Part shown: piece by piece, positions 1 to 64,000 of the stretch
Numbering within the stretch: the first letter of the stretch is position 1
Layout: each line of letters starts with the position of its first letter
Assembly: GCF_947494755.1 (NCBI RefSeq)
Contig: NZ_CANLVZ010000001.1
Coordinates: 310,001-374,000, forward strand
Source: an uncultured Tateyamaria sp.
GTDB taxonomy: Bacteria > Pseudomonadota > Alphaproteobacteria > Rhodobacterales > Rhodobacteraceae
Reading direction: 5' to 3'
Length of the DNA: 64,000 bases
Translations under genes and position numbers: made by a program
The notes under the pieces: model-generated
Database searches by the model: none
Told to the model about the DNA's origin: nothing
Seen by the model: only the letters and a program-made list of their open reading frames with translations

Positions 1-212
1 TGGCCGGGGTCGATTTCGACACGGCGCTGATTATCGCGATCGCGGGCCTGTCCACCACCGGTCCCTTGCTGGATGTGGCCGCTGACATGCCCATTCAACT
101 GATCGAAATGACCGGTGCCGCCAAAAGTATTTTTGTCGCCGCCATGGTGCTGGGGCGCCTTGAGACACTGGCGATCATCGCCCTTTTCACACCGGATTTG
201 TGGCGCGGGTAG
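1..212 (+). CDS. trkH: TrkH-type potassium uptake protein, C-terminal end (5' truncated by window)
   Basis: Open from the first base (reading frame starts at base 3) to a TAG at 210-212, giving the last 69 residues. The tail carries AGLSTTGP, a P-loop-like segment of the last Trk repeat, and ends in GRLETLAIIALFTPDLWRG; the GRLE...LF.P..W ending is characteristic of TrkH/KtrB K+ translocating subunits of the inner membrane. Its position directly before hfq and hflX matches the trkH-hfq-hflX order common in alphaproteobacteria. A hairpin with a T-run follows at 229-250, so it probably ends its own transcription unit. Only the C terminus is visible, so TrkH is separated from KtrB by context only. 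Confidence 0.8.
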   Translation, partial: AGVDFDTALIIAIAGLSTTGPLLDVAADMPIQLIEMTGAAKSIFVAAMVLGRLETLAIIALFTPDLWRG

Positions 213-228
213 GCGGGTGTGCGCACTA

Positions 229-250
229 GGTCCGTAACGGACTGTTTTTT
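229..250 (+). terminator. Rho-independent terminator after trkH
   Basis: GGTCCG, loop TAA, CGGACT (last pair wobble) and then TTTTTT at 245-250. It lies 17 bases after the trkH stop and about 90 bases before hfq, so hfq is probably started from its own promoter in 251-342. Confidence 0.6.
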
Positions 251-342
251 GGGGTGGAATCTTCGCAACCCCCGCGACATACTCCGCGCCGAGGGACGGT
301 CTGATCCGCAGGCCTAAGCAAGAAAAAAAGGGTTTAACCGAC

Positions 343-582
343 ATGGCTTCGGACAGACAGAATTTACAAGACGCATTTCTCAATCACGTGCGCAAGACCA
401 AGGTTCCAGTGACCATTTTTCTGATCAACGGCGTGAAATTGCAGGGTGTTATCACCTGGTTTGACAACTTTTGTGTGCTGTTGCGCCGGGATGGGCAAAG
501 CCAGCTGGTCTACAAACACGCGATCTCGACGATCATGCCAAGCCAGCCGATCAGCCTTTATGAGGGCGAAGACGCTTCTTGA
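343..582 (+). CDS. hfq: RNA chaperone Hfq
   Basis: 79 residues, normal for alphaproteobacterial Hfq, with no long disordered C-terminal tail. The N-terminal helix [13 protein letters not shown] is followed by the Sm1 strand region ([15 protein letters not shown]) and Sm2, ending in YKHAISTI, where the KH pair contributes to the proximal RNA-binding pore. Family knowledge: forms a hexameric ring that pairs sRNAs with mRNAs and affects RNA turnover. The ATG follows an A-rich leader with AAGGG about 10 bases upstream. The stop overlaps the hflX start (TGATG), indicating translational coupling. The window also holds a candidate Hfq-era sRNA at 19185-19261. Confidence 0.97.
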
Positions 583-1853
583 TGGGTGAGCAGCCGGAGT
601 TCACCCGCGCCTGGGTTCTCCACCCCGATATCAAATCCGACAAAGACCGGCGCGAGCCCAGGTTTGCGCTGGCCGAAGCCGTTTCACTGGCCCATGCCCT
701 GCCTGAATTGCAGGTGGTGGGCGAAACGATTGTCCCTCTGCCCAAGGTGCGGGCCGGTCTGCTGTTTGGCTCGGGCAAGATCGAGGAACTGGGCAAGCTG
801 ATCCATGACGCCGAGGTCGAACTGGTCCTGATCGATGGCCCCGTCACCCCTGTGCAGCAGCGCAATCTAGAGAAAGCGTGGAAGGTCAAACTGCTCGACC
901 GCACCGGGCTGATCCTCGAAATCTTCTCGGACCGCGCCGCCACCCGTGAAGGCGTGTTGCAGGTCGAGATGGCCGCACTCAGCTATCAACGCACCCGATT
1001 GGTGCGCGCCTGGACCCACCTCGAACGGCAACGCGGTGGCCTTGGTTTCGTTGGCGGCCCCGGCGAGACCCAGATCGAGGCGGACCGCCGTGCCATCGAC
1101 ACCCAGCTTGTGCGCCTGCGCCGCCAACTCGACAAGGTGGTCAAGACCCGCACCCTGCACCGCGCCGCGCGCGCCAAGGTGCCCTATCCAATCGTCGCTT
1201 TGGTGGGTTATACCAACGCCGGCAAATCCACTCTGTTCAACCGCCTGACCGGGGCGGACGTGATGGCCAAGGATATGCTGTTCGCCACGCTCGATCCGAC
1301 CATGCGCCGGGTTGAGCTTGAGGATGGCCCAGAGGTGATCCTGTCCGACACGGTCGGCTTCATCTCGGATCTGCCCACGGAACTGGTCGCCTCCTTCCGC
1401 GCCACGCTCGAAGAGGTGTTGGCGGCTGACATCGTGCTGCATGTGCGCGACATCTCACACCCCGAAACAGAGGCGCAGGCTGACGACGTTCAGACAATCC
1501 TTGCTGATCTCGGTGTCGGGGAGGAGCGTACCCAATTCGAAGTCTGGAACAAGATCGACCTGTTGCCCTCCGAAGAGGCCGAAGCGATGCGCGCCCGCGC
1601 AGCCCGCGAAGACGGGGTGTTTGCGATGTCCGCGATCACCGGCGAAGGGATCGAGGCACTGCTGACCCATGTGGCCGAGACCCTGCAAGGTGCGGTCATC
1701 GCAGAAACGGTTGTGCTGCCCTATGCCGAGGGGCGCAAGCGCGCGTGGTTGTTTGAACAGGACGTGGTCGAAGCCGAACGGCAGGATGAGAATGGCTTTG
1801 CCTTCGATGTCCGCTGGAGCGCCATTCAAAAGGCGCGCTTCGACGGTCTTTGA
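582..1853 (+). CDS. hflX: GTPase HflX, ribosome-associated
   Basis: 423 residues from the ATG at 582, which overlaps the hfq stop by one base; a TTG three bases earlier is also in frame but the TGATG overlap favours the ATG. Shows the glycine-rich HflX hallmark ERQRGGLGFVGGPGETQIE in the middle, then the G domain: G1 GYTNAGKS at about residue 209, G3 DTVGFI, G4 NKID. Family knowledge: binds the 50S subunit and splits stalled or stressed ribosomes using GTP. The hfq-hflX couple is classical; the downstream gene is on the other strand, so the unit ends here. Confidence 0.95.
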   Translation: MGEQPEFTRAWVLHPDIKSDKDRREPRFALAEAVSLAHALPELQVVGETIVPLPKVRAGLLFGSGKIEELGKLIHDAEVELVLIDGPVTPVQQRNLEKAWKVKLLDRTGLILEIFSDRAATREGVLQVEMAALSYQRTRLVRAWTHLERQRGGLGFVGGPGETQIEADRRAIDTQLVRLRRQLDKVVKTRTLHRAARAKVPYPIVALVGYTNAGKSTLFNRLTGADVMAKDMLFATLDPTMRRVELEDGPEVILSDTVGFISDLPTELVASFRATLEEVLAADIVLHVRDISHPETEAQADDVQTILADLGVGEERTQFEVWNKIDLLPSEEAEAMRARAAREDGVFAMSAITGEGIEALLTHVAETLQGAVIAETVVLPYAEGRKRAWLFEQDVVEAERQDENGFAFDVRWSAIQKARFDGL

Positions 1854-1899
1854 AGTCTGTCTGGTCTGTTTCAGGGGAAAGTTCTGGCAGGCGGTGTGC

Positions 1900-2466
1900 T
1901 CAGATCGCCCGCCACGCGCCGGGCGCAAGCCCGTCCACAGACCACTCACCAATTCGTGCCCGGATCAGCCGCAGTGTGGGAAAGCCCACATGCGCCGTCA
2001 TCCGTCGCACCTGCCGGTTGCGCCCTTCGCGCAAGGTGAGTGACAGCCAACTGTCGGGCACCGATTTGCGCACCCTGATGGGCGGATCACGCGGCCAGAG
2101 GTCAGCCGGTGCGTCCATGCGCATGGCGCGCGCAGGCTTGGTCGGTCCGTCCTTCAGCGTGACACCGGAGGCCAGTGCGTGCAGGGCATCCTCTTTAATC
2201 TCGCCCTCCACCTGCACCCAATAGGTTTTGGGGGCCTTAAACTTGGGGTGTGCGATCCGGGCCTGCAACGCGCCATCGCTGGTCAGCACCATCAGCCCCT
2301 CGCTGTCGCGATCCAGCCGTCCGGCGGGATAGACACCCGGAAGATCGATATAGGCCGACAGGGTAGGGCGCGGCGATCCCTCGGTTCCCCTGTCGGTAAA
2401 CTGCGACAGCACTCCGAAGGGCTTGTTGAACAGGATCGTGGTCACGCGCGCAGCCGTTGCTTGCAT
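1900..2466 (-). CDS. rluE: rRNA pseudouridine synthase, RsuA/RluE family
   Basis: 188 residues from the ATG at 2466. Contains the family catalytic loop [17 protein letters not shown] with the nucleophilic Asp, an opening [12 protein letters not shown], and near the C terminus the [11 protein letters not shown] motif. These match small RluE-like enzymes that modify 23S rRNA and lack an S4 domain; RluB/RsuA would carry an N-terminal S4 domain, absent here. The exact uridine is inferred from the family. Longer in-frame starts (up to 2556) run back into the acylase gene and give a non-conserved arginine-rich extension. No clear ribosome site precedes 2466, because an intergenic repeat occupies that position; a GTG at 2445 is an alternative start. 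Lies 31 bases after the acylase stop on the same strand. Confidence 0.87.
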
Positions 2467-2485
2467 ATTTTTGGAACAATGAAGG
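2463..2485. repeat. Half copy of dispersed intergenic repeat (copy a)
   Basis: GCATATTTTTGGAACAATGAAGG sits between the acylase stop and the pseudouridine synthase start and is nearly the same as part of the element at 25531-25569; it includes the start codon of the downstream gene. See also 6751-6806 and 38555-38589. Confidence 0.6.
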
Positions 2486-2497
2486 GCAAGGGGCGCG

Positions 2498-4966
2498 TCA
2501 CTGGAGCGGTTCGAGCCGGGTGATGCCGACCGAAGCCGCCCGCGCCAAGCCTTCATCCAGAGACATCGGAATATATTCGCCGCGCCGCCAGAGTTGCGCC
2601 AGATCGTCGTAGTGGCGCGACAGGAAGTGGCCCGACTGCCCGGTGGAAATCACGAAGACCGAAGAGTTGGGGTCGGCGAAATCATAGACACCGCGATAGC
2701 CTGCGCCATGCACATTCTCGAACGGGTCGGGGCCAGTGCCGCGTGTCAGGCCGCGTTGCAGCGTGTTGTCACCGCCGGAGGTCGATTGACGGATGTTGAC
2801 GAAGTAACGCAGGATCGGCACCTCGCCCAGAACGGCATGGTCATGCGTGGCCTGATGCGCATCGCCCCACCGCAGGGATTCAAGCTGGGTGCCCCAGGTC
2901 TCACCAATCCAGATCAGCGCATCATCAAGCGACAGGCGTGCCATGTCCGCGCAGGTCTCCACCGGGGCGGATTGGCGTACGTCACACCACACCGCCGCCC
3001 CGTCCACATCGCGGAAGGCGCGCTCGATGAACAGCGGCTCAACATGGGTGAGCGCATCCGCCAGCGGCCCCAGATCATCGCGCGCCATGCGGTCCTGCAA
3101 GGCGCGCAGCCAGGCGGCATAGATCAGCGGCTCGGGCCAGTGCTCATTCATCTCACCGTTCCACTCGGCCAGCAGGGCAAGCGCGCGCTGGCGTTGCCGC
3201 TCTGGCGTTCCATCTGGGGCGGCCTCGCCGGTGAACCACAGCTCGGCCCCGATCAGTGGCAGAAGCGAGCGGGCCGTGAAGCTGACCGTATCAAGCTGCG
3301 CCTCGATGAAGCTGTCGCGGGTATGGACTTCACGCGCCTGCATCAGCCGCTTCCAGCGCTGCACCCGCTGCGTGTCGCCCCAGTGAAAGCTCACGTGATT
3401 GGGAAAGGGGCGGTCGACCGTCTTGTTGTTCGTGTTGCCCAGGATCCCGCCCACGGGCGACACAAAGCCGGGGTTCGAGGTGTAGGGCATCCGGCCCTGC
3501 CAGCGGTTTTCGGGCCGCCATCCGAGCGCAGGCATCCGGCCCTGGCTTTGGTGGTTGGCGTCGCGGCGCGGGATTGCCCCCACGGTTTTCATCGCGATGC
3601 TGCCCCGGTCCACGAGGGTCAGGTTCTGGGCGGGCGCGATATGCGCCTCGGACGCAGTGATCGCCTCGGCCACGGTCTGTGCCTTCATGATCCCGAGGGC
3701 GCCGCTGACGGAGGTGTCATTGGGGCTGAGCACCGTCCAGGCGAGTGCGGCCACATGGCCGGGAGGGGTGATCGTGCCGAGATTGCGGAAACTGCCGGGC
3801 AGGACGGGGCCATTGTCGCTCCAGCGCAGGGTGAGGGTGATGGGATCGGCCCCCTTGATCTCGATGATCGAGGCGCGGGAGTCGAACGGTTTGAACCCGT
3901 CCGGCGTGCGGTATTCTTCGGAATTGTCGGGGTTCAGCTCTTCGATCATCACGTCCTGATCATCGACGTAAGCTGTTGTCAGCCCCCACCCCAGGCGATC
4001 CGAGCGCCCCGTCAGGATCAGCGGCAGGCCGGGGATGCTGCCCCCGATGACACCGCCGGTGCGCAACTCGAGCCGTGCGAGATACCAGATCGCGGGGGCG
4101 GAAAAGCCAAGATGCGGATCATTGGCCAAAAGCGTGCCACCAGAGGCCGAGCGGGACGCGGCGGCGGCCCATGCATTGGACGCACCTGCAAAGCCGCGGG
4201 TCTTGAAGGGCGACAGCGGGTGTGCGGGCCGCTCAGCGGCGGCGGCGTAAGTGGGCGCGGCCCCCGGCACAAGCTGGGCGTATTCGGGCAGGCTGGCGAT
4301 GCCGGCCCCGGGAGTGTCGGGCAGGATGTCGGCAAGGCGCGCGTCGTCCTCAAGCGCCAGTGAGATGCGGGCGCGCAGGACTTCCTCGGTCAAATGACCC
4401 GAAAGCTGCAAGCCCATCAGTTTGGCAATGGCAAGGCTGTCGGCGGGCCGCCACGGCGCAAGTGGCGTGGAAAAAAGGAACATCTCGGGCGCACCGCGCC
4501 CCAGGGCTTCGGCGTTGATCTGGTCAAGCCGCGCATTGACCCCGGCGGCATAGGCGGTGAGTGCGGCAGTGGTGGCGGCATCCTGCGCGGCAACAGACTC
4601 GACCGACAGGCGGTAAAGGTCGAGCCGTCTCACAAAACTGTCGATATCGACCGTGGCGGTGCCGAACACTTCGCTGAGGCGGCCCTGCGCCGTGCGCCGC
4701 AGCATCATCATTTGCCACAGCCGATCCTGTGCGTGTGCAAACCCAAGCCCGTGGAACACATCCGCGTCCGTCTCGCCAAAGATGTGCGGCACGTTGGCGT
4801 TGTCGCGCACAATCTCGACCGGGGCCGAGATCGCAGGCACCCGCACGGTGGTGTGGTAGTTGGGCAGCGAACGCGCGGCGAGGTAATAGACCATGCCCAC
4901 ACCGATCACCCCAAGCAGGATCAGCCCCGCCGTGATCCGCACCAGCCATTGAAAAACCACTGCCAT
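2498..4966 (-). CDS. Penicillin acylase family protein (N-terminal nucleophile hydrolase)
   Basis: 822 residues from the ATG at 4966. Residues about 7-29 form one hydrophobic segment ([24 protein letters not shown]), so the protein is exported or membrane anchored. Next comes the alpha-chain opening [37 protein letters not shown], typical of the family, then GASNAW with Ser263 as predicted autoprocessing and catalytic residue, followed by [22 protein letters not shown] of the beta chain. Family members hydrolyse amide bonds of penicillins, N-acyl-homoserine lactones or other acylated compounds; substrate cannot be read from sequence. A much longer in-frame reading to 5767 is an antisense artefact over the dehydrogenase at 5075-5947. 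Confidence 0.9.
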
Positions 4967-5074
4967 ATGCTTGCCGCCATGCCTTGTTGCTGCGTTGACC
5001 CTTGGGCCGTGACTGTTAGGTAGGCAAGGGAAGAAGCGCAAGCCACGGGCGGCGCAAAATTGGAAGGGATCAGC

Positions 5075-5947
5075 ATGGCGAAACTGGCATTTCTGGGTAT
5101 GGGTGTGATGGGGGCCCCGATGGCGGGGCATTTGCAAAGCGCAGGGCATGACGTCACCGTCTATAACCGCACCGCATCGCGGGCGCAGGATTGGGTCGAG
5201 GCCCACGGCGGAGCGATGGCCAAGACCCCGCGCGAGGCGGCGCAGGGTGCGGATTTCGTGATGGCCTGTGTGGGCAATGACGATGATCTGCGCAGCGTGT
5301 GCCTGGGCGAAGATGGTGCCTTTGCCGGAATGGGGTCGGGCGCTGTGTTTATTGATCACACCACGGTCTCGGCACGTGTGACGGCCGAGCTTAATGATGC
5401 GGCGGACGCGGTGCAGATCAGTTTCGTGGATGCCCCGATTTCGGGCGGGCAGGCGGGGGCCGAGAATGGCGCGCTGTCGATCATGTGTGGGGGGGACGAG
5501 GGTGCCTATGCCCGCGCCGAGCCGATTATGCAGTCCTATGCCAAGCTGTGCCGCCGGATCGGTGAGAGCGGTGCAGGCCAGATGACCAAGATGTGCAATC
5601 AGATTGCCATTGCAGGGCTGGTGCAGGGATTGTCCGAGGCGCTGCATTTTGCCGACAAGGCGGGGCTGGATGGTCGCGCGGTGGTCGAGGTGATTTCGCA
5701 AGGTGCGGCGGGATCGTGGCAGATGAACAATCGCTATGAAACGATGCTGGACGATCAGTTCGAGCATGGTTTTGCGGTCGACTGGATGCGCAAGGATCTG
5801 GGCATCTGCCTTGATACGGCCAATGAGAATGGCGCGAGCCTGCCGGTGGCGGCTTTGGTCGATCAGTTCTACAAGGACGTCCAGAAGATGGGCGGTGGAC
5901 GGTGGGACACGTCAAGCCTGTTCAAACGCCTCAAGGCACTTGGGTAA
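5075..5947 (+). CDS. NAD(P)-dependent beta-hydroxyacid dehydrogenase (3-hydroxyisobutyrate dehydrogenase family)
   Basis: 290 residues from the ATG at 5075, preceded by GGAAGGGA; a TTG at 5060 is in frame but lies before that ribosome site. Rossmann motif FLGMGVMGAPMAGHL at the N terminus, substrate-binding DAPISGGQAGAENG near residue 120, and GAGQMTKMCNQ near residue 170 with the conserved catalytic Lys. The family covers 3-hydroxyisobutyrate dehydrogenase, tartronate semialdehyde reductase and succinic/glyoxylic semialdehyde reductases; the residues visible do not settle which. Divergent from the acylase gene, with about 108 bases between the starts. Ends in a symmetric hairpin shared with the convergent YSC84 gene. 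Confidence 0.88.
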   Translation: MAKLAFLGMGVMGAPMAGHLQSAGHDVTVYNRTASRAQDWVEAHGGAMAKTPREAAQGADFVMACVGNDDDLRSVCLGEDGAFAGMGSGAVFIDHTTVSARVTAELNDAADAVQISFVDAPISGGQAGAENGALSIMCGGDEGAYARAEPIMQSYAKLCRRIGESGAGQMTKMCNQIAIAGLVQGLSEALHFADKAGLDGRAVVEVISQGAAGSWQMNNRYETMLDDQFEHGFAVDWMRKDLGICLDTANENGASLPVAALVDQFYKDVQKMGGGRWDTSSLFKRLKALG

Positions 5948-5972
5948 GGTGTCTGGTCGGGGGACGGGACTG

Positions 5973-5995
5973 TTTTGACCCCCCTGGGGTCAAAA
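5973..5995. terminator. Perfect 10-bp hairpin between convergent genes
   Basis: TTTTGACCCC, loop CCT, GGGGTCAAAA. The A/T ends make it terminator-like on both strands, and it lies between the stops at 5947 (+) and 6019 (-), consistent with a bidirectional terminator. Confidence 0.55.
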
Positions 5996-6018
5996 TGCGC
6001 CCGCCCGCCGACCCCTGA

Positions 6019-6585
6019 TCACGGAATGATGCGTGTGTATTTGGTGCCCTCAAGCGTTGCCCCAAGCCGCAAACCGGCCCGTGCAAAGACCGCCGCCAAA
6101 ACCGGCGAAAGCGCTGTGGTTGTGTCCGCAGCGACCCCGTCGCCTTGATCGGAGAACACATATTCCACATCTCCCCCTGCGGCCCATCCCGGGGAGCGGC
6201 GGAATTTCAGCAGCGCCTCTTCGGTCATAAAAAACAGCACATGCGCGAATTGCTGGGCACCGATTTGCAACCCGCCCGAGCCCTTGACGACCGAGTAGTA
6301 GTCAACGGTGATCTCGTCGATCAAAAGCGCGCCGCGCCCGTAGGCACCACCAAAGCCAAGCCCCGCTTCGGTCACAAGGGGCATCACGAGGATGCCATTG
6401 GCCTTTTGCGCGAGGTTTCGGGTGTTGGGGTAGGCGCGATACATCTCGTCGAGGGTGGCTGAGACGCGCGCGTCGATGATGTTGGAGCCTTGTCCGCCGA
6501 CGCCGTTGCCACATGCGGCAAGCACGCCCGTGCTGGCCAGTGCGCCTGCGGCGAACGCGCGCCGCGACAAAATTTTATGGGTCAT
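6019..6585 (-). CDS. YSC84-like (SYLF) lipid-binding Tat lipoprotein
   Basis: 188 residues from the ATG at 6585. The N terminus MTHKILSRRAFAAGALASTG has a twin-arginine SRRAF pattern, and the lipobox LAAC follows at about residues 22-25, so export by Tat and lipidation are predicted. The mature part ends with the SYLF/YSC84 hallmarks: ANGILVMPLVTEAGLGFGGAYG, GALLIDE, YYSVVKGSGGLQIGAQ and a C-terminal GATLEGTKY. Eukaryotic SYLF domains bind phosphoinositides; the bacterial role is not established. A further upstream reading to 6798 is in the GC-rich spacer and has no support. A small hairpin (6616-6632) lies in the leader. Confidence 0.85.
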   Translation of the reverse strand: MTHKILSRRAFAAGALASTGVLAACGNGVGGQGSNIIDARVSATLDEMYRAYPNTRNLAQKANGILVMPLVTEAGLGFGGAYGRGALLIDEITVDYYSVVKGSGGLQIGAQQFAHVLFFMTEEALLKFRRSPGWAAGGDVEYVFSDQGDGVAADTTTALSPVLAAVFARAGLRLGATLEGTKYTRIIP

Positions 6586-6750
6586 GTTGAACCGCCTGTA
6601 CTGCTTTGCATTGCTGCGTGGTTGGTCCACGCTTGTGTACAACTTACGCTGATTGACCGGGTTTGTCACTATGGGTTGGGGGGTGCGCGGCTTTCTGCTG
6701 GGGTTTTTTGCGCCTTTGGCCTGCTGCCAAGCGCGTGAGTCTTTGATTTG

Positions 6751-6806
6751 AGGGGCTCTGCCCCGTCCTTGCGGACTCCCCGCGGTATTTTGGGTCAAAA
6801 GAAGGG
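6751..6806. repeat. Dispersed intergenic repeat (copy b, longest)
   Basis: GGGGCTCTGCCCC hairpin, a second GC-rich arm ending CTCCCCGCGG, then TATTTTGGGTCAAAAGAAGG. It shares the TATTTT...AAxxGAAG core with three other copies in the window. It sits in the 258-base gap (6586-6843) between the YSC84 start and the hemB stop; the gap holds otherwise only hairpins and no convincing gene. Confidence 0.6.
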
Positions 6807-6820
6807 TCGGGATGCCGTAA

Positions 6821-6839
6821 GGCGGAGGTGTCCTCCGCC
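6821..6839 (-). terminator. Hairpin downstream of hemB
   Basis: GGCGGAGG, loop TGT, CCTCCGCC: a perfect 8-bp stem 4 bases beyond the hemB stop. There is no T-run in either direction, so termination is inferred from position. Confidence 0.45.
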
Positions 6840-6843
6840 CTTG

Positions 6844-8522
<1,679 letters not shown>

Positions 8523-8592
8523 CAGCACGGCCCGAAGCCCCAATTGAAACGTCCTGTTTCCGCCATACTGTTTCCCCCATAGGCGTTAGTCC

Positions 8593-11500
8593 ATGAACCA
8601 TGTCACCGTATCCGGCGCGCCCGAGGGGTTTGATGCCAAACTGATCCTCGATGAGGTCGCTGCGCGCGGCCCTGTCCTGCATGTGGCGCGCGATGACAAG
8701 CGGCTGGCGGCGATGCAGGCGGCGTTACGGTTCTTTGCGCCCGACATGCCGGTGCTGGTGTTTCCGGGCTGGGATTGCCTGCCCTATGACCGGGTGTCGC
8801 CCAATGCGGACATCTCGGCGCAGCGCATGGCGACGCTGGCGGCCCTCGTGCATGGGATGCCGGAAAAATTCATCCTGTTGACCACACTGAATGCTGCGAC
8901 ACAGCGGGTGCCGGCGCGTGCGTTGCTGGCTGAGGCGGCCTTTACCGCCACCGTGGGCAGCCGTGTGGATGAAGGGGCGTTGCGCGCCTTTCTGGTCCGC
9001 ATGGGGTTCGTGCAAAGCCCGACCGTGATGGAGCCAGGGGATTATGCCATTCGCGGCGGTATCATCGACATCTATCCGCCCGGGGACCTCGGCCCCGTCC
9101 GCCTTGATCTGTTCGGCGATCTGCTCGATGGCGCACGCCGCTTTGATCCCGCGACGCAGCGCACCACAGAAAAGCTCGACATGATCGAACTTGCACCGGT
9201 GTCCGAGGTCATTCTGGACGACGCCGCCGTCACCCGCTTTCGCCAGAACTACCGGTTGGAATTCGGGGCGGCGGGCACGGACGATCCGCTCTATGAAGCG
9301 ATCAGTGCGGGGCGCAAGGCCCAAGGGGCCGAGCATTGGATGGCCTTCTTTCATGACCATCTCGACACGCTGTTCGACTATTTGCCGGGGGCGACGACTT
9401 CGCTGGATGAACAGGTGACCCCCTCGCGGCTGGCCCGGTGGGAGAGCATTGAGGATCAGTACGAGACGCGGCGGTTGGCGATGGTGAACCGCTCAAAAAT
9501 GGATTCGGTTTACAAACCCGCACCGCCCGGCGGGCTCTACCTGGATGATGCGGCCTGGGCGGCGGCGGTGGCGGATGCCCGTGTGCTGCAATTCGGCCAG
9601 CTTGTGCAGGCGACCGGCCCCGGCGTGATCGATGCCGGCGGGCGGATCGGGCGCAATTTCTCGCCCGAACGCCAGCAGGAAAGCATCAGCCTTTTCGGGG
9701 CATTGGCGGCGCATATAAAAGCGAAACTTGAAGTTGGACCGGTCGTCATCGCCAGCTATTCGGACGGGGCGCGCGAACGGCTGACAGGCCTCATCGAAGA
9801 CGAAGGCGTGGCCGAGGCCGTGCCCATCACCGACGCCACCCGGATCGGCAAGCGCGGCCTGCATCTGGCCGTCTGGGCGCTGGAACACGGGTTCGAGGCA
9901 ACGGGCATCACTGTCATTTCGGAACAGGATGTGTTGGGGGATCGCCTCATCCGCCGCCCCGCGCGCAAACGCCGTGCCGAGAATTTCCTGACCGAAGCGC
10001 AAAGCCTCACGCCCGGTGATCTGGTGGTGCATGTGGACCATGGGATCGGGCGCTACCAAGGCATGGAGGTGGTGACCGCCGCTGGCGCTGCCCACGAATG
10101 TCTGTTACTGGAATATGCAGAGAGATCAAAGCTTTATCTGCCGGTCGAGAACATCGAACTGCTGTCCAAATACGGGCACGAGGAAGGGTTGCTCGACAAG
10201 TTGGGTGGCGGCGCGTGGCAGGCCAAGAAAGCCCGCCTGAAAGAGCGCATTCGTGAGATGGCGGACCGGCTGATCCGAATCGCGGCCGAGCGCGCCTTGC
10301 GCAAGGCCCCCATTCTCGAGCCGCCCCCCGGCATGTGGGACGCGTTTTCGGCGCGCTTTCCGTATCAGGAGACGGACGATCAGTTGGCGGCCATCGGCGC
10401 GGTCATCGACGATCTGACCAGCGGTGCCCCGATGGATCGGCTGATTTGCGGCGATGTCGGCTTTGGCAAGACTGAGGTGGCGATGCGCGCCGCCTTTGTG
10501 GCCGCTATGTCAGGTGTGCAGGTGGCGGTGATTGCGCCCACCACCTTGCTTGCGCGTCAGCACTACAAGAGCTTTGCCGAACGGTTCCGCGGCTTTCCCA
10601 TCGAGGTGCGCCAACTCAGCCGCTTTGTCAGCGCCAAGGACGCGAGTGCGACCCGCGAGGCGATGTCGCGCGGCACCGCTGATATCGTGATTGGCACGCA
10701 TGCGCTGCTGGCCAAGGGCGTACGCTTCATGAACCTCGGCCTGTTAGTTATTGATGAAGAACAGAAATTCGGGGTCACCCACAAGGAACGCCTTAAGCAA
10801 TTGCGCAGTGATGTGCATGTGCTGACGCTGACCGCGACGCCCATCCCTCGTACGCTGCAACTGAGCCTGACAGGCGTGCGCGATCTGTCGATCATCGGTA
10901 CGCCACCCGTGGATCGGCTGGCGATCCGCACCTATGTGTCCGAATTCGACGCGGTTACGATCCGCGAGGCGCTGCTGCGCGAGCACTATCGCGGCGGGCA
11001 GTCCTTTTATGTGGTGCCGCGCGTCAGCGACCTGCCCGAGATTGAGGAATTTCTAAAGGATCAACTGCCGGAACTGACTTATGTGATCGCGCATGGGCAG
11101 ATGGCGGCGGGTGAACTCGATGACCGCATGAACGCGTTTTATGACGGCAAATACGACGTGCTGCTGGCCACGACAATTGTGGAATCCGGCCTCGACATTC
11201 CGACGGCCAACACGATGGTAATCCACCGCGCCGACATGTTTGGCCTCGCGCAGCTTTACCAGATCCGGGGGCGGGTGGGCCGCTCGAAAACCCGCGCCTA
11301 TGCGTATCTGACGACCAAACCGCGCGCGAAACTCACAGCGACAGCAGAAAAGCGGCTACGCGTGCTTGGCAGCCTCGACACGCTCGGGGCCGGGTTCACG
11401 CTGGCCTCACAAGACCTCGACATTCGCGGGGCGGGCAACCTGCTCGGCGAAGAACAATCAGGCCAGATGCGCGATGTGGGTTTCGAGCTTTACCAATCCA

Positions 11501-12045
11501 TGCTGGAAGAGGCGATTGCCAAGATCAAATCGGGTGAGACCGAAGGCATCATCGATGGCGACGAACAGTGGGCCCCGCAGATCAACCTCGGGGTGCCCGT
11601 GCTGATACCCGAGGAGTACGTGCCCGATCTGGATGTGCGTCTGGGGCTCTATCGGCGCCTGTCTGGCCTCAGCACGAAGGTTGAGTTGGAAGGGTTCGCT
11701 GCCGAGTTGATCGATCGGTTCGGGCCTCTGCCGAAGGAAGTGAACACGCTGATGCTGGTCGTGCGTATCAAGGCGATGTGCAAGCGCGCAGGCATCGCCA
11801 AACTCGACGGCGGGCCGAAAGGGGCGACGATCCAGTTCCACAATGACAAGTTCGCCTCACCCCAGGGATTGGTCGAATTCATCAACGATCAGAGGGGCTT
11901 GGCCAAGGTCAAGGACAACAAGATCGTGGTGCGGCGCGACTGGAAATCGGACGCGGACAAGATCAAGGGCGGCTTTGCCATCGCCCGTGATCTGGCCGAA
12001 AAGGTGATCGACGCCAAGAAGAAAAAGAAGAAGGCGAAAGCCTAA
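8593..12045 (+). CDS. mfd: Transcription-repair coupling factor Mfd
   Basis: 1150 residues, full length. UvrB-homology modules occupy the N-terminal third; the RNA-polymerase-interacting domain begins near residue 474 (PGDLVVHVDHGIGRYQGM); then the translocase: Walker A GDVGFGKTEVA near residue 620, DEEQ box VIDEEQKFGV, TATPIPRTLQLSLTG (TRG region), and a second RecA lobe with QIRGRVGRS. The TRCF C-terminal domain follows. Family role: displaces RNA polymerase stalled at DNA lesions and recruits UvrA. The C terminus ends in a run of lysines (DAKKKKKKAKA). The stop overlaps that of the convergent MFS gene by 4 bases. Confidence 0.97.
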   Translation: MNHVTVSGAPEGFDAKLILDEVAARGPVLHVARDDKRLAAMQAALRFFAPDMPVLVFPGWDCLPYDRVSPNADISAQRMATLAALVHGMPEKFILLTTLNAATQRVPARALLAEAAFTATVGSRVDEGALRAFLVRMGFVQSPTVMEPGDYAIRGGIIDIYPPGDLGPVRLDLFGDLLDGARRFDPATQRTTEKLDMIELAPVSEVILDDAAVTRFRQNYRLEFGAAGTDDPLYEAISAGRKAQGAEHWMAFFHDHLDTLFDYLPGATTSLDEQVTPSRLARWESIEDQYETRRLAMVNRSKMDSVYKPAPPGGLYLDDAAWAAAVADARVLQFGQLVQATGPGVIDAGGRIGRNFSPERQQESISLFGALAAHIKAKLEVGPVVIASYSDGARERLTGLIEDEGVAEAVPITDATRIGKRGLHLAVWALEHGFEATGITVISEQDVLGDRLIRRPARKRRAENFLTEAQSLTPGDLVVHVDHGIGRYQGMEVVTAAGAAHECLLLEYAERSKLYLPVENIELLSKYGHEEGLLDKLGGGAWQAKKARLKERIREMADRLIRIAAERALRKAPILEPPPGMWDAFSARFPYQETDDQLAAIGAVIDDLTSGAPMDRLICGDVGFGKTEVAMRAAFVAAMSGVQVAVIAPTTLLARQHYKSFAERFRGFPIEVRQLSRFVSAKDASATREAMSRGTADIVIGTHALLAKGVRFMNLGLLVIDEEQKFGVTHKERLKQLRSDVHVLTLTATPIPRTLQLSLTGVRDLSIIGTPPVDRLAIRTYVSEFDAVTIREALLREHYRGGQSFYVVPRVSDLPEIEEFLKDQLPELTYVIAHGQMAAGELDDRMNAFYDGKYDVLLATTIVESGLDIPTANTMVIHRADMFGLAQLYQIRGRVGRSKTRAYAYLTTKPRAKLTATAEKRLRVLGSLDTLGAGFTLASQDLDIRGAGNLLGEEQSGQMRDVGFELYQSMLEEAIAKIKSGETEGIIDGDEQWAPQINLGVPVLIPEEYVPDLDVRLGLYRRLSGLSTKVELEGFAAELIDRFGPLPKEVNTLMLVVRIKAMCKRAGIAKLDGGPKGATIQFHNDKFASPQGLVEFINDQRGLAKVKDNKIVVRRDWKSDADKIKGGFAIARDLAEKVIDAKKKKKKAKA

Positions 12046-13256
12046 GCCATCTGCGCTTTTTCCGCACGACGCATGTACTGCATCATCACCGAGGCGACGA
12101 TGCAGGCGACCAGCACGGTGGCCACAAGCGCCATGGGGGTCCCGTCAAAGAGCATGCCAATGGGCGAGGCCAGCGCCGCGCCAAGCACGGTCGACACCGC
12201 GCCGATCACGGATGCGGCCATGCCCGCGATGTGGCCCATCGGCTCCATCGCGATGGCGTTGAGGTTGGCGACGGTGAGCCCGCCCTGAAACATCACGCCC
12301 CACTGCCAGAAGATGTAGAACGCAAAGAGCCCCGGCAGATCCGCCATCATCCACATCACGAAGACCCCAGAAATAATCAGCTGTGCGGCCAGCGCCCATG
12401 TCACAAGGCGACGCATCCCGAAACGGCCCACAATGGCGGCGTTGAGCAGGCTCGACACCCCCGAGGCCAAAGCGATAGCGCCGAACCACCATGGAAAACT
12501 CTCGGCCCGATCAAAGGTCACCTCAAAGATGGGTTGCACCATGGTCAGGATCGAAAACAGGATCATCAGCATCAGTGTCTGCACGAAGATCGACAGCCGA
12601 ACGGTGGGGTGGGCGAACATCTGACGGACCGCATCCGCCATCAGAGGCAGTCGCATTGGGCGGCGGTTTTCGGGCGGCAGCGTCTCGGACATGCGGGTGG
12701 CGAACCAGATCAGGATGATCAGCGCAAACAGCACAAAGGACGGGAAAATGGCGCGCCAGCCAAAGGCCGCGGCGATCCAGGACCCCACCAGCGGTGCGGC
12801 GGCAGGCACCAGCAGAAACACCATCATCGTCAGGGACAGAATGCTCGCCATGCCGCGCCCGCTGTATAGATCGCGGATGATCGCAGCTGACACAACACGC
12901 GGCCCGGCGGCCCCAAGCCCTTGCAGGATCCTGGCCGCCAGCATCAACTCCAGAGTGGGGGCGATCCACGCCAGCACCGCCCCAAGCGCATAGATGGCAA
13001 GCCCGATATAGACCACAGGCTTGCGCCCAATAGCGTCCGAAAGAGGCCCCGTGATGAATGTCCCGATGCCCATGCCGACCAAAAACATGGTCATGATCAG
13101 CGCCGCCTGCTCGACCCCGCCCGGCGCGATGTCGGTCGCTATCGCGGGCAGCGCGGTCAGCATCGCGTCAATGGAAAACGCAATCGTGGCAAACATCATT
13201 GCCATCAGCGCGATGAATTCCGGCTTACTCGCCCGTTGGCCGGGGGGGCTGGTCAT
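12042..13256 (-). CDS. Bcr/CflA-type MFS efflux transporter
   Basis: 404 residues with 12 predicted membrane helices. The opening FIALMAMMFATIAFSIDAMLTALPAI, motif A GPLSDAIGRKPVVYIGLAIYALG between helices 2 and 3, and RILQGLGAAGPRVVSAAIIRDLY of helix 4 are the Drug:H+ antiporter (DHA1, Bcr/CflA) pattern. Such proteins export bicyclomycin, chloramphenicol or sulfathiazole; the substrate here is unknown. It is 132 bases downstream of the DsbA-like gene on the same strand, possibly in the same unit, and converges on mfd. Confidence 0.88.
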   Translation of the reverse strand: MTSPPGQRASKPEFIALMAMMFATIAFSIDAMLTALPAIATDIAPGGVEQAALIMTMFLVGMGIGTFITGPLSDAIGRKPVVYIGLAIYALGAVLAWIAPTLELMLAARILQGLGAAGPRVVSAAIIRDLYSGRGMASILSLTMMVFLLVPAAAPLVGSWIAAAFGWRAIFPSFVLFALIILIWFATRMSETLPPENRRPMRLPLMADAVRQMFAHPTVRLSIFVQTLMLMILFSILTMVQPIFEVTFDRAESFPWWFGAIALASGVSSLLNAAIVGRFGMRRLVTWALAAQLIISGVFVMWMMADLPGLFAFYIFWQWGVMFQGGLTVANLNAIAMEPMGHIAGMAASVIGAVSTVLGAALASPIGMLFDGTPMALVATVLVACIVASVMMQYMRRAEKAQMA

Positions 13257-13388
13257 TGGAAGCGATGTCCTCGATGCAAGAAGGCGGCGACGCGCGTTGG
13301 CGTCACTTTGTGGGTCTATACACCGATTGGCAACGATCAGAGGTTGAAAGTTGCCTGATTGGTAAAAATTTTAGCGGTTTACGTAGGG

Positions 13389-14033
13389 TCAGTCGGCGGT
13401 TTCTTGCAACTCAGCGATCACTTTGGCCCAAAGTTCGGGCGGCTGTGCGCCGGGCACCGCGTGTTTGCCACCGACGATAAAGGTCGGTACCGAGTTAACA
13501 CCCATCTGCCGGCTGTGCGCATCGCGGGCTGCGATGTCGGCCCGGTCAGCGTCCGAGGCGAGCAGTTTGGACACCACGGCGGCGTCCATCTCAATGCTGT
13601 CGGCGATGTCGGCCAACACTTCGTGATCCCCGATGTCGCGGGTGTCGACAAAATACGCCTTGAACAGAGCCGATACGGCGGCGGTTTGTTTCCCCTCGAT
13701 CCCGGCCCAGTGGATCAGCCGGTGGGCATCAAGCGTGTTGGGCGTGCGCTTCATCCCTTCGAAGTCAATCTTGAGACCGGCCTTTTCTGCGTGTTCCACA
13801 ACGGGAGCATAGGCGCGCACCGCGCCCTCCTTGCCGCCGAACTTGCCCTCAAGATAGGCGCGCCGGTCCATTCCCTCAGCGGCCATGTCGGGATTGAGCT
13901 GAAACGGATGCCATTCGATGACGAACGGGTGGTCGGGATGGGCCGCCAGTGCTCGGTCCAGATGTGCCTTGCCGATATAGCACCACGGGCAGATCGGGTC
14001 GGACATGATGTCGAGTTTGATGGGATCAGCCAT
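13389..14033 (-). CDS. DsbA/FrnE-family thiol oxidoreductase (2-hydroxychromene-2-carboxylate isomerase-like fold)
   Basis: 214 residues. The N terminus LDIMSDPICPWCYIGKAHLDRAL has a CPWC redox pair (Cys15, Cys18) in a thioredoxin fold with an inserted helical domain; the C terminus has the cis-Pro segment VNSVPTFIVGGKHAVPGAQPPE. No signal peptide, so it is cytoplasmic and resembles FrnE rather than periplasmic DsbA. FrnE-type proteins act as disulfide isomerases or in polyketide biosynthesis and oxidative stress. The ATG is one base beyond the stop of the AMP-ligase gene, implying coupled translation with it. Confidence 0.87.
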   Translation of the reverse strand: MADPIKLDIMSDPICPWCYIGKAHLDRALAAHPDHPFVIEWHPFQLNPDMAAEGMDRRAYLEGKFGGKEGAVRAYAPVVEHAEKAGLKIDFEGMKRTPNTLDAHRLIHWAGIEGKQTAAVSALFKAYFVDTRDIGDHEVLADIADSIEMDAAVVSKLLASDADRADIAARDAHSRQMGVNSVPTFIVGGKHAVPGAQPPELWAKVIAELQETAD

Positions 14034-14034
14034 A

Positions 14035-15555
14035 TCAGGGCGCTTTCGTTGAGGGCCAGAACAGGTGCAGGCGACGGCGCAGCAACTTGCCGTTGGCCCC
14101 TGTGGGCAGGGATTGCAGATGAACATAGGCGCGCGGGTGTTTGTAGGGCGCCAGCTTGTCCTGCACATAGGCGCGCAGGTCCGTTTCGTCCAGTGGGTGG
14201 GGGCCGGTATAGAAGGCGGCGATGATGCGGGTTCCAGGTTTGACCTCGATCTGAGTAACGCCAACCGCCCCAAGCCCGGGCGCGTTGGCCAGTGCGGCTT
14301 CGACCTCGAGCGGAGAGACCCGGTAGCCGCCCGCATTCATCAGATCGTCATTGCGGCCCAGATAGGTGATCTGCCCTTCACGGTCCATTTCGCCGATATC
14401 GCCGGTCAGGAACCAGTCGCCCTGAAACTTGGCTGCCGTCTCATCCGGCTGGCTCAGATAGCCCAGCATCAGCCCCGGATCGGAGCGGTGTATGGCGATC
14501 ACGCCGGGCGTGTCGCGCGGCACTGGCCCTGCGTCATCCACGATGGCCACGCGTCGCCCCGGCTGCGGACGCCCCAAGGTCTCGGGCGTGCCGGGATGCG
14601 CGGGCGAGGCCGAGATGAAGGTGGAACATTCCGACATCCCATAGGCTTCAAAAAGCGGCGTGCCGGTCGCATCTGCCCATGCGGTGTGCGTGGTGGGCGG
14701 CAGCTTTTCCCCTGCACTCAGCCCGTGACGCAGGGCGGGCATCGCAGGCAAGGCGCTGCGCCCCAGCATCTGCCGGTAGACGCCAGGGGCAGCCGCAAAG
14801 ATCGTGGCGCGGTGTCGGGCCAGTAACCCGCCGAGCATGTCGGGTGTCGTGCCAGGACCGGGGATCAGTGCCGTTGCGCCCACTGACCACGGATCCATCA
14901 GCCCGGTCCCAAGCGTATAGGTCCAGTTGAAGGCACCTGCATGCATCATCACGTCCGATTGGGTCAGCCCATACCAGCCGTCGTGCATCATCTGGCGCGC
15001 CCAGATCGCGCGGTGCGCATGACCCACCGCGCGCGGCGTGCCTGAGGTGCCAGAGGTGTAAATCACATAGCCGAGCCGATCCGGATCGCCCATATGCCAC
15101 GCCGCGGGGGGCTGTTTGCGCATCTCGCGCAGCGTCTGCAGCCCGATCTCGGGCGCGCCGGCTGCCGAGGCCACATGGGGGTCGCGCAGGACCACGCGCG
15201 GGTTCAGCTCCGCAATGATCGCAGCCACCTCGGCGGAAGTCAGGGCTGCGGATGTCGGGATTGGTACCAGCCCAACGGCCAGCGCGCTGAGGTAGGCGAT
15301 GGGAAAGTCCACCGTATTGCCAAGGCGCATCAGCACGGTGTCACCCGGGGCAAACCCGGCCCGCAGAAACCCGGCCCCGGTGCCAAGCACCGCCGCCTTC
15401 AGCGCCCGATATGTCAGCGTTTGGACCCCGTCTGGCAGAAGCACCGACACGGCCACTTTGTCGGCCAGCACGTCGGCATGGGCGAGCACATACGCGGCCA
15501 TGTTGAACGGGTCAGGGCAGGGGGCCGCAGGGCCCGTGTCGTAAAGGCTGCGCAT
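14035..15555 (-). CDS. Class I adenylate-forming (AMP-dependent) acyl-CoA synthetase
   Basis: 506 residues. The P-loop-like motif YTSGTSGTPRAVGHAHRA (A3), YGMSECSTFISA (A5), FLTGDIGEMDREGQITYLGRNDDLMNAGGYRVSPLEVE (A7-A8) and a C-terminal GANGKLLRRRL with the catalytic Lys are in the right order. These enzymes activate a carboxylic acid as acyl-AMP and pass it to CoA; the GGYR hinge suits an acetyl/benzoate/medium-chain ligase, but the substrate is not readable. Runs with the DsbA-like gene (1-base gap) and is divergent from the XRE-cupin regulator starting at 15621, which may control it. Confidence 0.88.
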   Translation of the reverse strand: MRSLYDTGPAAPCPDPFNMAAYVLAHADVLADKVAVSVLLPDGVQTLTYRALKAAVLGTGAGFLRAGFAPGDTVLMRLGNTVDFPIAYLSALAVGLVPIPTSAALTSAEVAAIIAELNPRVVLRDPHVASAAGAPEIGLQTLREMRKQPPAAWHMGDPDRLGYVIYTSGTSGTPRAVGHAHRAIWARQMMHDGWYGLTQSDVMMHAGAFNWTYTLGTGLMDPWSVGATALIPGPGTTPDMLGGLLARHRATIFAAAPGVYRQMLGRSALPAMPALRHGLSAGEKLPPTTHTAWADATGTPLFEAYGMSECSTFISASPAHPGTPETLGRPQPGRRVAIVDDAGPVPRDTPGVIAIHRSDPGLMLGYLSQPDETAAKFQGDWFLTGDIGEMDREGQITYLGRNDDLMNAGGYRVSPLEVEAALANAPGLGAVGVTQIEVKPGTRIIAAFYTGPHPLDETDLRAYVQDKLAPYKHPRAYVHLQSLPTGANGKLLRRRLHLFWPSTKAP

Positions 15556-15584
15556 AACGTATCGCTAGTGCGCGGGGGCGGACG

Positions 15585-15613
15585 TTGCAAGCCTGCGGAC
15601 GGCGTCCTATAGA
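15585..15613 (+). promoter_or_regulatory. Predicted sigma70 promoter for a leaderless mRNA
   Basis: TTGCAA (15585-15590), 17-base spacer, TATAGA (15608-15613). The ATG of the XRE-cupin gene begins at 15621, about where the transcription start should fall, and no ribosome site lies between. Confidence 0.5.
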
Positions 15614-15620
15614 GTCGGAC

Positions 15621-16244
15621 ATGCAAGGAAAAGACCCCAAATCCCTGATCCAGATCGCCCGCGCCACGGGCCATGCGGACGTGGCCGAACCGCTTGATCT
15701 GGGTGCCCGCGTGCGCGAATTGCGCAAAGCCCGCGACTGGACGCTGGAACAAGCGGCGGGGCAGGCGGGGCTTGCCCGCTCGACCCTGTCCAAGATCGAG
15801 AACGGGCAGATGTCGCCGACCTATGAGGCGTTGAAAAAGCTGGCCGTGGGGCTTGAGATTTCAGTGCCGCAACTGTTCACGCCTCCCGAAAGTGGCCAGA
15901 TCAACGGGCGCATGGCGGTCACGAAGTCAGGTGAGGGCAACGCCCAAGCCACGGTTACCTATGAGCACGAGTTGCTCGCCGAAACCCTGACCAAGAAACA
16001 GATGTTGCCCTATCGTGCCAGAGTGCGCGCGCGCTCGATGGATGAATTTGACGGGTGGGTGCGCCATGACGGCGAGGAATTTCTGTACGTGCTCACAGGC
16101 GTGATCAAGCTGTTCACCGAGTTCTACGAACCGGTCGAAATGCGCCGCGGCGACAGTGCCTATTATGACGCGACCATGGGGCACAATGTGGTCTCGGCCA
16201 GTGACGACGACGCGCTGATCCTGTGGGTCACCTCACTGGCATAA
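15621..16244 (+). CDS. XRE-family regulator with C-terminal cupin domain
   Basis: 207 residues. An N-terminal helix-turn-helix spans about residues 30-85 (LGARVRELRKARDWTLEQAA...LARSTLSKIENGQMSPTYEALKKLA), then a linker and a cupin barrel (GEEFLYVLTGVIKLFTEFYEP...GDSAYYD...HNVVSA). Family knowledge: XRE-cupin regulators sense small metabolites and control catabolic or detoxification genes. Head-to-head with the AMP-ligase/DsbA pair, which is the likely target. The promoter places the start codon at or beside the 5' end of the mRNA. An in-frame TTG upstream (15585) overlaps the -35 element and is rejected. Confidence 0.9.
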   Translation: MQGKDPKSLIQIARATGHADVAEPLDLGARVRELRKARDWTLEQAAGQAGLARSTLSKIENGQMSPTYEALKKLAVGLEISVPQLFTPPESGQINGRMAVTKSGEGNAQATVTYEHELLAETLTKKQMLPYRARVRARSMDEFDGWVRHDGEEFLYVLTGVIKLFTEFYEPVEMRRGDSAYYDATMGHNVVSASDDDALILWVTSLA

Positions 16245-16248
16245 TCGC

Positions 16249-16464
16249 TTAGGCAGTTTGCAATGCTGCCATCCGATCCAGATACGCATCAAACGCGCGC
16301 TGTGCATCCTTGAGGCTCATGTCATGCGTGGCCGCCAGATAGCTTTCAAACCGGTCCTGATCAGCTTTCAGAAATGGCATGGCGCTCGGCTCAAGATGTG
16401 GAAATTCGGCGCAGAGCGCGCGGTAACTTGCCGCCCAATCGCGGGTCAGGTCACTCCAGGTCAT
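16249..16464 (-). CDS. Small conserved-looking protein, 71 residues, unknown function
   Basis: 71 residues from an ATG at 16464 with a strong GGGGGA ribosome site 6-7 bases upstream. Sequence is helical and mixed-charge (MTWSDLTRDWAASYRALCAE, then SYLAATHDMSLKDAQRAFDAYL), with no signal peptide and no membrane span. The stop lies 4 bases from the stop of the convergent XRE-cupin gene. Codon use resembles its neighbours and the start signal is good, so I think it is real. It follows the aquaporin gene on the same strand after 114 bases. A longer reading to 16527 lacks a ribosome site. Confidence 0.65.
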   Translation of the reverse strand: MTWSDLTRDWAASYRALCAEFPHLEPSAMPFLKADQDRFESYLAATHDMSLKDAQRAFDAYLDRMAALQTA

Positions 16465-16578
16465 TGTCGTCCCCCGTCTCATGTGGTCCGGCCAACTGGC
16501 CGGTGTGGGTGGCGCTGCATCTCCCATAATGCCGCGCCGCTGCGCACAGGTTGGGTTATATGTCGATTTGGTGACGGA

Positions 16579-17235
16579 TCAACCTTGGCGGTCAAAGAGT
16601 TTGCGCAAGGTCAGGTGGGCCAGCCCGACAGCCAGAAGTTGAAAGGCAATGAACCCAAGGACATGGCCTGGATAGATGCCGGCGAACGTGTCCGAAAGAC
16701 TGCGCGCGATGGTCACCGCCGGATTGGCGAAACTGGTGGAAGACGTGAACCAGTAAGCTCCCGTTATGTAAAGCGCGACGAGCGTGGGCACAGCGTCAGG
16801 GCGCGATCGCAGCCCGCCGAAAATCACGAAAAGCAGGCCCCATGTCGCCACCACCTCTGACCACCACTGCGCGGGGCCGGTGCGGTGCAGCGTTTCGGAG
16901 GTCTGCAGGATCGGCAGATCGAACATCGCGTGGGTGGCCCAGACCCCGAGGATGCCTCCGGTGATCTGCACCGCAACATACATCAGCGCAGGCCGCGTCG
17001 TGATCTCTCCGCGCAGCCAAAAGGCCAGGGTCACCGCCGGGTTGAAATGCGCGCGTGAAATCGGCCCCAGCACCGTGATGATGACATAGAGGATACAGCC
17101 CGTCGCAATCGCATTGGCCAGCAGCGCGATGGCGGTATTTCCACCCGCCAACGCCGCGCCCATGATGCCCGAGCCGACCACACCGATCAGCAGCAGGGCG
17201 GTGCCGATCCCCTCGGCCCACAGCTTGTGGATCAT
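16579..17235 (-). CDS. MIP/aquaporin-family channel, AqpS-like
   Basis: 218 residues, six membrane helices and two re-entrant loops. First loop HFNPAVT (Asn65), second loop SFANPAVTIAR (Asn171). Canonical aquaporins have NPAR in the second loop, the Arg forming the ar/R selectivity filter; here the residue is Val, as I recall for the arsenite-permeable AqpS of Sinorhizobium meliloti. A wider, uncharged pore for small neutral solutes (metalloid acids, polyols, hydroxy acids) is inferred. No arsenic genes are near. The ATG is 4 bases after the stop of the solute-binding protein gene, and its ribosome site GAAGAG lies in the last codons of that gene, so the two are coupled. Confidence 0.88.
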   Translation of the reverse strand: MIHKLWAEGIGTALLLIGVVGSGIMGAALAGGNTAIALLANAIATGCILYVIITVLGPISRAHFNPAVTLAFWLRGEITTRPALMYVAVQITGGILGVWATHAMFDLPILQTSETLHRTGPAQWWSEVVATWGLLFVIFGGLRSRPDAVPTLVALYITGAYWFTSSTSFANPAVTIARSLSDTFAGIYPGHVLGFIAFQLLAVGLAHLTLRKLFDRQG

Positions 17236-17239
17236 GCGC

Positions 17240-19069
17240 TTACTCTTCGTACCACCAGAATTGCGGCATCCAGTCCGGCCCGTCGCCATAGATCGGGATC
17301 ACGTCCGGGTATTTCATCTCGGCGATATGGGCGATGCGACCCGTGGTGAACTGCCAGAACGGCACCACATAGCGTCCCGCCGTCAGCAGCCGGTCGAGCG
17401 CACGGGTGGCGGCGATGGACTCCTCGCGGCTGGTGGCGGCCAGCATCGTCTCGATCATCGCATCGATGGCCGGGTCCTTCGCGCCCATCAGGTTAGGCGT
17501 GCCCTCCTGATCGGCGGCTTCCGAACCCCAATAGAAAAACTGCTCGTTGCCGGGGCTGAGCGACATGGCACGCCGGTGATAAGTCATGTCGAAATCGAAG
17601 GTCGAGGTGCGCGCGGTGAATTGCGCGCCGTCCACCAGATCGGTATCGACAGTGATCCCCATCTGGGTGAGAGCTTGCGTGTAAAGGTCTGCAATCGCAC
17701 GATCTTCGGTGCGTTGCTGATCGAGCAGGATGGTGAAGGTCAGCGGGTTGCCGTCCGCATCCGACAGCTTGCCGTTCTGAGTGGTCCACCCGGCCTCTTC
17801 CATCAGCGCCAAGGCGCGGCGCAATCCTGCGCGGTTGCGCAAGGTGCCATCGCTTTGAGGCATCTCGTAGCCCTCCATCACGCCGGGCAGCAGATTGCCG
17901 TTGAACGGGGCCAGCAGCTCGGCCACGCGGCCTTTGGCGGGGCCGGGCTCCATCGCGAGCGGCGAGTTCGAGAAGTAGGAGGTGATGCGCGGCTGTGCGC
18001 CGCCGGTCAGCGTGTCGTTGATATATTCGAAGTTGAAGGCGGTGATCAGCGCCTCGCGCACGCGCCAGTCGTCAAAGGGCGCGCGGCGGGTGTTCATCAC
18101 AAAGCCGGTGATGCCCGAAGGTTTCTGATGCGCGATCTCGGTCTTGACCACGTCGCCCGCAGCGGCGCGGGGGAAATCGTACTGGCTCGCCCATGTCTCG
18201 GCGTTGAATTCGCGGATGGCCGACACGTCACCAGCCTTGAACGCCTCGAATACCACATCACCGTCGCCGTAGAAGTCGATGGTGATCTCGTCGAAATTGA
18301 AGGTGCCGCGCATGAAGTTGATGTCGGCCCCCCAATAGTCGGGGTTGCGGGTGAGGGTGACACTACGCGCCGCCTCGAAATCGCTGATCACATAGGCACC
18401 TGACCCGATGGGCACGTCATTGATCGTGGCGGCGGCGAAATCCTTCCCCTCCCACTGCGCTTTTTGGAGGATGGGGCGCATTCCCGCCAACAGGGCCAGT
18501 TCGCGGTTGTCGGCGTTGAAGGTGAACTTGACCTTGCGCTCGCCCGTCTGCTCAAGGCTCTCGATCTGGTCCCACAGGCTGCGATAGCGGCCGTGACCTT
18601 GGGTACCGAGGGTTTCGTAAGACCAGATCACATCCTCGACCGTGACGGGGCTGCCATCCGAAAATGTCGCCTCGGGGCGGAGGGTGAATTCGACCCAGGT
18701 GCGCGCCTCGTCCGTCTCAATCGATTCGGCGAGCAAGCCGTAAAGCGCAAATGGCTCACCCCGGTTCCGGCCCATCAGGCTTTCATGTGTTAAGAAACGG
18801 AGCTGCCAGGGCACGTTGCCTTTCTGTATGTAAGGGTTCAGCGAATCAAAACTGCCCGTGTTGGCCAGCGTAATCGACCCACCTTTGGGCGCATCACGAT
18901 TCGCATGGGGAAGAGACACAAAATCCGGTGGCAGTAGTGGGTCGCCATACATAGCTATGCCATGTTGTGGCTCTGCTAGTATGTACCCCGGGGCAGCGAC
19001 CAGCCCGGCCAGAATCGCGCCCCGGGTGCATTTTTTGACCCGCTCAAAGTGGAAAAAATCGAGTGCCAT
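17240..19069 (-). CDS. Extracellular solute-binding protein, family 5 (YejA-like), orphan
   Basis: 609 residues from the ATG at 19069. Signal peptide: KKCTRGAILAGLVAAPGYILA before EPQHG. The mature start HGIAMYGDPLLPPDFVSLPHANRDAPKGG is the YejA-type opening; later LAESIETDEARTWVEFTLRPEATFSDGSPVTVEDVIWSY is the family 5 (oligopeptide/dipeptide) signature. YejA homologues bind peptides or microcin C for an ABC importer in the periplasm. No permease or ATPase gene is next to it; instead it is coupled to an aquaporin. An in-frame start at 19108 would put 13 non-signal residues in front. Divergent from the candidate sRNA and bdhA. Confidence 0.88.
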   Translation of the reverse strand: MALDFFHFERVKKCTRGAILAGLVAAPGYILAEPQHGIAMYGDPLLPPDFVSLPHANRDAPKGGSITLANTGSFDSLNPYIQKGNVPWQLRFLTHESLMGRNRGEPFALYGLLAESIETDEARTWVEFTLRPEATFSDGSPVTVEDVIWSYETLGTQGHGRYRSLWDQIESLEQTGERKVKFTFNADNRELALLAGMRPILQKAQWEGKDFAAATINDVPIGSGAYVISDFEAARSVTLTRNPDYWGADINFMRGTFNFDEITIDFYGDGDVVFEAFKAGDVSAIREFNAETWASQYDFPRAAAGDVVKTEIAHQKPSGITGFVMNTRRAPFDDWRVREALITAFNFEYINDTLTGGAQPRITSYFSNSPLAMEPGPAKGRVAELLAPFNGNLLPGVMEGYEMPQSDGTLRNRAGLRRALALMEEAGWTTQNGKLSDADGNPLTFTILLDQQRTEDRAIADLYTQALTQMGITVDTDLVDGAQFTARTSTFDFDMTYHRRAMSLSPGNEQFFYWGSEAADQEGTPNLMGAKDPAIDAMIETMLAATSREESIAATRALDRLLTAGRYVVPFWQFTTGRIAHIAEMKYPDVIPIYGDGPDWMPQFWWYEE

Positions 19070-19148
19070 TTCGTCAACAATCCCTGTCTGCCCTTGTTTT
19101 GTTAACAATAGCGATGCGCGGACCTTTACGCATTATCAAACTTTTAGC

Positions 19149-19178
19149 TTGGACTCTTTGCGCGGCATTGCGTATAAC
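19149..19178 (+). promoter_or_regulatory. Sigma70-type promoter of candidate sRNA
   Basis: TTGGAC at 19149-19154, 18-base spacer, TATAAC at 19173-19178; predicted start near A19185. Confidence 0.55.
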
Positions 19179-19184
19179 AAGGGC

Positions 19185-19261
19185 ACTGCTCGATAGGTTT
19201 CTTGCCTGTATGAAACCTGCCTCAATAACTTAACGCCAGCTTCGTGCTGGCGTTTTTTTTT
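19185..19261 (+). ncRNA. Candidate small RNA of about 77 nt with two stem-loops and an intrinsic terminator
   Basis: Between a good promoter (19149-19178) and a strong terminator. Stem 1: AGGTTTC (19195-19201), 10-base loop TTGCCTGTAT, GAAACCT (19212-19218), perfect. Single-stranded linker GCCTCAATAACTT. Stem 2: CGCCAGC (19234-19240), loop TTCGT, GCTGGCG (19246-19252), flanked by AA/TT that extend it, then nine Ts to 19261. The layout (5' hairpin, A/U-containing linker, terminator with long U-tail) is that of Hfq-dependent trans-acting sRNAs. No open reading frame fits. It could also be a leader/attenuator of bdhA (start 19352), but the terminator separates them by 90 bases. No known family recognised. 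Confidence 0.6.
19234..19261 (+). terminator. Strong rho-independent terminator
   Basis: CGCCAGC-TTCGT-GCTGGCG followed by TTTTTTTTT; the best intrinsic terminator in the window, forming the 3' end of the candidate sRNA. Confidence 0.88.
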
Positions 19262-19351
19262 GACCCCGAGCCATGCTGGACCATCCCGCCATTCCGCTTG
19301 TGGGCTCCCCGTGACATGCTGCGCGCAACAGTCGATTAGGAGAGCGGCACC

Positions 19352-20137
19352 ATGGCATTTGAAATCTCACTTGGCGGCAAAACAGCCGTCATCACGGGCT
19401 CCAATTCCGGGATCGGTCTGGGCATGGCGTGGGAACTGGCGCGGGCGGGGGCGGATGTGGTGCTGAACTCGTTCACCGACACTGAAGAGGACCACGCGCT
19501 GGCCCGCGACATCGCGGATGCGACCAGCACGAACACCCGCTACATCCAGGGCGACATGTCCAAGGGCGATCAATGCCGTGCGCTGATCGATCAGGCGGGT
19601 GCCTGCGATATCCTGATCAACAACGCAGGCATCCAGCATGTGGCACCGATCCCCGAGTTTCCGGTCGACAAGTGGGATGCGATCCTCGCCATCAACCTCA
19701 GCTCGGCCTTTCACACGACCGCTGCCGCGCTGCCGATGATGCGCGCCGCCGGGTGGGGGCGGGTCATCAACATCTCTTCCGCGCACGGGCTGACGGCCTC
19801 GCCCTACAAGGCCGCCTATATCGCGGCCAAGCATGGCATTGTCGGGCTGACCAAGACCACCGCGCTTGAAACCGCCGAAGAGCCGATCACCGCCAACGCT
19901 ATCTGTCCAGGCTACGTGCTGACGCCCATCGTGGAAAAGCAGATCCCCGACACGATGCGCGAGTACGACATGAGCCGCGAAGAGGTGATCCAGAACGTCA
20001 TGCTGAAACGTCAGCCGTCCAAGGAATTCGCGACGACCGAACAGATGGGCGGCACCGCCGTGTTCCTGTGCTCAAGCGCTGCCGATCAGATCACCGGGAC
20101 GACGATCAGCGTGGATGGGGGATGGACGGCGCTGTGA
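19352..20137 (+). CDS. bdhA: D-3-hydroxybutyrate dehydrogenase
   Basis: 261 residues, short-chain dehydrogenase. TGSNSGIGLGMA cofactor loop, NNAGIQHVAPIPEFP, INISSAHGLTASPYKAAYIAAKHG with catalytic Ser, Tyr and Lys, and a C-terminal DGGWTAL, all matching the BDH subgroup rather than acetoacetyl-CoA reductase. Oxidises (R)-3-hydroxybutyrate to acetoacetate in polyhydroxybutyrate and ketone-body use; cytosolic. Start ATG has AGGAGAG 7-8 bases upstream. Ends near a small hairpin facing the DUF502 gene. Confidence 0.93.
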   Translation: MAFEISLGGKTAVITGSNSGIGLGMAWELARAGADVVLNSFTDTEEDHALARDIADATSTNTRYIQGDMSKGDQCRALIDQAGACDILINNAGIQHVAPIPEFPVDKWDAILAINLSSAFHTTAAALPMMRAAGWGRVINISSAHGLTASPYKAAYIAAKHGIVGLTKTTALETAEEPITANAICPGYVLTPIVEKQIPDTMREYDMSREEVIQNVMLKRQPSKEFATTEQMGGTAVFLCSSAADQITGTTISVDGGWTAL

Positions 20138-20144
20138 TGCACCG

Positions 20145-20163
20145 GGTCTGAGCCTCTCGGACC
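20145..20163. terminator. Hairpin between convergent bdhA and DUF502 genes
   Basis: GGTCTGA, loop GCCTC, TCGGACC (one wobble pair). No T-run; role inferred from its place between two stops. Confidence 0.35.
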
Positions 20164-20182
20164 TGCGGCTCCTGTACCAATG

Positions 20183-20926
20183 TCACTCAGGCGGTAACGT
20201 CGGATCCTTGCCATTGGGGTAAACCAGCCCTGCCGAAATCACCAGTTTCGCCGCATCCTCGACCGTCATGTCGAGTTCAATGATGTCCTCAGCCGGAAAG
20301 AACAACAGAAAGCCCGAGGTCGGATTGGGCGTAGTGGGCACAAAGATGCTCAGCAACTCGCCGCCATTGCCTGCGCGTTCACTGACCTCGCCCTTGGCGG
20401 TGGTCGAAATGAAGCCGATCGCCCAGATGCCGCGGCGCGGGTATTCGATCAGGCACGCCTTTTCGAACGAGCGTTCGGATTGGGCGAATACCGTCTCGGA
20501 AATCTGCTTGATCCCAGAATAGATCGAGCGGACGACGGGCGTGCGCTCCACCAGACTTTCAGCATAACGGATGAGCGAGCGGCCGATATAGCCCTTGGCG
20601 ATCCATCCGATAAAGATGGTGAAGGTCAGGAAGACGATCACACCGACGCCGCGCACGTTCACGCGAATCCAGTCGGGGTTTTCGATCCGCACCCCGTTGG
20701 CTTCGATAAAGCGCGGGTTGCCCAGCCAATAGTTCACAAGCGCATCGGGTTGCCATGCACCCGGCACCAGCGGCCAGACGAACCCGTCAATCCACCCGAT
20801 CACCGTCCAGATCAGCCAGATCGTCAGCCCCACAGGTGCGATGACCACCAACCCTGTCAGGAACGAGGCCCGCAGTCGCGAAAACAGGCCGGGACGGCGG
20901 GGTTCTGGGTCGAAGGGGGTGTTCAT
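20183..20926 (-). CDS. DUF502-family membrane protein
   Basis: 247 residues. Begins with a short cytoplasmic part, then helix SFLTGLVVIAPVGLTIWLIWTVIGWIDGFVWP, a loop, helix VNVRGVGVIVFLTFTIFIGWIAKGYIGRSLI, and a C-terminal domain with VRSIYSGIKQISETVF and VFVPTTPNPTSGFLLFFP-like text (IFVPTTPNPTSGFLLFF). The PTTPNPTSG motif and two-helix N terminus are DUF502 hallmarks. Function unknown; plant homologues (LCV-like) have been tied to membrane or ethylene responses, which does not transfer. Stands alone. Confidence 0.87.
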   Translation of the reverse strand: MNTPFDPEPRRPGLFSRLRASFLTGLVVIAPVGLTIWLIWTVIGWIDGFVWPLVPGAWQPDALVNYWLGNPRFIEANGVRIENPDWIRVNVRGVGVIVFLTFTIFIGWIAKGYIGRSLIRYAESLVERTPVVRSIYSGIKQISETVFAQSERSFEKACLIEYPRRGIWAIGFISTTAKGEVSERAGNGGELLSIFVPTTPNPTSGFLLFFPAEDIIELDMTVEDAAKLVISAGLVYPNGKDPTLPPE

Positions 20927-21011
20927 ACAATTTCCGCGTTAAACTCTGGGGGATAGGTAGGCCAACGGGCCAGTCTCTACAATGGCTTGCGGCGGGGTTT
21001 GGGCATGGGCG

Positions 21012-21932
21012 TCAGGCGGACGGGGCCTGATCGCTCAAATGGGTGGCGATTGCGGCGGCCAGCCGGGCGTTGTTGCGCACCAGCGCGATGTTGGCCGTTA
21101 GCGAGGCCCCCTCGGTCAGCTCGAAGATGCGTTGCAGCAGGTAGGGGGTGACGCCCTTGCCGGTGATCCCGTGGGTCTGGGCGTCCTTGGTCGCAGTGGC
21201 GATGATGGGGGCTAGCACATCGCGCGCGATTTCGGCCTCAGCCGGAATGGGGTTGGCAACGAGCTGTCCGCCCGGAATGCCAAGGGCCGCGCGTTGCACA
21301 TGGGCCGCCGCGATTGTGGCCGGATCATCCATGCGCAGCGGTGCCATTATCCCCGCGCTGCGCGACCAGAAGGCGGGCATGTGGTCCTGCCCATAGGCAA
21401 TGACGGGCACGCCTTGCGTTTCCAGCACCTCAAGCGTTTTGGGGATGTCGAGGATCGCTTTGGCCCCTGCGGCCACCACCGTCACCGGCGTTTGGGCCAG
21501 TTCCATCAGATCGGCGGAAATGTCGAACGACCCCTCGGCCCCCTTATGCACGCCGCCGATGCCGCCGGTCGCAAAGACTTTGATGCCTGCCAGATGTGCG
21601 GCGATCATGGTGGCGGCCACAGTCGTCGCGCCAGTGCCACCGCTTGCCATGCAGGCGGCCATGTCGGCCCGGCTGAGCTTGGCGACATTGCGCGCTTGCG
21701 CCAACGCCTCAAGCTGGTCATCGGTCAGCCCCACATGCAGCGTGCCCTCAATCACCGCCATCGTGGCAGGCTCGGCCCCTGCGGCGCGGATATCTGCCTC
21801 GACCTGTCGCGCGACCTCAAGGTTTTGCGGATAGGGCATACCGTGGGTGATGATCGTGCTTTCGAGCGCCACAACGGGCGTGCCGGCCTCGAGGGCCGCA
21901 GCGACAGATGGGGAGGGGGCAAACTGGCTCAT
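21012..21932 (-). CDS. psuG: Pseudouridine-5'-phosphate glycosidase
   Basis: 306 residues. VALESTIITHGMPYPQNLEVA at the start, MASGGTGATTVAATMIAAHLAGIKVFATGGIGGVHKGAEGSFDISADL in the middle and AAGAKAILDIPKTLEVLETQGVPVIAYG later are the PsuG (IndA) fingerprints; the Lys in AILDIPK is the expected Schiff-base residue. Splits pseudouridine 5'-phosphate into ribose 5-phosphate and uracil. The start overlaps the end of the kinase gene by 4 bases (ATGA), so kinase then glycosidase form one coupled unit. Confidence 0.96.
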   Translation of the reverse strand: MSQFAPSPSVAAALEAGTPVVALESTIITHGMPYPQNLEVARQVEADIRAAGAEPATMAVIEGTLHVGLTDDQLEALAQARNVAKLSRADMAACMASGGTGATTVAATMIAAHLAGIKVFATGGIGGVHKGAEGSFDISADLMELAQTPVTVVAAGAKAILDIPKTLEVLETQGVPVIAYGQDHMPAFWSRSAGIMAPLRMDDPATIAAAHVQRAALGIPGGQLVANPIPAEAEIARDVLAPIIATATKDAQTHGITGKGVTPYLLQRIFELTEGASLTANIALVRNNARLAAAIATHLSDQAPSA

Positions 21933-22822
21933 CCGGGGGTCTTTCCTGAAACATAGATTGCGGCGGCGGTCAGGGCATCCGACAGGGCCGTTTCACGGTC
22001 CGCGCCGCGCCCTTCGGCGGCGATGTGGGCCGCCATGAATGTGTCACCCGCACCCGTGACACGCGTAACAAGCACCTGAGGCGGGGTGTGGGTGATCAGC
22101 CCATCCTTAGTCCCTTCGGCGGCCATATCGCCCCCATCGGTGACAAGCACACGGTCCGCGCCACGCTCGATCAGCCCATGGGCTGCATCCGGGGCGCTGT
22201 CAAAGGCGCGCTGGCACAGCAATCCGGCCTCTTCGAGGTTCACATAGAGCGTCCCGCGGCTTTCGTTCAGAAACGGGGCCAGGCGCTCTGCCTTGCCGGG
22301 CGAGGCGGGGGCGACGCGCAAGTCGGCCTGCGCCAGAACCGGGCTGGTCGCAATCTCTCGCAGCAGCTCGAGCGTGAGGTTGCCGTCAAGCGCGACGAGG
22401 CCGGGGTAGGGATCATCGGTGGTTGCCAGCGTGCCATCTGTGAGCGGGCGCAGGATCTTGGCACCGGCGGTTTCCAGCGAATGCGCATCGGCAATGGCGG
22501 CAATCAGCCCATTCGCGCCTTCGACGGCCATATAGCGGTCGGTTGGCAGATCTTCGGAGCGGTAGACGGTATCGGTGATCAGCCCGCGCGCGGCACAGGC
22601 GGCGATCAGTTCGTCCCCTTCGGCATCGCGCCCGATGGCGGTCAACAAGGCGGGGGTCAAACCAAAGCGGGCCAGCGTCATCGCGATGTTCAGGGCCACC
22701 CCACCGGGCAGGCGCGTGATATGCCCCGGCACGTCGGACCCCTGCCGCATCGCGCGCGACGACCGCCCGATCACGTCCCACAGGACCGATCCAATACACA
22801 AGATGTCAGGACTGGCGTTCAT
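21929..22822 (-). CDS. psuK: PfkB-family sugar kinase, pseudouridine kinase
   Basis: 297 residues from the ATG at 22822 (MNASPDILCIGSVLWDVIGR). PfkB features: N-terminal GSVLWDV, glycine-rich LPGGVALNIAMTLARFG, and the C-terminal RVTGAGDTFMAAHIA with catalytic Asp. Overlap with psuG makes pseudouridine the likely substrate: kinase plus glycosidase convert pseudouridine from RNA turnover to uracil and ribose 5-phosphate. A longer start at 22858 lacks support. Follows the DUF4198 gene by 39 bases and may share its transcript. No dedicated transporter nearby. Confidence 0.92.
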   Translation of the reverse strand: MNASPDILCIGSVLWDVIGRSSRAMRQGSDVPGHITRLPGGVALNIAMTLARFGLTPALLTAIGRDAEGDELIAACAARGLITDTVYRSEDLPTDRYMAVEGANGLIAAIADAHSLETAGAKILRPLTDGTLATTDDPYPGLVALDGNLTLELLREIATSPVLAQADLRVAPASPGKAERLAPFLNESRGTLYVNLEEAGLLCQRAFDSAPDAAHGLIERGADRVLVTDGGDMAAEGTKDGLITHTPPQVLVTRVTGAGDTFMAAHIAAEGRGADRETALSDALTAAAIYVSGKTPG

Positions 22823-22861
22823 GGGCCTTGTTGTGACGGGGCGGGGGCCAAGGTGCAAGGC

Positions 22862-23665
22862 TTAGGGGGCAGGAACCCCAAAGGTCAGCGCGGCCCAGAA
22901 CGTGTCCCACACGGCTTCTTCGCTGTCAGAGATCGGCGCGATCACCACCGCATCGAACAGATAGTCATATCCGGGGCTGACGGGGATGCGGGCAATGCCG
23001 GCTTCATCCGTGCGGTGCAGGGTGATGGCGACCGTCTCATCCGGGGCGCGGGCAAACACCTCGACCTGTGCGTCAGCGCGCGGGTCGCCCTGATAGAGAA
23101 CCTGCACCTGCATGGCGCCGTCAAAGTCGTCCGCATAGGGGTTCGTGATCGCCACAAACTCGGTCTTGAGGCCAAGCGCGCGGTCCATACCAAGCGCCTC
23201 GCCAACGCCGACCAACGCCTTGGCGTGGCGGGTGTAGCGTTCCTTGAACGGCGGTTCGGGAAAGCCGTTTTCGGCGTGACGCGCCTTGATGTTGGCGAAG
23301 TCCTTATGATCCGCGAATTTCTGGAACTTGGCCCACTCTTTATAGGTGACAAAGGACGGCGTTGTTTCATGTACCACCACCGCAAGGCCATCGAGCGGAG
23401 CGGGCACATCGAGGGCAGGGCGGTCGCCCATGCGCCCCTCGACCGGGCGAACGGTATCGCCTACGACCACGTCAAAGCGGGTAAAGTTGCGCGGAAAATA
23501 GGACAGGGACGTGCCGACAAACTCCTGCCCGTTTTTGAGGTCTGCCACAATTTTTCCCGCTGACGAGACTTGATAGGCTTGCGGTTCAATCCAGAACTCA
23601 TGAGCGGTTGCAACGCTCGCGCAAATCGCGCACCAAAGCGCGAGGATAAAACGGGGCAGAGTCAT
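22862..23665 (-). CDS. DUF4198-family secreted protein (NikM-like)
   Basis: 267 residues. Signal peptide MTLPRFILALWCAICASVATA then HEFWIEPQAYQV, the His-rich mature N terminus typical of DUF4198. Further: GTSLSYFPRNFTRFDVVVGD, a long middle, and a C-terminal IPVSPGYDYLFDAVVIAP beta region. Members occur with nickel/cobalt uptake systems and are thought to bind metal in the periplasm. Ribosome site AGAGGTG is 6 bases upstream of the ATG, inside the coding region of the divergent HupE gene. The start codon shares CATG with that gene's start. A metal role is inference from family and partner. Confidence 0.8.
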   Translation of the reverse strand: MTLPRFILALWCAICASVATAHEFWIEPQAYQVSSAGKIVADLKNGQEFVGTSLSYFPRNFTRFDVVVGDTVRPVEGRMGDRPALDVPAPLDGLAVVVHETTPSFVTYKEWAKFQKFADHKDFANIKARHAENGFPEPPFKERYTRHAKALVGVGEALGMDRALGLKTEFVAITNPYADDFDGAMQVQVLYQGDPRADAQVEVFARAPDETVAITLHRTDEAGIARIPVSPGYDYLFDAVVIAPISDSEEAVWDTFWAALTFGVPAP

Positions 23666-24854
23666 GGAAAACACCTCTTTCATTCGACTGCACAAGCTGC
23701 GGCATTGGGCGGCGATGTCAAGCATCTGGCTTGTGCTTTCGGCAGGCGCTGCACTGGCCCACGAGGTCGTGCCCACGATTGCGGATATCACAGTCGCGGA
23801 TGGTGCGGTTAGCATCGAGATGCGCGTAAACGTCGAGGCGCAACTGTCGGGCATTGATCTGGATGAGATCGAGGATACCGACAATGCCGACAACCCATCT
23901 GCCTATGATGACTTGCGGGCGCTGAGCACGGAAGAGTTGGCCACGCGTCTGGACGATCTGGTGGCCACATGGAACGCACTGCCTTTGGTGCGTGTGGATG
24001 GCGCGCCTGTGCCGCTCTCTTTGCAGGGTGCTGCCGTGCCTGTGGTGCCGGACCTCGAATTGCCACGCATATCGGAACTGAAATTGACAGGTGTTGTTGA
24101 TGCCGCCGCCAGTGTCGAGATCGCATGGCCGGACGGCGCGGGCGATCTGGTTCTGCGCCAGCAGGGGGTGAGCGAGCCTTACACGGGGATCATTCTGGGC
24201 GGTGATACCTCCGGGCCGATTACCGTTGCAGGGGGCGATGTGGCCGGTGGCTGGGCCACCTTCGCAGATTACGTCCCCGTCGGTTTTGATCACATCCTGC
24301 CCAAGGGCCTGGATCACATTCTATTTGTTTTGGGGCTGTTCTTTCTCTCCACGCAGTTGGGCCCGCTCTTGTGGCAGGTCAGTGCCTTCACGCTGGCTCA
24401 TACCGTTACCTTGGCCCTTGGCGCGTTGGGTCTGGTGAACGTGCCCGGCAGCATTGTCGAGCCGTTGATTGCGGCCTCGATTGTCTATGTCGCGATTGAG
24501 AACATCTTTGCCCGTGGGTTGAACAAATGGCGCACGCTGATCGTGTTCGGCTTTGGGCTGTTGCACGGGTTGGGTTTTGCATCCGTGTTGGGGGAGTTCG
24601 GGCTGCCCGAGGCGCAGTTCATCCCGGCCCTGATCGGCTTCAACGTCGGTGTCGAGTTGGGGCAGCTGACGGTCATCGCGATGGCCGCGATTGCGCTGTG
24701 GCTTGGCTGTCAGGCCGCCGCGCGCGCCAAGTTCGAAGGGGTGCAGGAGCTGGTGGCGGAGTACCCCGTCATGTTCCGCGCCTGGTCGGTGACAGGGTCG
24801 CTGATCATTGCGGTTATCGCGATCTATTGGGTGGTCGAGCGGACGCTACTTTAA
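23664..24854 (+). CDS. HupE/UreJ-family membrane protein with secreted N-terminal domain
   Basis: 396 residues. Residues 1-33 look like a signal peptide with a basic start (FIRLHKLRHW) and hydrophobic SIWLVLSAGAALA before HEV. About 180 residues of beta-rich extracytoplasmic domain follow, then the HupE/UreJ part with FDHILPKGLDHILFVLGLFFLSTQ (metal-binding His/Asp pairs on the first helix), LAHTVTLALGALGLVNVPGSIVEPLIAASIVYVAIENIF, VFGFGLLHGLGFAS and VGVELGQLTVIA. HupE/UreJ proteins are nickel or cobalt permeases. Start supported by GGGGCAGAG upstream; ATG at 23715 is an alternative without the basic n-region. Convergent 9-base overlap with the ThiE-like gene. Confidence 0.85.
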   Translation: MENTSFIRLHKLRHWAAMSSIWLVLSAGAALAHEVVPTIADITVADGAVSIEMRVNVEAQLSGIDLDEIEDTDNADNPSAYDDLRALSTEELATRLDDLVATWNALPLVRVDGAPVPLSLQGAAVPVVPDLELPRISELKLTGVVDAAASVEIAWPDGAGDLVLRQQGVSEPYTGIILGGDTSGPITVAGGDVAGGWATFADYVPVGFDHILPKGLDHILFVLGLFFLSTQLGPLLWQVSAFTLAHTVTLALGALGLVNVPGSIVEPLIAASIVYVAIENIFARGLNKWRTLIVFGFGLLHGLGFASVLGEFGLPEAQFIPALIGFNVGVELGQLTVIAMAAIALWLGCQAAARAKFEGVQELVAEYPVMFRAWSVTGSLIIAVIAIYWVVERTLL

Positions 24855-25472
24855 CGCCGCCGTTAGGGTGGTCAGGGCCGCTGCGGGATCGTCTGCGGCC
24901 CAGATTTCCTCTCCGATTCCGAAAAAGTCTGTCATGGGGGCCAGGCGGGCGATGCTGTGTGCCGTCAGCCCCCCTTCGGCAACACAAGGCACTTCGATCA
25001 TTTCGGACCACCATTGGAACAGATCATCGGGGGCTGTGGCCTCATCCGCGATGCCGCTAATGGGCCCGAACGATATGTAGTCCGCACCGGCTTCGCCTGC
25101 TGACATGCCCGCATGGCGCGAGGTGCCGCAATTGCTGCCCACGATGGCGTCCGGCCCAAGTGTCTTGCGCGCGTCGCGTACCGATTTGGCCGCATCCATG
25201 AGGTGTACGCCGTCGAGCCCCAACCGTTCGGCCAGCGAGACGTGGTCTGTCAGCACAATCGCCACGTCCCGCGCATGGGCCACCTCACGGCAGGCATCGG
25301 CGGCGCGCGCGATGGTGTCTTCATCGCGGGTGGCGAGGGTCAGCCGGATACAGGCGACGGCGTGGGCATCCAGCACGCGTCCCAATTGATCGGGAAAGCG
25401 CGACAGCTCGATCACATGCGGGCTCAGCAGATAGAGTTGGGGCTGTTCGGGGGGCTGCTCTGTCTCGGTCAT
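24846..25472 (-). CDS. ThiE-like (thiamine-phosphate synthase superfamily) protein with divergent active site
   Basis: 208 residues, TIM-barrel fold. N-terminal QLYLLSP, central GLDGVHLMDA, GSNCGTSRHAGMSAGEAGADYISFGPI and C-terminal EGGLTAHSIARLAPM follow the ThiE/TenI scheme. Departures from ThiE: NDR becomes TDH, HLGQ becomes HLMD, and the phosphate loop GPVF-T-TK is replaced by GPISGIADEATA, so pyrophosphate handling is doubtful. It may be a diverged synthase or a TenI-like non-catalytic protein. No other thiamine gene nearby. Stop overlaps the convergent HupE gene by 9 bases. Confidence 0.72.
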   Translation of the reverse strand: MTETEQPPEQPQLYLLSPHVIELSRFPDQLGRVLDAHAVACIRLTLATRDEDTIARAADACREVAHARDVAIVLTDHVSLAERLGLDGVHLMDAAKSVRDARKTLGPDAIVGSNCGTSRHAGMSAGEAGADYISFGPISGIADEATAPDDLFQWWSEMIEVPCVAEGGLTAHSIARLAPMTDFFGIGEEIWAADDPAAALTTLTAALK

Positions 25473-25530
25473 GGCGCATCCTTTGTGTTGGTCGTGGCTC
25501 TAGCGGATGTTGGGGCGGAAAGACAACTTT

Positions 25531-25569
25531 TATGCCTCCGGCGGGCATATTTTTCAGAACAATGAAGGG
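25531..25569. repeat. Dispersed intergenic repeat (copy c)
   Basis: ATGCC-TCCGGCG-GGCAT hairpin, then ATTTTTCAGAACAATGAAGGG. Same core as the copies at 2463, 6751 and 38555. Lies in the divergent gap between the ThiE-like gene and trmJ. Confidence 0.6.
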
Positions 25570-25606
25570 ATTGGCCTTTGCGGATAGGATCGGGTAGACG
25601 CCGCTC

Positions 25607-26335
25607 ATGACACCGACATTTGTTCTGACACGGCCCCAGATGGGCGAGAATATCGGCATGGCCGCGCGTGCGATGCTGAACTTTGGCGTGGACCGGATGC
25701 GCCTTGTCGATCCGCGCGATGGCTGGCCCAATCAGGCGGCTGTTGCGCTGGCCAGCGGGGCGGGCCGCGTGCTGGACGGCGCGACCGTGCACGCCGATCT
25801 GGCCGGGGCGCTGGCCGATTGCACCTATGTATATGCCACCACCGCGCGCCAGCGTGATTTGACCAAGGATGTGTTCAGTCCGGAGGCGGCGATGAAGGAT
25901 GCCACCGCCCGGATCGCTGCCGGAGGTCATGTGGCGGTCATGTTCGGCCCCGAACGCGCAGGCCTTGAGAATGAGGACATCGCGCAGGCCAATGCACTGA
26001 TTTCGGTGCCGGTGAACCCCGAGTTTCCCTCGCTCAACCTTGCCCAATGCGTACTGCTTGTGGGCTATGAGTGGATGCGGGTGTCGGGCGAGGTCACCGC
26101 GCAAACCACTGAACTCGCAGGTGGCCAATGGGCCAGCCAGGACGAGGTGCATCACCTGTCGCGCCATTTCGAGGAGCGGCTGGACGAGGCGGGATTCTTC
26201 TTTCCCGAGCACAAGGCCGAGTCCATGCGCCTGAACCTGCGCAATATGTGGAGCCGGATGCCGCTGACCCGCGCGGATGTGCAGACCCTGCACGGCATGC
26301 TGCGTCAGATGGTCCGGTGGGCGACGCGGCGGTGA
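25607..26335 (+). CDS. trmJ: tRNA/rRNA methyltransferase of the SPOUT TrmH/TrmJ family
   Basis: 242 residues. FVLTRPQMGENIGMAARAMLNFGVDRMRLVDPRDGWPN at the start, GPERAGLENEDI and VNPEFPSLNLAQCVLLVGYEW toward the middle form the SAM-binding trefoil knot; a helical C-terminal tail is present as in TrmJ. TrmJ 2'-O-methylates position 32 of several tRNAs. The length and tail favour TrmJ over TrmL/TrmH. Followed after 60 bases by ctaA in the same direction. Confidence 0.9.
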   Translation: MTPTFVLTRPQMGENIGMAARAMLNFGVDRMRLVDPRDGWPNQAAVALASGAGRVLDGATVHADLAGALADCTYVYATTARQRDLTKDVFSPEAAMKDATARIAAGGHVAVMFGPERAGLENEDIAQANALISVPVNPEFPSLNLAQCVLLVGYEWMRVSGEVTAQTTELAGGQWASQDEVHHLSRHFEERLDEAGFFFPEHKAESMRLNLRNMWSRMPLTRADVQTLHGMLRQMVRWATRR

Positions 26336-26395
26336 CGCTGGACCTATCCGGCGCGCGGGCCTAGGTTGCCCGGCGACGCGGACGACGAGGCAGAG

Positions 26396-27541
26396 ATGGC
26401 GAAGAAGCGCAGCATTTTCGAAGAGGTAGACAGCGCCGAAAAGCCGGTCGCACAGGCTGGCGCCATCGATGCAGGCCGGGGCGGGGCGCGCGGTGCGATC
26501 CGGGTGTGGCTGTGGATGTTGTTCACGCTGGTGGTCGCGATGATCGCCGTGGGCGGGCTGACCCGTTTGACCGACAGCGGGCTGTCGATCACCGAATGGC
26601 GCCCCTTCACCGGAGCGATCCCGCCGCTCAATGCCGCCGACTGGGCCAGTGAGTTTGCCAAATACCAAGCCATTGACGAGTTCCGCCTGCAAAACGCGTG
26701 GATGGAGCTGTCGGATTTCAAGGTTATCTACTGGTGGGAGTGGGGCCATCGCCAGTTGGGCCGGGTGATCGGTGTGGTCTGGGCGCTCGGGTTCCTATGG
26801 TTCCTGCTGCGCCGCCAAATCCCTGTGGGCTGGACATGGCCGCTCTTGGGACTTGGGCTGCTTGGGGGTCTGCAAGGCGCGATTGGGTGGTGGATGGTGT
26901 CGAGCGGCGTGACCTCGGGCGAAAGCGTGGTGGACGTGGCGAGCTATCGGCTTACCACACATCTGGGCCTCGCCTTTGTCATCCTCGGCTTCATCGCCTG
27001 GTATATCTATCACATGGGCCGGAGCGAGCGGGACCTGATGCAGGCGCGTCGGGCCCGCGAGACCAGGCTGTTCGGCATGTCCACGGGGCTGATGCACTTT
27101 GCCTTCCTGCAAATTCTGATCGGGGCGCTGGTGGCGGGGATCGACGCGGGTCGCACCTATACCGACTGGCCACTGATGGGCGGGCAGGTCTTTCCCGCGA
27201 CCGCCTTTGTGTTCGAGCCCTGGTGGCGCAACTTGTTTGAAAGCCCCGGTCTTGTGCAATTCGTACACCGGGTGTCGGGCTATCTGCTGTTTGCCTTTGC
27301 CGTCGTTGTCTGGCAGCGCGGGCGCAAATCGGCCCATGGGCGTACGCGATTTGCCTTCAACGCGGTGATGGCCGCGATGGCGGTGCAGATTGCAGTGGGC
27401 ATTGTGACCGTCCTTTATGGCGCACCATGGCAGATCGCGATTGTGCACCAGTTCCTTGCCGTGATCCTGTGGGCGCTGATCCTGCGCGCGCGCTTCCTGG
27501 CCGCCTATCCCATATCCACATCCATCCGAGGGAGTGTCTGA
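26396..27541 (+). CDS. ctaA: Heme A synthase (type 2)
   Basis: 381 residues from the ATG at 26396, with GACGAGG upstream; an in-frame TTG at 26366 precedes that site. Eight membrane spans. AVGGLTRLTDSGLSITEWRPFTGAIPPLN is the signature of the first repeat, HRQLGRVIGV and LTTHLGLAFVIL carry heme-ligating His residues, and FVHRVSGYLLFA plus VHQFLAVILWALILR those of the second repeat. Oxidises the C8 methyl of heme O to a formyl group for cytochrome oxidase, in the inner membrane. The stop is one base before the start of the M32 carboxypeptidase, suggesting coupling. Confidence 0.95.
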   Translation: MAKKRSIFEEVDSAEKPVAQAGAIDAGRGGARGAIRVWLWMLFTLVVAMIAVGGLTRLTDSGLSITEWRPFTGAIPPLNAADWASEFAKYQAIDEFRLQNAWMELSDFKVIYWWEWGHRQLGRVIGVVWALGFLWFLLRRQIPVGWTWPLLGLGLLGGLQGAIGWWMVSSGVTSGESVVDVASYRLTTHLGLAFVILGFIAWYIYHMGRSERDLMQARRARETRLFGMSTGLMHFAFLQILIGALVAGIDAGRTYTDWPLMGGQVFPATAFVFEPWWRNLFESPGLVQFVHRVSGYLLFAFAVVVWQRGRKSAHGRTRFAFNAVMAAMAVQIAVGIVTVLYGAPWQIAIVHQFLAVILWALILRARFLAAYPISTSIRGSV

Positions 27542-27542
27542 G

Positions 27543-29018
27543 ATGACCGCCTATGACGATCTGATGGCGTTCAGCCATGACACCCAAGCCTTGTCCCAAG
27601 TGGCGGGGCGCTTGGGCTGGGATCAGGAAACGATCATGCCGCGCGGAGCGGCACCCCAACGCGCCGAAGAGATGGCAGCGATGGAGGGTGTGTTGCACGC
27701 CCGCCGCACCGATCCGCGGGTGGGGGACTGGCTGGGGGCGATCGACAGCGCGACGCTCGATCCGGTCGGCGCGGCCAATGTGCGCGAAATCAAACGCAGC
27801 TATGAGCGCGCAATGAAGGTGCCCGCCGATCTTGCCGCGACGCTGGCGCGGGTGACGTCCACCGCTCAAGGCAAATGGGCCGAGGCGCGGGCCGCCGATG
27901 ACGTTGCCGCCTTCTTGCCTGTCCTGGCCGAGGTCGTGGACCTCAAGCGGCAGGAGGGGGCTGCGCTGGCGGCAGGGGGCGACATCTATGACGCGATGCT
28001 CGCTGACTATGAACCCGGCACGACGGCGGCCGATCTAGATGCGATGTTCGGGGCGCTGCGCCCCGGCCTGACCGCCTTGCGGGCCGCGATCCTCGATCAA
28101 CCCGCGCCGAAAGGCGTGTCGGGCACATTCGACGAAGCCGCACAGCTCAAGCTGAGCGCGCTGCTGGCGCAGACCTTTGGCTATGACACAAACCACGGGC
28201 GGATCGATAAGGCGGTGCATCCGTTCTCCTCCGGCTCCGGCCTTGATGTGCGCATCACCACGCGCACCAATCCGACCGATCCGTTCAACTGCTTCTATTC
28301 CACCATCCACGAGGTCGGGCACGCCTGCTACGAACAGAACATCAGCCCCGACTACCTGCTGACCCCGCTTGGATCGGGCGTGTCGATGGGCGTGCACGAA
28401 AGCCAAAGCCGCATCTACGAAAACCAGATCGGACGCGGGCGGGCCTTCACAGGGTGGCTCTATGGCCAGATGCGCGATGCGTTCGGCGATTTCGGGATTG
28501 AGGGCGAGGATGCGTTCTATGCCACGGTCAACCGGGTGAGCGACGGCTATATCCGCACCGAGGCGGACGAGGTGCAGTACAATCTACACGTGCTGCTGCG
28601 CTTTGATCTGGAACGCGCGCTGATGACGGGTGATTTGCAGGTCGGCGATCTGGAGGCGGCTTGGAACGACCGGTTCAAGGCGGATTTCGGATATGCCGTC
28701 GACAAGCCCTCGAACGGGGTCCTGCAGGATGTGCACTGGTCCGTGGGGCTGTTCGGGTATTTCCCGACCTACTCGCTCGGCAATGTCTATGCGGGCTGTC
28801 TGAACGAGGCGATGCGGGGGGCGTTGCCCGATCTGGACGCGCAGTTGGGGCAGGGGGACACCTCGGCGGCGACAGGCTGGCTAAGGGACAATCTGCAGAC
28901 CCACGGCGGACTTTATGCCCCGCGCGAGGTCATCGAAAGGGCCAGCGGTATGACCCCGGGGCCCGCGCCATTGCTGGCCTATCTCGAGGCGAAGTTCGCT
29001 GATATCTACGGGCTCTGA
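27543..29018 (+). CDS. Carboxypeptidase Taq, peptidase family M32
   Basis: 491 residues from the ATG at 27543, which follows GGGAG in the end of ctaA; a GTG at 27534 is also in frame. Zinc motif HEVGH at residues 256-260 and VHESQSRIYEN further on (third metal ligand Glu), with IRTEADEVQYNLHVLLRFDLERAL and QDVHWSVGLFGYFPTYSLGNVYA as M32 markers. Cytosolic metallocarboxypeptidase that trims C-terminal residues, excluding Pro. Adjacent to ctaA with no functional link evident. Confidence 0.95.
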   Translation: MTAYDDLMAFSHDTQALSQVAGRLGWDQETIMPRGAAPQRAEEMAAMEGVLHARRTDPRVGDWLGAIDSATLDPVGAANVREIKRSYERAMKVPADLAATLARVTSTAQGKWAEARAADDVAAFLPVLAEVVDLKRQEGAALAAGGDIYDAMLADYEPGTTAADLDAMFGALRPGLTALRAAILDQPAPKGVSGTFDEAAQLKLSALLAQTFGYDTNHGRIDKAVHPFSSGSGLDVRITTRTNPTDPFNCFYSTIHEVGHACYEQNISPDYLLTPLGSGVSMGVHESQSRIYENQIGRGRAFTGWLYGQMRDAFGDFGIEGEDAFYATVNRVSDGYIRTEADEVQYNLHVLLRFDLERALMTGDLQVGDLEAAWNDRFKADFGYAVDKPSNGVLQDVHWSVGLFGYFPTYSLGNVYAGCLNEAMRGALPDLDAQLGQGDTSAATGWLRDNLQTHGGLYAPREVIERASGMTPGPAPLLAYLEAKFADIYGL

Positions 29019-29107
29019 TCGCGACGGTTTCGGCACGGTTTGGCCCTATCACTCACATATTCACCGCGTACCCCTGCATCAATCTGAGGTTGTGAAAGGG
29101 GCAGGAT

Positions 29108-30733
29108 ATGCTGCGCGCGATGATTTTGGGGCTGGTGATGGCGGTCACGCCTGCGGTGGCGGGAGAGTTTGACCACAACACGCTGATCGCGCTGGTGCGC
29201 GACAATGATCGGGTCGGCGTGGATGCGTTTCTGAACGAGGCGCACGAGGCCGTCGGCCAGGGCACGCTGAGCGCCGATGGCATCCGCGATCTGTTTATCA
29301 ACCTGTCACGCACGCACCCGCAGACCGCGCGTTTTGTGCGCAAATGGGTCGAAGATGCCCCCGACAACGCGAATGCACAGATCGCGCGGGCCTGGAGCAT
29401 CTGGCACGAGGCCTATCAGATCCAATGGCTCGAACATCGCGAGGTGGACCGGCTGACCACGATGCGCAATGCCGCCGTCGATCACGCCCTGCGGGCACTG
29501 GCGCTCAAACCGACCCTGATCCCGGTGTCAGATGCTGTGCTGCGCATGTTTGCCCATGATGCGCGCATCGGAAATCCGGCGCAGGAACTGCATGACGTGA
29601 TGATGCGCGATCCGAATTGGGGATCGTTGCAGCGGGCCATGCCATTGCTCGGACGGCGCGGAGACCAAGTCCTCTCGGCGCTGTGTCTGACCTACGGGCC
29701 GATGGTCAAACCCGATGCGACCGCCAAATGCGAGATCTATACTCAGGCTCATTACGGTACAGCATACGGGGTCGATTACGCGGTCAGGCCCGGTTACGAC
29801 CCAGACGATCTGACACTGGTCATCGCGCGGGCCCATGCCTTGGTGAACGCCTATCCGGTGGCGCGGCTGACGACCGCACAAGTGGACTGGCTCGAAGAGA
29901 CGTTGCTGACATTTGAGGGCGACGTGTACCAGTTCATGCAGATGTTCGACATCGCCGGACGGTTTTCGCAAAAGATCAGCCACGTGCACAGCCGCCACGC
30001 GATCACGCGGCGGTTCAAGAAGGCGCATCTGACCAAGGCCGAGGCGTTTCTGGAGGAGGATCCCTACAACGCCAAGCTGATGCATATCGTCCAAGGCGTC
30101 GCCTTTCAGCCCGATTTCGAGGTCGTGCATGACCCGAATGTCGGTGTGCGCGTTGTGGACAAGAAACCGGAGATCCTCAACCTTGCAGAAGAGCGCGCGC
30201 GGGAACTCGGCAGGCAACTGCAACTGTTGGAATTTATGGGCCGCCGTCTGATCCTGACCCCACTGTCGGGTGCAACCTGGGGGGACTATGCCATCCAGAT
30301 GAGCTATGCGGACGACAATCGATATCTCTTCGAGGTCGATGCCGCCTTTGAGAACGCGATCGCTTACGCCGACAAGCCCAGCATCGCGTTGGATATTTAC
30401 TTGGGGCACAAGGAAGGACAGGCCGAATTCTACGCCTTCCGCGATCACGAAGACCTGCAAGAGACGTGGGATCAGATCGGCGAGATCAACTATGCAACCG
30501 AAGTGCTGTGCCCGACCTTGCGTGCCTATCTACTGCGTCAGGCCATTTGCCCGAAAGACGACCGGGTGCAACACTTGTGCCCGACCGGTCCGTCCTATGA
30601 TGAGGACAGAGTGGCCGCGATACTGAACGAAGCACGCGCGACGCCTCAGTGCAAAGGGATAGTGAGTGCGGACCTGGTGGATTTGATGTACGTTCCGGTG
30701 CCCGCGTCAGAGGCTATTATCGGCTGGAAGTGA
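29108..30733 (+). CDS. Secreted protein of unknown function, 541 residues
   Basis: Signal peptide MLRAMILGLVMAVTPAVAGE, then about 520 residues with no recognised catalytic motif. Largely helical: early part FDHNTLIALVRDNDRVGVDAFLNEAH, RTHPQTARFVRKWVEDAPDNANAQIARAWSIWHEAY reads like TPR-type helix pairs and resembles the start of DUF4034 proteins; a middle segment HSRHAITRRFKKAHLTKAEAFLEEDPYNAKLMHIVQGVAF; C terminus with four cysteines (CPTLRAYLLRQAICP, HLCP, QCKG) suited to disulfides in the periplasm. Ribosome site GGGGCAGG upstream. The stop directly abuts the gyrA stop on the other strand with no spacer. Confidence 0.82.
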   Translation: MLRAMILGLVMAVTPAVAGEFDHNTLIALVRDNDRVGVDAFLNEAHEAVGQGTLSADGIRDLFINLSRTHPQTARFVRKWVEDAPDNANAQIARAWSIWHEAYQIQWLEHREVDRLTTMRNAAVDHALRALALKPTLIPVSDAVLRMFAHDARIGNPAQELHDVMMRDPNWGSLQRAMPLLGRRGDQVLSALCLTYGPMVKPDATAKCEIYTQAHYGTAYGVDYAVRPGYDPDDLTLVIARAHALVNAYPVARLTTAQVDWLEETLLTFEGDVYQFMQMFDIAGRFSQKISHVHSRHAITRRFKKAHLTKAEAFLEEDPYNAKLMHIVQGVAFQPDFEVVHDPNVGVRVVDKKPEILNLAEERARELGRQLQLLEFMGRRLILTPLSGATWGDYAIQMSYADDNRYLFEVDAAFENAIAYADKPSIALDIYLGHKEGQAEFYAFRDHEDLQETWDQIGEINYATEVLCPTLRAYLLRQAICPKDDRVQHLCPTGPSYDEDRVAAILNEARATPQCKGIVSADLVDLMYVPVPASEAIIGWK

Positions 30734-33478
30734 TCAGCCCTCGGCCCCGTCCTCCTCATCCCCCTGATCCGCGATCCAGGCGACGCTCACGACTTCCTCG
30801 TTCTTGCCGGTGTCAAACACCTTGACGCCGCCTGCGCTGCGCGAGCGGAAGCTGATGCCCTCGACGGGCACCCGGATCGACTGGCCTTTGGAGGTGGCAA
30901 GCATGATTTGGTCGTCCATCTCGACCGGGAACGAGGCGACGATGTCACCGCCGCGCATGGCCTTGTCCATCGCCGTGACGCCAAGCCCGCCGCGGCCGCG
31001 CACCGGGTAGTCGTGACTGGAGGACAGCTTGCCCGCGCCCTTGGCCGTGATCGTCAGGATCAGGTTCTCTGCCGCCGACATTTCGGCATAGCGGGTCTGG
31101 TCGATGGTGGCGTTGGCGTCAGTTTCTTCTTCATCCGACACATCAACATCGTCCGCCAACCCTGCGACGGCCCTGCGCATTTTCAGATATGCAGCGCGCT
31201 CATCGCTGGTCGCGTCAAAGTGGCGGATGATCGACATCGACACGACCTTGTCGGCCCCGTTCAGCTTGATACCACGCACCCCGACACTGGCGCGGCTGTT
31301 GAACACGCGCACATCCGTTGCCGGGAAGCGGATGGCGCGGCCCGAGTTCGTAACCAGCATCACATCGTCATCGTTGGAGGCAATGCGCGCATTGATCAGG
31401 GTGGTTTCGGCGTGTTCGTCCTCGAATTTCATCGCGATCTTGCCGTTGCGCATGACGTTGGTGAAATCCGACAGCTTGTTGCGGCGCACGGTTCCAGCCG
31501 AGGTGGCAAAGACCACCTGCAGATCATCCCATTCCTTTTCGTCCCGGTCCACCGGCATAATCGCGGCAATGCTGACCCCTTGGGGGATCGGCAGGATATT
31601 GATGATCGCCTTGCCTTTGGAGGTGCGACCGCCTTGCGGCAAACGCCAGGTCTTGAGTTTGTAGACCATGCCGTCGGTGGTAAAGAACAGCAATTGGGTG
31701 TGCGTGTTGGCGACAAAGAGGGTGGTGATCACGTCCTCTTCCTTGGTCTGCATGCCGGACACACCCTTGCCGCCGCGTTTCTGGCTGCGGAAATCGGCCA
31801 GCGGCGTGCGCTTGATGTAGCCGCCCGAGGTGACGGTCACGACCATATCCTCGCGCTCGATCAGGTCCTCGTCTTCCATGTCGCCGGACCAGTCCACGAT
31901 CTCGGTGCGGCGGGGGACGGCGAACAGCTCACGCGTTTCGGTCAACTCGGCGGCGATGATGCCCATGATGCGTTCGCGTGATCCCAGAATCTCCAAGTAT
32001 TCCTTGATCTTACCGGCCAATTCTTCAAGTTCGTCGGTGACTTCCTTGACCCCGATCTGAGTAAGGCGTTGCAGGCGCAGTTCAAGGATCGCGCGGGCTT
32101 GCGTTTCGGACAGGTTATAGGTGCCGTCCTCGTTCGCGGTGTGGGTCGGATCGTCGATCAGCGCGATATAGGGCAGGATCGATTCCGCAGGCCAACGGCG
32201 TTCCATCAGACGGCTGCGCGCCTCGGCAGCATCTGCGGATTGACGGATGGTGGCCACCACCTCGTCGATATTGGTGACGGCGACGGCCAGCCCGCACAGG
32301 ATGTGGCTGCGCTCGCGCGCTTTGCGCAACTCAAACGCGGTGCGGCGGGCAACAACTTCCTCGCGGAAGCCTATGAAACTAGTGAGAAAACGGCGCAGCG
32401 TTAGTTGTTCGGGGCGTCCCCCATTCAGGGCCAGCATGTTGCAGCCGAAATAGACTTGCATGGGGGTGAAGCGGAACAGTTGGTTCAACACCACCTCGGC
32501 GGTGGCGTCGCGCTTCAGCTCGACCACGACACGCACACCGTTGCGGTCGGATTCATCCTGGACGTGGGCGATGCCTTCGATTTTCTTGTCGCGGGCCGCT
32601 TCGGCGATCCGCTCGATCATGGTGGCCTTGTTCACCTGATAGGGAATCTCATCAATAACAATGGCGTAGCGGTCTTTCCTGATCTCTTCAACGCGGGTCT
32701 TGGATCGCACAATGACCGATCCGCGCCCCTCAAGATAGGCTTTGCGTGCGCCGGAGCGGCCCAACATGATCCCACCGGTGGGGAAGTCGGGTCCGGGCAC
32801 ATAGTCGATCAACTGCTCAGAGCTAAGATCAGGGTCTTCGATCAGTGCCAGGCAGGCGTCGACCACTTCGCCCAAGTTATGAGGCGGAATGTTGGTGGCC
32901 ATGCCTACGGCGATGCCGCCAGCCCCGTTGACCAGCATGTTGGGGAAACGGGCGGGCAGAACCGTGGGTTCGCGATCCTTACCGTCATAATTGTCTTGAA
33001 AATCAACGGTGTCCTTGTCGATGTCGGCCAGCACGAAGGCTGCAGGCTTGTCCATCCGCACCTCGGTATAGCGCATGGCCGCCGGGTTATCGCCGTCCAT
33101 CGAGCCAAAGTTGCCCTGGCCATCGAGCAGCGGCAGCGACATGGAAAAATCCTGCGCCATGCGCACCAGCGCGTCATAGATCGCGGAGTCGCCGTGGGGA
33201 TGATATTTCCCCATCACGTCGCCGACAGGTCGGGCGGATTTGCGGTAGGATTTGTCGTGCGTGTTCCCCGTCTCGTGCATGGCGTAAAGAATGCGGCGAT
33301 GCACCGGTTTCAGACCGTCGCGCAGGTCGGGAATGGCGCGGCTGACGATGACGGACATCGCGTAGTCCAGATAGGACGTGCGCATCTCGTGTTCGATTGA
33401 AACCGTCGGCCCGTCGTATTCGGGCCGTTCGGGGATCATTTCATCATCGTTTTCAGGGGGTTGTGGCGTGTCGTTCAC
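30734..33478 (-). CDS. gyrA: DNA gyrase subunit A
   Basis: 914 residues. Quinolone-resistance region [20 protein letters not shown] with Ser98 and Asp102 (E. coli 83 and 87) both wild type; catalytic Tyr137 in [10 protein letters not shown]. Tower and coiled coil follow, then the C-terminal pinwheel with GyrA box QKRGGKG. Ends in an acidic tail ([11 protein letters not shown]). An insert rich in acidic residues ([15 protein letters not shown]) sits between C-terminal blades. With GyrB it introduces negative supercoils using ATP. Head-on with the secreted protein gene, and 163 bases downstream of the radical SAM gene on the same strand. Confidence 0.98.
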
Positions 33479-33641
33479 GTGAGGCAGCCCGTTTATATGT
33501 GGGGTCTATATCTTGGGGGTCACCCTAACAGATACAGCATATAAGGTGCAATGCCTGTTGGCGGATCGAAGCCGTCGTACGCCAAAGGCGCACCTCGCGG
33601 CGCACGCCAGTGTGGGAGTTGCGTGTAGAAACGGGCCGCGA

Positions 33642-34583
33642 TCAGGCCGAACAGGACGCCCCGCCAAGCACGCAGAATTTGGCGCAATGGGGATGGTTGA
33701 GCGGTACGTCGCCCTCGGCCTCTGCCAGTGTCGCGCCGAGCTCGAATTGCGGATCATAAGGCAGCAGGGTGCAGGCTAGAACCGCAGGTGCCTCCGCGCC
33801 TTTACGCTTCACCACCATGCGGGAGGACGAGCACATCACTGCCTCGGGGTGCTTGTTCAGGATCGACCAGCATTGTGTCGTGATTTCGGGGACTTCGACC
33901 CGCGCGTCCATCTCGGGAAACAGGACGGTCGCACCGGGGTTGAACGCGTCAATGTCCCAGCCATGCGTGGCATAAAGGGAAGCGTAGCCATCGCGCGCCT
34001 CATCCTCGCTTTCTGCCATCTCGATGCGCCCCGCCACGGCGAGGCGCGCCCCGATCGAGGACAGCCAGTTGATGCCCGCCAGCGTCTTTTCGAACGTGCC
34101 CACGCCGCGTTCGGCGTCGTGAATGTGGGGGGCGTAGTGATCGACGCTGATCCGGAAAGTCAGCTTGTCCCCATAGGTCTCGACCAGTTCGACCAAGCCG
34201 TCCTTGACCTTGGGGCGCATCATCGGGGCCATGGCGTTGGTCAAGATCAGGACGTCATAGCCGCGCACCAGGCTGCGCCCGACCATGTCCAGAAATTCGG
34301 GATTCATGAACGGCTCGCCCCCGGTAAAGGCGATCTCGCGCACGTTCCAGTCGCGCGCCTCAAGCTGGTCAAGGTAGTCCGACACCTCGTTGGCGGTGAT
34401 ATAGACCAGCGCATCGTTGGTGGGCGAGCTTTCGATATAGCAGTTCGTGCAGGCGATGTTGCACAGCGTGCCGGTGTTGAACCACAGCGTCTCGGGGTTG
34501 GAGAGGGCGACACGCGCCCGGGCCTCGCCTTTGGCGGTGACATCGGGGTCCTGAAACTTGCCCAGATTTGCGAGGTCTTTCAT
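33642..34583 (-). CDS. Radical SAM protein of unknown substrate
   Basis: 313 residues. TLCNIACTNCYIESSP gives the CX3CX2C cluster (Cys41, 45, 48); EIAFTGGEPFMNPEFLDM is the SAM-binding GGEP motif. C-terminal cysteines (CAKFCVLGGASC, plus CWSIL and CSSSR) suggest an auxiliary cluster as in SPASM/Twitch proteins, though the spacing is shortened. No RiPP precursor or partner peptide is visible next to it. Substrate unknown. Divergent from zwf with 209 bases between starts; the gap holds the zwf operator candidate. 163 bases upstream of gyrA, where I see no further gene. Confidence 0.85.
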   Translation of the reverse strand: MKDLANLGKFQDPDVTAKGEARARVALSNPETLWFNTGTLCNIACTNCYIESSPTNDALVYITANEVSDYLDQLEARDWNVREIAFTGGEPFMNPEFLDMVGRSLVRGYDVLILTNAMAPMMRPKVKDGLVELVETYGDKLTFRISVDHYAPHIHDAERGVGTFEKTLAGINWLSSIGARLAVAGRIEMAESEDEARDGYASLYATHGWDIDAFNPGATVLFPEMDARVEVPEITTQCWSILNKHPEAVMCSSSRMVVKRKGAEAPAVLACTLLPYDPQFELGATLAEAEGDVPLNHPHCAKFCVLGGASCSA

Positions 34584-34758
34584 CGAAGGTATTTCCGTTT
34601 GTTATAGCCGTGCAGCGGACTTGTGCCGTGACTAGACCTAGAACCGCAAGTCTTTGATAGAAAGAGCATCTATCCCGGTTTGACGCCTTTGTGATAAGCA
34701 GTGGCATAAGCCGCCGCCGCGGACCCTTTCCTGCGTTGAGTATCCGTTTGAAACTGTT

Positions 34759-34776
34759 TATGTTTGCGCAAACATA
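34759..34776. promoter_or_regulatory. 18-bp perfect palindrome upstream of zwf, probable repressor operator
   Basis: TATGTTTGCGCAAACATA, symmetrical about 34767/34768 and ending 16 bases before the zwf ATG, just upstream of its ribosome site AAGGAG (34779). The centre CG and TGTTT...AAACA arms are like LacI-family operators; the alphaproteobacterial regulator CceR controls Entner-Doudoroff genes through sites of this general type. Confidence 0.6.
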
Positions 34777-34792
34777 TCAAGGAGCACTTGCC

Positions 34793-36244
34793 ATGGTGTC
34801 GCGCGTCATTCCGGTCGAAGCTTTTGATCTGGTTATCTTTGGAGGCACGGGCGACCTGGCGCGTCGCAAAATCCTGCCGGGGCTGTTCCGCCGCTATTGT
34901 GCAGGGCAGATGCCTGAAAATTCGCGCGTGATCGGCGCGGCACGCGGTGACATGGACAATGACGGCTACCGCGCATTTGTTGCCGAAGCGGTGCGCGAGT
35001 TTGGCGGACGGCGCAGCTGCGAAGACGGCACGCTAGACGGATTTCTTGAGCGGATGGCGTTTGTGTCGATCGACGCGCGCGGCGAAAAGGGCTGGTCCGA
35101 GATGGCGGAGCTGATGCGCCCGGATGTCGTGCGTGCCTTTTACTTTTCGGTCGCGCCCAGCCTGTTTGGCGATCTGGCCGAGCGGCTGAACCAGCATGGC
35201 CTCACCGATGACAGCAGCCGCATCGTCGTCGAAAAACCCTTTGGCCGCGATCTGGACAGCGCGCGCGCGCTGAACCGTGATCTGGCCGCCTATTTCGACG
35301 AGGGTCAGATTTACCGGATCGATCACTATTTGGGCAAGGAGACGGTGCAAAACCTCATGGCCGTGCGCTTTGGTAACATGTTGTTCGAACCACTTTGGAA
35401 TTCGCAATACGTTGACCACATTCAGATCACCGTGGCCGAAACGGTTGGTGTCGGCGGGCGGGGCGAATATTACGACAAGTCCGGCGCGATGCGCGACATG
35501 GTACAGAACCACCTGATGCAGCTGTTGTGCCTGATCGCGATGGAGCCGCCGTCGAAATTCGACCCCGACGCGGTGCGCGACGAGAAACTGAAAGTCATCC
35601 GCGCCCTTGACCCGGTTGAGCCGCACCACATCGTGCGTGGCCAATATGACGCGACCGAGGGCGCGGAAAGCTATCGCGAAGAGGTGGGCGATCCGCGCTC
35701 GCGCACTGAAAGCTATATCGCGATGAAGCTGGGGATTTCGAACTGGCGGTGGGCCGGAACCCCGTTTTATCTGCGCACCGGCAAACGGCTCAAGGCGCGC
35801 AGCAGCGAGATCACCATCGTGTTCAAGGAACTCAATCACTCGATCTTTGGAGAGGCGGGGGATCACCGCAACGAGTTGTCGATCCGCCTGCAACCCAATG
35901 AGGGGATAGAGTTGGGCGTGACCATCAAGGAGCCCGGGCCAGGCGGGATGCGGCTGATCAATGTGCCGCTGGATATGTCCTTTGCCCAGGCCCTTGGCGC
36001 GGATGCCGAGGATCCGCCCGATGCCTATGAGCGCCTTATCATGGATGTGATCCGGGGCAATCAGACCCTGTTCATGCGCGGCGATGAGGTCGAAGCCGCC
36101 TGGGCCTGGACCGATCCGATCATCAATGGTTGGGACGCACGCGGCGATGTGCCGAAAACCTACGAAAGCGGCAGTGAGGGACCGGTCGATGCGGTTCAAT
36201 TGCTGGCCCGCGATACCCGTGTCTGGCGTAAGGTGTCTCCATGA
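34793..36244 (+). CDS. zwf: Glucose-6-phosphate 1-dehydrogenase
   Basis: 483 residues from the ATG at 34793, with AAGGAG 8-14 bases upstream; a longer in-frame reading from 34691 spans the operator palindrome and is rejected. NADP fingerprint [32 protein letters not shown], and catalytic [13 protein letters not shown] with the base His. First step of the oxidative branch and the Entner-Doudoroff route: glucose-6-phosphate to 6-phosphogluconolactone. Overlaps pgl by 4 bases (ATGA) and starts a zwf-pgl-pgi operon. Confidence 0.97.
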
Positions 36245-36909
36245 AACTGATCGAATATCCCGACCGTGAAATGCTGGCCATGGGCCTGGCTGATACGCTG
36301 GCAAGCGAGTTGAAAAACTGTTTGCTGGTGCATCCCCATGCCTCTTTCGTGGTGCCGGGGGGGACAACGCCGGGGCCGATCTTTGACAGCCTGTGTGCGG
36401 CGCGTCTGGATTGGGACCGGGTGCATGTGATGCTGAGCGACGAGCGATGGGTGCCCGAAGATCACGACCGCTCGAACGCCAAATTGCTCAAGGAACGGTT
36501 GTTTGTCGAACGCGCGGCAGAGGCCCAATTCGTGCCGTTTCACCAGCCGGGCAAGACGCCCGACGAGGCCGCGCTTGAGTTGTCGGGGCGCTTGCAGGGC
36601 GAGATGCCGATATCACTGCTGTTGCTCGGCATGGGGGCGGACATGCACACAGCCTCGCTGTTTCCGGGGGCGGTCGGTCTTGAGGCGATGCTGGCGGATG
36701 ATGCGCCCCTCGTGGTGCCCGTGTCCGTTGACGGGCAGGAGCCGCGCATTTCCTTTTCCGGCCCCGCACTTGCGGGCGCGATGGCCAAGCATCTGGTGAT
36801 CTTTGGTAGCGAAAAGCGCGCCGCTTTGGAGGCTGCGCAATCTCTTGACCCGCGCGAGGCCCCCATCCGGGCTGTGATGAGCGGTCTGACAGTGCATTGG
36901 GCGGAGTGA
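36241..36909 (+). CDS. pgl: 6-phosphogluconolactonase
   Basis: 222 residues, DevB type. VVPGGTTPGPIFDSLC, MLSDERWVPEDHDRSNAKLLKERL and SLLLLGMGADMHTASLFPGA are family markers, the last with the active-site His. Hydrolyses 6-phosphogluconolactone made by Zwf. Overlaps zwf by 4 bases and is followed by pgi after 3 bases. Confidence 0.95.
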   Translation: MKLIEYPDREMLAMGLADTLASELKNCLLVHPHASFVVPGGTTPGPIFDSLCAARLDWDRVHVMLSDERWVPEDHDRSNAKLLKERLFVERAAEAQFVPFHQPGKTPDEAALELSGRLQGEMPISLLLLGMGADMHTASLFPGAVGLEAMLADDAPLVVPVSVDGQEPRISFSGPALAGAMAKHLVIFGSEKRAALEAAQSLDPREAPIRAVMSGLTVHWAE

Positions 36910-36912
36910 GCC

Positions 36913-38499
36913 ATGTGGAATAAATTGCAGGCCAAACAGGCGGATGTAGCCGACCGCGCGATCCTAGATCTGTTTGACGGGGCACGGGCTGATGCGTTTT
37001 CGGTGCAGACCCAGCATATGCGGTTTGACTATTCCAAGACCAACATTGATGCCGACACCCGCGCGCTGCTGCTTGAGTTGGCGGACACGGCGCAAGTTGC
37101 CGCCCGCCGCGATGCGATGTTTGCAGGCGCCAAGATCAACGAGACCGAAGGGCGCGCTGTGCTGCACACCGCCCTGCGCAATCTGGACGGCGATGCGGTC
37201 GAGGTGGAAGGCGTGGACGTCATGCCGGAGGTTTTGGCGACGCTGGATCGCATGAGCGCATATGCGGATAGCGTGCGCCGCTCTGCTATCACGGATGTGG
37301 TCAATATCGGCATTGGTGGCTCTGATCTGGGTCCGGCCATGGCGGTGCAGGCCTTGTCGCCTTACCGCAACGGGCCGCGTTGTCATTTCGTCTCGAACGT
37401 CGATGGGGCGCATATCGCCGACACGCTGCGCGGATTGGATGCAAAGACCACGCTGGTGATTGTCGCCTCCAAAACCTTCACGACAATCGAGACCATGACC
37501 AATGCCCGCACGGCGCGGGCCTGGATGAAGGATCACGGCGGCGATCCGAACGCCCAATTCGCTGCGCTATCGACGAATATGGAAAAGACGGCTGATTTCG
37601 GCATTCCGGCCGACCGCGTCTTTGGCTTTGAGGATTGGGTCGGCGGGCGCTATTCGCTGTGGGGGCCGATTGGCCTCAGCATCATGTTGGCCATTGGGGC
37701 AGAGGGATTCCGCGCGTTCTTGCGCGGTGCGCAGGACATGGATCGTCACTTCTGTGCCGCCGAGGGGGCCGAGAATATGCCGCTGATGCTGGCCCTTGTC
37801 GGCATCTGGCACCGGCAGGTCTGTGGTCATGCCACCCGCGCGGTGCTGCCCTACGATCAGCGCCTTGGCCAATTGCCCGCCTATCTGCAACAGCTTGAGA
37901 TGGAGTCCAACGGCAAGTCCGTTGGCATGGATGGTGCGCCGCTGCCGGTTGAGAGTGGCCCGGTGGTTTGGGGCGCGCCCGGCACAAACGGGCAGCATGC
38001 GTTCTATCAGTTGATCCATCAGGGCACGTCGGTCATTCCGTGTGAGTTCATGGTGGCGGCCAACGGGCATGAGGACGATCTGCGCCATCACCACGACCTG
38101 CTGGTCGCCAACTGCCTGGCCCAGTCCGAGGCGCTGCTGCGGGGTCGGTCGCTCGACGAGGCGCGCGCCAAGATCTCCGGGTCGTTTGAGGGGGCCGAGT
38201 TGGAACGTCAGGCGGCGCACCGGGTGTTTGCGGGCAATCGGCCGTCGACCACACTGATCTATCCGATGCTGGATCCGTTCACACTTGGTCAGATCATCGC
38301 GCTGTATGAACACCGTGTGTTTGTGGAAGGCGTCATTCTGGGTCTGAATTCCTATGACCAGTGGGGCGTGGAACTGGGCAAGGAACTGGCCACGGCCTTG
38401 CAGCCGGTTGTCGAGGGTGCGGCATCGGCGGACGGCAAGGATGGATCCACGCAAAGCCTTGTCGCCTATCTGCACGCCCATCGCCAGGACGCACCCTAA
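36913..38499 (+). CDS. pgi: Glucose-6-phosphate isomerase
   Basis: 528 residues. [76 protein letters not shown] and [16 protein letters not shown] occur in the expected order, with catalytic Glu, His and Lys. Interconverts glucose- and fructose-6-phosphate; with zwf and pgl it lets fructose-derived and gluconeogenic hexose enter the oxidative pathway. Third gene of the operon; edd and eda are not in this window. Confidence 0.97.
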
Positions 38500-38554
38500 G
38501 AAGTGAGCGCCTGACGGCGCACATGATGTTTTGCGCCTGCTTTTGGCAGTCGCG

Positions 38555-38589
38555 GTGCCTCCGGCGGCGGTATTTTGGGTCGTAAGAAA
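38555..38589. repeat. Dispersed intergenic repeat (copy d)
   Basis: GTGCCTCCGGCGGCGG then TATTTTGGGTCGTAAGAAA. Shares TATTTTGGGTC with copy b and GCCTCCGGCGG with copy c. Located in the 256-base gap between pgi and the heme peroxidase. Confidence 0.6.
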
Positions 38590-38611
38590 CGGGCTGTTCC
38601 GGCTCGTCTTT

Positions 38612-38647
38612 GCCCATACGTGTGCGGTTGTCCGCTTGCGTATGGGC
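38612..38647. other. Two-tier hairpin upstream of the heme peroxidase gene
   Basis: Outer stem GCCCATACG (38612-38620) with CGTATGGGC (38639-38647), internal loop TGT/TTG, inner stem GCGG/CCGC with tetraloop TTGT. No T-run follows. It may end pgi transcription together with the nearby repeat, or lie in the leader of the next gene. Confidence 0.45.
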
Positions 38648-38755
38648 CTCATGGGGGATTTCCTGACCTGCCGTGAAGCCCCCACAGCGCGTACCCTGAT
38701 GTCACGCGAGACTTATTTTCGCTGATCACTTTTAACATATCAGGAGGCCAATATT

Positions 38756-40240
38756 ATGGCTGGTACCCATCACGGGCTGTCACGGCTCGACCAACTTATG
38801 AAAGCATGTATCAACGGTGAGGGGCCCGCGCGCCCCTTTGCCCAGACCCTTGGGCGGCTCATGCCGGCCAACCCGGTGCATATCAAGAATATCACACACG
38901 GCGACGTCATTCAGGCGCTTGATGATCTTTCACAGACCATGGCCGCGACCGACAACACGGATGGCCCTGCGGATGCGGGCATGACTTTTTTTGGTCAGTT
39001 CGTGGATCACGACATTACGCTCGATGCCACATCGGCTTTGGGCACACGGATTGATCCGGCCACCATCCCGAATGTGCGCACGCCAAGCCTGGATCTGGAT
39101 TGTGTTTATGGGGCTGGCCCCGAGGCGTCGCCGCATCTTTATGGCGCGGGCGAGGCTGAGCAGTTCCTGGTCCATGGCCGCGATGACAACCACCGCGATC
39201 TCGCGCGCACCTGTGCGGGCAAAGCCCTGATCGGAGATCCGCGCAATGACGAGAACGTTCTGGTCGCGCAAGTCCAGTCGATCTTTATCGAGCTGCACAA
39301 CATTCTGATGAGCAAGCGGGTCGAGGGTGGTGATGCGGCCAGCGACATCAAGGCTTGCGCGCATGAGGGCATGCCCAAACATGTCTGGCATGATCATGTG
39401 TCGCCCAAACTGGCGAACTTTCAGGAGGTGCGCCGCTTTATCCGGCTGCACTACCAGTGGATCGTGTGGTGCGAGTTGTTGCCGGCCTTCGTCACGCAGG
39501 ACTGTCTGGACTGGGCGCTGGATCATCACGCCTTTGGCTGGGATGCGCCTGTGATGCCGGTGGAGTTCACCGGAGCCGCCTATCGGTTTGGTCACGCCAC
39601 GACGCAGTTTGAATACGCACTGCGCGATGGCGAGGCGGCACGTGGACTGTTTGCCTTGCCTGGCTTTGGGCCGCGCCCCGAGGACGGCAACATCGACTAC
39701 CCGATGTTCTTTGGCATGAATGGTGATGTGAACTCGCAAAAGGCGCGACCCGTGGGGCCAAAACTGGGCTCTCCTTTGCTGAACCTGCCCTTTGTGCATG
39801 ACACCATCGCGCTGGCGGATATCGACGAAGAGCTGACGCTGGCCCAATCGCGCAACCTTGCCCTGCGTAACATGGTGCGGGATCGCTATACCTATCAGCT
39901 TGCCAGCGGTCAGCAGGTCGCGGCCCGTCTGGGCACCGATCCTGTCCACGTGCCCGATGTGCTGAAACACAAGGGTATCACCAAGACGCCGCTGTGGTTC
40001 TACTGCCTGCAAGAGGCTGAGCAGCACGGCAATGGCAAGTTGACCGGGGCGGGGGGGCGCGTGGTCGCCTCTGTCTTTGCCAACCTGTTGCGGCGCGACC
40101 CGACCACCTTCCTGCATATCCCGCATTTCAAACCCTGGCACGGGTTTGCAGGGCAGCCAAGCGTATTGGCGGGTCTGATTGCTTATGTGGAGGCCAATCG
40201 CGGGCATATCGCCCATGCTGACGCCTTGCGCTGCGGGTAA
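38756..40240 (+). CDS. Animal-type heme peroxidase (peroxidase-cyclooxygenase superfamily)
   Basis: 494 residues. FFGQFVDHDITLD holds Asp84-His85-Asp86 (heme-linked Asp, distal His and Ca ligand in myeloperoxidase). GDPRNDENVLVAQVQSIFIELHN is the superfamily helix, and AAYRFGHATTQFEYAL carries the proximal His280. No signal peptide, unlike the large secreted bacterial peroxidases with calcium-binding repeats, so it is cytosolic or exported by an unseen route. Family members oxidise halides or organic substrates with peroxide. Excellent ribosome site AGGAGG. Followed by an intrinsic terminator at 40261-40288. Confidence 0.87.
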   Translation: MAGTHHGLSRLDQLMKACINGEGPARPFAQTLGRLMPANPVHIKNITHGDVIQALDDLSQTMAATDNTDGPADAGMTFFGQFVDHDITLDATSALGTRIDPATIPNVRTPSLDLDCVYGAGPEASPHLYGAGEAEQFLVHGRDDNHRDLARTCAGKALIGDPRNDENVLVAQVQSIFIELHNILMSKRVEGGDAASDIKACAHEGMPKHVWHDHVSPKLANFQEVRRFIRLHYQWIVWCELLPAFVTQDCLDWALDHHAFGWDAPVMPVEFTGAAYRFGHATTQFEYALRDGEAARGLFALPGFGPRPEDGNIDYPMFFGMNGDVNSQKARPVGPKLGSPLLNLPFVHDTIALADIDEELTLAQSRNLALRNMVRDRYTYQLASGQQVAARLGTDPVHVPDVLKHKGITKTPLWFYCLQEAEQHGNGKLTGAGGRVVASVFANLLRRDPTTFLHIPHFKPWHGFAGQPSVLAGLIAYVEANRGHIAHADALRCG

Positions 40241-40260
40241 GCGCGCAAACAACGGCCAAC

Positions 40261-40288
40261 GGGGCGGGCCATGTGTCCGCCCCTTTTT
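40261..40288 (+). terminator. Rho-independent terminator after the heme peroxidase
   Basis: GGGGCGG, 9-base loop, CCGCCCC, TTTTT; 20 bases after the stop. Confidence 0.75.
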
Positions 40289-40392
40289 CGTCCGCATCAA
40301 TCGCTTGCCAGTTGCAGCGCCCCTTGGCAGGTTGGTGGAACCGGGGACGTGCGGAGACACGGGCGCCTCGCCACACCAAAGGGAGGCCCGCC

Positions 40393-42012
40393 ATGCTTGG
40401 CCAAATGATGAACTTTCCCCTGACCATTTCGTCGCTGATTGACCATGCGGCGCGGTTTCACGGGGACACCAGTATCGTGTCGGTCAACACCGGCGGCGGG
40501 GTCGAGGACACCACGTGGGGACAAGTGGGGGCCAATGCGCACCGTTTGGGGGATGCGCTGTTGGGCCTTGGCCTTGAGCCGCAGGCGCGCTGTGCCACCA
40601 TTGCTTGGAACAACCGCCGCCATCTTGAGATCTACTTTGGCGTGTCTGGCGCGGGCCTTGTCTGCCACACGATCAACCCGCGTCTGTTTCCCGAGCAGTT
40701 GGTCTATATCATCAACCACGCCGAAGACCGCGTGCTGTTCATCGACCGCACGTTCATCCCGCTGGTCAAGGCGATCCGCGACAAGCTGCCGGGGGTTGAG
40801 CATATCGTGCTGATGGAGGGCCGTGATGACGCGGCGGCGGCCGAGATCGAGGGGCTGAAATTCTATGACGAGTTGATCGGCGACGGCGCGCCCGATTTTG
40901 CATGGCCCGAGTTCGACGAAAATACAGCCTCATCGCTGTGCTATACGTCCGGCACGACCGGGAATCCCAAGGGTGTGCTCTATTCCCACCGCTCGACCGT
41001 GCTGCATTCCTTTGCCTCCAACCTCAACGACTGCATCGGCTTTTCGGCCATGGATGTGGTGCTGCCCGTGGTCCCGATGTTCCATGTGAACGCGTGGGGC
41101 ACGCCTTATGCCTGCGCGATGGTCGGCGCGCGTATGGTTCTGCCGGGCCCCGGTCTGGACGGGCCGTCGCTGGTGGGACTGATCGACACCTACAAGGTCG
41201 GGATTGCCTTGGGGGTGCCGACGATCTGGCTGGGGCTGTTGGGTGAGGCCAGGAAATCCGGCTCCAAACTTGAAAGCCTGACGCGGACGGTTGTGGGTGG
41301 GTCCGCCTGTCCGCCCTCGATGATGGCCGCCTTCCGTGATGAGTACGGGGTCGAGACGATCCACGCCTGGGGCATGACCGAGATGTCGCCGCTTGGTTCG
41401 TCCAATCAACCGCTGGCCAAACACAAGGACTTGCCGCAGGCCGAACAGCATGCGCTCCGTGAAAATCAGGGGCGCCCGCCGTGGGGCGTGGATCTCAAGA
41501 TCGTGGACCCGGATGGGGCCGAACTGCCCCGCGACGGGGTGGCGCAGGGTGATCTGATGGTGCGCGGGCACTGGATTCTCGACAGCTATTTCCTGAGCAC
41601 CCGGGACGAGACGCTGACGGATGACTGGTTCCACACCGGCGATGTCGCCACGTTGGACCCGGACGGCTATCTGTCGATCAAGGATCGCTCAAAGGACATC
41701 ATCAAGTCCGGGGGCGAGTGGATTTCATCCGTCGATCTGGAAAACATCGCCATTGCGCATCCTGCGCTCGCGGATGCTGCGGTCATCGGTGCGCGTCACG
41801 AGAAATGGGATGAGCGGCCGGTGCTCGTGGCTGTCGCCGCCGAGGGGCAGGACCCGTCCGAGGATGAGGTGCTGTCGATCTTCGACGGCAAGATCGCCAA
41901 GTGGCAGGTGCCGGATCGTGTCGTGTTCACCGATGTGCTGCCGCGCAACGCGACAGGCAAGGTACTCAAGCGGAACCTGCGCGAGACGTTCGGCGAAGTG
42001 CTGATCGGGTAG
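40393..42012 (+). CDS. Long/medium-chain fatty acid-CoA ligase (AMP-binding)
   Basis: 539 residues from the ATG at 40393, preceded by AAGGGAGG; a GTG at 40273 would start inside the upstream terminator. [20 protein letters not shown] (A3), [10 protein letters not shown] (A5), [40 protein letters not shown] (A7-A8) and [13 protein letters not shown] (catalytic Lys). The GGEWISS linker is that of fatty-acyl CoA and DMSP-related (DmdB-like) ligases; the 539-residue length and [21 protein letters not shown] segment agree with the methylmercaptopropionate-CoA ligase subgroup as I remember it, but this is not proven. Single gene. Confidence 0.87.
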
Positions 42013-42252
42013 GGGCCGGGGCACGGGCCCACGACCGGGCGATTGGCGCACAGCACTTATCGGCGATCAGATGGCGCTTGGAGGGTGACGATACGCGCTT
42101 TGCAGCGCATGTGTGATATCTCGGTTGGATGTGCTCGCGGGGTCAGCGCTGAAGGGTGGTGACCTGCTGCGTGCGATTGGCGTGGATAAGGGCGACCGAG
42201 CGCCCTAACGTCAGGCTAACAAGAGTCGCGGTTCAGGTATCCCTCACACTGA

Positions 42253-42603
42253 TCGCGTGATCATCGCATTCAACTGGACCTCAGGCACAAGGGCGGCGTC
42301 CCGGTTGTCGATCCGGGACGGATCTACACGCTGCGAGGCACGCTGGAGCCTGTTAACACCCGCGCGCGGCTGACAGCAGCGATAGCCGCCGGAGCGGTGT
42401 CGGCCTCGGGCGGTGCAGATTTGCTCTACGCCTGTGACCTCATGGCAAACCTGAGTCTGGCCCATCAGGCCGAGCGGATCAAACGTGGGAACAAACCGAC
42501 CAATTGCCTTGATCCGTTCGTGCTGTCCGACTTTGAACGCAGCCACCTGCGCGATGCGTTTGTCGTTGTCAAAACCATGCAAACGGCTGCCGGGTCTGGT
42601 AAA
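42253..42603 (+). pseudogene. Remnant of DUF294-type (CBS/nucleotidyltransferase-like) protein, C-terminal part
   Basis: Open from after a TGA at 42250 with no proper start. The text LDLRHKGGVPVVDPGRIYTLRG, TRARLTAAIAAGAVSASGGADLLYACDLMANLSLAHQAERIKRG and DPFVLSDFERSHLRDAFVVVKTMQ matches the C-terminal substrate-binding-like domain of DUF294/CBS proteins. All upstream domains (cNMP-binding, CBS, nucleotidyltransferase) are missing; 42013-42252 shows nothing I can assign. Reads in frame into the next remnant. Confidence 0.65.
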
Positions 42604-42621
42604 GCTGCGCTAGGATGGCCT

Positions 42622-43008
42622 ATATTTCTGGAATTGATCACCACTGTCTGTGCCGGGATCGCCGGGGCAGGCGTCGCGTTGCTGCTCAACATCGCCGCAC
42701 GGCGGCGCTTGCCCAAATGGGTGATGCCTGTGGCTGCGGGTCTGGGCATGACCATCTCGAACGGACACACATGGTTCGAGCGCACGCCAGACTGCCTCCC
42801 GTAGAGGATAGACATTGCAACGACCATGCAGGAGCAAAGCTGGCTGCGCTCCGGGATCCAAATGTGCACCCATATCAAACGATTTACCGTTGCTGACCTT
42901 GCCACGACCCGCACCAATGAAAACCTGCCTGATCAGCGGCTGACCACCACACAGCTTTGGCCGATGCAACGGCAACAGCAGACGTTCTGGTCAGACTTTT
43001 TGCCTCTG
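42622..43008 (+). pseudogene. Remnant of a small membrane protein gene, interrupted by TAG
   Basis: FLELITTVCAGIAGAGVALLLNIAARRRLPKWVMPVAAGLGM is an N-terminal membrane segment; the reading continues ISNGHTWFERTPDCLP, hits TAG at 42802-42804, then goes on in the same frame with QSWLRSGIQM...FTVADLATTRTNENLPDQRL before losing likeness near 43008. I recall intact Rhodobacterales proteins of this pattern. The natural start is lost and the remnant is fused in frame to the DUF294 piece. The stretch from 43008 to 43060 holds no feature I can name. Confidence 0.5.
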
Positions 43009-43060
43009 CTGGAAGCGTGCGAGTTTGTCCCTTTAGGGGACTTGATCGCAGTCGCGCGGC

Positions 43061-44572
43061 CTAGCTGTGCGCGACGCTCGGCCCGAATGTCTCGAAATGA
43101 ATGCGGTCCGTTGGTACCCCCAGGTCCTCCAAACCGGATATGATGGCGGAAATGAACTTGGCCGGGCCGCACAGCAGATAATCCGCATCCGGCCCAACCT
43201 GTATCTCTGCGATGTCCTTGGCCGTGACGCGCCCCCTGCGGGCGACCTCCCGGTCCGCAAGGTCAGCGTCCTGCGCCTGGCTGTAGAACGTGTGCTGATG
43301 CAGGTTTTCGTGGCGCGCCATCAGATCCGCGACCTCGGCTTGCAACGCGTGATCGAGTTGCGTGCGTGCGCCATGCGCATACCACGCGGTTCAGGTGGTG
43401 GCGGCAGCCGCATGCAGCATAGACACCATGGGGGTCAGCCCGACGCCTGCACTGATCAGCACAACCGGCCCGCAGCCCTCGGGCAGCACAAACACACCTG
43501 ACGGGTCGCGCGCCTCGATGATGTCGCCGATGCGCAGGTGATCATGCGGAAATCGGCAAATGCTGGCCGGGCAGGAACGAGGGCAGGGGGCGCCCATCCA
43601 CCGGGGCGACGTAAAACGAGCTGATGTCAGCCGTTTCGGCGTCGCGCCGTGCCAGTAGCAATTGGCGCGATTGCGATTCCAGCCTGTCCCACCGCAGCGA
43701 CATCGCACCGGGACGCCAGATCACCTGATCGATCTCGACGTTGACCATGCCTCGGGGTCATGGGCGTTTTGAGCCGCCCAATCGATGTCGGCGCGTCCGG
43801 TCACATGCAGCAGACCGCCCGTTTTGAAATCGACGAACAGCAGACCGATGCGCGGGTTCGACACCAGATTGCCAATCGTGTTGAAAAAGTTGTTGCCCAC
43901 ATAGTCGGGGATTTGCAGATGAGTGCCGTCCACCACATGCACAAAGCCCGGCGCGCCGCCGCGGTGGGACGCATCATAGCCATTGGACGCCGCACCCGTT
44001 TCACCTTGGTGACCTGATCCGATGAACATCGTGTCTGCCACCCCGATCAGGGCGATTTGGGCATCACTCAGCGCGTCGGTCCTCTGCGCTTGGACAGTGG
44101 TGGTTCTGGTCACACGGGTCCAAGAACGTTCGTGGATATATTGAGGGCAATTACCAAAAGTTTGTTCGATATCAATGCTATAATTGCCATCCTTCGCGCG
44201 CATCATCCCGCTAAATCGGTTACGTCGACGGCTTGCCAACTCGATGCCCAAGACACCAATCTGGGTGCCGGTCTGAAAGGCGTCGGCCAGCGGATCGGTC
44301 GGGTCAATATCCGTGTCCAGTTCGATCAAACGCGGATGGGGCACGCGTGCAAAGCCCTCGGGCCCTTCGACAAGGGTGATCCACGTCTGCCCCGTCGCAT
44401 CCGCGCCGGACACCAAGAGAAAGGGGAGCGAGGTGTGAAACGCCTGATGCTCTTGGGGCAGATAGTCGCGAATGAAGCCACCCGCCCATGCCGCCACATC
44501 GCCCACACCAGCGCGCGCCTGCGCCGTCAACTCACCTGCGTGAAAAGGTTGGTTGAGGTCCAGCTTCGTCAT
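43061..44572 (-). pseudogene. Broken PNPOx-like/FAD-binding oxidoreductase fusion gene
   Basis: From ATG 44572 the pyridoxamine-phosphate-oxidase-like domain is intact (YLPQEHQAFHTSLPFLLVSG, SDAQIALIGVADTMFIGSG, FNTIGNLVSNPRIGLLFVDF). At about 43745 a frameshift moves reading to VNVEIDQVIWRPGAMSLRW of the reductase part. After PGQHLPIS (about 43545) roughly 40 residues of the flavin domain are missing and the frame changes to DHLRIGDIIEARDPSGVF. ISAGVGLTPMVSMLHA then meets an in-frame TGA (43391-43393) and continues as TAWYAHGAR to YLLCGPAKFISAIISGLEDLG and ends IHFETFGPSVAHS. Intact relatives carry a C-terminal 2Fe-2S domain, absent here. At least three lesions, so it is non-functional as a fusion. 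Confidence 0.78.
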
Positions 44573-44925
44573 GTCATGGGTCCTTTCGAGCGTCGGCAAT
44601 GAGGGACGTGCCAGAGCCGAACGGGCAACCGGCACGCCGCAATGGTTAGCCAACGCCGCAGCTCGGCCGCCTCTTTGGGGTCGGTGGGCAGCCAGTGCGA
44701 GCCCTTTGCGTAGGTCTGCACCAGATAGATCAAAATCGCGTTGCTGTCGGTGAGTGCGTCGCCGCCGTCATTGATTGCGGGAACAAGGCCAAAGGGGCTG
44801 ATCTTGAGATACTCAGGTGCCTTGTGCGCGCCATTGGTCTCATAAGCCACGCCCAGAAAGGCGAGCATCAATGCCACCCGATGACAATGACTGGATTTCG
44901 GGTTGCGAAAGAGCTTAACAGTCAT
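44569..44925 (-). pseudogene. Glutathione S-transferase remnant, N-terminal domain only
   Basis: 118 residues. MTVKLFRNPKSSHCHRVALMLAFLGVAYE, ISPFGLVPAINDGG, LTDSNAILIYLVQTYA are the thioredoxin-fold GST domain with the cis-Pro region and the glutathione gamma-Glu site (DSNAI). After AELRRWLTIAA the text jumps to an Arg/Cys-rich tail that is not GST; the whole helical domain is gone, probably by an internal deletion. Its stop overlaps the start of the oxidoreductase (ATGA), preserving an old operon junction. Confidence 0.75.
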
Positions 44926-44955
44926 GGCGTAGTCAATTGAAATTGGGGGAGAAAT

Positions 44956-45432
44956 CTAGAGATCGAGATCGCTTAAGCCGGGGTGGTCATCCGGGCGGCG
45001 CCCAAGTGGCCAGCGAAACTTGCGGTCGGTTTCTGTGATCGGCTTTTCGTTGATCGAAGCGTGCCGGTGCGCCATGTAGCCGTTCTCGTCGAACTCCCAG
45101 TTCTCGTTGCCATAGGCGCGGAACCAGTTGCCGCTGTCGTCGTGATATTCATAGGCGTAGCGCACGGCGATGCGGTTGCCGCCGAAGGTCCACAGCTCTT
45201 TGATCAGGCGATAGTCGTGCTCTTTGTCCCATTTGCGGGTCAGGAAGGCTTCGATTTCAGCGCGTCCTTGGGGGAATTCCGCGCGGTTGCGCCATTTGCT
45301 GTCAGCCGTGTAGGCCAGCGCGACCTTTGCCGGATTGCGACCGTTCCAGCCATCTTCGGCCAATCGGACCTTTTCGCGTGCGGTGTCTTCGGTGAAAGGG
45401 GGCAGCGGATGGCGGGGGGCTTCAGGTGTCAT
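44956..45432 (-). CDS. DUF1348-family protein (NTF2-like fold)
   Basis: 158 residues from the ATG at 45432. [108 protein letters not shown] and [10 protein letters not shown] are typical of the family, which adopts the SnoaL/NTF2 fold; its reaction is unknown. It appears complete amid decayed neighbours. An extension to 45540 is unsupported. Confidence 0.87.
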
Positions 45433-45554
45433 GCAGTGATCCTTTGGGTGCAGCAGGTTGTGCTTGAGGATTAACGTAATTGGGCTGTCTGACGAATGAA
45501 TGCGGATAGTCTGAAAGACACTATTTCGTGTTTTGACCATACTGCTGTGCCGCC

Positions 45555-46003
45555 TTGGATCGTTTGCGAAGCCTTGAGGTGTTCATTGCGGTCGCCGAGG
45601 CCGAGAGTTTTGCCGAAGGCGCGAGCGGCACGGCACGCCGCAAACGCTGGCCGACCTGGCCGAACATCAGATCGTGTCGGGACCAGCGGTGGGGCAGACG
45701 ACGGATTGGCGCTTTGGCGTGGATCAGTCAGAGGTGGTTCGGCTGAAACCGCGCCTGCGTGTGAGCAGCGTGGCGGCCTCGATTGCCGCCGCACGCCAAG
45801 GCTGGGGTCTGGTGCGCGCGCTGTCTTATCAGGTTGGCACCGAATTGCAGGACGGTCAGCTACAAAGCGTGTTGCGCGCACAGGAGCCGGCCCCGTTGCC
45901 CATCCATCTGGTCCATGTCGAGGGGCGGCGCGCGCCGGCCAAGGTCAGATCGTTCATCGACTTTGCCAAGGCGCGGCTGCGATCTGCCGAAATGCTGCAG
46001 TGA
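45555..46003 (+). pseudogene. LysR-type regulator remnant with large internal deletion
   Basis: Starts (TTG 45555) as [23 protein letters not shown], the first 23 residues of a LysR helix-turn-helix, then a break near 45625-45640 changes frame and the text resumes in the effector domain: TPQTLADLAEHQIVSGPAVG, DWRFGVDQSEVVRLKPRLRVSSVAASIAAARQGWGL, LSYQV and a C-terminal LVHVEGRRAPAKVRSFIDFAKARL. Some 170 residues are missing. Divergent from the DUF1348 and GST/oxidoreductase remnants, which it probably once regulated. Confidence 0.78.
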
Positions 46004-46040
46004 GGTGGTGGGCCGGAAGGTCTTGCGGCTCGGAAGCCGT

Positions 46041-48263
46041 CTAGGACGCCGCAGGTTTGGCGCTTGTGGCGCGGGACAGGACGAACAGCGCCAAGGCCCC
46101 TCCAACCCCGATCAGGTCCGAGACCAAGCCGCCCTCAATCATGAAGAGCGCGACAATGATCAGCCCGCCACGGATCGGCCAGGCGGCACTGCGCGCCGCC
46201 CACCATCCCTGCACGCCCGAGGACAAGAGGAAGACGCCGAAGATCGCCGTCGCCCCGGCGCGCAACACTTCGAACCACGTCCCGTCCATCAGCAGGGCGG
46301 AGTTGTAAAAGAACATGAACGGCACGATGAAGGCGGCGATCCCGATCTTGAACGAGGCGACGGACGTGGCCATCGGGTTGGCCCCTGAAATGCCTGCAGC
46401 GGCGTAACTGGCCAGCGCCACAGGGGGCGTGATGGCGGACACGACCGCGAAGTAGAACACAAAGAAGTGGGCGGTGAGGGCCGGAATACCCAATTGTACC
46501 AGCCCCGGTGCCACAACGCTGGCCGCAACCGCATAGGCCGCAGTCGTCGGCATCCCCATCCCCAACAGGATCGAGATGCACATGGCAAAGAACAGCGCGA
46601 GCAACTGGTTGGTGTCGGCAATGCTCAGCAACACCGACGAGAACCGCGCGCCCACCCCGGTGAGCGAAATGACCCCCACGATGATGCCCGCGCAGGCACA
46701 GACCGCGATGATCTGGATCGACATGGTTCCCGCCAACTCAAACGCTTTGGCAATGGATCTGGGTCCCATCCGGTAGGGCGTGAACCAGCTGACCACAGCC
46801 GCCGCAGCCGTCGCCAATGTGCCTGCGCGGATTACCGAATAGCCCATGAAAAGTGCGGCGATCAGAATGATGATCGGCAGGAACAGGAACACCCGGCGGA
46901 TCATGTCGCGGAACTTGGGCAACTCGTCCTCGCGCATGCCGCGCATCCCGAGCTTGGCGGCCTCGAAATCGACCATGAAATAGACAGACACGAAATAGAG
47001 GATCGCCGGAATGATCGCGGCAATCGCAATGTCCGTGTAGGGAATGCCGGTGATCTCGGCCATGATGAAGGCACCGGCCCCCATGATCGGCGGCATGATC
47101 TGCCCACCGGTGGAGGCTGCGGCCTCAACCGCGCCAGCGGTCGTCGGCTTGTACCCTACCTTTTTCATCAGGGGGATCGTCAGCGAGCCTGTGGCCACCA
47201 CATTGCCCGCAGAGGTCCCGTTGATCATGCCCATCAGCCCGCTGGCAAAGATCGACACCTTGGCCGGGCCACCCCGCGCGCGCCCGGCGGCGGCAAAGGC
47301 GAAGTTGACGAAATATTCGCCCACCTTCGAGGCCTGCAGGAAGGCCGCAAAGATAATGAACAGGATGATATAGGTGGACGACACCGCCGTGGTCGGCCCC
47401 AGAATCCCCGCGTCCGTATAGACCTGGCTGAAGAAACGCTGCCACGCGATGTCCGGCGCATTGAGGAAGCCGGGCAGAAGGTCACCGACAAACACATAGA
47501 CCAGAAAGATGCCGGCGATGATGATCAGCGCAAGACCGGCCACGCGCCGGGTCAGTTCCATGATCAGGGCCGTGCCTGCGACGGCTGCAAGGCTCATCCC
47601 GATGGGCGCAAAGGGGGTGCCCGTGGCATTGCGCATCAAGGTGCCAAAGATCGTGATCAGATAGATCGCGACGCCCACAGCGCAGACCGCAAGCAGCAGG
47701 TCAGCCGACGCAATCGCACCCCGCACCCGGGGGCGTATCCAGCCAAGGACGATGCCAATGGCCGTCGCCGCGATCAACGGCACGCCGTAGTGCCAGATTT
47801 CGGCGTTACGGATGCCCGCATCGATGCCGTTCCACAGCACACCGTTTGCAATCTGATTGGCAAAGCCTGCGGCGGTGTAACAGGCATAAAGTGCAGGCAG
47901 CAAAGCCAGATAGGCGATCATGTCCAGCGGATGCCTGCCGCCCGTGTCCTTGTCTGGAAAGGCCCGCGCGGAATAAAGCAGGAAGCCAAGGATCAGGGCC
48001 CCCGCGATATGAACGATGCGGAAATTCCATGTCTCCATCGGAAAGACCGGCAGGCCGGGAATATCAATACCGGTCCACGCATTGATGGACCAGCCGTTCA
48101 GCACCGCCATGTGGAAGATCGCATAAAGTCCCGAGATCGCCGCAATGGCGAGATAGGCCCGACCGGTGAACGCGCGGCGGTTGTCTTCAACGGGTTCGTC
48201 GTCAACACCTTCGACCTTGATGGGCTCTTCGGACAGGGCATCCATTTCGGCGTTGTCGGTCAT
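46041..48263 (-). CDS. TRAP transporter fused permease (4TM/12TM), TAXI type
   Basis: 740 residues from the ATG at 48263. A short acidic start (DALSEEPIKVEGVDDEPVEDN), then about 18 membrane spans: the small DctQ-like part is joined to the large DctM-like part. SGLMGMINGTSAGNVVATGSLTIPLMKKVGY, STGGQIMPPIMGAGAFIMAEITG and GMGMPTTAAYAVAASVVAPGLVQLG are TAXI/TRAP fused permease signatures. Moves an organic acid by Na+ symport using the periplasmic protein encoded just upstream. A terminator hairpin (48339-48374) lies between the two genes. Further start at 48290 lacks support. Confidence 0.93.
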   Translation of the reverse strand: MTDNAEMDALSEEPIKVEGVDDEPVEDNRRAFTGRAYLAIAAISGLYAIFHMAVLNGWSINAWTGIDIPGLPVFPMETWNFRIVHIAGALILGFLLYSARAFPDKDTGGRHPLDMIAYLALLPALYACYTAAGFANQIANGVLWNGIDAGIRNAEIWHYGVPLIAATAIGIVLGWIRPRVRGAIASADLLLAVCAVGVAIYLITIFGTLMRNATGTPFAPIGMSLAAVAGTALIMELTRRVAGLALIIIAGIFLVYVFVGDLLPGFLNAPDIAWQRFFSQVYTDAGILGPTTAVSSTYIILFIIFAAFLQASKVGEYFVNFAFAAAGRARGGPAKVSIFASGLMGMINGTSAGNVVATGSLTIPLMKKVGYKPTTAGAVEAAASTGGQIMPPIMGAGAFIMAEITGIPYTDIAIAAIIPAILYFVSVYFMVDFEAAKLGMRGMREDELPKFRDMIRRVFLFLPIIILIAALFMGYSVIRAGTLATAAAAVVSWFTPYRMGPRSIAKAFELAGTMSIQIIAVCACAGIIVGVISLTGVGARFSSVLLSIADTNQLLALFFAMCISILLGMGMPTTAAYAVAASVVAPGLVQLGIPALTAHFFVFYFAVVSAITPPVALASYAAAGISGANPMATSVASFKIGIAAFIVPFMFFYNSALLMDGTWFEVLRAGATAIFGVFLLSSGVQGWWAARSAAWPIRGGLIIVALFMIEGGLVSDLIGVGGALALFVLSRATSAKPAAS

Positions 48264-48338
48264 TATACGTCTCCGCTGTGCCGCCGCCACCTAACGGGTG
48301 ACGCAGCATTCCAGTCTGCCTGGACCTCAGATGATATG

Positions 48339-48374
48339 AAAAAGCGGTGACCACACAACAGGTATGGTCACCGC
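48339..48374 (-). terminator. Rho-independent terminator between TAXI binding protein and TRAP permease
   Basis: Read on the minus strand: GCGGTGACCA, 11-base loop, TGGTCACCGC, TTTTT. Perfect 10-bp stem, 7 bases beyond the binding-protein stop. Confidence 0.8.
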
Positions 48375-48381
48375 GCAGGGC

Positions 48382-49362
48382 TTAATTGCCGTGGATTTGA
48401 TCGGCAGGGATATCAGCACCTGCATTATCGATGAACCACTGGGCGGCACCGGGGTGCCACGCAATCACGCCGCCATTCTTGTTCCAGTTTTCGGGCAAGG
48501 TGGAGCGCGCCGCCTTGTGGATGTTCATCATCCGCTCGTTGTCGGACATGATGATGTCCACGACCGCGTTGACCATGCTGTCGGGCAGATCGCAATTGGC
48601 GATGGCAAAGTTCCACATCGACACCGACCGCGCGTCACTTTCCAGCGTCGAATAGGTGCTGGCCGCGATATCGAAAGGGGCGACGGGGAAGGCCTCCATG
48701 ATGGTCGCCTGCTCGGCTTCGGTGAACTCAATGATGTTCACATCCGTCTGCACCTCAAGCTGGCTGACCGCAGGGACCGGCACACCGGCGGCAAAAGCGA
48801 TCACGTCGATCAAACCATCCTGAAGCTGGCCACCAAGGTCGCTCCACGATCCGTTGCGACGCTCAAACTCGACGCCCAATGTCTCCATCATGCGCGGGAA
48901 ATACGTGTCCGAGGTGGAGCCTGCGGGGCCAAACCCGATCCGCGATCCTGCCGGGATATCCGCAATGGTGGTGATGCCGGATGAGGACAGCGCGGTCACG
49001 GAAAACGGCGTCTGATACATCGGGAACATCGCGCAGGCATTCGTCATCTCAAGGCCAGGCGCGATCGGGCTGAGGCCCGCAATCGCTTCGGCTGCGGGGC
49101 CCATGGTTGTCATGCCGAACTGCGCGTCACCTGTGTGCACGAGCGCCATATTCTGACCCGGACCGCCCGTGACTTCGCCGCCACCGGTCAGCCCCAACTC
49201 TTCGGCCACCAGATTGGCCCAGCCGGAGCCGTAAGCGAAATACGTACCACCCTGCGATGCGGTGGCCACGGTAAAGCTCTCTGGCCAGCCTGTCCGATCT
49301 TCCTGGGCAAATGCTGTTGTTGCGACGAGTGCGGATGCCGCAAAGGTTGCAGTCCACTTCAT
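48382..49362 (-). CDS. TAXI-family TRAP transporter solute-binding protein
   Basis: 326 residues from the ATG at 49362, with GGAGG 8 bases upstream; a GTG at 49377 lies inside that ribosome site. Signal peptide MKWTATFAASALVATTAFAQ. FTVATASQGGTYFAYGSGWANLVAE is the TAXI signature, then GGPGQNMALVHTGDAQFGMTTMGPAAEA and RIGFGPAGSTSDTYFPRMME. Periplasmic binding protein for the fused permease downstream. Ligand unknown; TAXI proteins bind glutamate, 2-oxoglutarate or related acids. Confidence 0.93.
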   Translation of the reverse strand: MKWTATFAASALVATTAFAQEDRTGWPESFTVATASQGGTYFAYGSGWANLVAEELGLTGGGEVTGGPGQNMALVHTGDAQFGMTTMGPAAEAIAGLSPIAPGLEMTNACAMFPMYQTPFSVTALSSSGITTIADIPAGSRIGFGPAGSTSDTYFPRMMETLGVEFERRNGSWSDLGGQLQDGLIDVIAFAAGVPVPAVSQLEVQTDVNIIEFTEAEQATIMEAFPVAPFDIAASTYSTLESDARSVSMWNFAIANCDLPDSMVNAVVDIIMSDNERMMNIHKAARSTLPENWNKNGGVIAWHPGAAQWFIDNAGADIPADQIHGN

Positions 49363-49471
49363 AGATGTATCCTCCACTGATGTTGGCCCGGTCCTTGCTG
49401 GATCAGTGCATGTTGATCGGGACGTCCGAAGACGCCTTGTGCGACCTTACGTAAGCGGCGAACGGAAATTC

Positions 49472-50371
49472 TCAACGAATACCCCTCTTTTTTTGTAAGG
49501 CTTGCGCGTCTTGCGGGTCAAACTGCGCGGTCAGCAGGTCCAGGCGTCGCCCTGCAAAGTCTTCGGTCCGCGTCACCAGCATAAGCGAGCGGTGGATCGT
49601 GCCCGGTGCTGCAAACTCCACCAGATCGCCAGCGCCATAGCGCCGGACGTCCGGGGCAGGCAGCAAGGTAAAACCAAGGCCCGCCTTAACACAGCCCATG
49701 ATCGCTTCGAGGTTGTCGAGTACGATGGTGGGCGCGTCGGCGGGGCGCGCGTTGGACGGCATGGCATCCGCGATCAACTGACCAATGCCTGTTTGCGGCA
49801 TGAAGTGAAAGAACGGCGTATGGGTCATCAGCCCCTCAAGCCCGCCACCTGCAATGCGCGCCGCAGCTGCAAACACAAAGGGTTCGCGGCGCAATTCCAC
49901 TTCGCGCAGCCCTTGCACATATCCGGTGGTGCCCGTCACAACGGCCGCATCAAGGCCCCCGGTCAGCACCTTTTCCTGCAGCGCCTTGGACAGCCCGGTT
50001 TCAAAGGCGAATGTGGCGCGCCTCATACTGGCTTGGGTGTTTTTCAAAAAGCTGGGCAGCAGGCGCGCGGCGGCCGAGGTGACAAAGCCGACGCGGAAAT
50101 GCCCCACCAGATCGTCGTCCTGCACACATAGATCACGCAGCGCATCTTCGCACGCGATCACTCCCTCGGCTTTGTCCACAACAGCCCGGCCCATCGGCGT
50201 CAGGCGCGGGGGTCTGACCGAGCGGTCAAAGAGCTGCACGCCCAACTCCACCTCAAGCGCCTTCATCTGCATCGACAGCGCTGAAAGGGTCATGTTCAGT
50301 TGCTCGGACGCTTTCAGGAACGAACCGACTTTTGCGATCTTGAGAAGGCTTCTGAGGGCGCGCGTTTGCAT
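49472..50371 (-). CDS. LysR-family transcriptional regulator
   Basis: 299 residues. N-terminal helix-turn-helix ALRSLLKIAKVGSFLKASEQLNMTLSALSMQMKALEVELGVQLFDRS, then an effector-binding domain (VGFVTSAAARLLPSFL, DAAVVTGT, ETGLSKALQEKVL). Divergent from the acyl-CoA dehydrogenase and 109 bases upstream of the TAXI gene on its own strand, so it can control either. A TTCAG-N5-CTGAA inverted repeat lies 2 bases before its start codon, suggesting self-control. C terminus ends KKRGIR. Confidence 0.93.
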   Translation of the reverse strand: MQTRALRSLLKIAKVGSFLKASEQLNMTLSALSMQMKALEVELGVQLFDRSVRPPRLTPMGRAVVDKAEGVIACEDALRDLCVQDDDLVGHFRVGFVTSAAARLLPSFLKNTQASMRRATFAFETGLSKALQEKVLTGGLDAAVVTGTTGYVQGLREVELRREPFVFAAAARIAGGGLEGLMTHTPFFHFMPQTGIGQLIADAMPSNARPADAPTIVLDNLEAIMGCVKAGLGFTLLPAPDVRRYGAGDLVEFAAPGTIHRSLMLVTRTEDFAGRRLDLLTAQFDPQDAQALQKKRGIR

Positions 50372-50373
50372 TC

Positions 50374-50388
50374 TTCAGTTATCCTGAA
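50374..50388. promoter_or_regulatory. LysR-type operator (T-N11-A) between LysR and acyl-CoA dehydrogenase genes
   Basis: TTCAGTTATCCTGAA: 5-base arms with a 5-base spacer containing T-N11-A, in an AT-rich 95-base divergent gap. It touches the LysR start region. Confidence 0.5.
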
Positions 50389-50466
50389 TTTGATGTTCAT
50401 TTTTATTCCGTTGAGTTGAAGAAATCCAGGGGTAAACTTGAGCCGACCCCATTCGGAGTATGGACC

Positions 50467-51684
50467 ATGACACATCCCGCCGTCGCCGCCGCCAGAGACT
50501 TGGCCCCGGCCTTTGCGCGCCGCGCCGCCATTTGGGACACCGAACGACGTTATTGCTGGGACAACGTGGCCGATCTGGTGGATGCGCGCATCATGGGCAT
50601 GAGCATCCCGGCGGAACATGGCGGTCTGGGGGCCAGCTATCTTGATGTGGTGCAGGTTGTCGAAGAGGTGGCCAAGGCCTGTACATTGACCGCCCGAGTG
50701 ATTGTCGAGGCGAACATGGGTGCGATCGGCGCGGTCATGGCCTATGGCACCGACGCGCAAAAAGCGTTCTGCGCGCCCATCGTGTTGGCGGGCGACAAAC
50801 CAGCCATTTGCATCACCGAGCCGGACGCCGGAAGTGCCGCGACCGACATGCGCACCACAGCCCGCAAACGCGGCGACACCTATGTGATCAATGGCACGAA
50901 ACACTGGATCACGGGGGGAGGCGTGTCCAAGCTCCATCTCGTTTTTGCCCGCGTTCAGGATGAGGCGGGCCATGATCAGGGCATCGGCGGGTTTATCGTG
51001 CATGTGGACGCCGACAGGGGGGGCATGCCTGACGGGTTCAGGATCACGGGTCGCGAACGCACGATGGGCCTGTGCGGTATGCCCGAGGCGACGTTGGTGT
51101 TCGACAACCTCGTGATCGACGCGGAATGGGCGCTTGTGCCGCCCTCTGGCTTTCGCGGCGGATTTGCCGATCTGATGAATGCCTATAACGCGCAGCGCGT
51201 GGGCGCAGGCACCATCGCGATGGGCGTGGCGGCGGGCGCTTATGAGCGGGCCAGAGATTACCTGCTCGCGCGGCACCAGTTTGGCCGTCCGCTTGCGGAA
51301 TTTCAGGGCCTGCAATGGATGCTGGCGGATATGGACACGCAGATCACCGCCGCGCGCCTGATGCTGCATGATGCGGCGGCCTCACGTGGGCCAAATGGCA
51401 GCCAGTTCCCCGATATGACACGCGCGGCGCGGGCGAAGCTGTTCGCGTCCGAGATGGGCATCAAGGTCGTGAACGACGCGCTTCAGATGTTCGGGGCGCG
51501 CGGTTACGGCAGCGATGAACCGCTTGAACGGATGTACCGCGACGTGCGCATGTTCACCATCGGCGGCGGCACCGCGCAAATCCTGCGCACCCAGATCGCG
51601 GGCGCGGCCCTTGGAATCAAGACGCCGCAAACCCGCGATGGGTACGCATCGCCCCCTGCGATGCACCTGCACGCAGCCGAGTAG
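50467..51684 (+). CDS. Acyl-CoA dehydrogenase
   Basis: 405 residues from the ATG at 50467; in-frame TTG at 50416 lies in the operator region. GMSIPAEHGGLGASYLDVVQVVEEVA, CITEPDAGSAATDMRTTA (FAD loop), KHWITGGGVSKLHLVFAR, TMGLCGMPEATLVFDNLVI, QRVGAGTIAMGVAAGAYERARDYLLARHQFGRPLAEFQGLQWMLADM and the C-terminal DALQMFGARGYGSDEPLERMYRDVRMFTIGGGTAQILRTQIA with the catalytic-base region (here YGSDEP...MYRD). Alpha,beta-dehydrogenation of acyl-CoA; exact chain not readable. Divergent from LysR. Confidence 0.93.
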   Translation: MTHPAVAAARDLAPAFARRAAIWDTERRYCWDNVADLVDARIMGMSIPAEHGGLGASYLDVVQVVEEVAKACTLTARVIVEANMGAIGAVMAYGTDAQKAFCAPIVLAGDKPAICITEPDAGSAATDMRTTARKRGDTYVINGTKHWITGGGVSKLHLVFARVQDEAGHDQGIGGFIVHVDADRGGMPDGFRITGRERTMGLCGMPEATLVFDNLVIDAEWALVPPSGFRGGFADLMNAYNAQRVGAGTIAMGVAAGAYERARDYLLARHQFGRPLAEFQGLQWMLADMDTQITAARLMLHDAAASRGPNGSQFPDMTRAARAKLFASEMGIKVVNDALQMFGARGYGSDEPLERMYRDVRMFTIGGGTAQILRTQIAGAALGIKTPQTRDGYASPPAMHLHAAE

Positions 51685-51686
51685 TT

Positions 51687-52568
51687 TTACAGCAACCCGT
51701 CGGGCATTTTCTGCTCGGCCGCGGTGTTGGCGCGGCGGAAATAGAGCGTCACAAGCGTCGACACGATCACGATGAACAGCGAATAAAGCACCGGCACCGC
51801 GTTCACCGCCTGTTGCTCAGCACCCGAGAAAGTGAAGGCGACGATGGCGATGGCGAGCGGTCCGTTCTGAATGCCCGTCTCAAGCCCCACAGTGCGCGCA
51901 TTGCGCGGATGCAAACGCAGCGCCTTGGCAAACAGATAGCCCACCGTGATCCCGATCAGCCCAAGCGCGATGGACGCCGCATAAGTCGCCCACCCCGTCT
52001 CCATCAGGAACGCGAAATTGCGCGGGATCCAGGACACGATCAGGAACGCGATAAAGAAAACGGCCAGCAGTGAGCCCATGAATTCGGTCACCGCGCCCAC
52101 ATTCGCGTTCAGTTTGCGCAGCACCATGCCAATCGCCACAGGCACGAGCAGCAGGATCAGAGTCGCAATGATGTTTTCGCGCGGGATGTCGACATCCAGC
52201 GCGCCGGCATAGACCACCAGCACGATGGGAATCAGTACTACGCCAAACACTGTCGAGGTGACCGTCATGAGGACCGACAGCGCGAGGTTGCCCTTGGAAA
52301 AATAGGTAAAGATGTTGGAGGTCGTGCCGCCGGGCATGCAGGACATGATTAGGATGCCGATCTTGATCGGGTCCGACACCGGCAGGGTAAGGGCCAGAAA
52401 AAAGCCAATGAGCGGCATCGCCCCGTATTGCGACGCCACCCCGATCATCAGCCCATAGGGCCGTTTGAGCGCAAGGATGAAATCGCGCGGCGTCAGCGAC
52501 GCCCCCATGCCAAGCATGATCACAAAGATCATGAGCGCGAGAATTGCCTGTTCGAATTGTCCGACCAT
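51687..52568 (-). CDS. Bile acid:sodium symporter (BASS) family transporter
   Basis: 293 residues, about 9-10 membrane helices. GMGASLTPRDFILALKRPYGLMIGVASQYGAMPLIGF and LIMSCMPGGTTSNIFTYFSKGNLALSVLMTVTSTVFGVVLIP hold the SCMPGGTTSN motif, and VGLETGIQNGPLAIAI is the second crossover motif typical of BASS. Na+-coupled uptake of organic acids; bacterial members take up pantoate, 2-keto acids or bile acids. Stop is 2 bases from the convergent acyl-CoA dehydrogenase stop; it follows the acyl-CoA ligase by 27 bases and shares its operon. Confidence 0.9.
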   Translation of the reverse strand: MVGQFEQAILALMIFVIMLGMGASLTPRDFILALKRPYGLMIGVASQYGAMPLIGFFLALTLPVSDPIKIGILIMSCMPGGTTSNIFTYFSKGNLALSVLMTVTSTVFGVVLIPIVLVVYAGALDVDIPRENIIATLILLLVPVAIGMVLRKLNANVGAVTEFMGSLLAVFFIAFLIVSWIPRNFAFLMETGWATYAASIALGLIGITVGYLFAKALRLHPRNARTVGLETGIQNGPLAIAIVAFTFSGAEQQAVNAVPVLYSLFIVIVSTLVTLYFRRANTAAEQKMPDGLL

Positions 52569-52595
52569 GTCGAGATCTACCTGTTGAGAGTGTTC

Positions 52596-54317
52596 TTAGG
52601 ACGCAGCGCGTGTGGCTGTGTCGGGCTGGCGCAGATCCTTGCGCAGGATCTTACCCACGTTGGATTTCGGCAGATCGTCACGGAATTCGACGGTCTTGGG
52701 CACCTTGTAGGCGGTCAGATGCTCTTTGCAGTAGGCGCGGATGGCTTCGGGGCTGAGTGTGGCGTCGTGCACCACCACGAAGGCTTTGACCGCCTCGCCG
52801 GAGGCCCCATCAGGCACCCCGATCACAGCCGCTTCCATGATGCCGGGATGGCGGGCCAGACAATCCTCGATCTCGTTTGGATAGACGTTGAACCCCGAGA
52901 CGAGCACCATGTCTTTCTTGCGATCCACGATGGAGAAATAGCCGTCCTTGTCCATGATCCCGATGTCACCGGTCAGCAGCCAATCATCGCGCATGGTCTT
53001 TGCGGTCTCATCCGGGCGGTTCCAATAGCCCTTCATGATCTGCGGGCCGCGTGCGGCCAGTTCGCCAGCCTCGCCCTGGAGGACCTCATTGCCGGCCTCA
53101 TCCACGCAGCGCACCTCGGTCGAAGGCACGGGGATCCCGATGGAGTTCGCACGCGTCTTGCCAAGCGGGTTGAAGGTGATCACGGGCGAGGATTCCGTCA
53201 GCCCGTATCCTTCAAGCACCGGCTTGCCCGTCACCTCCTGCCATCGCTCTGCGACCGAGCTTTGCAGGGCCATGCCGCCGGAGGACGCAAATTTGAGCGA
53301 TTTGGGCGGCGTGTCCTGAAACCAGACCTCGTTGGTGAGCCCGTTGAACAGCGTGTTCACACCGCTCATCCAGGTGATCGGGTAGTTTTCAAAGGCGCGC
53401 TTGAGGTTGCTGAGGGGGCGCGGGTTGGGGATCAGAATGTTGCGCGCCCCGAGGTAGTAAAACCCAAGCAGGTTCACAGTGAACGCAAATATATGATAAA
53501 GAGGCAGGGCCGTCAGCGCCGTCTCATTGCCTTTCTCGACGCCGCTGATCATCTCCATGGTCTGTTCCATGTTCATCATCAGGTTGGCATGGGTCAGCAT
53601 CGCGCCCTTGGCCACACCTGTCGTGCCGCCGGTATATTGCAGGCACGCGATATCCTCCGGCGACAGGGCCGCGCGGTAGCTTTCGACCGCGATGCTGTTG
53701 CGCTTGCTGTACTGATGGCCTGCCGCGATGGCGTCCGGCAGGCGGATATGGGGCAGGGTGATCGGGGCCAGTGTGCGGTCCCAGTGCTTTTGCACCAGCC
53801 GCACGATGCCGCGTGGCATGGCGGGGAAGAACTCGGCCACTTGCGTCACGATGACGTTGGGTATGGGATGCCCCTTCAGGGCTTTGGTCAGCTTTTCGGC
53901 AAAGATGTCCACGACGATCAGCGCCTGCGGATCGGAGTCCGCAAACTGGTGGGCCATCTCCTCGGCTGTATACAGCGGATTGACGTTCACCACGACGCAT
54001 CCGGCCTTGAGGATCGCAAAGGCCACAACCGGGAAGGATAACCCGTTGGGCATCTGAACCGCCACCCGGTCGCCCCGTTTCAGCCCTGCCGTTTCGCGCA
54101 GGTACACTGCCAGCCCGTCCGACATCTCGTCCACTTGGGCAAAGCTGAGGGTGCCGTTCATCCCGTTGGGCAAACAGGCGGTAAAGGCAGGCCGGTCTTT
54201 GTAGAGGTTGGATACCGCGCTGACCATGTCGCCAATGGTGCGATACTGTGCGGTCGCAATCTCAGTGCGCATGGACGGGTCATAAAACGCGGTCCATGGA
54301 TGGTGTGATTGGCTCAT
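52596..54317 (-). CDS. fadD: Long-chain fatty acid-CoA ligase
   Basis: 573 residues from the ATG at 54317. LQYTGGTTGVAKGAMLTHANL (A3), GYGLTESSPVITFNPLG (A5), WLLTGDIGIMDKDGYFSIVDRKKDMVLVSGFNVYPNEIEDCLARHPG (A7-A8, FadD-type GFNVYP) and SNVGKILRKDLR with catalytic Lys. The VSGFNVYPNEIE linker is that of FadD. Activates fatty acids for beta-oxidation with the nearby acyl-CoA dehydrogenase. An earlier start at 54371 has no ribosome site. Divergent from ugpB across a 336-base gap. Confidence 0.92.
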   Translation of the reverse strand: MSQSHHPWTAFYDPSMRTEIATAQYRTIGDMVSAVSNLYKDRPAFTACLPNGMNGTLSFAQVDEMSDGLAVYLRETAGLKRGDRVAVQMPNGLSFPVVAFAILKAGCVVVNVNPLYTAEEMAHQFADSDPQALIVVDIFAEKLTKALKGHPIPNVIVTQVAEFFPAMPRGIVRLVQKHWDRTLAPITLPHIRLPDAIAAGHQYSKRNSIAVESYRAALSPEDIACLQYTGGTTGVAKGAMLTHANLMMNMEQTMEMISGVEKGNETALTALPLYHIFAFTVNLLGFYYLGARNILIPNPRPLSNLKRAFENYPITWMSGVNTLFNGLTNEVWFQDTPPKSLKFASSGGMALQSSVAERWQEVTGKPVLEGYGLTESSPVITFNPLGKTRANSIGIPVPSTEVRCVDEAGNEVLQGEAGELAARGPQIMKGYWNRPDETAKTMRDDWLLTGDIGIMDKDGYFSIVDRKKDMVLVSGFNVYPNEIEDCLARHPGIMEAAVIGVPDGASGEAVKAFVVVHDATLSPEAIRAYCKEHLTAYKVPKTVEFRDDLPKSNVGKILRKDLRQPDTATRAAS

Positions 54318-54553
54318 AATCCCTCCCGAGAATCTTCGTCCACAAAACAGCCGTTTGGTCCGTATATTCAAAACTTTCGCAGATGCGACTGTTACTCGTG
54401 GTCACATGTGCGTCCCGTACCGATTTTTCGCATGCCGCAAGAAGGGGCACTCGCCTCATCTGACGCAATAAAACGGTGTTTGTCGTGCTGCGCGCCTTTT
54501 CCCGCCGCCCTCATCGAACGGTCACCAGCGCAATTATGAGCCAACTTGAGTTT

Positions 54554-54571
54554 TTGTCGCATGCGTGTCAG
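54554..54571 (+). promoter_or_regulatory. Possible Pho box upstream of ugpB
   Basis: TTGTCGC-ATGC-GTGTCAG: two TGTC-containing 7-mers at the 11-base pitch of Pho boxes (consensus CTGTCAT), matching 4 and 5 of 7. It lies 83 bases before the ugpB ATG in the 336-base fadD/ugpB gap (54318-54653); the rest of the gap has no other feature I can support. Confidence 0.35.
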
Positions 54572-54653
54572 GTTTTGTAGGTCAAAAGCGCGTGCCGACA
54601 CGAACGTACGGCAACCGATGGCAACGCACCAGTACCGGTGCATGGGAGGAACA

Positions 54654-55967
54654 ATGAAAAGATCACTGCTCGGCGGCCTTGCCGCATCCACCGCAATTCT
54701 GTTTCCAATGATTGCTTCGGCGCAGACCGAGGTCCAATTCTGGCACGCCTTCACAGGCCGTCTTGGCGAGTTGGTCAAGGCCCAGGTCGAAGAGTTTAAC
54801 GCCAGCCAAAGCGACTATGTCGTCGTCGAAAGCCACAAGGGCAACTATTCCGAAACGCTGAACGCAGGGATTGCCGCATTTCGTGCGGGCGAGCAGCCCC
54901 ATATCCTGATGGTGTTCGAGGTCGGCACAGCCACGATGATGGCCGCGGGTGGTGCGATCAAGCCTGTGCATGAAGTGATGGCTCAAAGCGGTGCCGAGTT
55001 CGATCCCGACGCATATATCGGAGCCGTCAAGGGGTATTACACCTCGACCGATGGTGAGATGCTATCGCTGCCCTTCAACTCCTCTACCCCTGTTTTGTGG
55101 GTGAACCGGGACGCGATGCAGGAAGCGGGCGTTGATCCCGACACGGACCTCTCCACATGGCAGAATGTGGGCGCGGTTCTGGACCAGTTGAAAGAGGGCG
55201 GCGAAGAGTGCGGCCTTGTCACCGCATGGCAAAGCTGGATCCACCTCGAAAACTTCTCGGCCTATCATGATGTGCCGTTTGCAACGCAGGACAACGGCTT
55301 TGCCGGTCTCGACACTGAGTTGGCCTTGAACGGTCCGGCGCAGATTGCGCACCTGACGGCGATGGGCGAGTGGGCACAGGACGGCAAGTTCATCTATACC
55401 GGTCGGCGTAATGAGGGCGGTGCAAACTTCCGCGCAGGTGAATGCGCGCTCTTTACCGAAAGTTCGGCAGGCTATGCGGGCATCAGTTCCGAAGCCGAGT
55501 TCGAATTTGACGTGCGCCCCTTGCCCTATTGGGAAGGGGTCGGCAACGCGCCGCAAAACACCATCATCGGCGGGGCCTCGCTCTGGGTGATGGAGGGGCA
55601 TGAAGACGCGGAATACAAAGGCGTCGGTGAATTCCTCAGCTTCCTGTCCTCGTCCGATGTGCAGGCGTCGTGGCACCAGAACACCGGCTATCTGCCCATC
55701 ACCGCCGAAGCGGGTGTGGCGACCCGTGCCGCCGGTTTCTATGAGCAGAACCCCGGCACGGACATCGCTGTGATCCAGATGACGGCCAAGGAACCGACAG
55801 CCAATTCCAAAGGTCTGCGCCTTGGGTCTTTCGATCAGATCCGTGGCATCATCGACGAAGAGCTGGAAGGCATCTGGGCGGGTGACAAGACCGCGCAAGA
55901 GGCGATGGACAGCGCCAAGGAACGTGGCGACGCGCTGTTGCGCCGCTTTGAAGCCGCCAACCGCTAA
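54654..55967 (+). CDS. ugpB: sn-glycerol-3-phosphate ABC transporter, periplasmic binding protein
   Basis: 437 residues from the ATG at 54654, with GGGAGGA upstream. Signal peptide [24 protein letters not shown]. Mature text tracks E. coli UgpB closely as I remember it: [91 protein letters not shown] and [13 protein letters not shown]. Captures glycerol-3-phosphate and glycerophosphodiesters. A terminator hairpin follows at 55981-56011, before ugpA. An upstream in-frame reading from 54546 crosses the control region. Confidence 0.95.
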
Positions 55968-55980
55968 GCGGACGGCATAA

Positions 55981-56011
55981 GGGCGGGCCTGCATCGGGCC
56001 CGCCCGTTTTT
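55981..56011 (+). terminator. Intrinsic terminator between ugpB and ugpA
   Basis: GGGCGGGCC, 7-base loop, GGCCCGCCC, G, TTTTT. A perfect 9-bp GC stem 13 bases after the ugpB stop. Confidence 0.8.
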
Positions 56012-56026
56012 CTTGGGGGCAGTGAT

Positions 56027-56908
56027 ATGGAAAAGCGCGTCACGTTTCGCGGCTGGTGGTTGCCGGCGCTTTTGATTGCGCCCCAAGTTCTGATTTCGGC
56101 GGTGTTTTTCTTTTACCCGGCAGGGCAGGCGATCTGGCAGTCGCTTTTCATTCCGGACCCGTTCGGGCTGTCTTCGCAATTCGTGGGTCTGGGTAACTTT
56201 GAATTCCTGCTCAGCGACAAATTCTACCGCGCCTCGTTTGCGACGACGGCCGTCTTTTCCATTCTGGTCACGCTGTGTTCGATGATCCCGGCCCTGTTTC
56301 TGGCCGTGATCGCAGACCGGCTGATCAAAGGCTCGGGCGTCTATCGTACGCTGCTGATCTGGCCCTACGCGGTCGCCCCGGCGGTCGCAGGCGTGCTGTG
56401 GCTGTTCATGTTCAACACCCGCGTCGGCGTGGTGTCGTGGTATCTGGGCAATCTCGGCTATGATTGGAACCACGTGCTGAACGGGGGCGAAGCAATGGGG
56501 CTGGTTGTCGTCGCGTCGGCCTGGGGGCGGATCAGCTACAACTTCCTGTTCTTCTTTGCGGCCCTTCAGGCGGTCCCGAAATCGGTGATCGAGGCGGCAG
56601 CCATTGACGGCGCGCGGTTCTGGAAGCGGTTCTGGACCATTGTGCTGCCGCTGCTCTCACCCACGACATTCTTCCTGTTGGTCGTGAACGTCGTCTATTC
56701 TTTCTTTGAAACCTTTGGCGTGATCCACACCATCACCTCGGGCGGGCCACAACAATCGACCACCATTCTGGTCTACAAGGTCTTCTCGGACGGGTTCGTG
56801 GGGCAGGACCTTGGTTCTTCCTCGGCCCAGTCTGTGATCTTGCTGATCGTCGTGGGCCTGCTGACGGTGATCCAGTTCAAGTTCGTGGAAAAGCGGGTGC
56901 ATTACTGA
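56027..56908 (+). CDS. ugpA: sn-glycerol-3-phosphate ABC transporter permease UgpA
   Basis: 293 residues, six membrane helices. [31 protein letters not shown] at the start and the ABC-docking EAA loop [29 protein letters not shown]. First integral subunit of the Ugp importer. The stop overlaps the ugpE start by one base (TGATG). Preceded by GGGGGC at a weak ribosome site. Confidence 0.94.
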
Positions 56909-57765
56909 TGGCGCGCGAAATACATGGGATGGTGGAAAAGCGCGGGGCCGGGCTGTGGCTGACCCATGTGTTCATGATCCTTGGCGTGCTGGTGATTTTC
57001 TTTCCGATCTGGCTGGCCTTTGTGGCCTCGACCGTCTCGCAACCCGAAATCGTGCGCCCACCCATGCCGCTGCTGCCGGGCGATAGGTTCTGGGAAAACT
57101 ATTCAGCGGCCCTGTTTTCAGGCGTCAACGTCCCGGTTGCCACGATGTTGTTCAACAGCCTCGTCATGGCCATCGGGATCGCGGTGGGCAAGATCGTGAT
57201 CTCGCTACTGTCCGCCTTTGCCATCGTCTATTTCCGCTTTCCGGGGCGGAACGTGTTTTTTTGGATGATCTTTCTGACGCTGATGCTGCCGGTCGAGGTG
57301 CGCATCGTGCCCACCTATGAAGTTGTAGCCGGGTTCGGGATGCTCAACAGCTATAGCGGGCTGATCTTTCCGCTGATTGCCTCGGCCACGGCCACCTTCC
57401 TGTTCCGCCAGTTTTTCCTGACGATCCCGGATGAGCTGGCAGAGGCCGCGCGTGTGGACGGTGCCCGCCCCATGCGGTTTTTCTGGGACATCGTGGTCCC
57501 GATGAGTCGGACAAACGTCGCGGCCCTGTTTGTGATCCTGTTCATCTATGGGTGGAACCAATATCTGTGGCCACTTTTGATCACCACGGACCCCGAAATG
57601 AACACCATCGTCATGGGCATCAAACAGATGTTCCCGTCAGGCGATGATGTCGCCGACTGGCCGGTGATCATGGCCACGTCCATCCTTGCGATGATCCCCC
57701 CGGTGATTGTCGTGGTCAGCATGCAACGGCTGTTTATTCGCGGCCTTGTGGACAGTGAGAAATAA
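56908..57765 (+). CDS. ugpE: sn-glycerol-3-phosphate ABC transporter permease UgpE
   Basis: 285 residues, six membrane helices. [15 protein letters not shown]-type helix ([20 protein letters not shown]) and EAA loop [27 protein letters not shown]; ends in [11 protein letters not shown]. Forms the channel with UgpA. 4-base gap to ugpC. Confidence 0.94.
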
Positions 57766-57769
57766 CATC

Positions 57770-58825
57770 ATGGCGACCATTACCCTCAACGACGTCAAAA
57801 AGAACTTCGGCCCGACCCACGTGATCCATGGCATCAGCGCGGGAATTGCGGATGGTGAGTTTATCGTGATCGTTGGGCCCTCCGGCTGCGGGAAATCCAC
57901 GCTGTTGCGCATGGTTGCGGGGCTCGAGACGATCTCTTCGGGGGAGGTGCTGATCAACGATGCGCGCGCCAATGACAAGGAACCGATGGACCGGGACGTG
58001 GCCATGGTGTTCCAGAACTATGCACTGTATCCGCATATGTCGGTGCGCCAGAATATGGGCTACGGGCTGAAGATCGCCAAGATGCCCAAGGATCAGATCA
58101 AGGCCAAGGTCGAAGAGGTTGCGGCGATGCTGCAACTTTCGCCCTTGCTGGACCGCAAGCCCAAGCAGCTTTCGGGCGGGCAGCGTCAGCGCGTTGCGAT
58201 GGGCCGCGCGATTGTGCGCGAACCGGCGGTGTTCCTGTTTGACGAACCTTTGTCCAATCTGGACGCCAAGCTGCGCGTGCAGATGCGTCTTGAGATCAAG
58301 GAGCTGCAATCAAAACTCGGCATCACCGCGATGTATGTGACCCATGATCAGGTCGAGGCGATGACAATGGCCGACAGGATGATCGTGATGAACGCCGGCG
58401 TGGTCGAACAGATCGGCACCCCGCTTGAGGTCTATGAGACCCCGCGCACGCTGTTTGCCGCGCAGTTTATCGGCAGCCCGGCGATGAATATCGTCGATGC
58501 TGAGGTGAAGGGCGGTCAGGCTCTGGTCGACGGTCGGGTTGTCACGGCCACGGCAGGGCCGGACGGGCCGGTCAAGCTCGGCATCCGGCCCGAGCATATG
58601 GATGTGGCCGAGGACGGCCCCCTTCATGCCTTGGTTCAAATGACCGAACCGCTTGGGGCCAACACACTGTTTCACAGCAAGCTGACGGGATCCTCCGAGA
58701 GTTTCACGATCAGCCTGCAAGGCGTGCATGCGCCGTCGAGCCATGGTCAGACCATGCGTTTTGCGGTGCAGCCGGGGCAGGCGCATATCTTTGACGCCGA
58801 GACCGGGTTGCGCCGGACCACGTGA
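57770..58825 (+). CDS. ugpC: sn-glycerol-3-phosphate ABC transporter ATP-binding protein
   Basis: 351 residues from the ATG at 57770; an earlier start at 57707 lies inside ugpE. Walker A GPSGCGKST, Q-loop VFQNYALYPHM, signature LSGGQRQRVAMGRA, Walker B VFLFDEPLSNLDA, H-loop VTHDQ, then a C-terminal OB (TOBE) domain with LGIRPEHMDV. Energises UgpAE. Last gene of the operon; 16 bases on, the glycosyltransferase stop lies on the other strand. Confidence 0.95.
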   Translation: MATITLNDVKKNFGPTHVIHGISAGIADGEFIVIVGPSGCGKSTLLRMVAGLETISSGEVLINDARANDKEPMDRDVAMVFQNYALYPHMSVRQNMGYGLKIAKMPKDQIKAKVEEVAAMLQLSPLLDRKPKQLSGGQRQRVAMGRAIVREPAVFLFDEPLSNLDAKLRVQMRLEIKELQSKLGITAMYVTHDQVEAMTMADRMIVMNAGVVEQIGTPLEVYETPRTLFAAQFIGSPAMNIVDAEVKGGQALVDGRVVTATAGPDGPVKLGIRPEHMDVAEDGPLHALVQMTEPLGANTLFHSKLTGSSESFTISLQGVHAPSSHGQTMRFAVQPGQAHIFDAETGLRRTT

Positions 58826-58841
58826 CCGGATGTGGTCCTTG

Positions 58842-61118
58842 CTAGGCCGGATGCATCTGCTGTGACAGGTGGTCCGGTGTTCTGGCAGGTTGATCCTGTG
58901 GCTCTGGGTGGTCCGCCTCGATCGGCAGCCGTGCAATTGTTGATCCGGCAAGGTCGGTGACAAGCTCTGCCAAGGCGCTGGCCCCATTTTCCTGCATCTG
59001 CTGACCCGCAAGCCGCGCGCCTGCCTGCGCCATCCGATCCCGATTGGCGGGGTCCAGAAGGTGCGACAGCGCCCCGGCCTCATCAAAGGGCGCATCCCGG
59101 CGGACCATCAGCCCACAGCGCATGTCAACCGCATAGCGCGCCCGCTCGATCTGCTGATCCATCTGCGCATGTTCATTCGGCACCCAGAGCGTGGGCAATC
59201 CGGCGGCCAGATGTTCGCAGAAGGTGTTGTATCCGGGGGCTGCCACGGCAAAGTCGAAAGCGGACAGATATTGCGCAAACGGATAGCCCGTCAGCCGCGC
59301 GATGGTGGCGGGCACATCCAGACGCTGTTGCGCAATTTGCCATTCCGCAAGGGCAAGACCCACGCCCGCCCGCCCGCTCAGCCCGTCGATGACGCGGGTG
59401 GTGATCCCGGCGAGGTCAAAGTTGTTGCCCGATCCTGTCGCCACCAGCACGTTCGTGTTCGCAGGGTCGAGGCCAAGCGCAGCGCAGGCCTCCGCTCTGC
59501 CAGGCCGCTCGGCCTCATCCAGAATGCGCACAGGCGGCACGCTGCGGGTCTGCCCGGCATAGTCGAGTGTTGGTCCGTGATCGTAGGCCCAAGCGGGATC
59601 AAGCGGTTCGACAACAACATCGAATGCTCCCCCACGCTCAAGTGCCGCGATGTCGCGTCCTGCCCCCCACATCGCGCGCCGTATCCAGACCGACGCGATG
59701 CACGGACGGCGTGCCAAGGCGTTCAGCAACCCCTGAAACGGCACATTGCCGTCAAAGATCACCACCTCCGGTTTGTAGAATGCGAATGTCGCCTCAAGCG
59801 CTGCGGCCAGGCCGATGATCCAATGGGCTTTGGCCTGCCCGTAGGTCGTGTGATACGGCAGGTGTTCGCTGACAAAGCCGAACTGGCGGACGGTGTCGAC
59901 GGCGCGCGAGTGGCTCACGAACACCGGCTGAAGGCGGACGGGCAGTCGCCGCGCCACGGCCAGTTGCCGGGTGAGATGCCCCATCCCGATCCCATTGGTC
60001 GAATAGAACAGCACGCGCGCATTCGGGGTCGTATGGATCGCAGGCGCAAAAGCGGTGACTGAGGGCGCACCGATCAGCGCCGCGACCCGGTCCACGAAAA
60101 GGCCGGGCGCAAATATCTCGCGTTGCACGGCAATGCCGGCCTGCCGGGTCCCCTCCATCAGGTCCGGGTTCAGCTTGAGGTCGATGGCCGCCTGAACCAG
60201 CGCGTGCGCGTCGCCGTAGACCGCCGCACCGCCAAAGATCTCGCGATAGGGTTCGGGCAGGCACGGCACAACCCCCGCCGATATCGCCATCAGCGCCTCG
60301 ACCGGCACCGGGTCGTCATGGGCAAGGTCAGCATTGGCAAGCAGATCGACCTTGGCCAGAAATGAGTCGAGCGGCAGATGATCATCCGGCCATCTTTCGA
60401 CCGGGGCAGGGGAGGGGCAACCCTCGCCCGTCTCATTAACCAGCCCCCGTTCGCGCAAGGCAACAAGGGGGGTGGCGCGAAACGGGTCGGGCCATGTCGA
60501 TGCGGGACGTGCCCGCGCGATGCGCGTCCGTCCAATTGTGGGCCGCGCACGTTCGGCTGCGTCGGCACGCACGTGGGTCAGATCGGGGGCGACGGGGGCC
60601 CAGTCCTGATCCGTCAGGGGCCAATCGGGTGCGGCATAGACCATCGCGTCGCGCGCAATCATCGAGGTCGGAGCCCATACGGTCGTACCGCCCATGACCA
60701 TCTCGGCCCGCGCACGCAGGCGATTACGGGCAGGTCTGTCGAGGCTGGCGAGCGCCGCAGGACGCTCCACCGTGACAACGCGGTGCTGCGCGTCAATCCG
60801 GGGCGCGCGGATCAGGTTGGCCGCAAAGAGGCGCGCATCGAAGGTCAGGGCGAGCGTACAGAGTACGGCAGCCTCCGGTCCAACCCGGCGCACGTCACCC
60901 GCCTTGACCAAGGCGCGCAGATCAGGATCGACCGTATAGGGATCGGCCCGCACCGCATCGCTGATCACCGGCGCGACGGCGATGCTGTATCCGGCCTTTG
61001 TGAGGGCGGTGATGGCGGCGCTGTGACAGGGAGCCGCGATATCGCCCACGCGGATGTCCGCGAGGATCAGGATATCAACTTCAACCGGTGTCGCGCCGCT
61101 GGTCAGGTTGCCCGACAC
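58842..61118 (-). CDS. Tandem two-domain glycosyltransferase
   Basis: 758 residues. The first about 350 residues are GT-B like and end in a GT4-type C-terminal patch (EPYREIFGGAAVYGDAHALVQAAIDLKLNPDLMEGTRQAGIAVQREIFAPGLFVDRVAALIG). The second half starts ARVLFYSTNGIGMGHLTRQLAVARRL, has ATGSGNNFDLA, and ends APGYNTFCEHLAAGLPTLWVPNEHAQMDQQIERARYAV, the donor-site pattern of MurG/GT28-like enzymes. No membrane span or signal, so cytosolic. Donor and acceptor unknown. Start overlaps the stop of the lipoprotein gene by 16 bases, giving coupling. Confidence 0.8.
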   Translation of the reverse strand: MSGNLTSGATPVEVDILILADIRVGDIAAPCHSAAITALTKAGYSIAVAPVISDAVRADPYTVDPDLRALVKAGDVRRVGPEAAVLCTLALTFDARLFAANLIRAPRIDAQHRVVTVERPAALASLDRPARNRLRARAEMVMGGTTVWAPTSMIARDAMVYAAPDWPLTDQDWAPVAPDLTHVRADAAERARPTIGRTRIARARPASTWPDPFRATPLVALRERGLVNETGEGCPSPAPVERWPDDHLPLDSFLAKVDLLANADLAHDDPVPVEALMAISAGVVPCLPEPYREIFGGAAVYGDAHALVQAAIDLKLNPDLMEGTRQAGIAVQREIFAPGLFVDRVAALIGAPSVTAFAPAIHTTPNARVLFYSTNGIGMGHLTRQLAVARRLPVRLQPVFVSHSRAVDTVRQFGFVSEHLPYHTTYGQAKAHWIIGLAAALEATFAFYKPEVVIFDGNVPFQGLLNALARRPCIASVWIRRAMWGAGRDIAALERGGAFDVVVEPLDPAWAYDHGPTLDYAGQTRSVPPVRILDEAERPGRAEACAALGLDPANTNVLVATGSGNNFDLAGITTRVIDGLSGRAGVGLALAEWQIAQQRLDVPATIARLTGYPFAQYLSAFDFAVAAPGYNTFCEHLAAGLPTLWVPNEHAQMDQQIERARYAVDMRCGLMVRRDAPFDEAGALSHLLDPANRDRMAQAGARLAGQQMQENGASALAELVTDLAGSTIARLPIEADHPEPQDQPARTPDHLSQQMHPA

Positions 61119-61555
61119 GAAAGGCCCGAAGCAAAGGTGCCGCGTTCACCGGGGGCAAAGGCGATTGTCTCGACCTGCGTGGCGGCGCGACGGGCGGAAG
61201 GGCGGGTGGCTTTGCTGACCACATAAAGCCCGTCCCGTCCGCGACTGCCGGGTTTGAACATGACATAGCTGTTCAGCTTGTATTCTTCGACGGTGCCGTT
61301 GGCTGCCCTTACGCGCGGTTGGGGCGTGCGCACCTGACCCGATGGGGTCTGACATTGCACCGCTGCGTTGATCGGCCCGGTGTAGCGCAACGCCATGGGC
61401 GTGCCCGAGGGGGTTTGCGCCGCCACGCTGAACCCGAGCGACTGAAGGCGCGTCACGTCCTCAGCGGTCGAGCGGGATGAGACCGGAGCCTCGTCACAGG
61501 CCGCCAAAAGCAGCGGCAGCGCCAGGGCGGTGGCACAGAAATATCGGTTCATCAT
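61103..61555 (-). CDS. Small lipoprotein, unknown function
   Basis: 150 residues. MMNRYFCATALALPLLLAAC is a lipoprotein signal with lipobox LLAAC (Cys20). The mature part has two further cysteines (QCQTPSG, LSCRAT) that could pair, a Ser/Thr/Pro-rich middle, and a basic KATRPSARRAATQVETIAFAPGERG segment. No family recognised. Ribosome site AGGAG 7 bases before the first ATG. Lies 10 bases after the caspase/Sel1 gene and overlaps the glycosyltransferase start. Confidence 0.78.
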   Translation of the reverse strand: MMNRYFCATALALPLLLAACDEAPVSSRSTAEDVTRLQSLGFSVAAQTPSGTPMALRYTGPINAAVQCQTPSGQVRTPQPRVRAANGTVEEYKLNSYVMFKPGSRGRDGLYVVSKATRPSARRAATQVETIAFAPGERGTFASGLSCRAT

Positions 61556-61565
61556 CGTCTGTCTC

Positions 61566-64000
61566 CTAATACGTTTCTGAAATGACGGCTAAAATATCAA
61601 TCGTTATAGGTCCTGAGGGCAGGGGAACTCCTTGTTCGGCAAAAACGTCGGCCAAGGCGGCCTGGGTGCCTGCACCCAATTGGCCATCGGCAGCGCCGGG
61701 CTGTTTGCCCGCGCGCGCCAACATCAGTTGCGCGGCCGTGACAAACTCGGCCTCGCTGTAATTTGCAACGCGTTCGGCGATCTGCTCGGCAAGGGCCGCG
61801 TCATCGGACAGGCTCAGCGCCTTTGCATAAAGCGCCAGCGCTTCGGGGCGGTTCTGTTCAACCCCGCGGCCCGTTTCCGTCAGCTTGGCCAGATCAATGG
61901 CGGCGCGCGGTACCCCCCCCGCGACCGCCTGACGATACCACGTCGCAGCGGTCGCAAAATCCGGTTCCACCCCGTCGTTTGAGGCAAAGACCCGACCGGC
62001 ATCGCGTGCCGCCCATGGATTGCCCTCAGCGGCCACGCTGTAAAGGGTGCGCGCACGCGCAATGTCCTTGTCGACGCCGCGCCCGGTCTCGTAAAGTTTG
62101 GCCAGCGCGCGCTCCGCGCCATAGACCCCTTCTTCAATCGCGCGTTCAAACAGCAGAGCGGCGCGCGCCGGGTCATCAAACAGCGGTGTTTGCGACGCAT
62201 AAAGCCGGGCGAGCCGGAAATAGGCTTCGCCGTCGCCTTGCTGGGCCGCGCGCACATAAAGCCGGGCGGCCGCCTCCACATCGGGGGGGGTGCCCTGGCC
62301 TTGCTCGTACATGATACCCAAACGGGTCATGCCGTTGGGCACCTGGCGCGAGGCGGCTGTTTCGAACCAGAACCGCGCCTGTTCAAAGTCCTGCGCGATG
62401 CCGTCCCCATCCTGATACATGCGGGCAAGGCGGGTCTGTGCGGTCAACTCGCCGGACTTGGCCGCCTGGATATACCACCGCTTGGCCTCTTCGGGATTGG
62501 CCTCTACCCCCAGCCCCTTCTTGTAGAACTCGCCCAGATTGGTCATCGCCCAATCATTGCCGCGCGCGGCACCCCGTTCGTAAAATTCGCGGGCCTTTGC
62601 GTAATCCTGCGGCACGCCGACTCCTGCGCGGTGGACCCAGGCTAGCGCAGTCAGCGCCGCAGTGTCGCCCGCAGCCGCAGCCGCCTCGAACAGCTCATAG
62701 GCCCGGCCAAAGTCCCGCGCGACGGCCTGTCCATCCAAATGCATCTGGCCCAGATAGACCATGGCGTTGACATATCCCGCCTCGACCGCGCGAACCTGCC
62801 AGACGCGCGCGTCCTCATAGCGGCCCGCAGCGCGGTAGGCGCGCGCCAGTTGCGCCCAGAAGCGTACCACATCGGGGTAACGGGCGATGGCTAACTCGCA
62901 CACGACGATGGCCCCTTCGAAATTCCGCTCAAGGATGAACTGGCGCGTGCCCGCCGTGACCCGTTCGCTGTCATAAGGGTTGCCCGCCAGCATGTCGCAG
63001 GCATCCACATAGCTTTCGACATCAACCGCAACCGGCTCGGTCGCGCCGCCCTCGCCCAGCACTTTGCCCTCAAGTGTCTCACGCCCACCGTTGGAGCCGA
63101 CATGGGGTTCGAATTCGGACGTCTCACCGGCGCGCACGTAATGCACCGCGCCCTGCGCCAGTGGCGTGCCATCCGCCGCGCGCACCTCGCCCAGTCGGGG
63201 CGCGCGGGACACATAGACCCATCCCTCCGTCCCCTCATCCGACAGGGTAACCTCGGAGGGGCCGACCCCGATCGGCACCGCGTGGGCGTCGCTGTCGAGC
63301 CGCGCAATGACATCCGCGCGAAACTCGGTTTGGGCCGCCTCGGTCTGGGGCTGCAAAACGGGCAGGGCCGGGTCAGGCGCGCTCACAGCATCTGGCGCGC
63401 CGCCCAAGGCCGCGATGCGCGCGCTTGCATCATCGGCAAAGGCCCCACCGGGACTGGTCTTGATATAGGCCTCGAACGCGTCCAGCCGGTCAGAGCCTTC
63501 GATTGCCCGCCAAAAGATACGGTCCACGATGCGCTGTGGGGGCAGGGTGCCCAATGTGTCGCCCTCGGCCCCGAGCCCGGTGGTCGCGCCGCGCAGATCG
63601 GCGGTGTCGGGCTTGAAATAGAACGGATTTTCAAGCGTGCTCGTGGTCCAGGCAATCTGCTGGCCGTCAGTGCGTTCCCGCACGCCGCCGCGCACACGGC
63701 GGAACAGCTCGGCCAGTTCAAGGCCCGGCTCGTCGATGGTTTCGGCGATAGAGGCGGTGTAGGGGCTGTGCTGGCCGACACCGTCAAAGGCGACCGCGCC
63801 GGGGGCGGTGGCAAAGCTGATCATCGTTTCGCTGTCACCGGCCGTCATCTCGGCCAGCCCGCCGGTCGAGGCCTCAGACAACAGGACCAGCCCGCGCTGT
63901 ACCTCATCGCGCGACTGTCCGATGGTGATGGCGCGGGTCGCAATTTCGTCCGCGTCCTGGCTGGTGATGTCGATAAACGGGTTGTTGCGGCAGGCATCCA
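61566..64000 (-). CDS. Caspase-fold (peptidase C14) protein with Sel1 repeats and peptidoglycan-binding-like tail (5' end outside window)
   Basis: 810 residues visible, open at the window edge. Its first residues read DACRNNPF, the catalytic Cys block of bacterial caspase homologues (Cys codon 63990-63992), then LLSEASTGGLAEM, ISFATAPGAVAFDG and SPYTASIAETIDEPGLELAELFRRVRGGV of the p10-like part. A linker with GTEGWVYVSRAPRL (SH3-like) and TPR-like helices follows, then about nine Sel1 repeats (for example MVYLGQMHLDGQAVARDFG, TNLGEFYKKGLGVEANPEEA, TRLARMYQDGDGIAQDFEQA) over bases about 62850-61850. The C terminus PGAADGQLGAGTQAAL resembles PG_binding_1. The catalytic His lies outside the window. 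Confidence 0.8.
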   Translation of the reverse strand, partial: DACRNNPFIDITSQDADEIATRAITIGQSRDEVQRGLVLLSEASTGGLAEMTAGDSETMISFATAPGAVAFDGVGQHSPYTASIAETIDEPGLELAELFRRVRGGVRERTDGQQIAWTTSTLENPFYFKPDTADLRGATTGLGAEGDTLGTLPPQRIVDRIFWRAIEGSDRLDAFEAYIKTSPGGAFADDASARIAALGGAPDAVSAPDPALPVLQPQTEAAQTEFRADVIARLDSDAHAVPIGVGPSEVTLSDEGTEGWVYVSRAPRLGEVRAADGTPLAQGAVHYVRAGETSEFEPHVGSNGGRETLEGKVLGEGGATEPVAVDVESYVDACDMLAGNPYDSERVTAGTRQFILERNFEGAIVVCELAIARYPDVVRFWAQLARAYRAAGRYEDARVWQVRAVEAGYVNAMVYLGQMHLDGQAVARDFGRAYELFEAAAAAGDTAALTALAWVHRAGVGVPQDYAKAREFYERGAARGNDWAMTNLGEFYKKGLGVEANPEEAKRWYIQAAKSGELTAQTRLARMYQDGDGIAQDFEQARFWFETAASRQVPNGMTRLGIMYEQGQGTPPDVEAAARLYVRAAQQGDGEAYFRLARLYASQTPLFDDPARAALLFERAIEEGVYGAERALAKLYETGRGVDKDIARARTLYSVAAEGNPWAARDAGRVFASNDGVEPDFATAATWYRQAVAGGVPRAAIDLAKLTETGRGVEQNRPEALALYAKALSLSDDAALAEQIAERVANYSEAEFVTAAQLMLARAGKQPGAADGQLGAGTQAALADVFAEQGVPLPSGPITIDILAVISETY

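Follow-up and report, generated by a model that had tools for sequence, protein, structure and literature searches.

A candidate small RNA gene with a near-invariant 5' hairpin domain in the Rhodobacteraceae

The Rhodobacterales are ecologically important bacteria and include laboratory models. Among bacterial small RNAs (sRNAs), the Hfq-dependent trans-acting ones share a simple anatomy, namely a promoter of their own, a 5' hairpin, a single-stranded linker and a terminator with its U tail, all within 70-80 nt. Several described RNAs approach the one reported here. First, SorY of R. sphaeroides (RF02651) is likewise a Rhodobacteraceae sRNA of similar length; the SorY model scores 17.9 bits in our sequence against a cut-off of 111. 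Second, StsR (formerly RSs0827) of R. sphaeroides is, in the accessible part of its description, a 72-nt orphan sRNA of the same family (PMC8307010), and the northern probe given for it in the accessible part of a further paper, GGACAGTGAAGGTAGAACGG, has no counterpart in our RNA (19185-19261 of the window, by which we mean the whole 64,000-nt stretch of DNA that was analyzed; PMC11354728). Third, alphaR8 (MmgR, SisA-D), as presented in the available portion of its source, is an alphaproteobacterial Hfq-associated sRNA with a terminator, of which MmgR is linked to polyhydroxybutyrate storage; its defining 10-mer core UUUCCUCCCU is missing from the RNA described here, and most of its copies adjoin a gene for an N-formylglutamate amidohydrolase, whereas ours adjoins genes for an ABC transporter substrate-binding protein (SBP) and a 3-hydroxybutyrate dehydrogenase (bdhA) (PMC12559287). 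RSs2778/UdsE, considered on a rough estimate of gene numbering, is described as a 5'-UTR product whose 3' end is given as 'unknown' rather than as a terminator (PMC8625941); it was not adopted on these two grounds.

A likeness by description comes from P. denitrificans, where Intergenic 134 and Intergenic 60, of 84 and 80 nt, were confirmed by RT-PCR and are described as conserved in Rhodobacteraceae, Intergenic 134 and a putative R. sphaeroides sRNA lying in the same gene context (PMC5107571, accessible part). In strain PD1222 Intergenic 134 is placed at 759993-760077 on the minus strand and Intergenic 60 at 1384880-1384960 on the plus strand. Both resemble the present RNA in size and description, the comparison being one of descriptions only. 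However, the conservation list for Intergenic 134 in that text adds Rhizobiales, Chloroflexus and Streptomyces, and that for Intergenic 60 adds Sphingomonadales (PMC5107571), whereas our class scan shows none of these. We infer that Intergenic 134 is the better fit by replicon, because of its numbering and because large Paracoccus plasmids carry the RNA. Another P. denitrificans RNA, sRNA-29, is antisense to a transporter gene in the available text, unlike ours (PMC6686037). Trans-acting sRNAs are also reported from R. pomeroyi (PMC4809877), and further R. sphaeroides sRNAs are named, in the accessible parts of their sources, without sequences that could be matched here (PMC8307010, PMC5089854, PMC7074977, PMC7866481, PMC3413700, PMC3320616, PMC3688512). 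Sequencing has probably captured the RNA already, and it may be an unnamed entry in RNA-seq lists published for Paracoccus or Rhodobacter.

The sequence-only reading of this DNA had recognized no known family, and the Rfam 15 models agree, with no match at the gathering score anywhere in the 64-kb window. A permissive scan of the same window returned 16 matches, all under the cut-off; the best sub-threshold models for the RNA, BjrC1505 (RF02356; 29.1 bits against 50) and RyhB (RF00057; 23.7 bits against 55), aligned best over the linker and terminator. When short stretches of the RNA and its complement were searched against open papers, supplementary tables lying outside the search, a single match was obtained, by its title a Mycobacterium paper, and no description of the RNA as a family was found in open papers, again with supplementary sRNA tables outside the search. 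'Novel' accordingly holds for Rfam 15 and the open papers searched, not for supplementary sRNA tables. By its sequence, this is an sRNA gene of a known kind that is without a matching Rfam family and is unusually conserved.

Table 1. Features of the sRNA locus and its neighbors (positions in the window)
Feature	Position	Strand	Evidence or remark
Divergent ABC transporter substrate-binding protein (SBP_bac_5)	17240..19108	-	Pfam PF00496, E 6.3e-68
Conserved element CAAACTTTTAGCTTGG, overlapping the -35 box	19137..19152	+	CAAAC/TTTT columns 75-92% conserved, 170 upstream regions
-35 box TTGGAC	19149..19154	+	TTG columns 88-99% conserved, 170 upstream regions
-10 box TATAAC	19173..19178	+	TATA columns 91-98% conserved, 170 upstream regions
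sRNA gene	19185..19261	+	about 70-77 nt, putative start A19185; fold and family conservation
Stem-loop 1: AGGTTTC / loop TTGCCTGTAT / GAAACCT	19195..19218	+	
Stem 1 arms and loop	AGGTTTC 19195-19201, GAAACCT 19212-19218; 10-nt loop TTGCCTGTAT 19202-19211	+	
Linker	19219..19231	+	GCCTCA part near-invariant, remainder variable (alignment); possible pairing and Hfq region
Rho-independent terminator and T tail	19232..19261	+	nine T at 19253-19261
3-hydroxybutyrate dehydrogenase (bdhA)	19352..20137	+	TIGR01963, 350.7 bits, cut-off 307.05

The promoter boxes, stem 1, loop, linker and nine Ts all lie where the sequence-only reading had placed them (Table 1). It had drawn both hairpins with 7 bp; this stands for stem 1, which the computed fold extends by one U-G pair, and gives way in the terminator to a stem of nine pairs (AACGCCAGC/GCTGGCGTT), two of them using tail Ts. 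The sequence at the start of the linker, 19219-19228, is GCCTCAATAA, and the likely transcription start lies 7 nt past the -10 box. The predicted fold of 19185-19261 has an energy of -24.8 kcal/mol, compared with -12.9 for shuffled sequences (z -4.48, with none of 200 shuffles as good). Taken by itself the terminator is unremarkable, since a scan of 18500-20000 gave three sites against 1.7 (sd 1.4) in shuffles. The comparative evidence from related sequences is much stronger than this fold score, with matches in 289 of 295 family genomes and promoter boxes kept at a constant distance from the start in 170 distinct upstream regions. The conserved promoter columns, the gene contexts and a covarying terminator agree with the proposal that promoter and terminator both belong to the sRNA gene itself, and, judged by its conservation, the candidate is a genuine sRNA gene with a Rho-independent terminator.

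This conservation extends over nearly the whole family. A 126-bp query spanning the promoter and the RNA found matches in 289 of the 295 Rhodobacteraceae genomes sampled, that is in 288 of 294 genera (the sample takes nearly all its genomes from different genera, mostly one per genus), and completeness is 71-92% in the six genomes with no match. The exact 38-mer CTGCTCGATAGGTTTCTTGCCTGTATGAAACCTGCCTC (19186-19223) occurs in 279 of these 295 genomes from 294 genera, once per genome except in G181, where it is found twice. There, G181:C30 and G181:C64 each carry an exact copy; one of the two lies 4 nt from a contig end, and the duplication is therefore perhaps an assembly overlap. Weak second matches to the query (24-37 nt, E about 2e-4 to 5e-4) appear on G130:C101, G252:C10 and G276:C11; they may be chance matches, partial copies or sequences resembling targets.

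Beyond the family the signal falls off. All 61 genomes of the order sample match, and all of them are Rhodobacteraceae. Across the class sample, 37 of 385 genomes match at E <=0.01; the five above 100 bits (counting the genome of origin) are of the same family and the remaining 32 reach at most 30 bits. The core is absent from the printed stretches of 25 of these weak loci, which are mostly terminator hairpins or GC-rich sequence. Strong matches in the class-wide sample are thus confined to the Rhodobacteraceae as far as the sequence comparison goes; weak relatives may have escaped the search, since it was run with Infernal's stricter filters. Among named genomes the 38-mer lies in at least 118 stretches; the 80 titles listed from these name Rhodobacterales, two Neomegalonema bins and unclassified Alphaproteobacteria, and the genera among the matches listed include Leisingera, Ruegeria, Sulfitobacter, Paracoccus, Rubellimicrobium and Thioclava. 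Viral contigs held no exact match to the 22-nt hairpin. In Paracoccus pantotrophus, P. versutus and P. ferrooxidans the RNA sits on plasmid-class replicons of 1.5-2.2 Mb, so that a near-universal gene of the family is found on a secondary replicon in Paracoccus.

The RNA's conservation also stands out from its flanks within about 2 kb on each side: from 2.5 kb upstream to 2 kb downstream, the only other 15-mers common to at least a quarter of 118 listed loci fall in the RNA, its promoter and one stretch of the neighboring coding sequence about 220 nt upstream. One covariance model annotates the RNA across the family. With the 38-mer in 279 of 295 genomes and yet no Rfam 15 match at the cut-off, the RNA makes a good candidate core regulator.

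The promoter was recovered at a constant distance from the start, with -10 (TATAA) and -35 (CTTGGA) motifs in 170 distinct upstream regions, every one from a locus with the exact core. Eighteen nucleotides separate the two boxes in the window, and TATAAA, TATAAG or TATAAC serves as the -10 in 128 of 175 loci. The boxes and spacing bear out the sequence-only reading, but its label 'near-consensus' is generous as to strength, because the -35 matches TTGACA at three of six positions and the -10 TATAAT at five of six, and a consensus scan of 18500-20000 listed no promoter at its threshold. Immediately 5' of the -35 box, and again at a constant distance from the start in the 170 regions, lies CAAACTTTT; in 131 of 175 loci the 60 nt upstream include CAAANTTT, and, with up to three mismatches allowed, the window contains the upstream element once. 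We read CAAACT-TTT-AGCTTG as an imperfect dyad overlapping the -35 box, a candidate regulator site or upstream element. Relatives keep the promoter, stem 1 and terminator together, rather than the terminator alone; in the most diverged of them the promoter is less well kept, with CTTG and a TATA-like box mostly present and the dyad often lost.

Within the RNA itself two halves behave differently. The 5' domain of about 40 nt (tail, hairpin and start of the linker) is near-invariant across the sampled Rhodobacteraceae genera, while the linker beyond A40 drifts in length and sequence among 43 aligned relatives. In the same alignment, all seven consensus pairs of the terminator show changes on both sides, whereas none of the nine pairs of stem 1 and its flanking pair does, one stem 1 pair being altered on one side or broken in two sequences. 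A run of at least five Ts within 60 nt past the core is present in 177 of 178 loci (median 8). Even among the 30 most diverged loci, picked from the lowest-scoring family matches with the two weakest excluded, 25 carry the exact 38-mer (it is missing in L033, L042, L046, L056 and L061), and the first hairpin is retained in all four of the five others that were folded (L046 excluded). The want of compensatory swaps over such a distance suggests that the sequence of stem 1 itself is under selection, and hence that selection may act on the stem 1 and loop sequence beyond the hairpin shape. This family-wide fixity of stem 1 sets the RNA apart from Hfq-dependent sRNAs in general, and a hairpin that is near-invariant where it would be free to vary by compensation raises the question of what reads it.

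From its anatomy, we think it reasonably probable that the RNA is a trans-acting, base-pairing sRNA of the Hfq type. As in others of its class, the terminator and U tail would load Hfq, and the exposed near-invariant segments, namely the 5' tail ACUGCUCG, the loop UUGCCUGUAU and the linker CUGCCUCA, would base-pair at the ribosome-binding regions of several mRNAs and in most cases block their translation. On this view, having many targets in common would account for the strong conservation. The window also carries the gene for Hfq, as noted earlier (Pfam Hfq, E 1.6e-33), and UGCCU is contained in both the loop UUGCCUGUAU and the linker CUGCCUCA. The SBP and bdhA neighborhood hints at a role in uptake or carbon-storage metabolism. 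Pairing of the RNA with its SBP and bdhA flanks, computed for 60 of 159 usable loci, gave a mean z of 0.0 to -0.3 against shuffles; for the SBP coding region, again over 60 loci, the mean z was -0.2 to -0.4, and neither is clearly better than shuffles. Exact complements of the linker or the loop were also sought within 25 nt of an ATG in eight genomes; 100 loci among the seed matches listed were examined, with 62 open frames. A few of these have plausible starts, among them what we take to be a motA-like gene (in an R. sphaeroides-like genome) and a gene for a zinc-ribbon protein (in the genome of origin and others), and we estimate them to be at about chance level. The motA site is present in one of nine homologs, and the zinc-ribbon site, among seven start regions, is full in one and present as an 8-mer in one more, leaving no conserved exact-seed target found by the linker and loop complements in the eight genomes.

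The negative outcome of these target searches counts against this reading. So, for its ordinary form, does the near-invariance of both strands of stem 1, since seed pairing by loop or linker does not demand it. A different explanation has the whole 40-nt block binding a protein or another RNA, as a decoy, a sponge or a ligand of a core machine, rather than seeding on mRNAs. It draws on the near-invariance of stem 1, loop and 5' tail together, with no both-side changes in stem 1, and on the neighbor-pairing and exact-seed searches, which yielded no conserved mRNA target. However, the anatomy is that of a typical sRNA with a terminator and T tail and an exposed loop and linker, many mRNA targets could equally yield strong conservation, and the partner is only hypothetical, so that we hold the explanation to be rather unlikely. 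The related and broader proposal, that the 5' domain with both hairpin strands is a single recognition surface, making the RNA a Rhodobacterales core riboregulator or core-machine ligand beyond seed pairing, we regard as tentative, with a slightly better chance.

The neighborhood bears on a further alternative, a cis-acting leader (attenuator or riboswitch-like) of bdhA. Neighbors were counted at 178 exact-core loci, a set that includes a few genomes twice and many short stretches. To the left of the RNA, 163 of the 173 testable loci have a divergent SBP_bac_5 gene of the peptide type; in the window its start is likely the ATG at 19069 rather than the listed end of the open reading frame. Downstream, 130 of the 166 testable loci have the 3-hydroxybutyrate dehydrogenase gene, transcribed in the direction of the RNA, and the order SBP, RNA, bdhA recurs in an annotated Paracoccus ferrooxidans record and in a presumed R. 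sphaeroides genome. In so many loci a fixed domain and then a terminator precede bdhA, as would be expected of a leader, but bdhA is not found downstream in the other 36 testable loci, where the RNA is retained, and in the four loci of this kind whose next gene was identified a convergent gene follows: L003 has DUF502, L004 a dipeptidase, and L119 and L137 have mfd. Since loci without bdhA keep the RNA with convergent genes following, it is not simply a bdhA leader. Nor does the alignment show a conserved anti-terminator pairing, because the terminator changes independently of the fixed domain, and the leader is accordingly very improbable. Close to negligible is a tiny peptide encoded by the block from the hairpin ATG (MKPAS...), for although the conserved block contains this ATG in the window (19210-19212) and in most aligned relatives, the wobble positions are fixed, the frame is lost past codon 5 (with a stop after five codons in L032 and L068 and none before the terminator in L043), and the 5' tail and loop, mostly out of frame, are just as fixed.

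Some features of the surroundings are recorded in their own right. In L119 (an uncultured Paracoccaceae bin) and L137 (an Alphaproteobacteria single-cell genome), where neither SBP nor bdhA was found nearby, the RNA is convergent with mfd (TRCF domain), and a similar long convergent frame occurs in L149, L040 and L049. Finally, within the minus-strand SBP coding sequence, at about 18913-18965 (the HGIAMYGDP..LP.DF codons), nucleotides seem to be conserved beyond the needs of the protein. Across 122 readable loci, codon use in this stretch is skewed to ATA for Ile (77 of 115), GCT for Ala (78 of 111), TAT for Tyr (97 of 121), CCA for Pro (78 of 115) and GAT for Asp (101 of 112), and the palindrome CATAGCTATG, which stands about 200 nt 5' of the sRNA, is present in 67 of the 122. 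Its pairing with the sRNA did not exceed that of shuffles. The stretch is possibly a control element acting as DNA or RNA.
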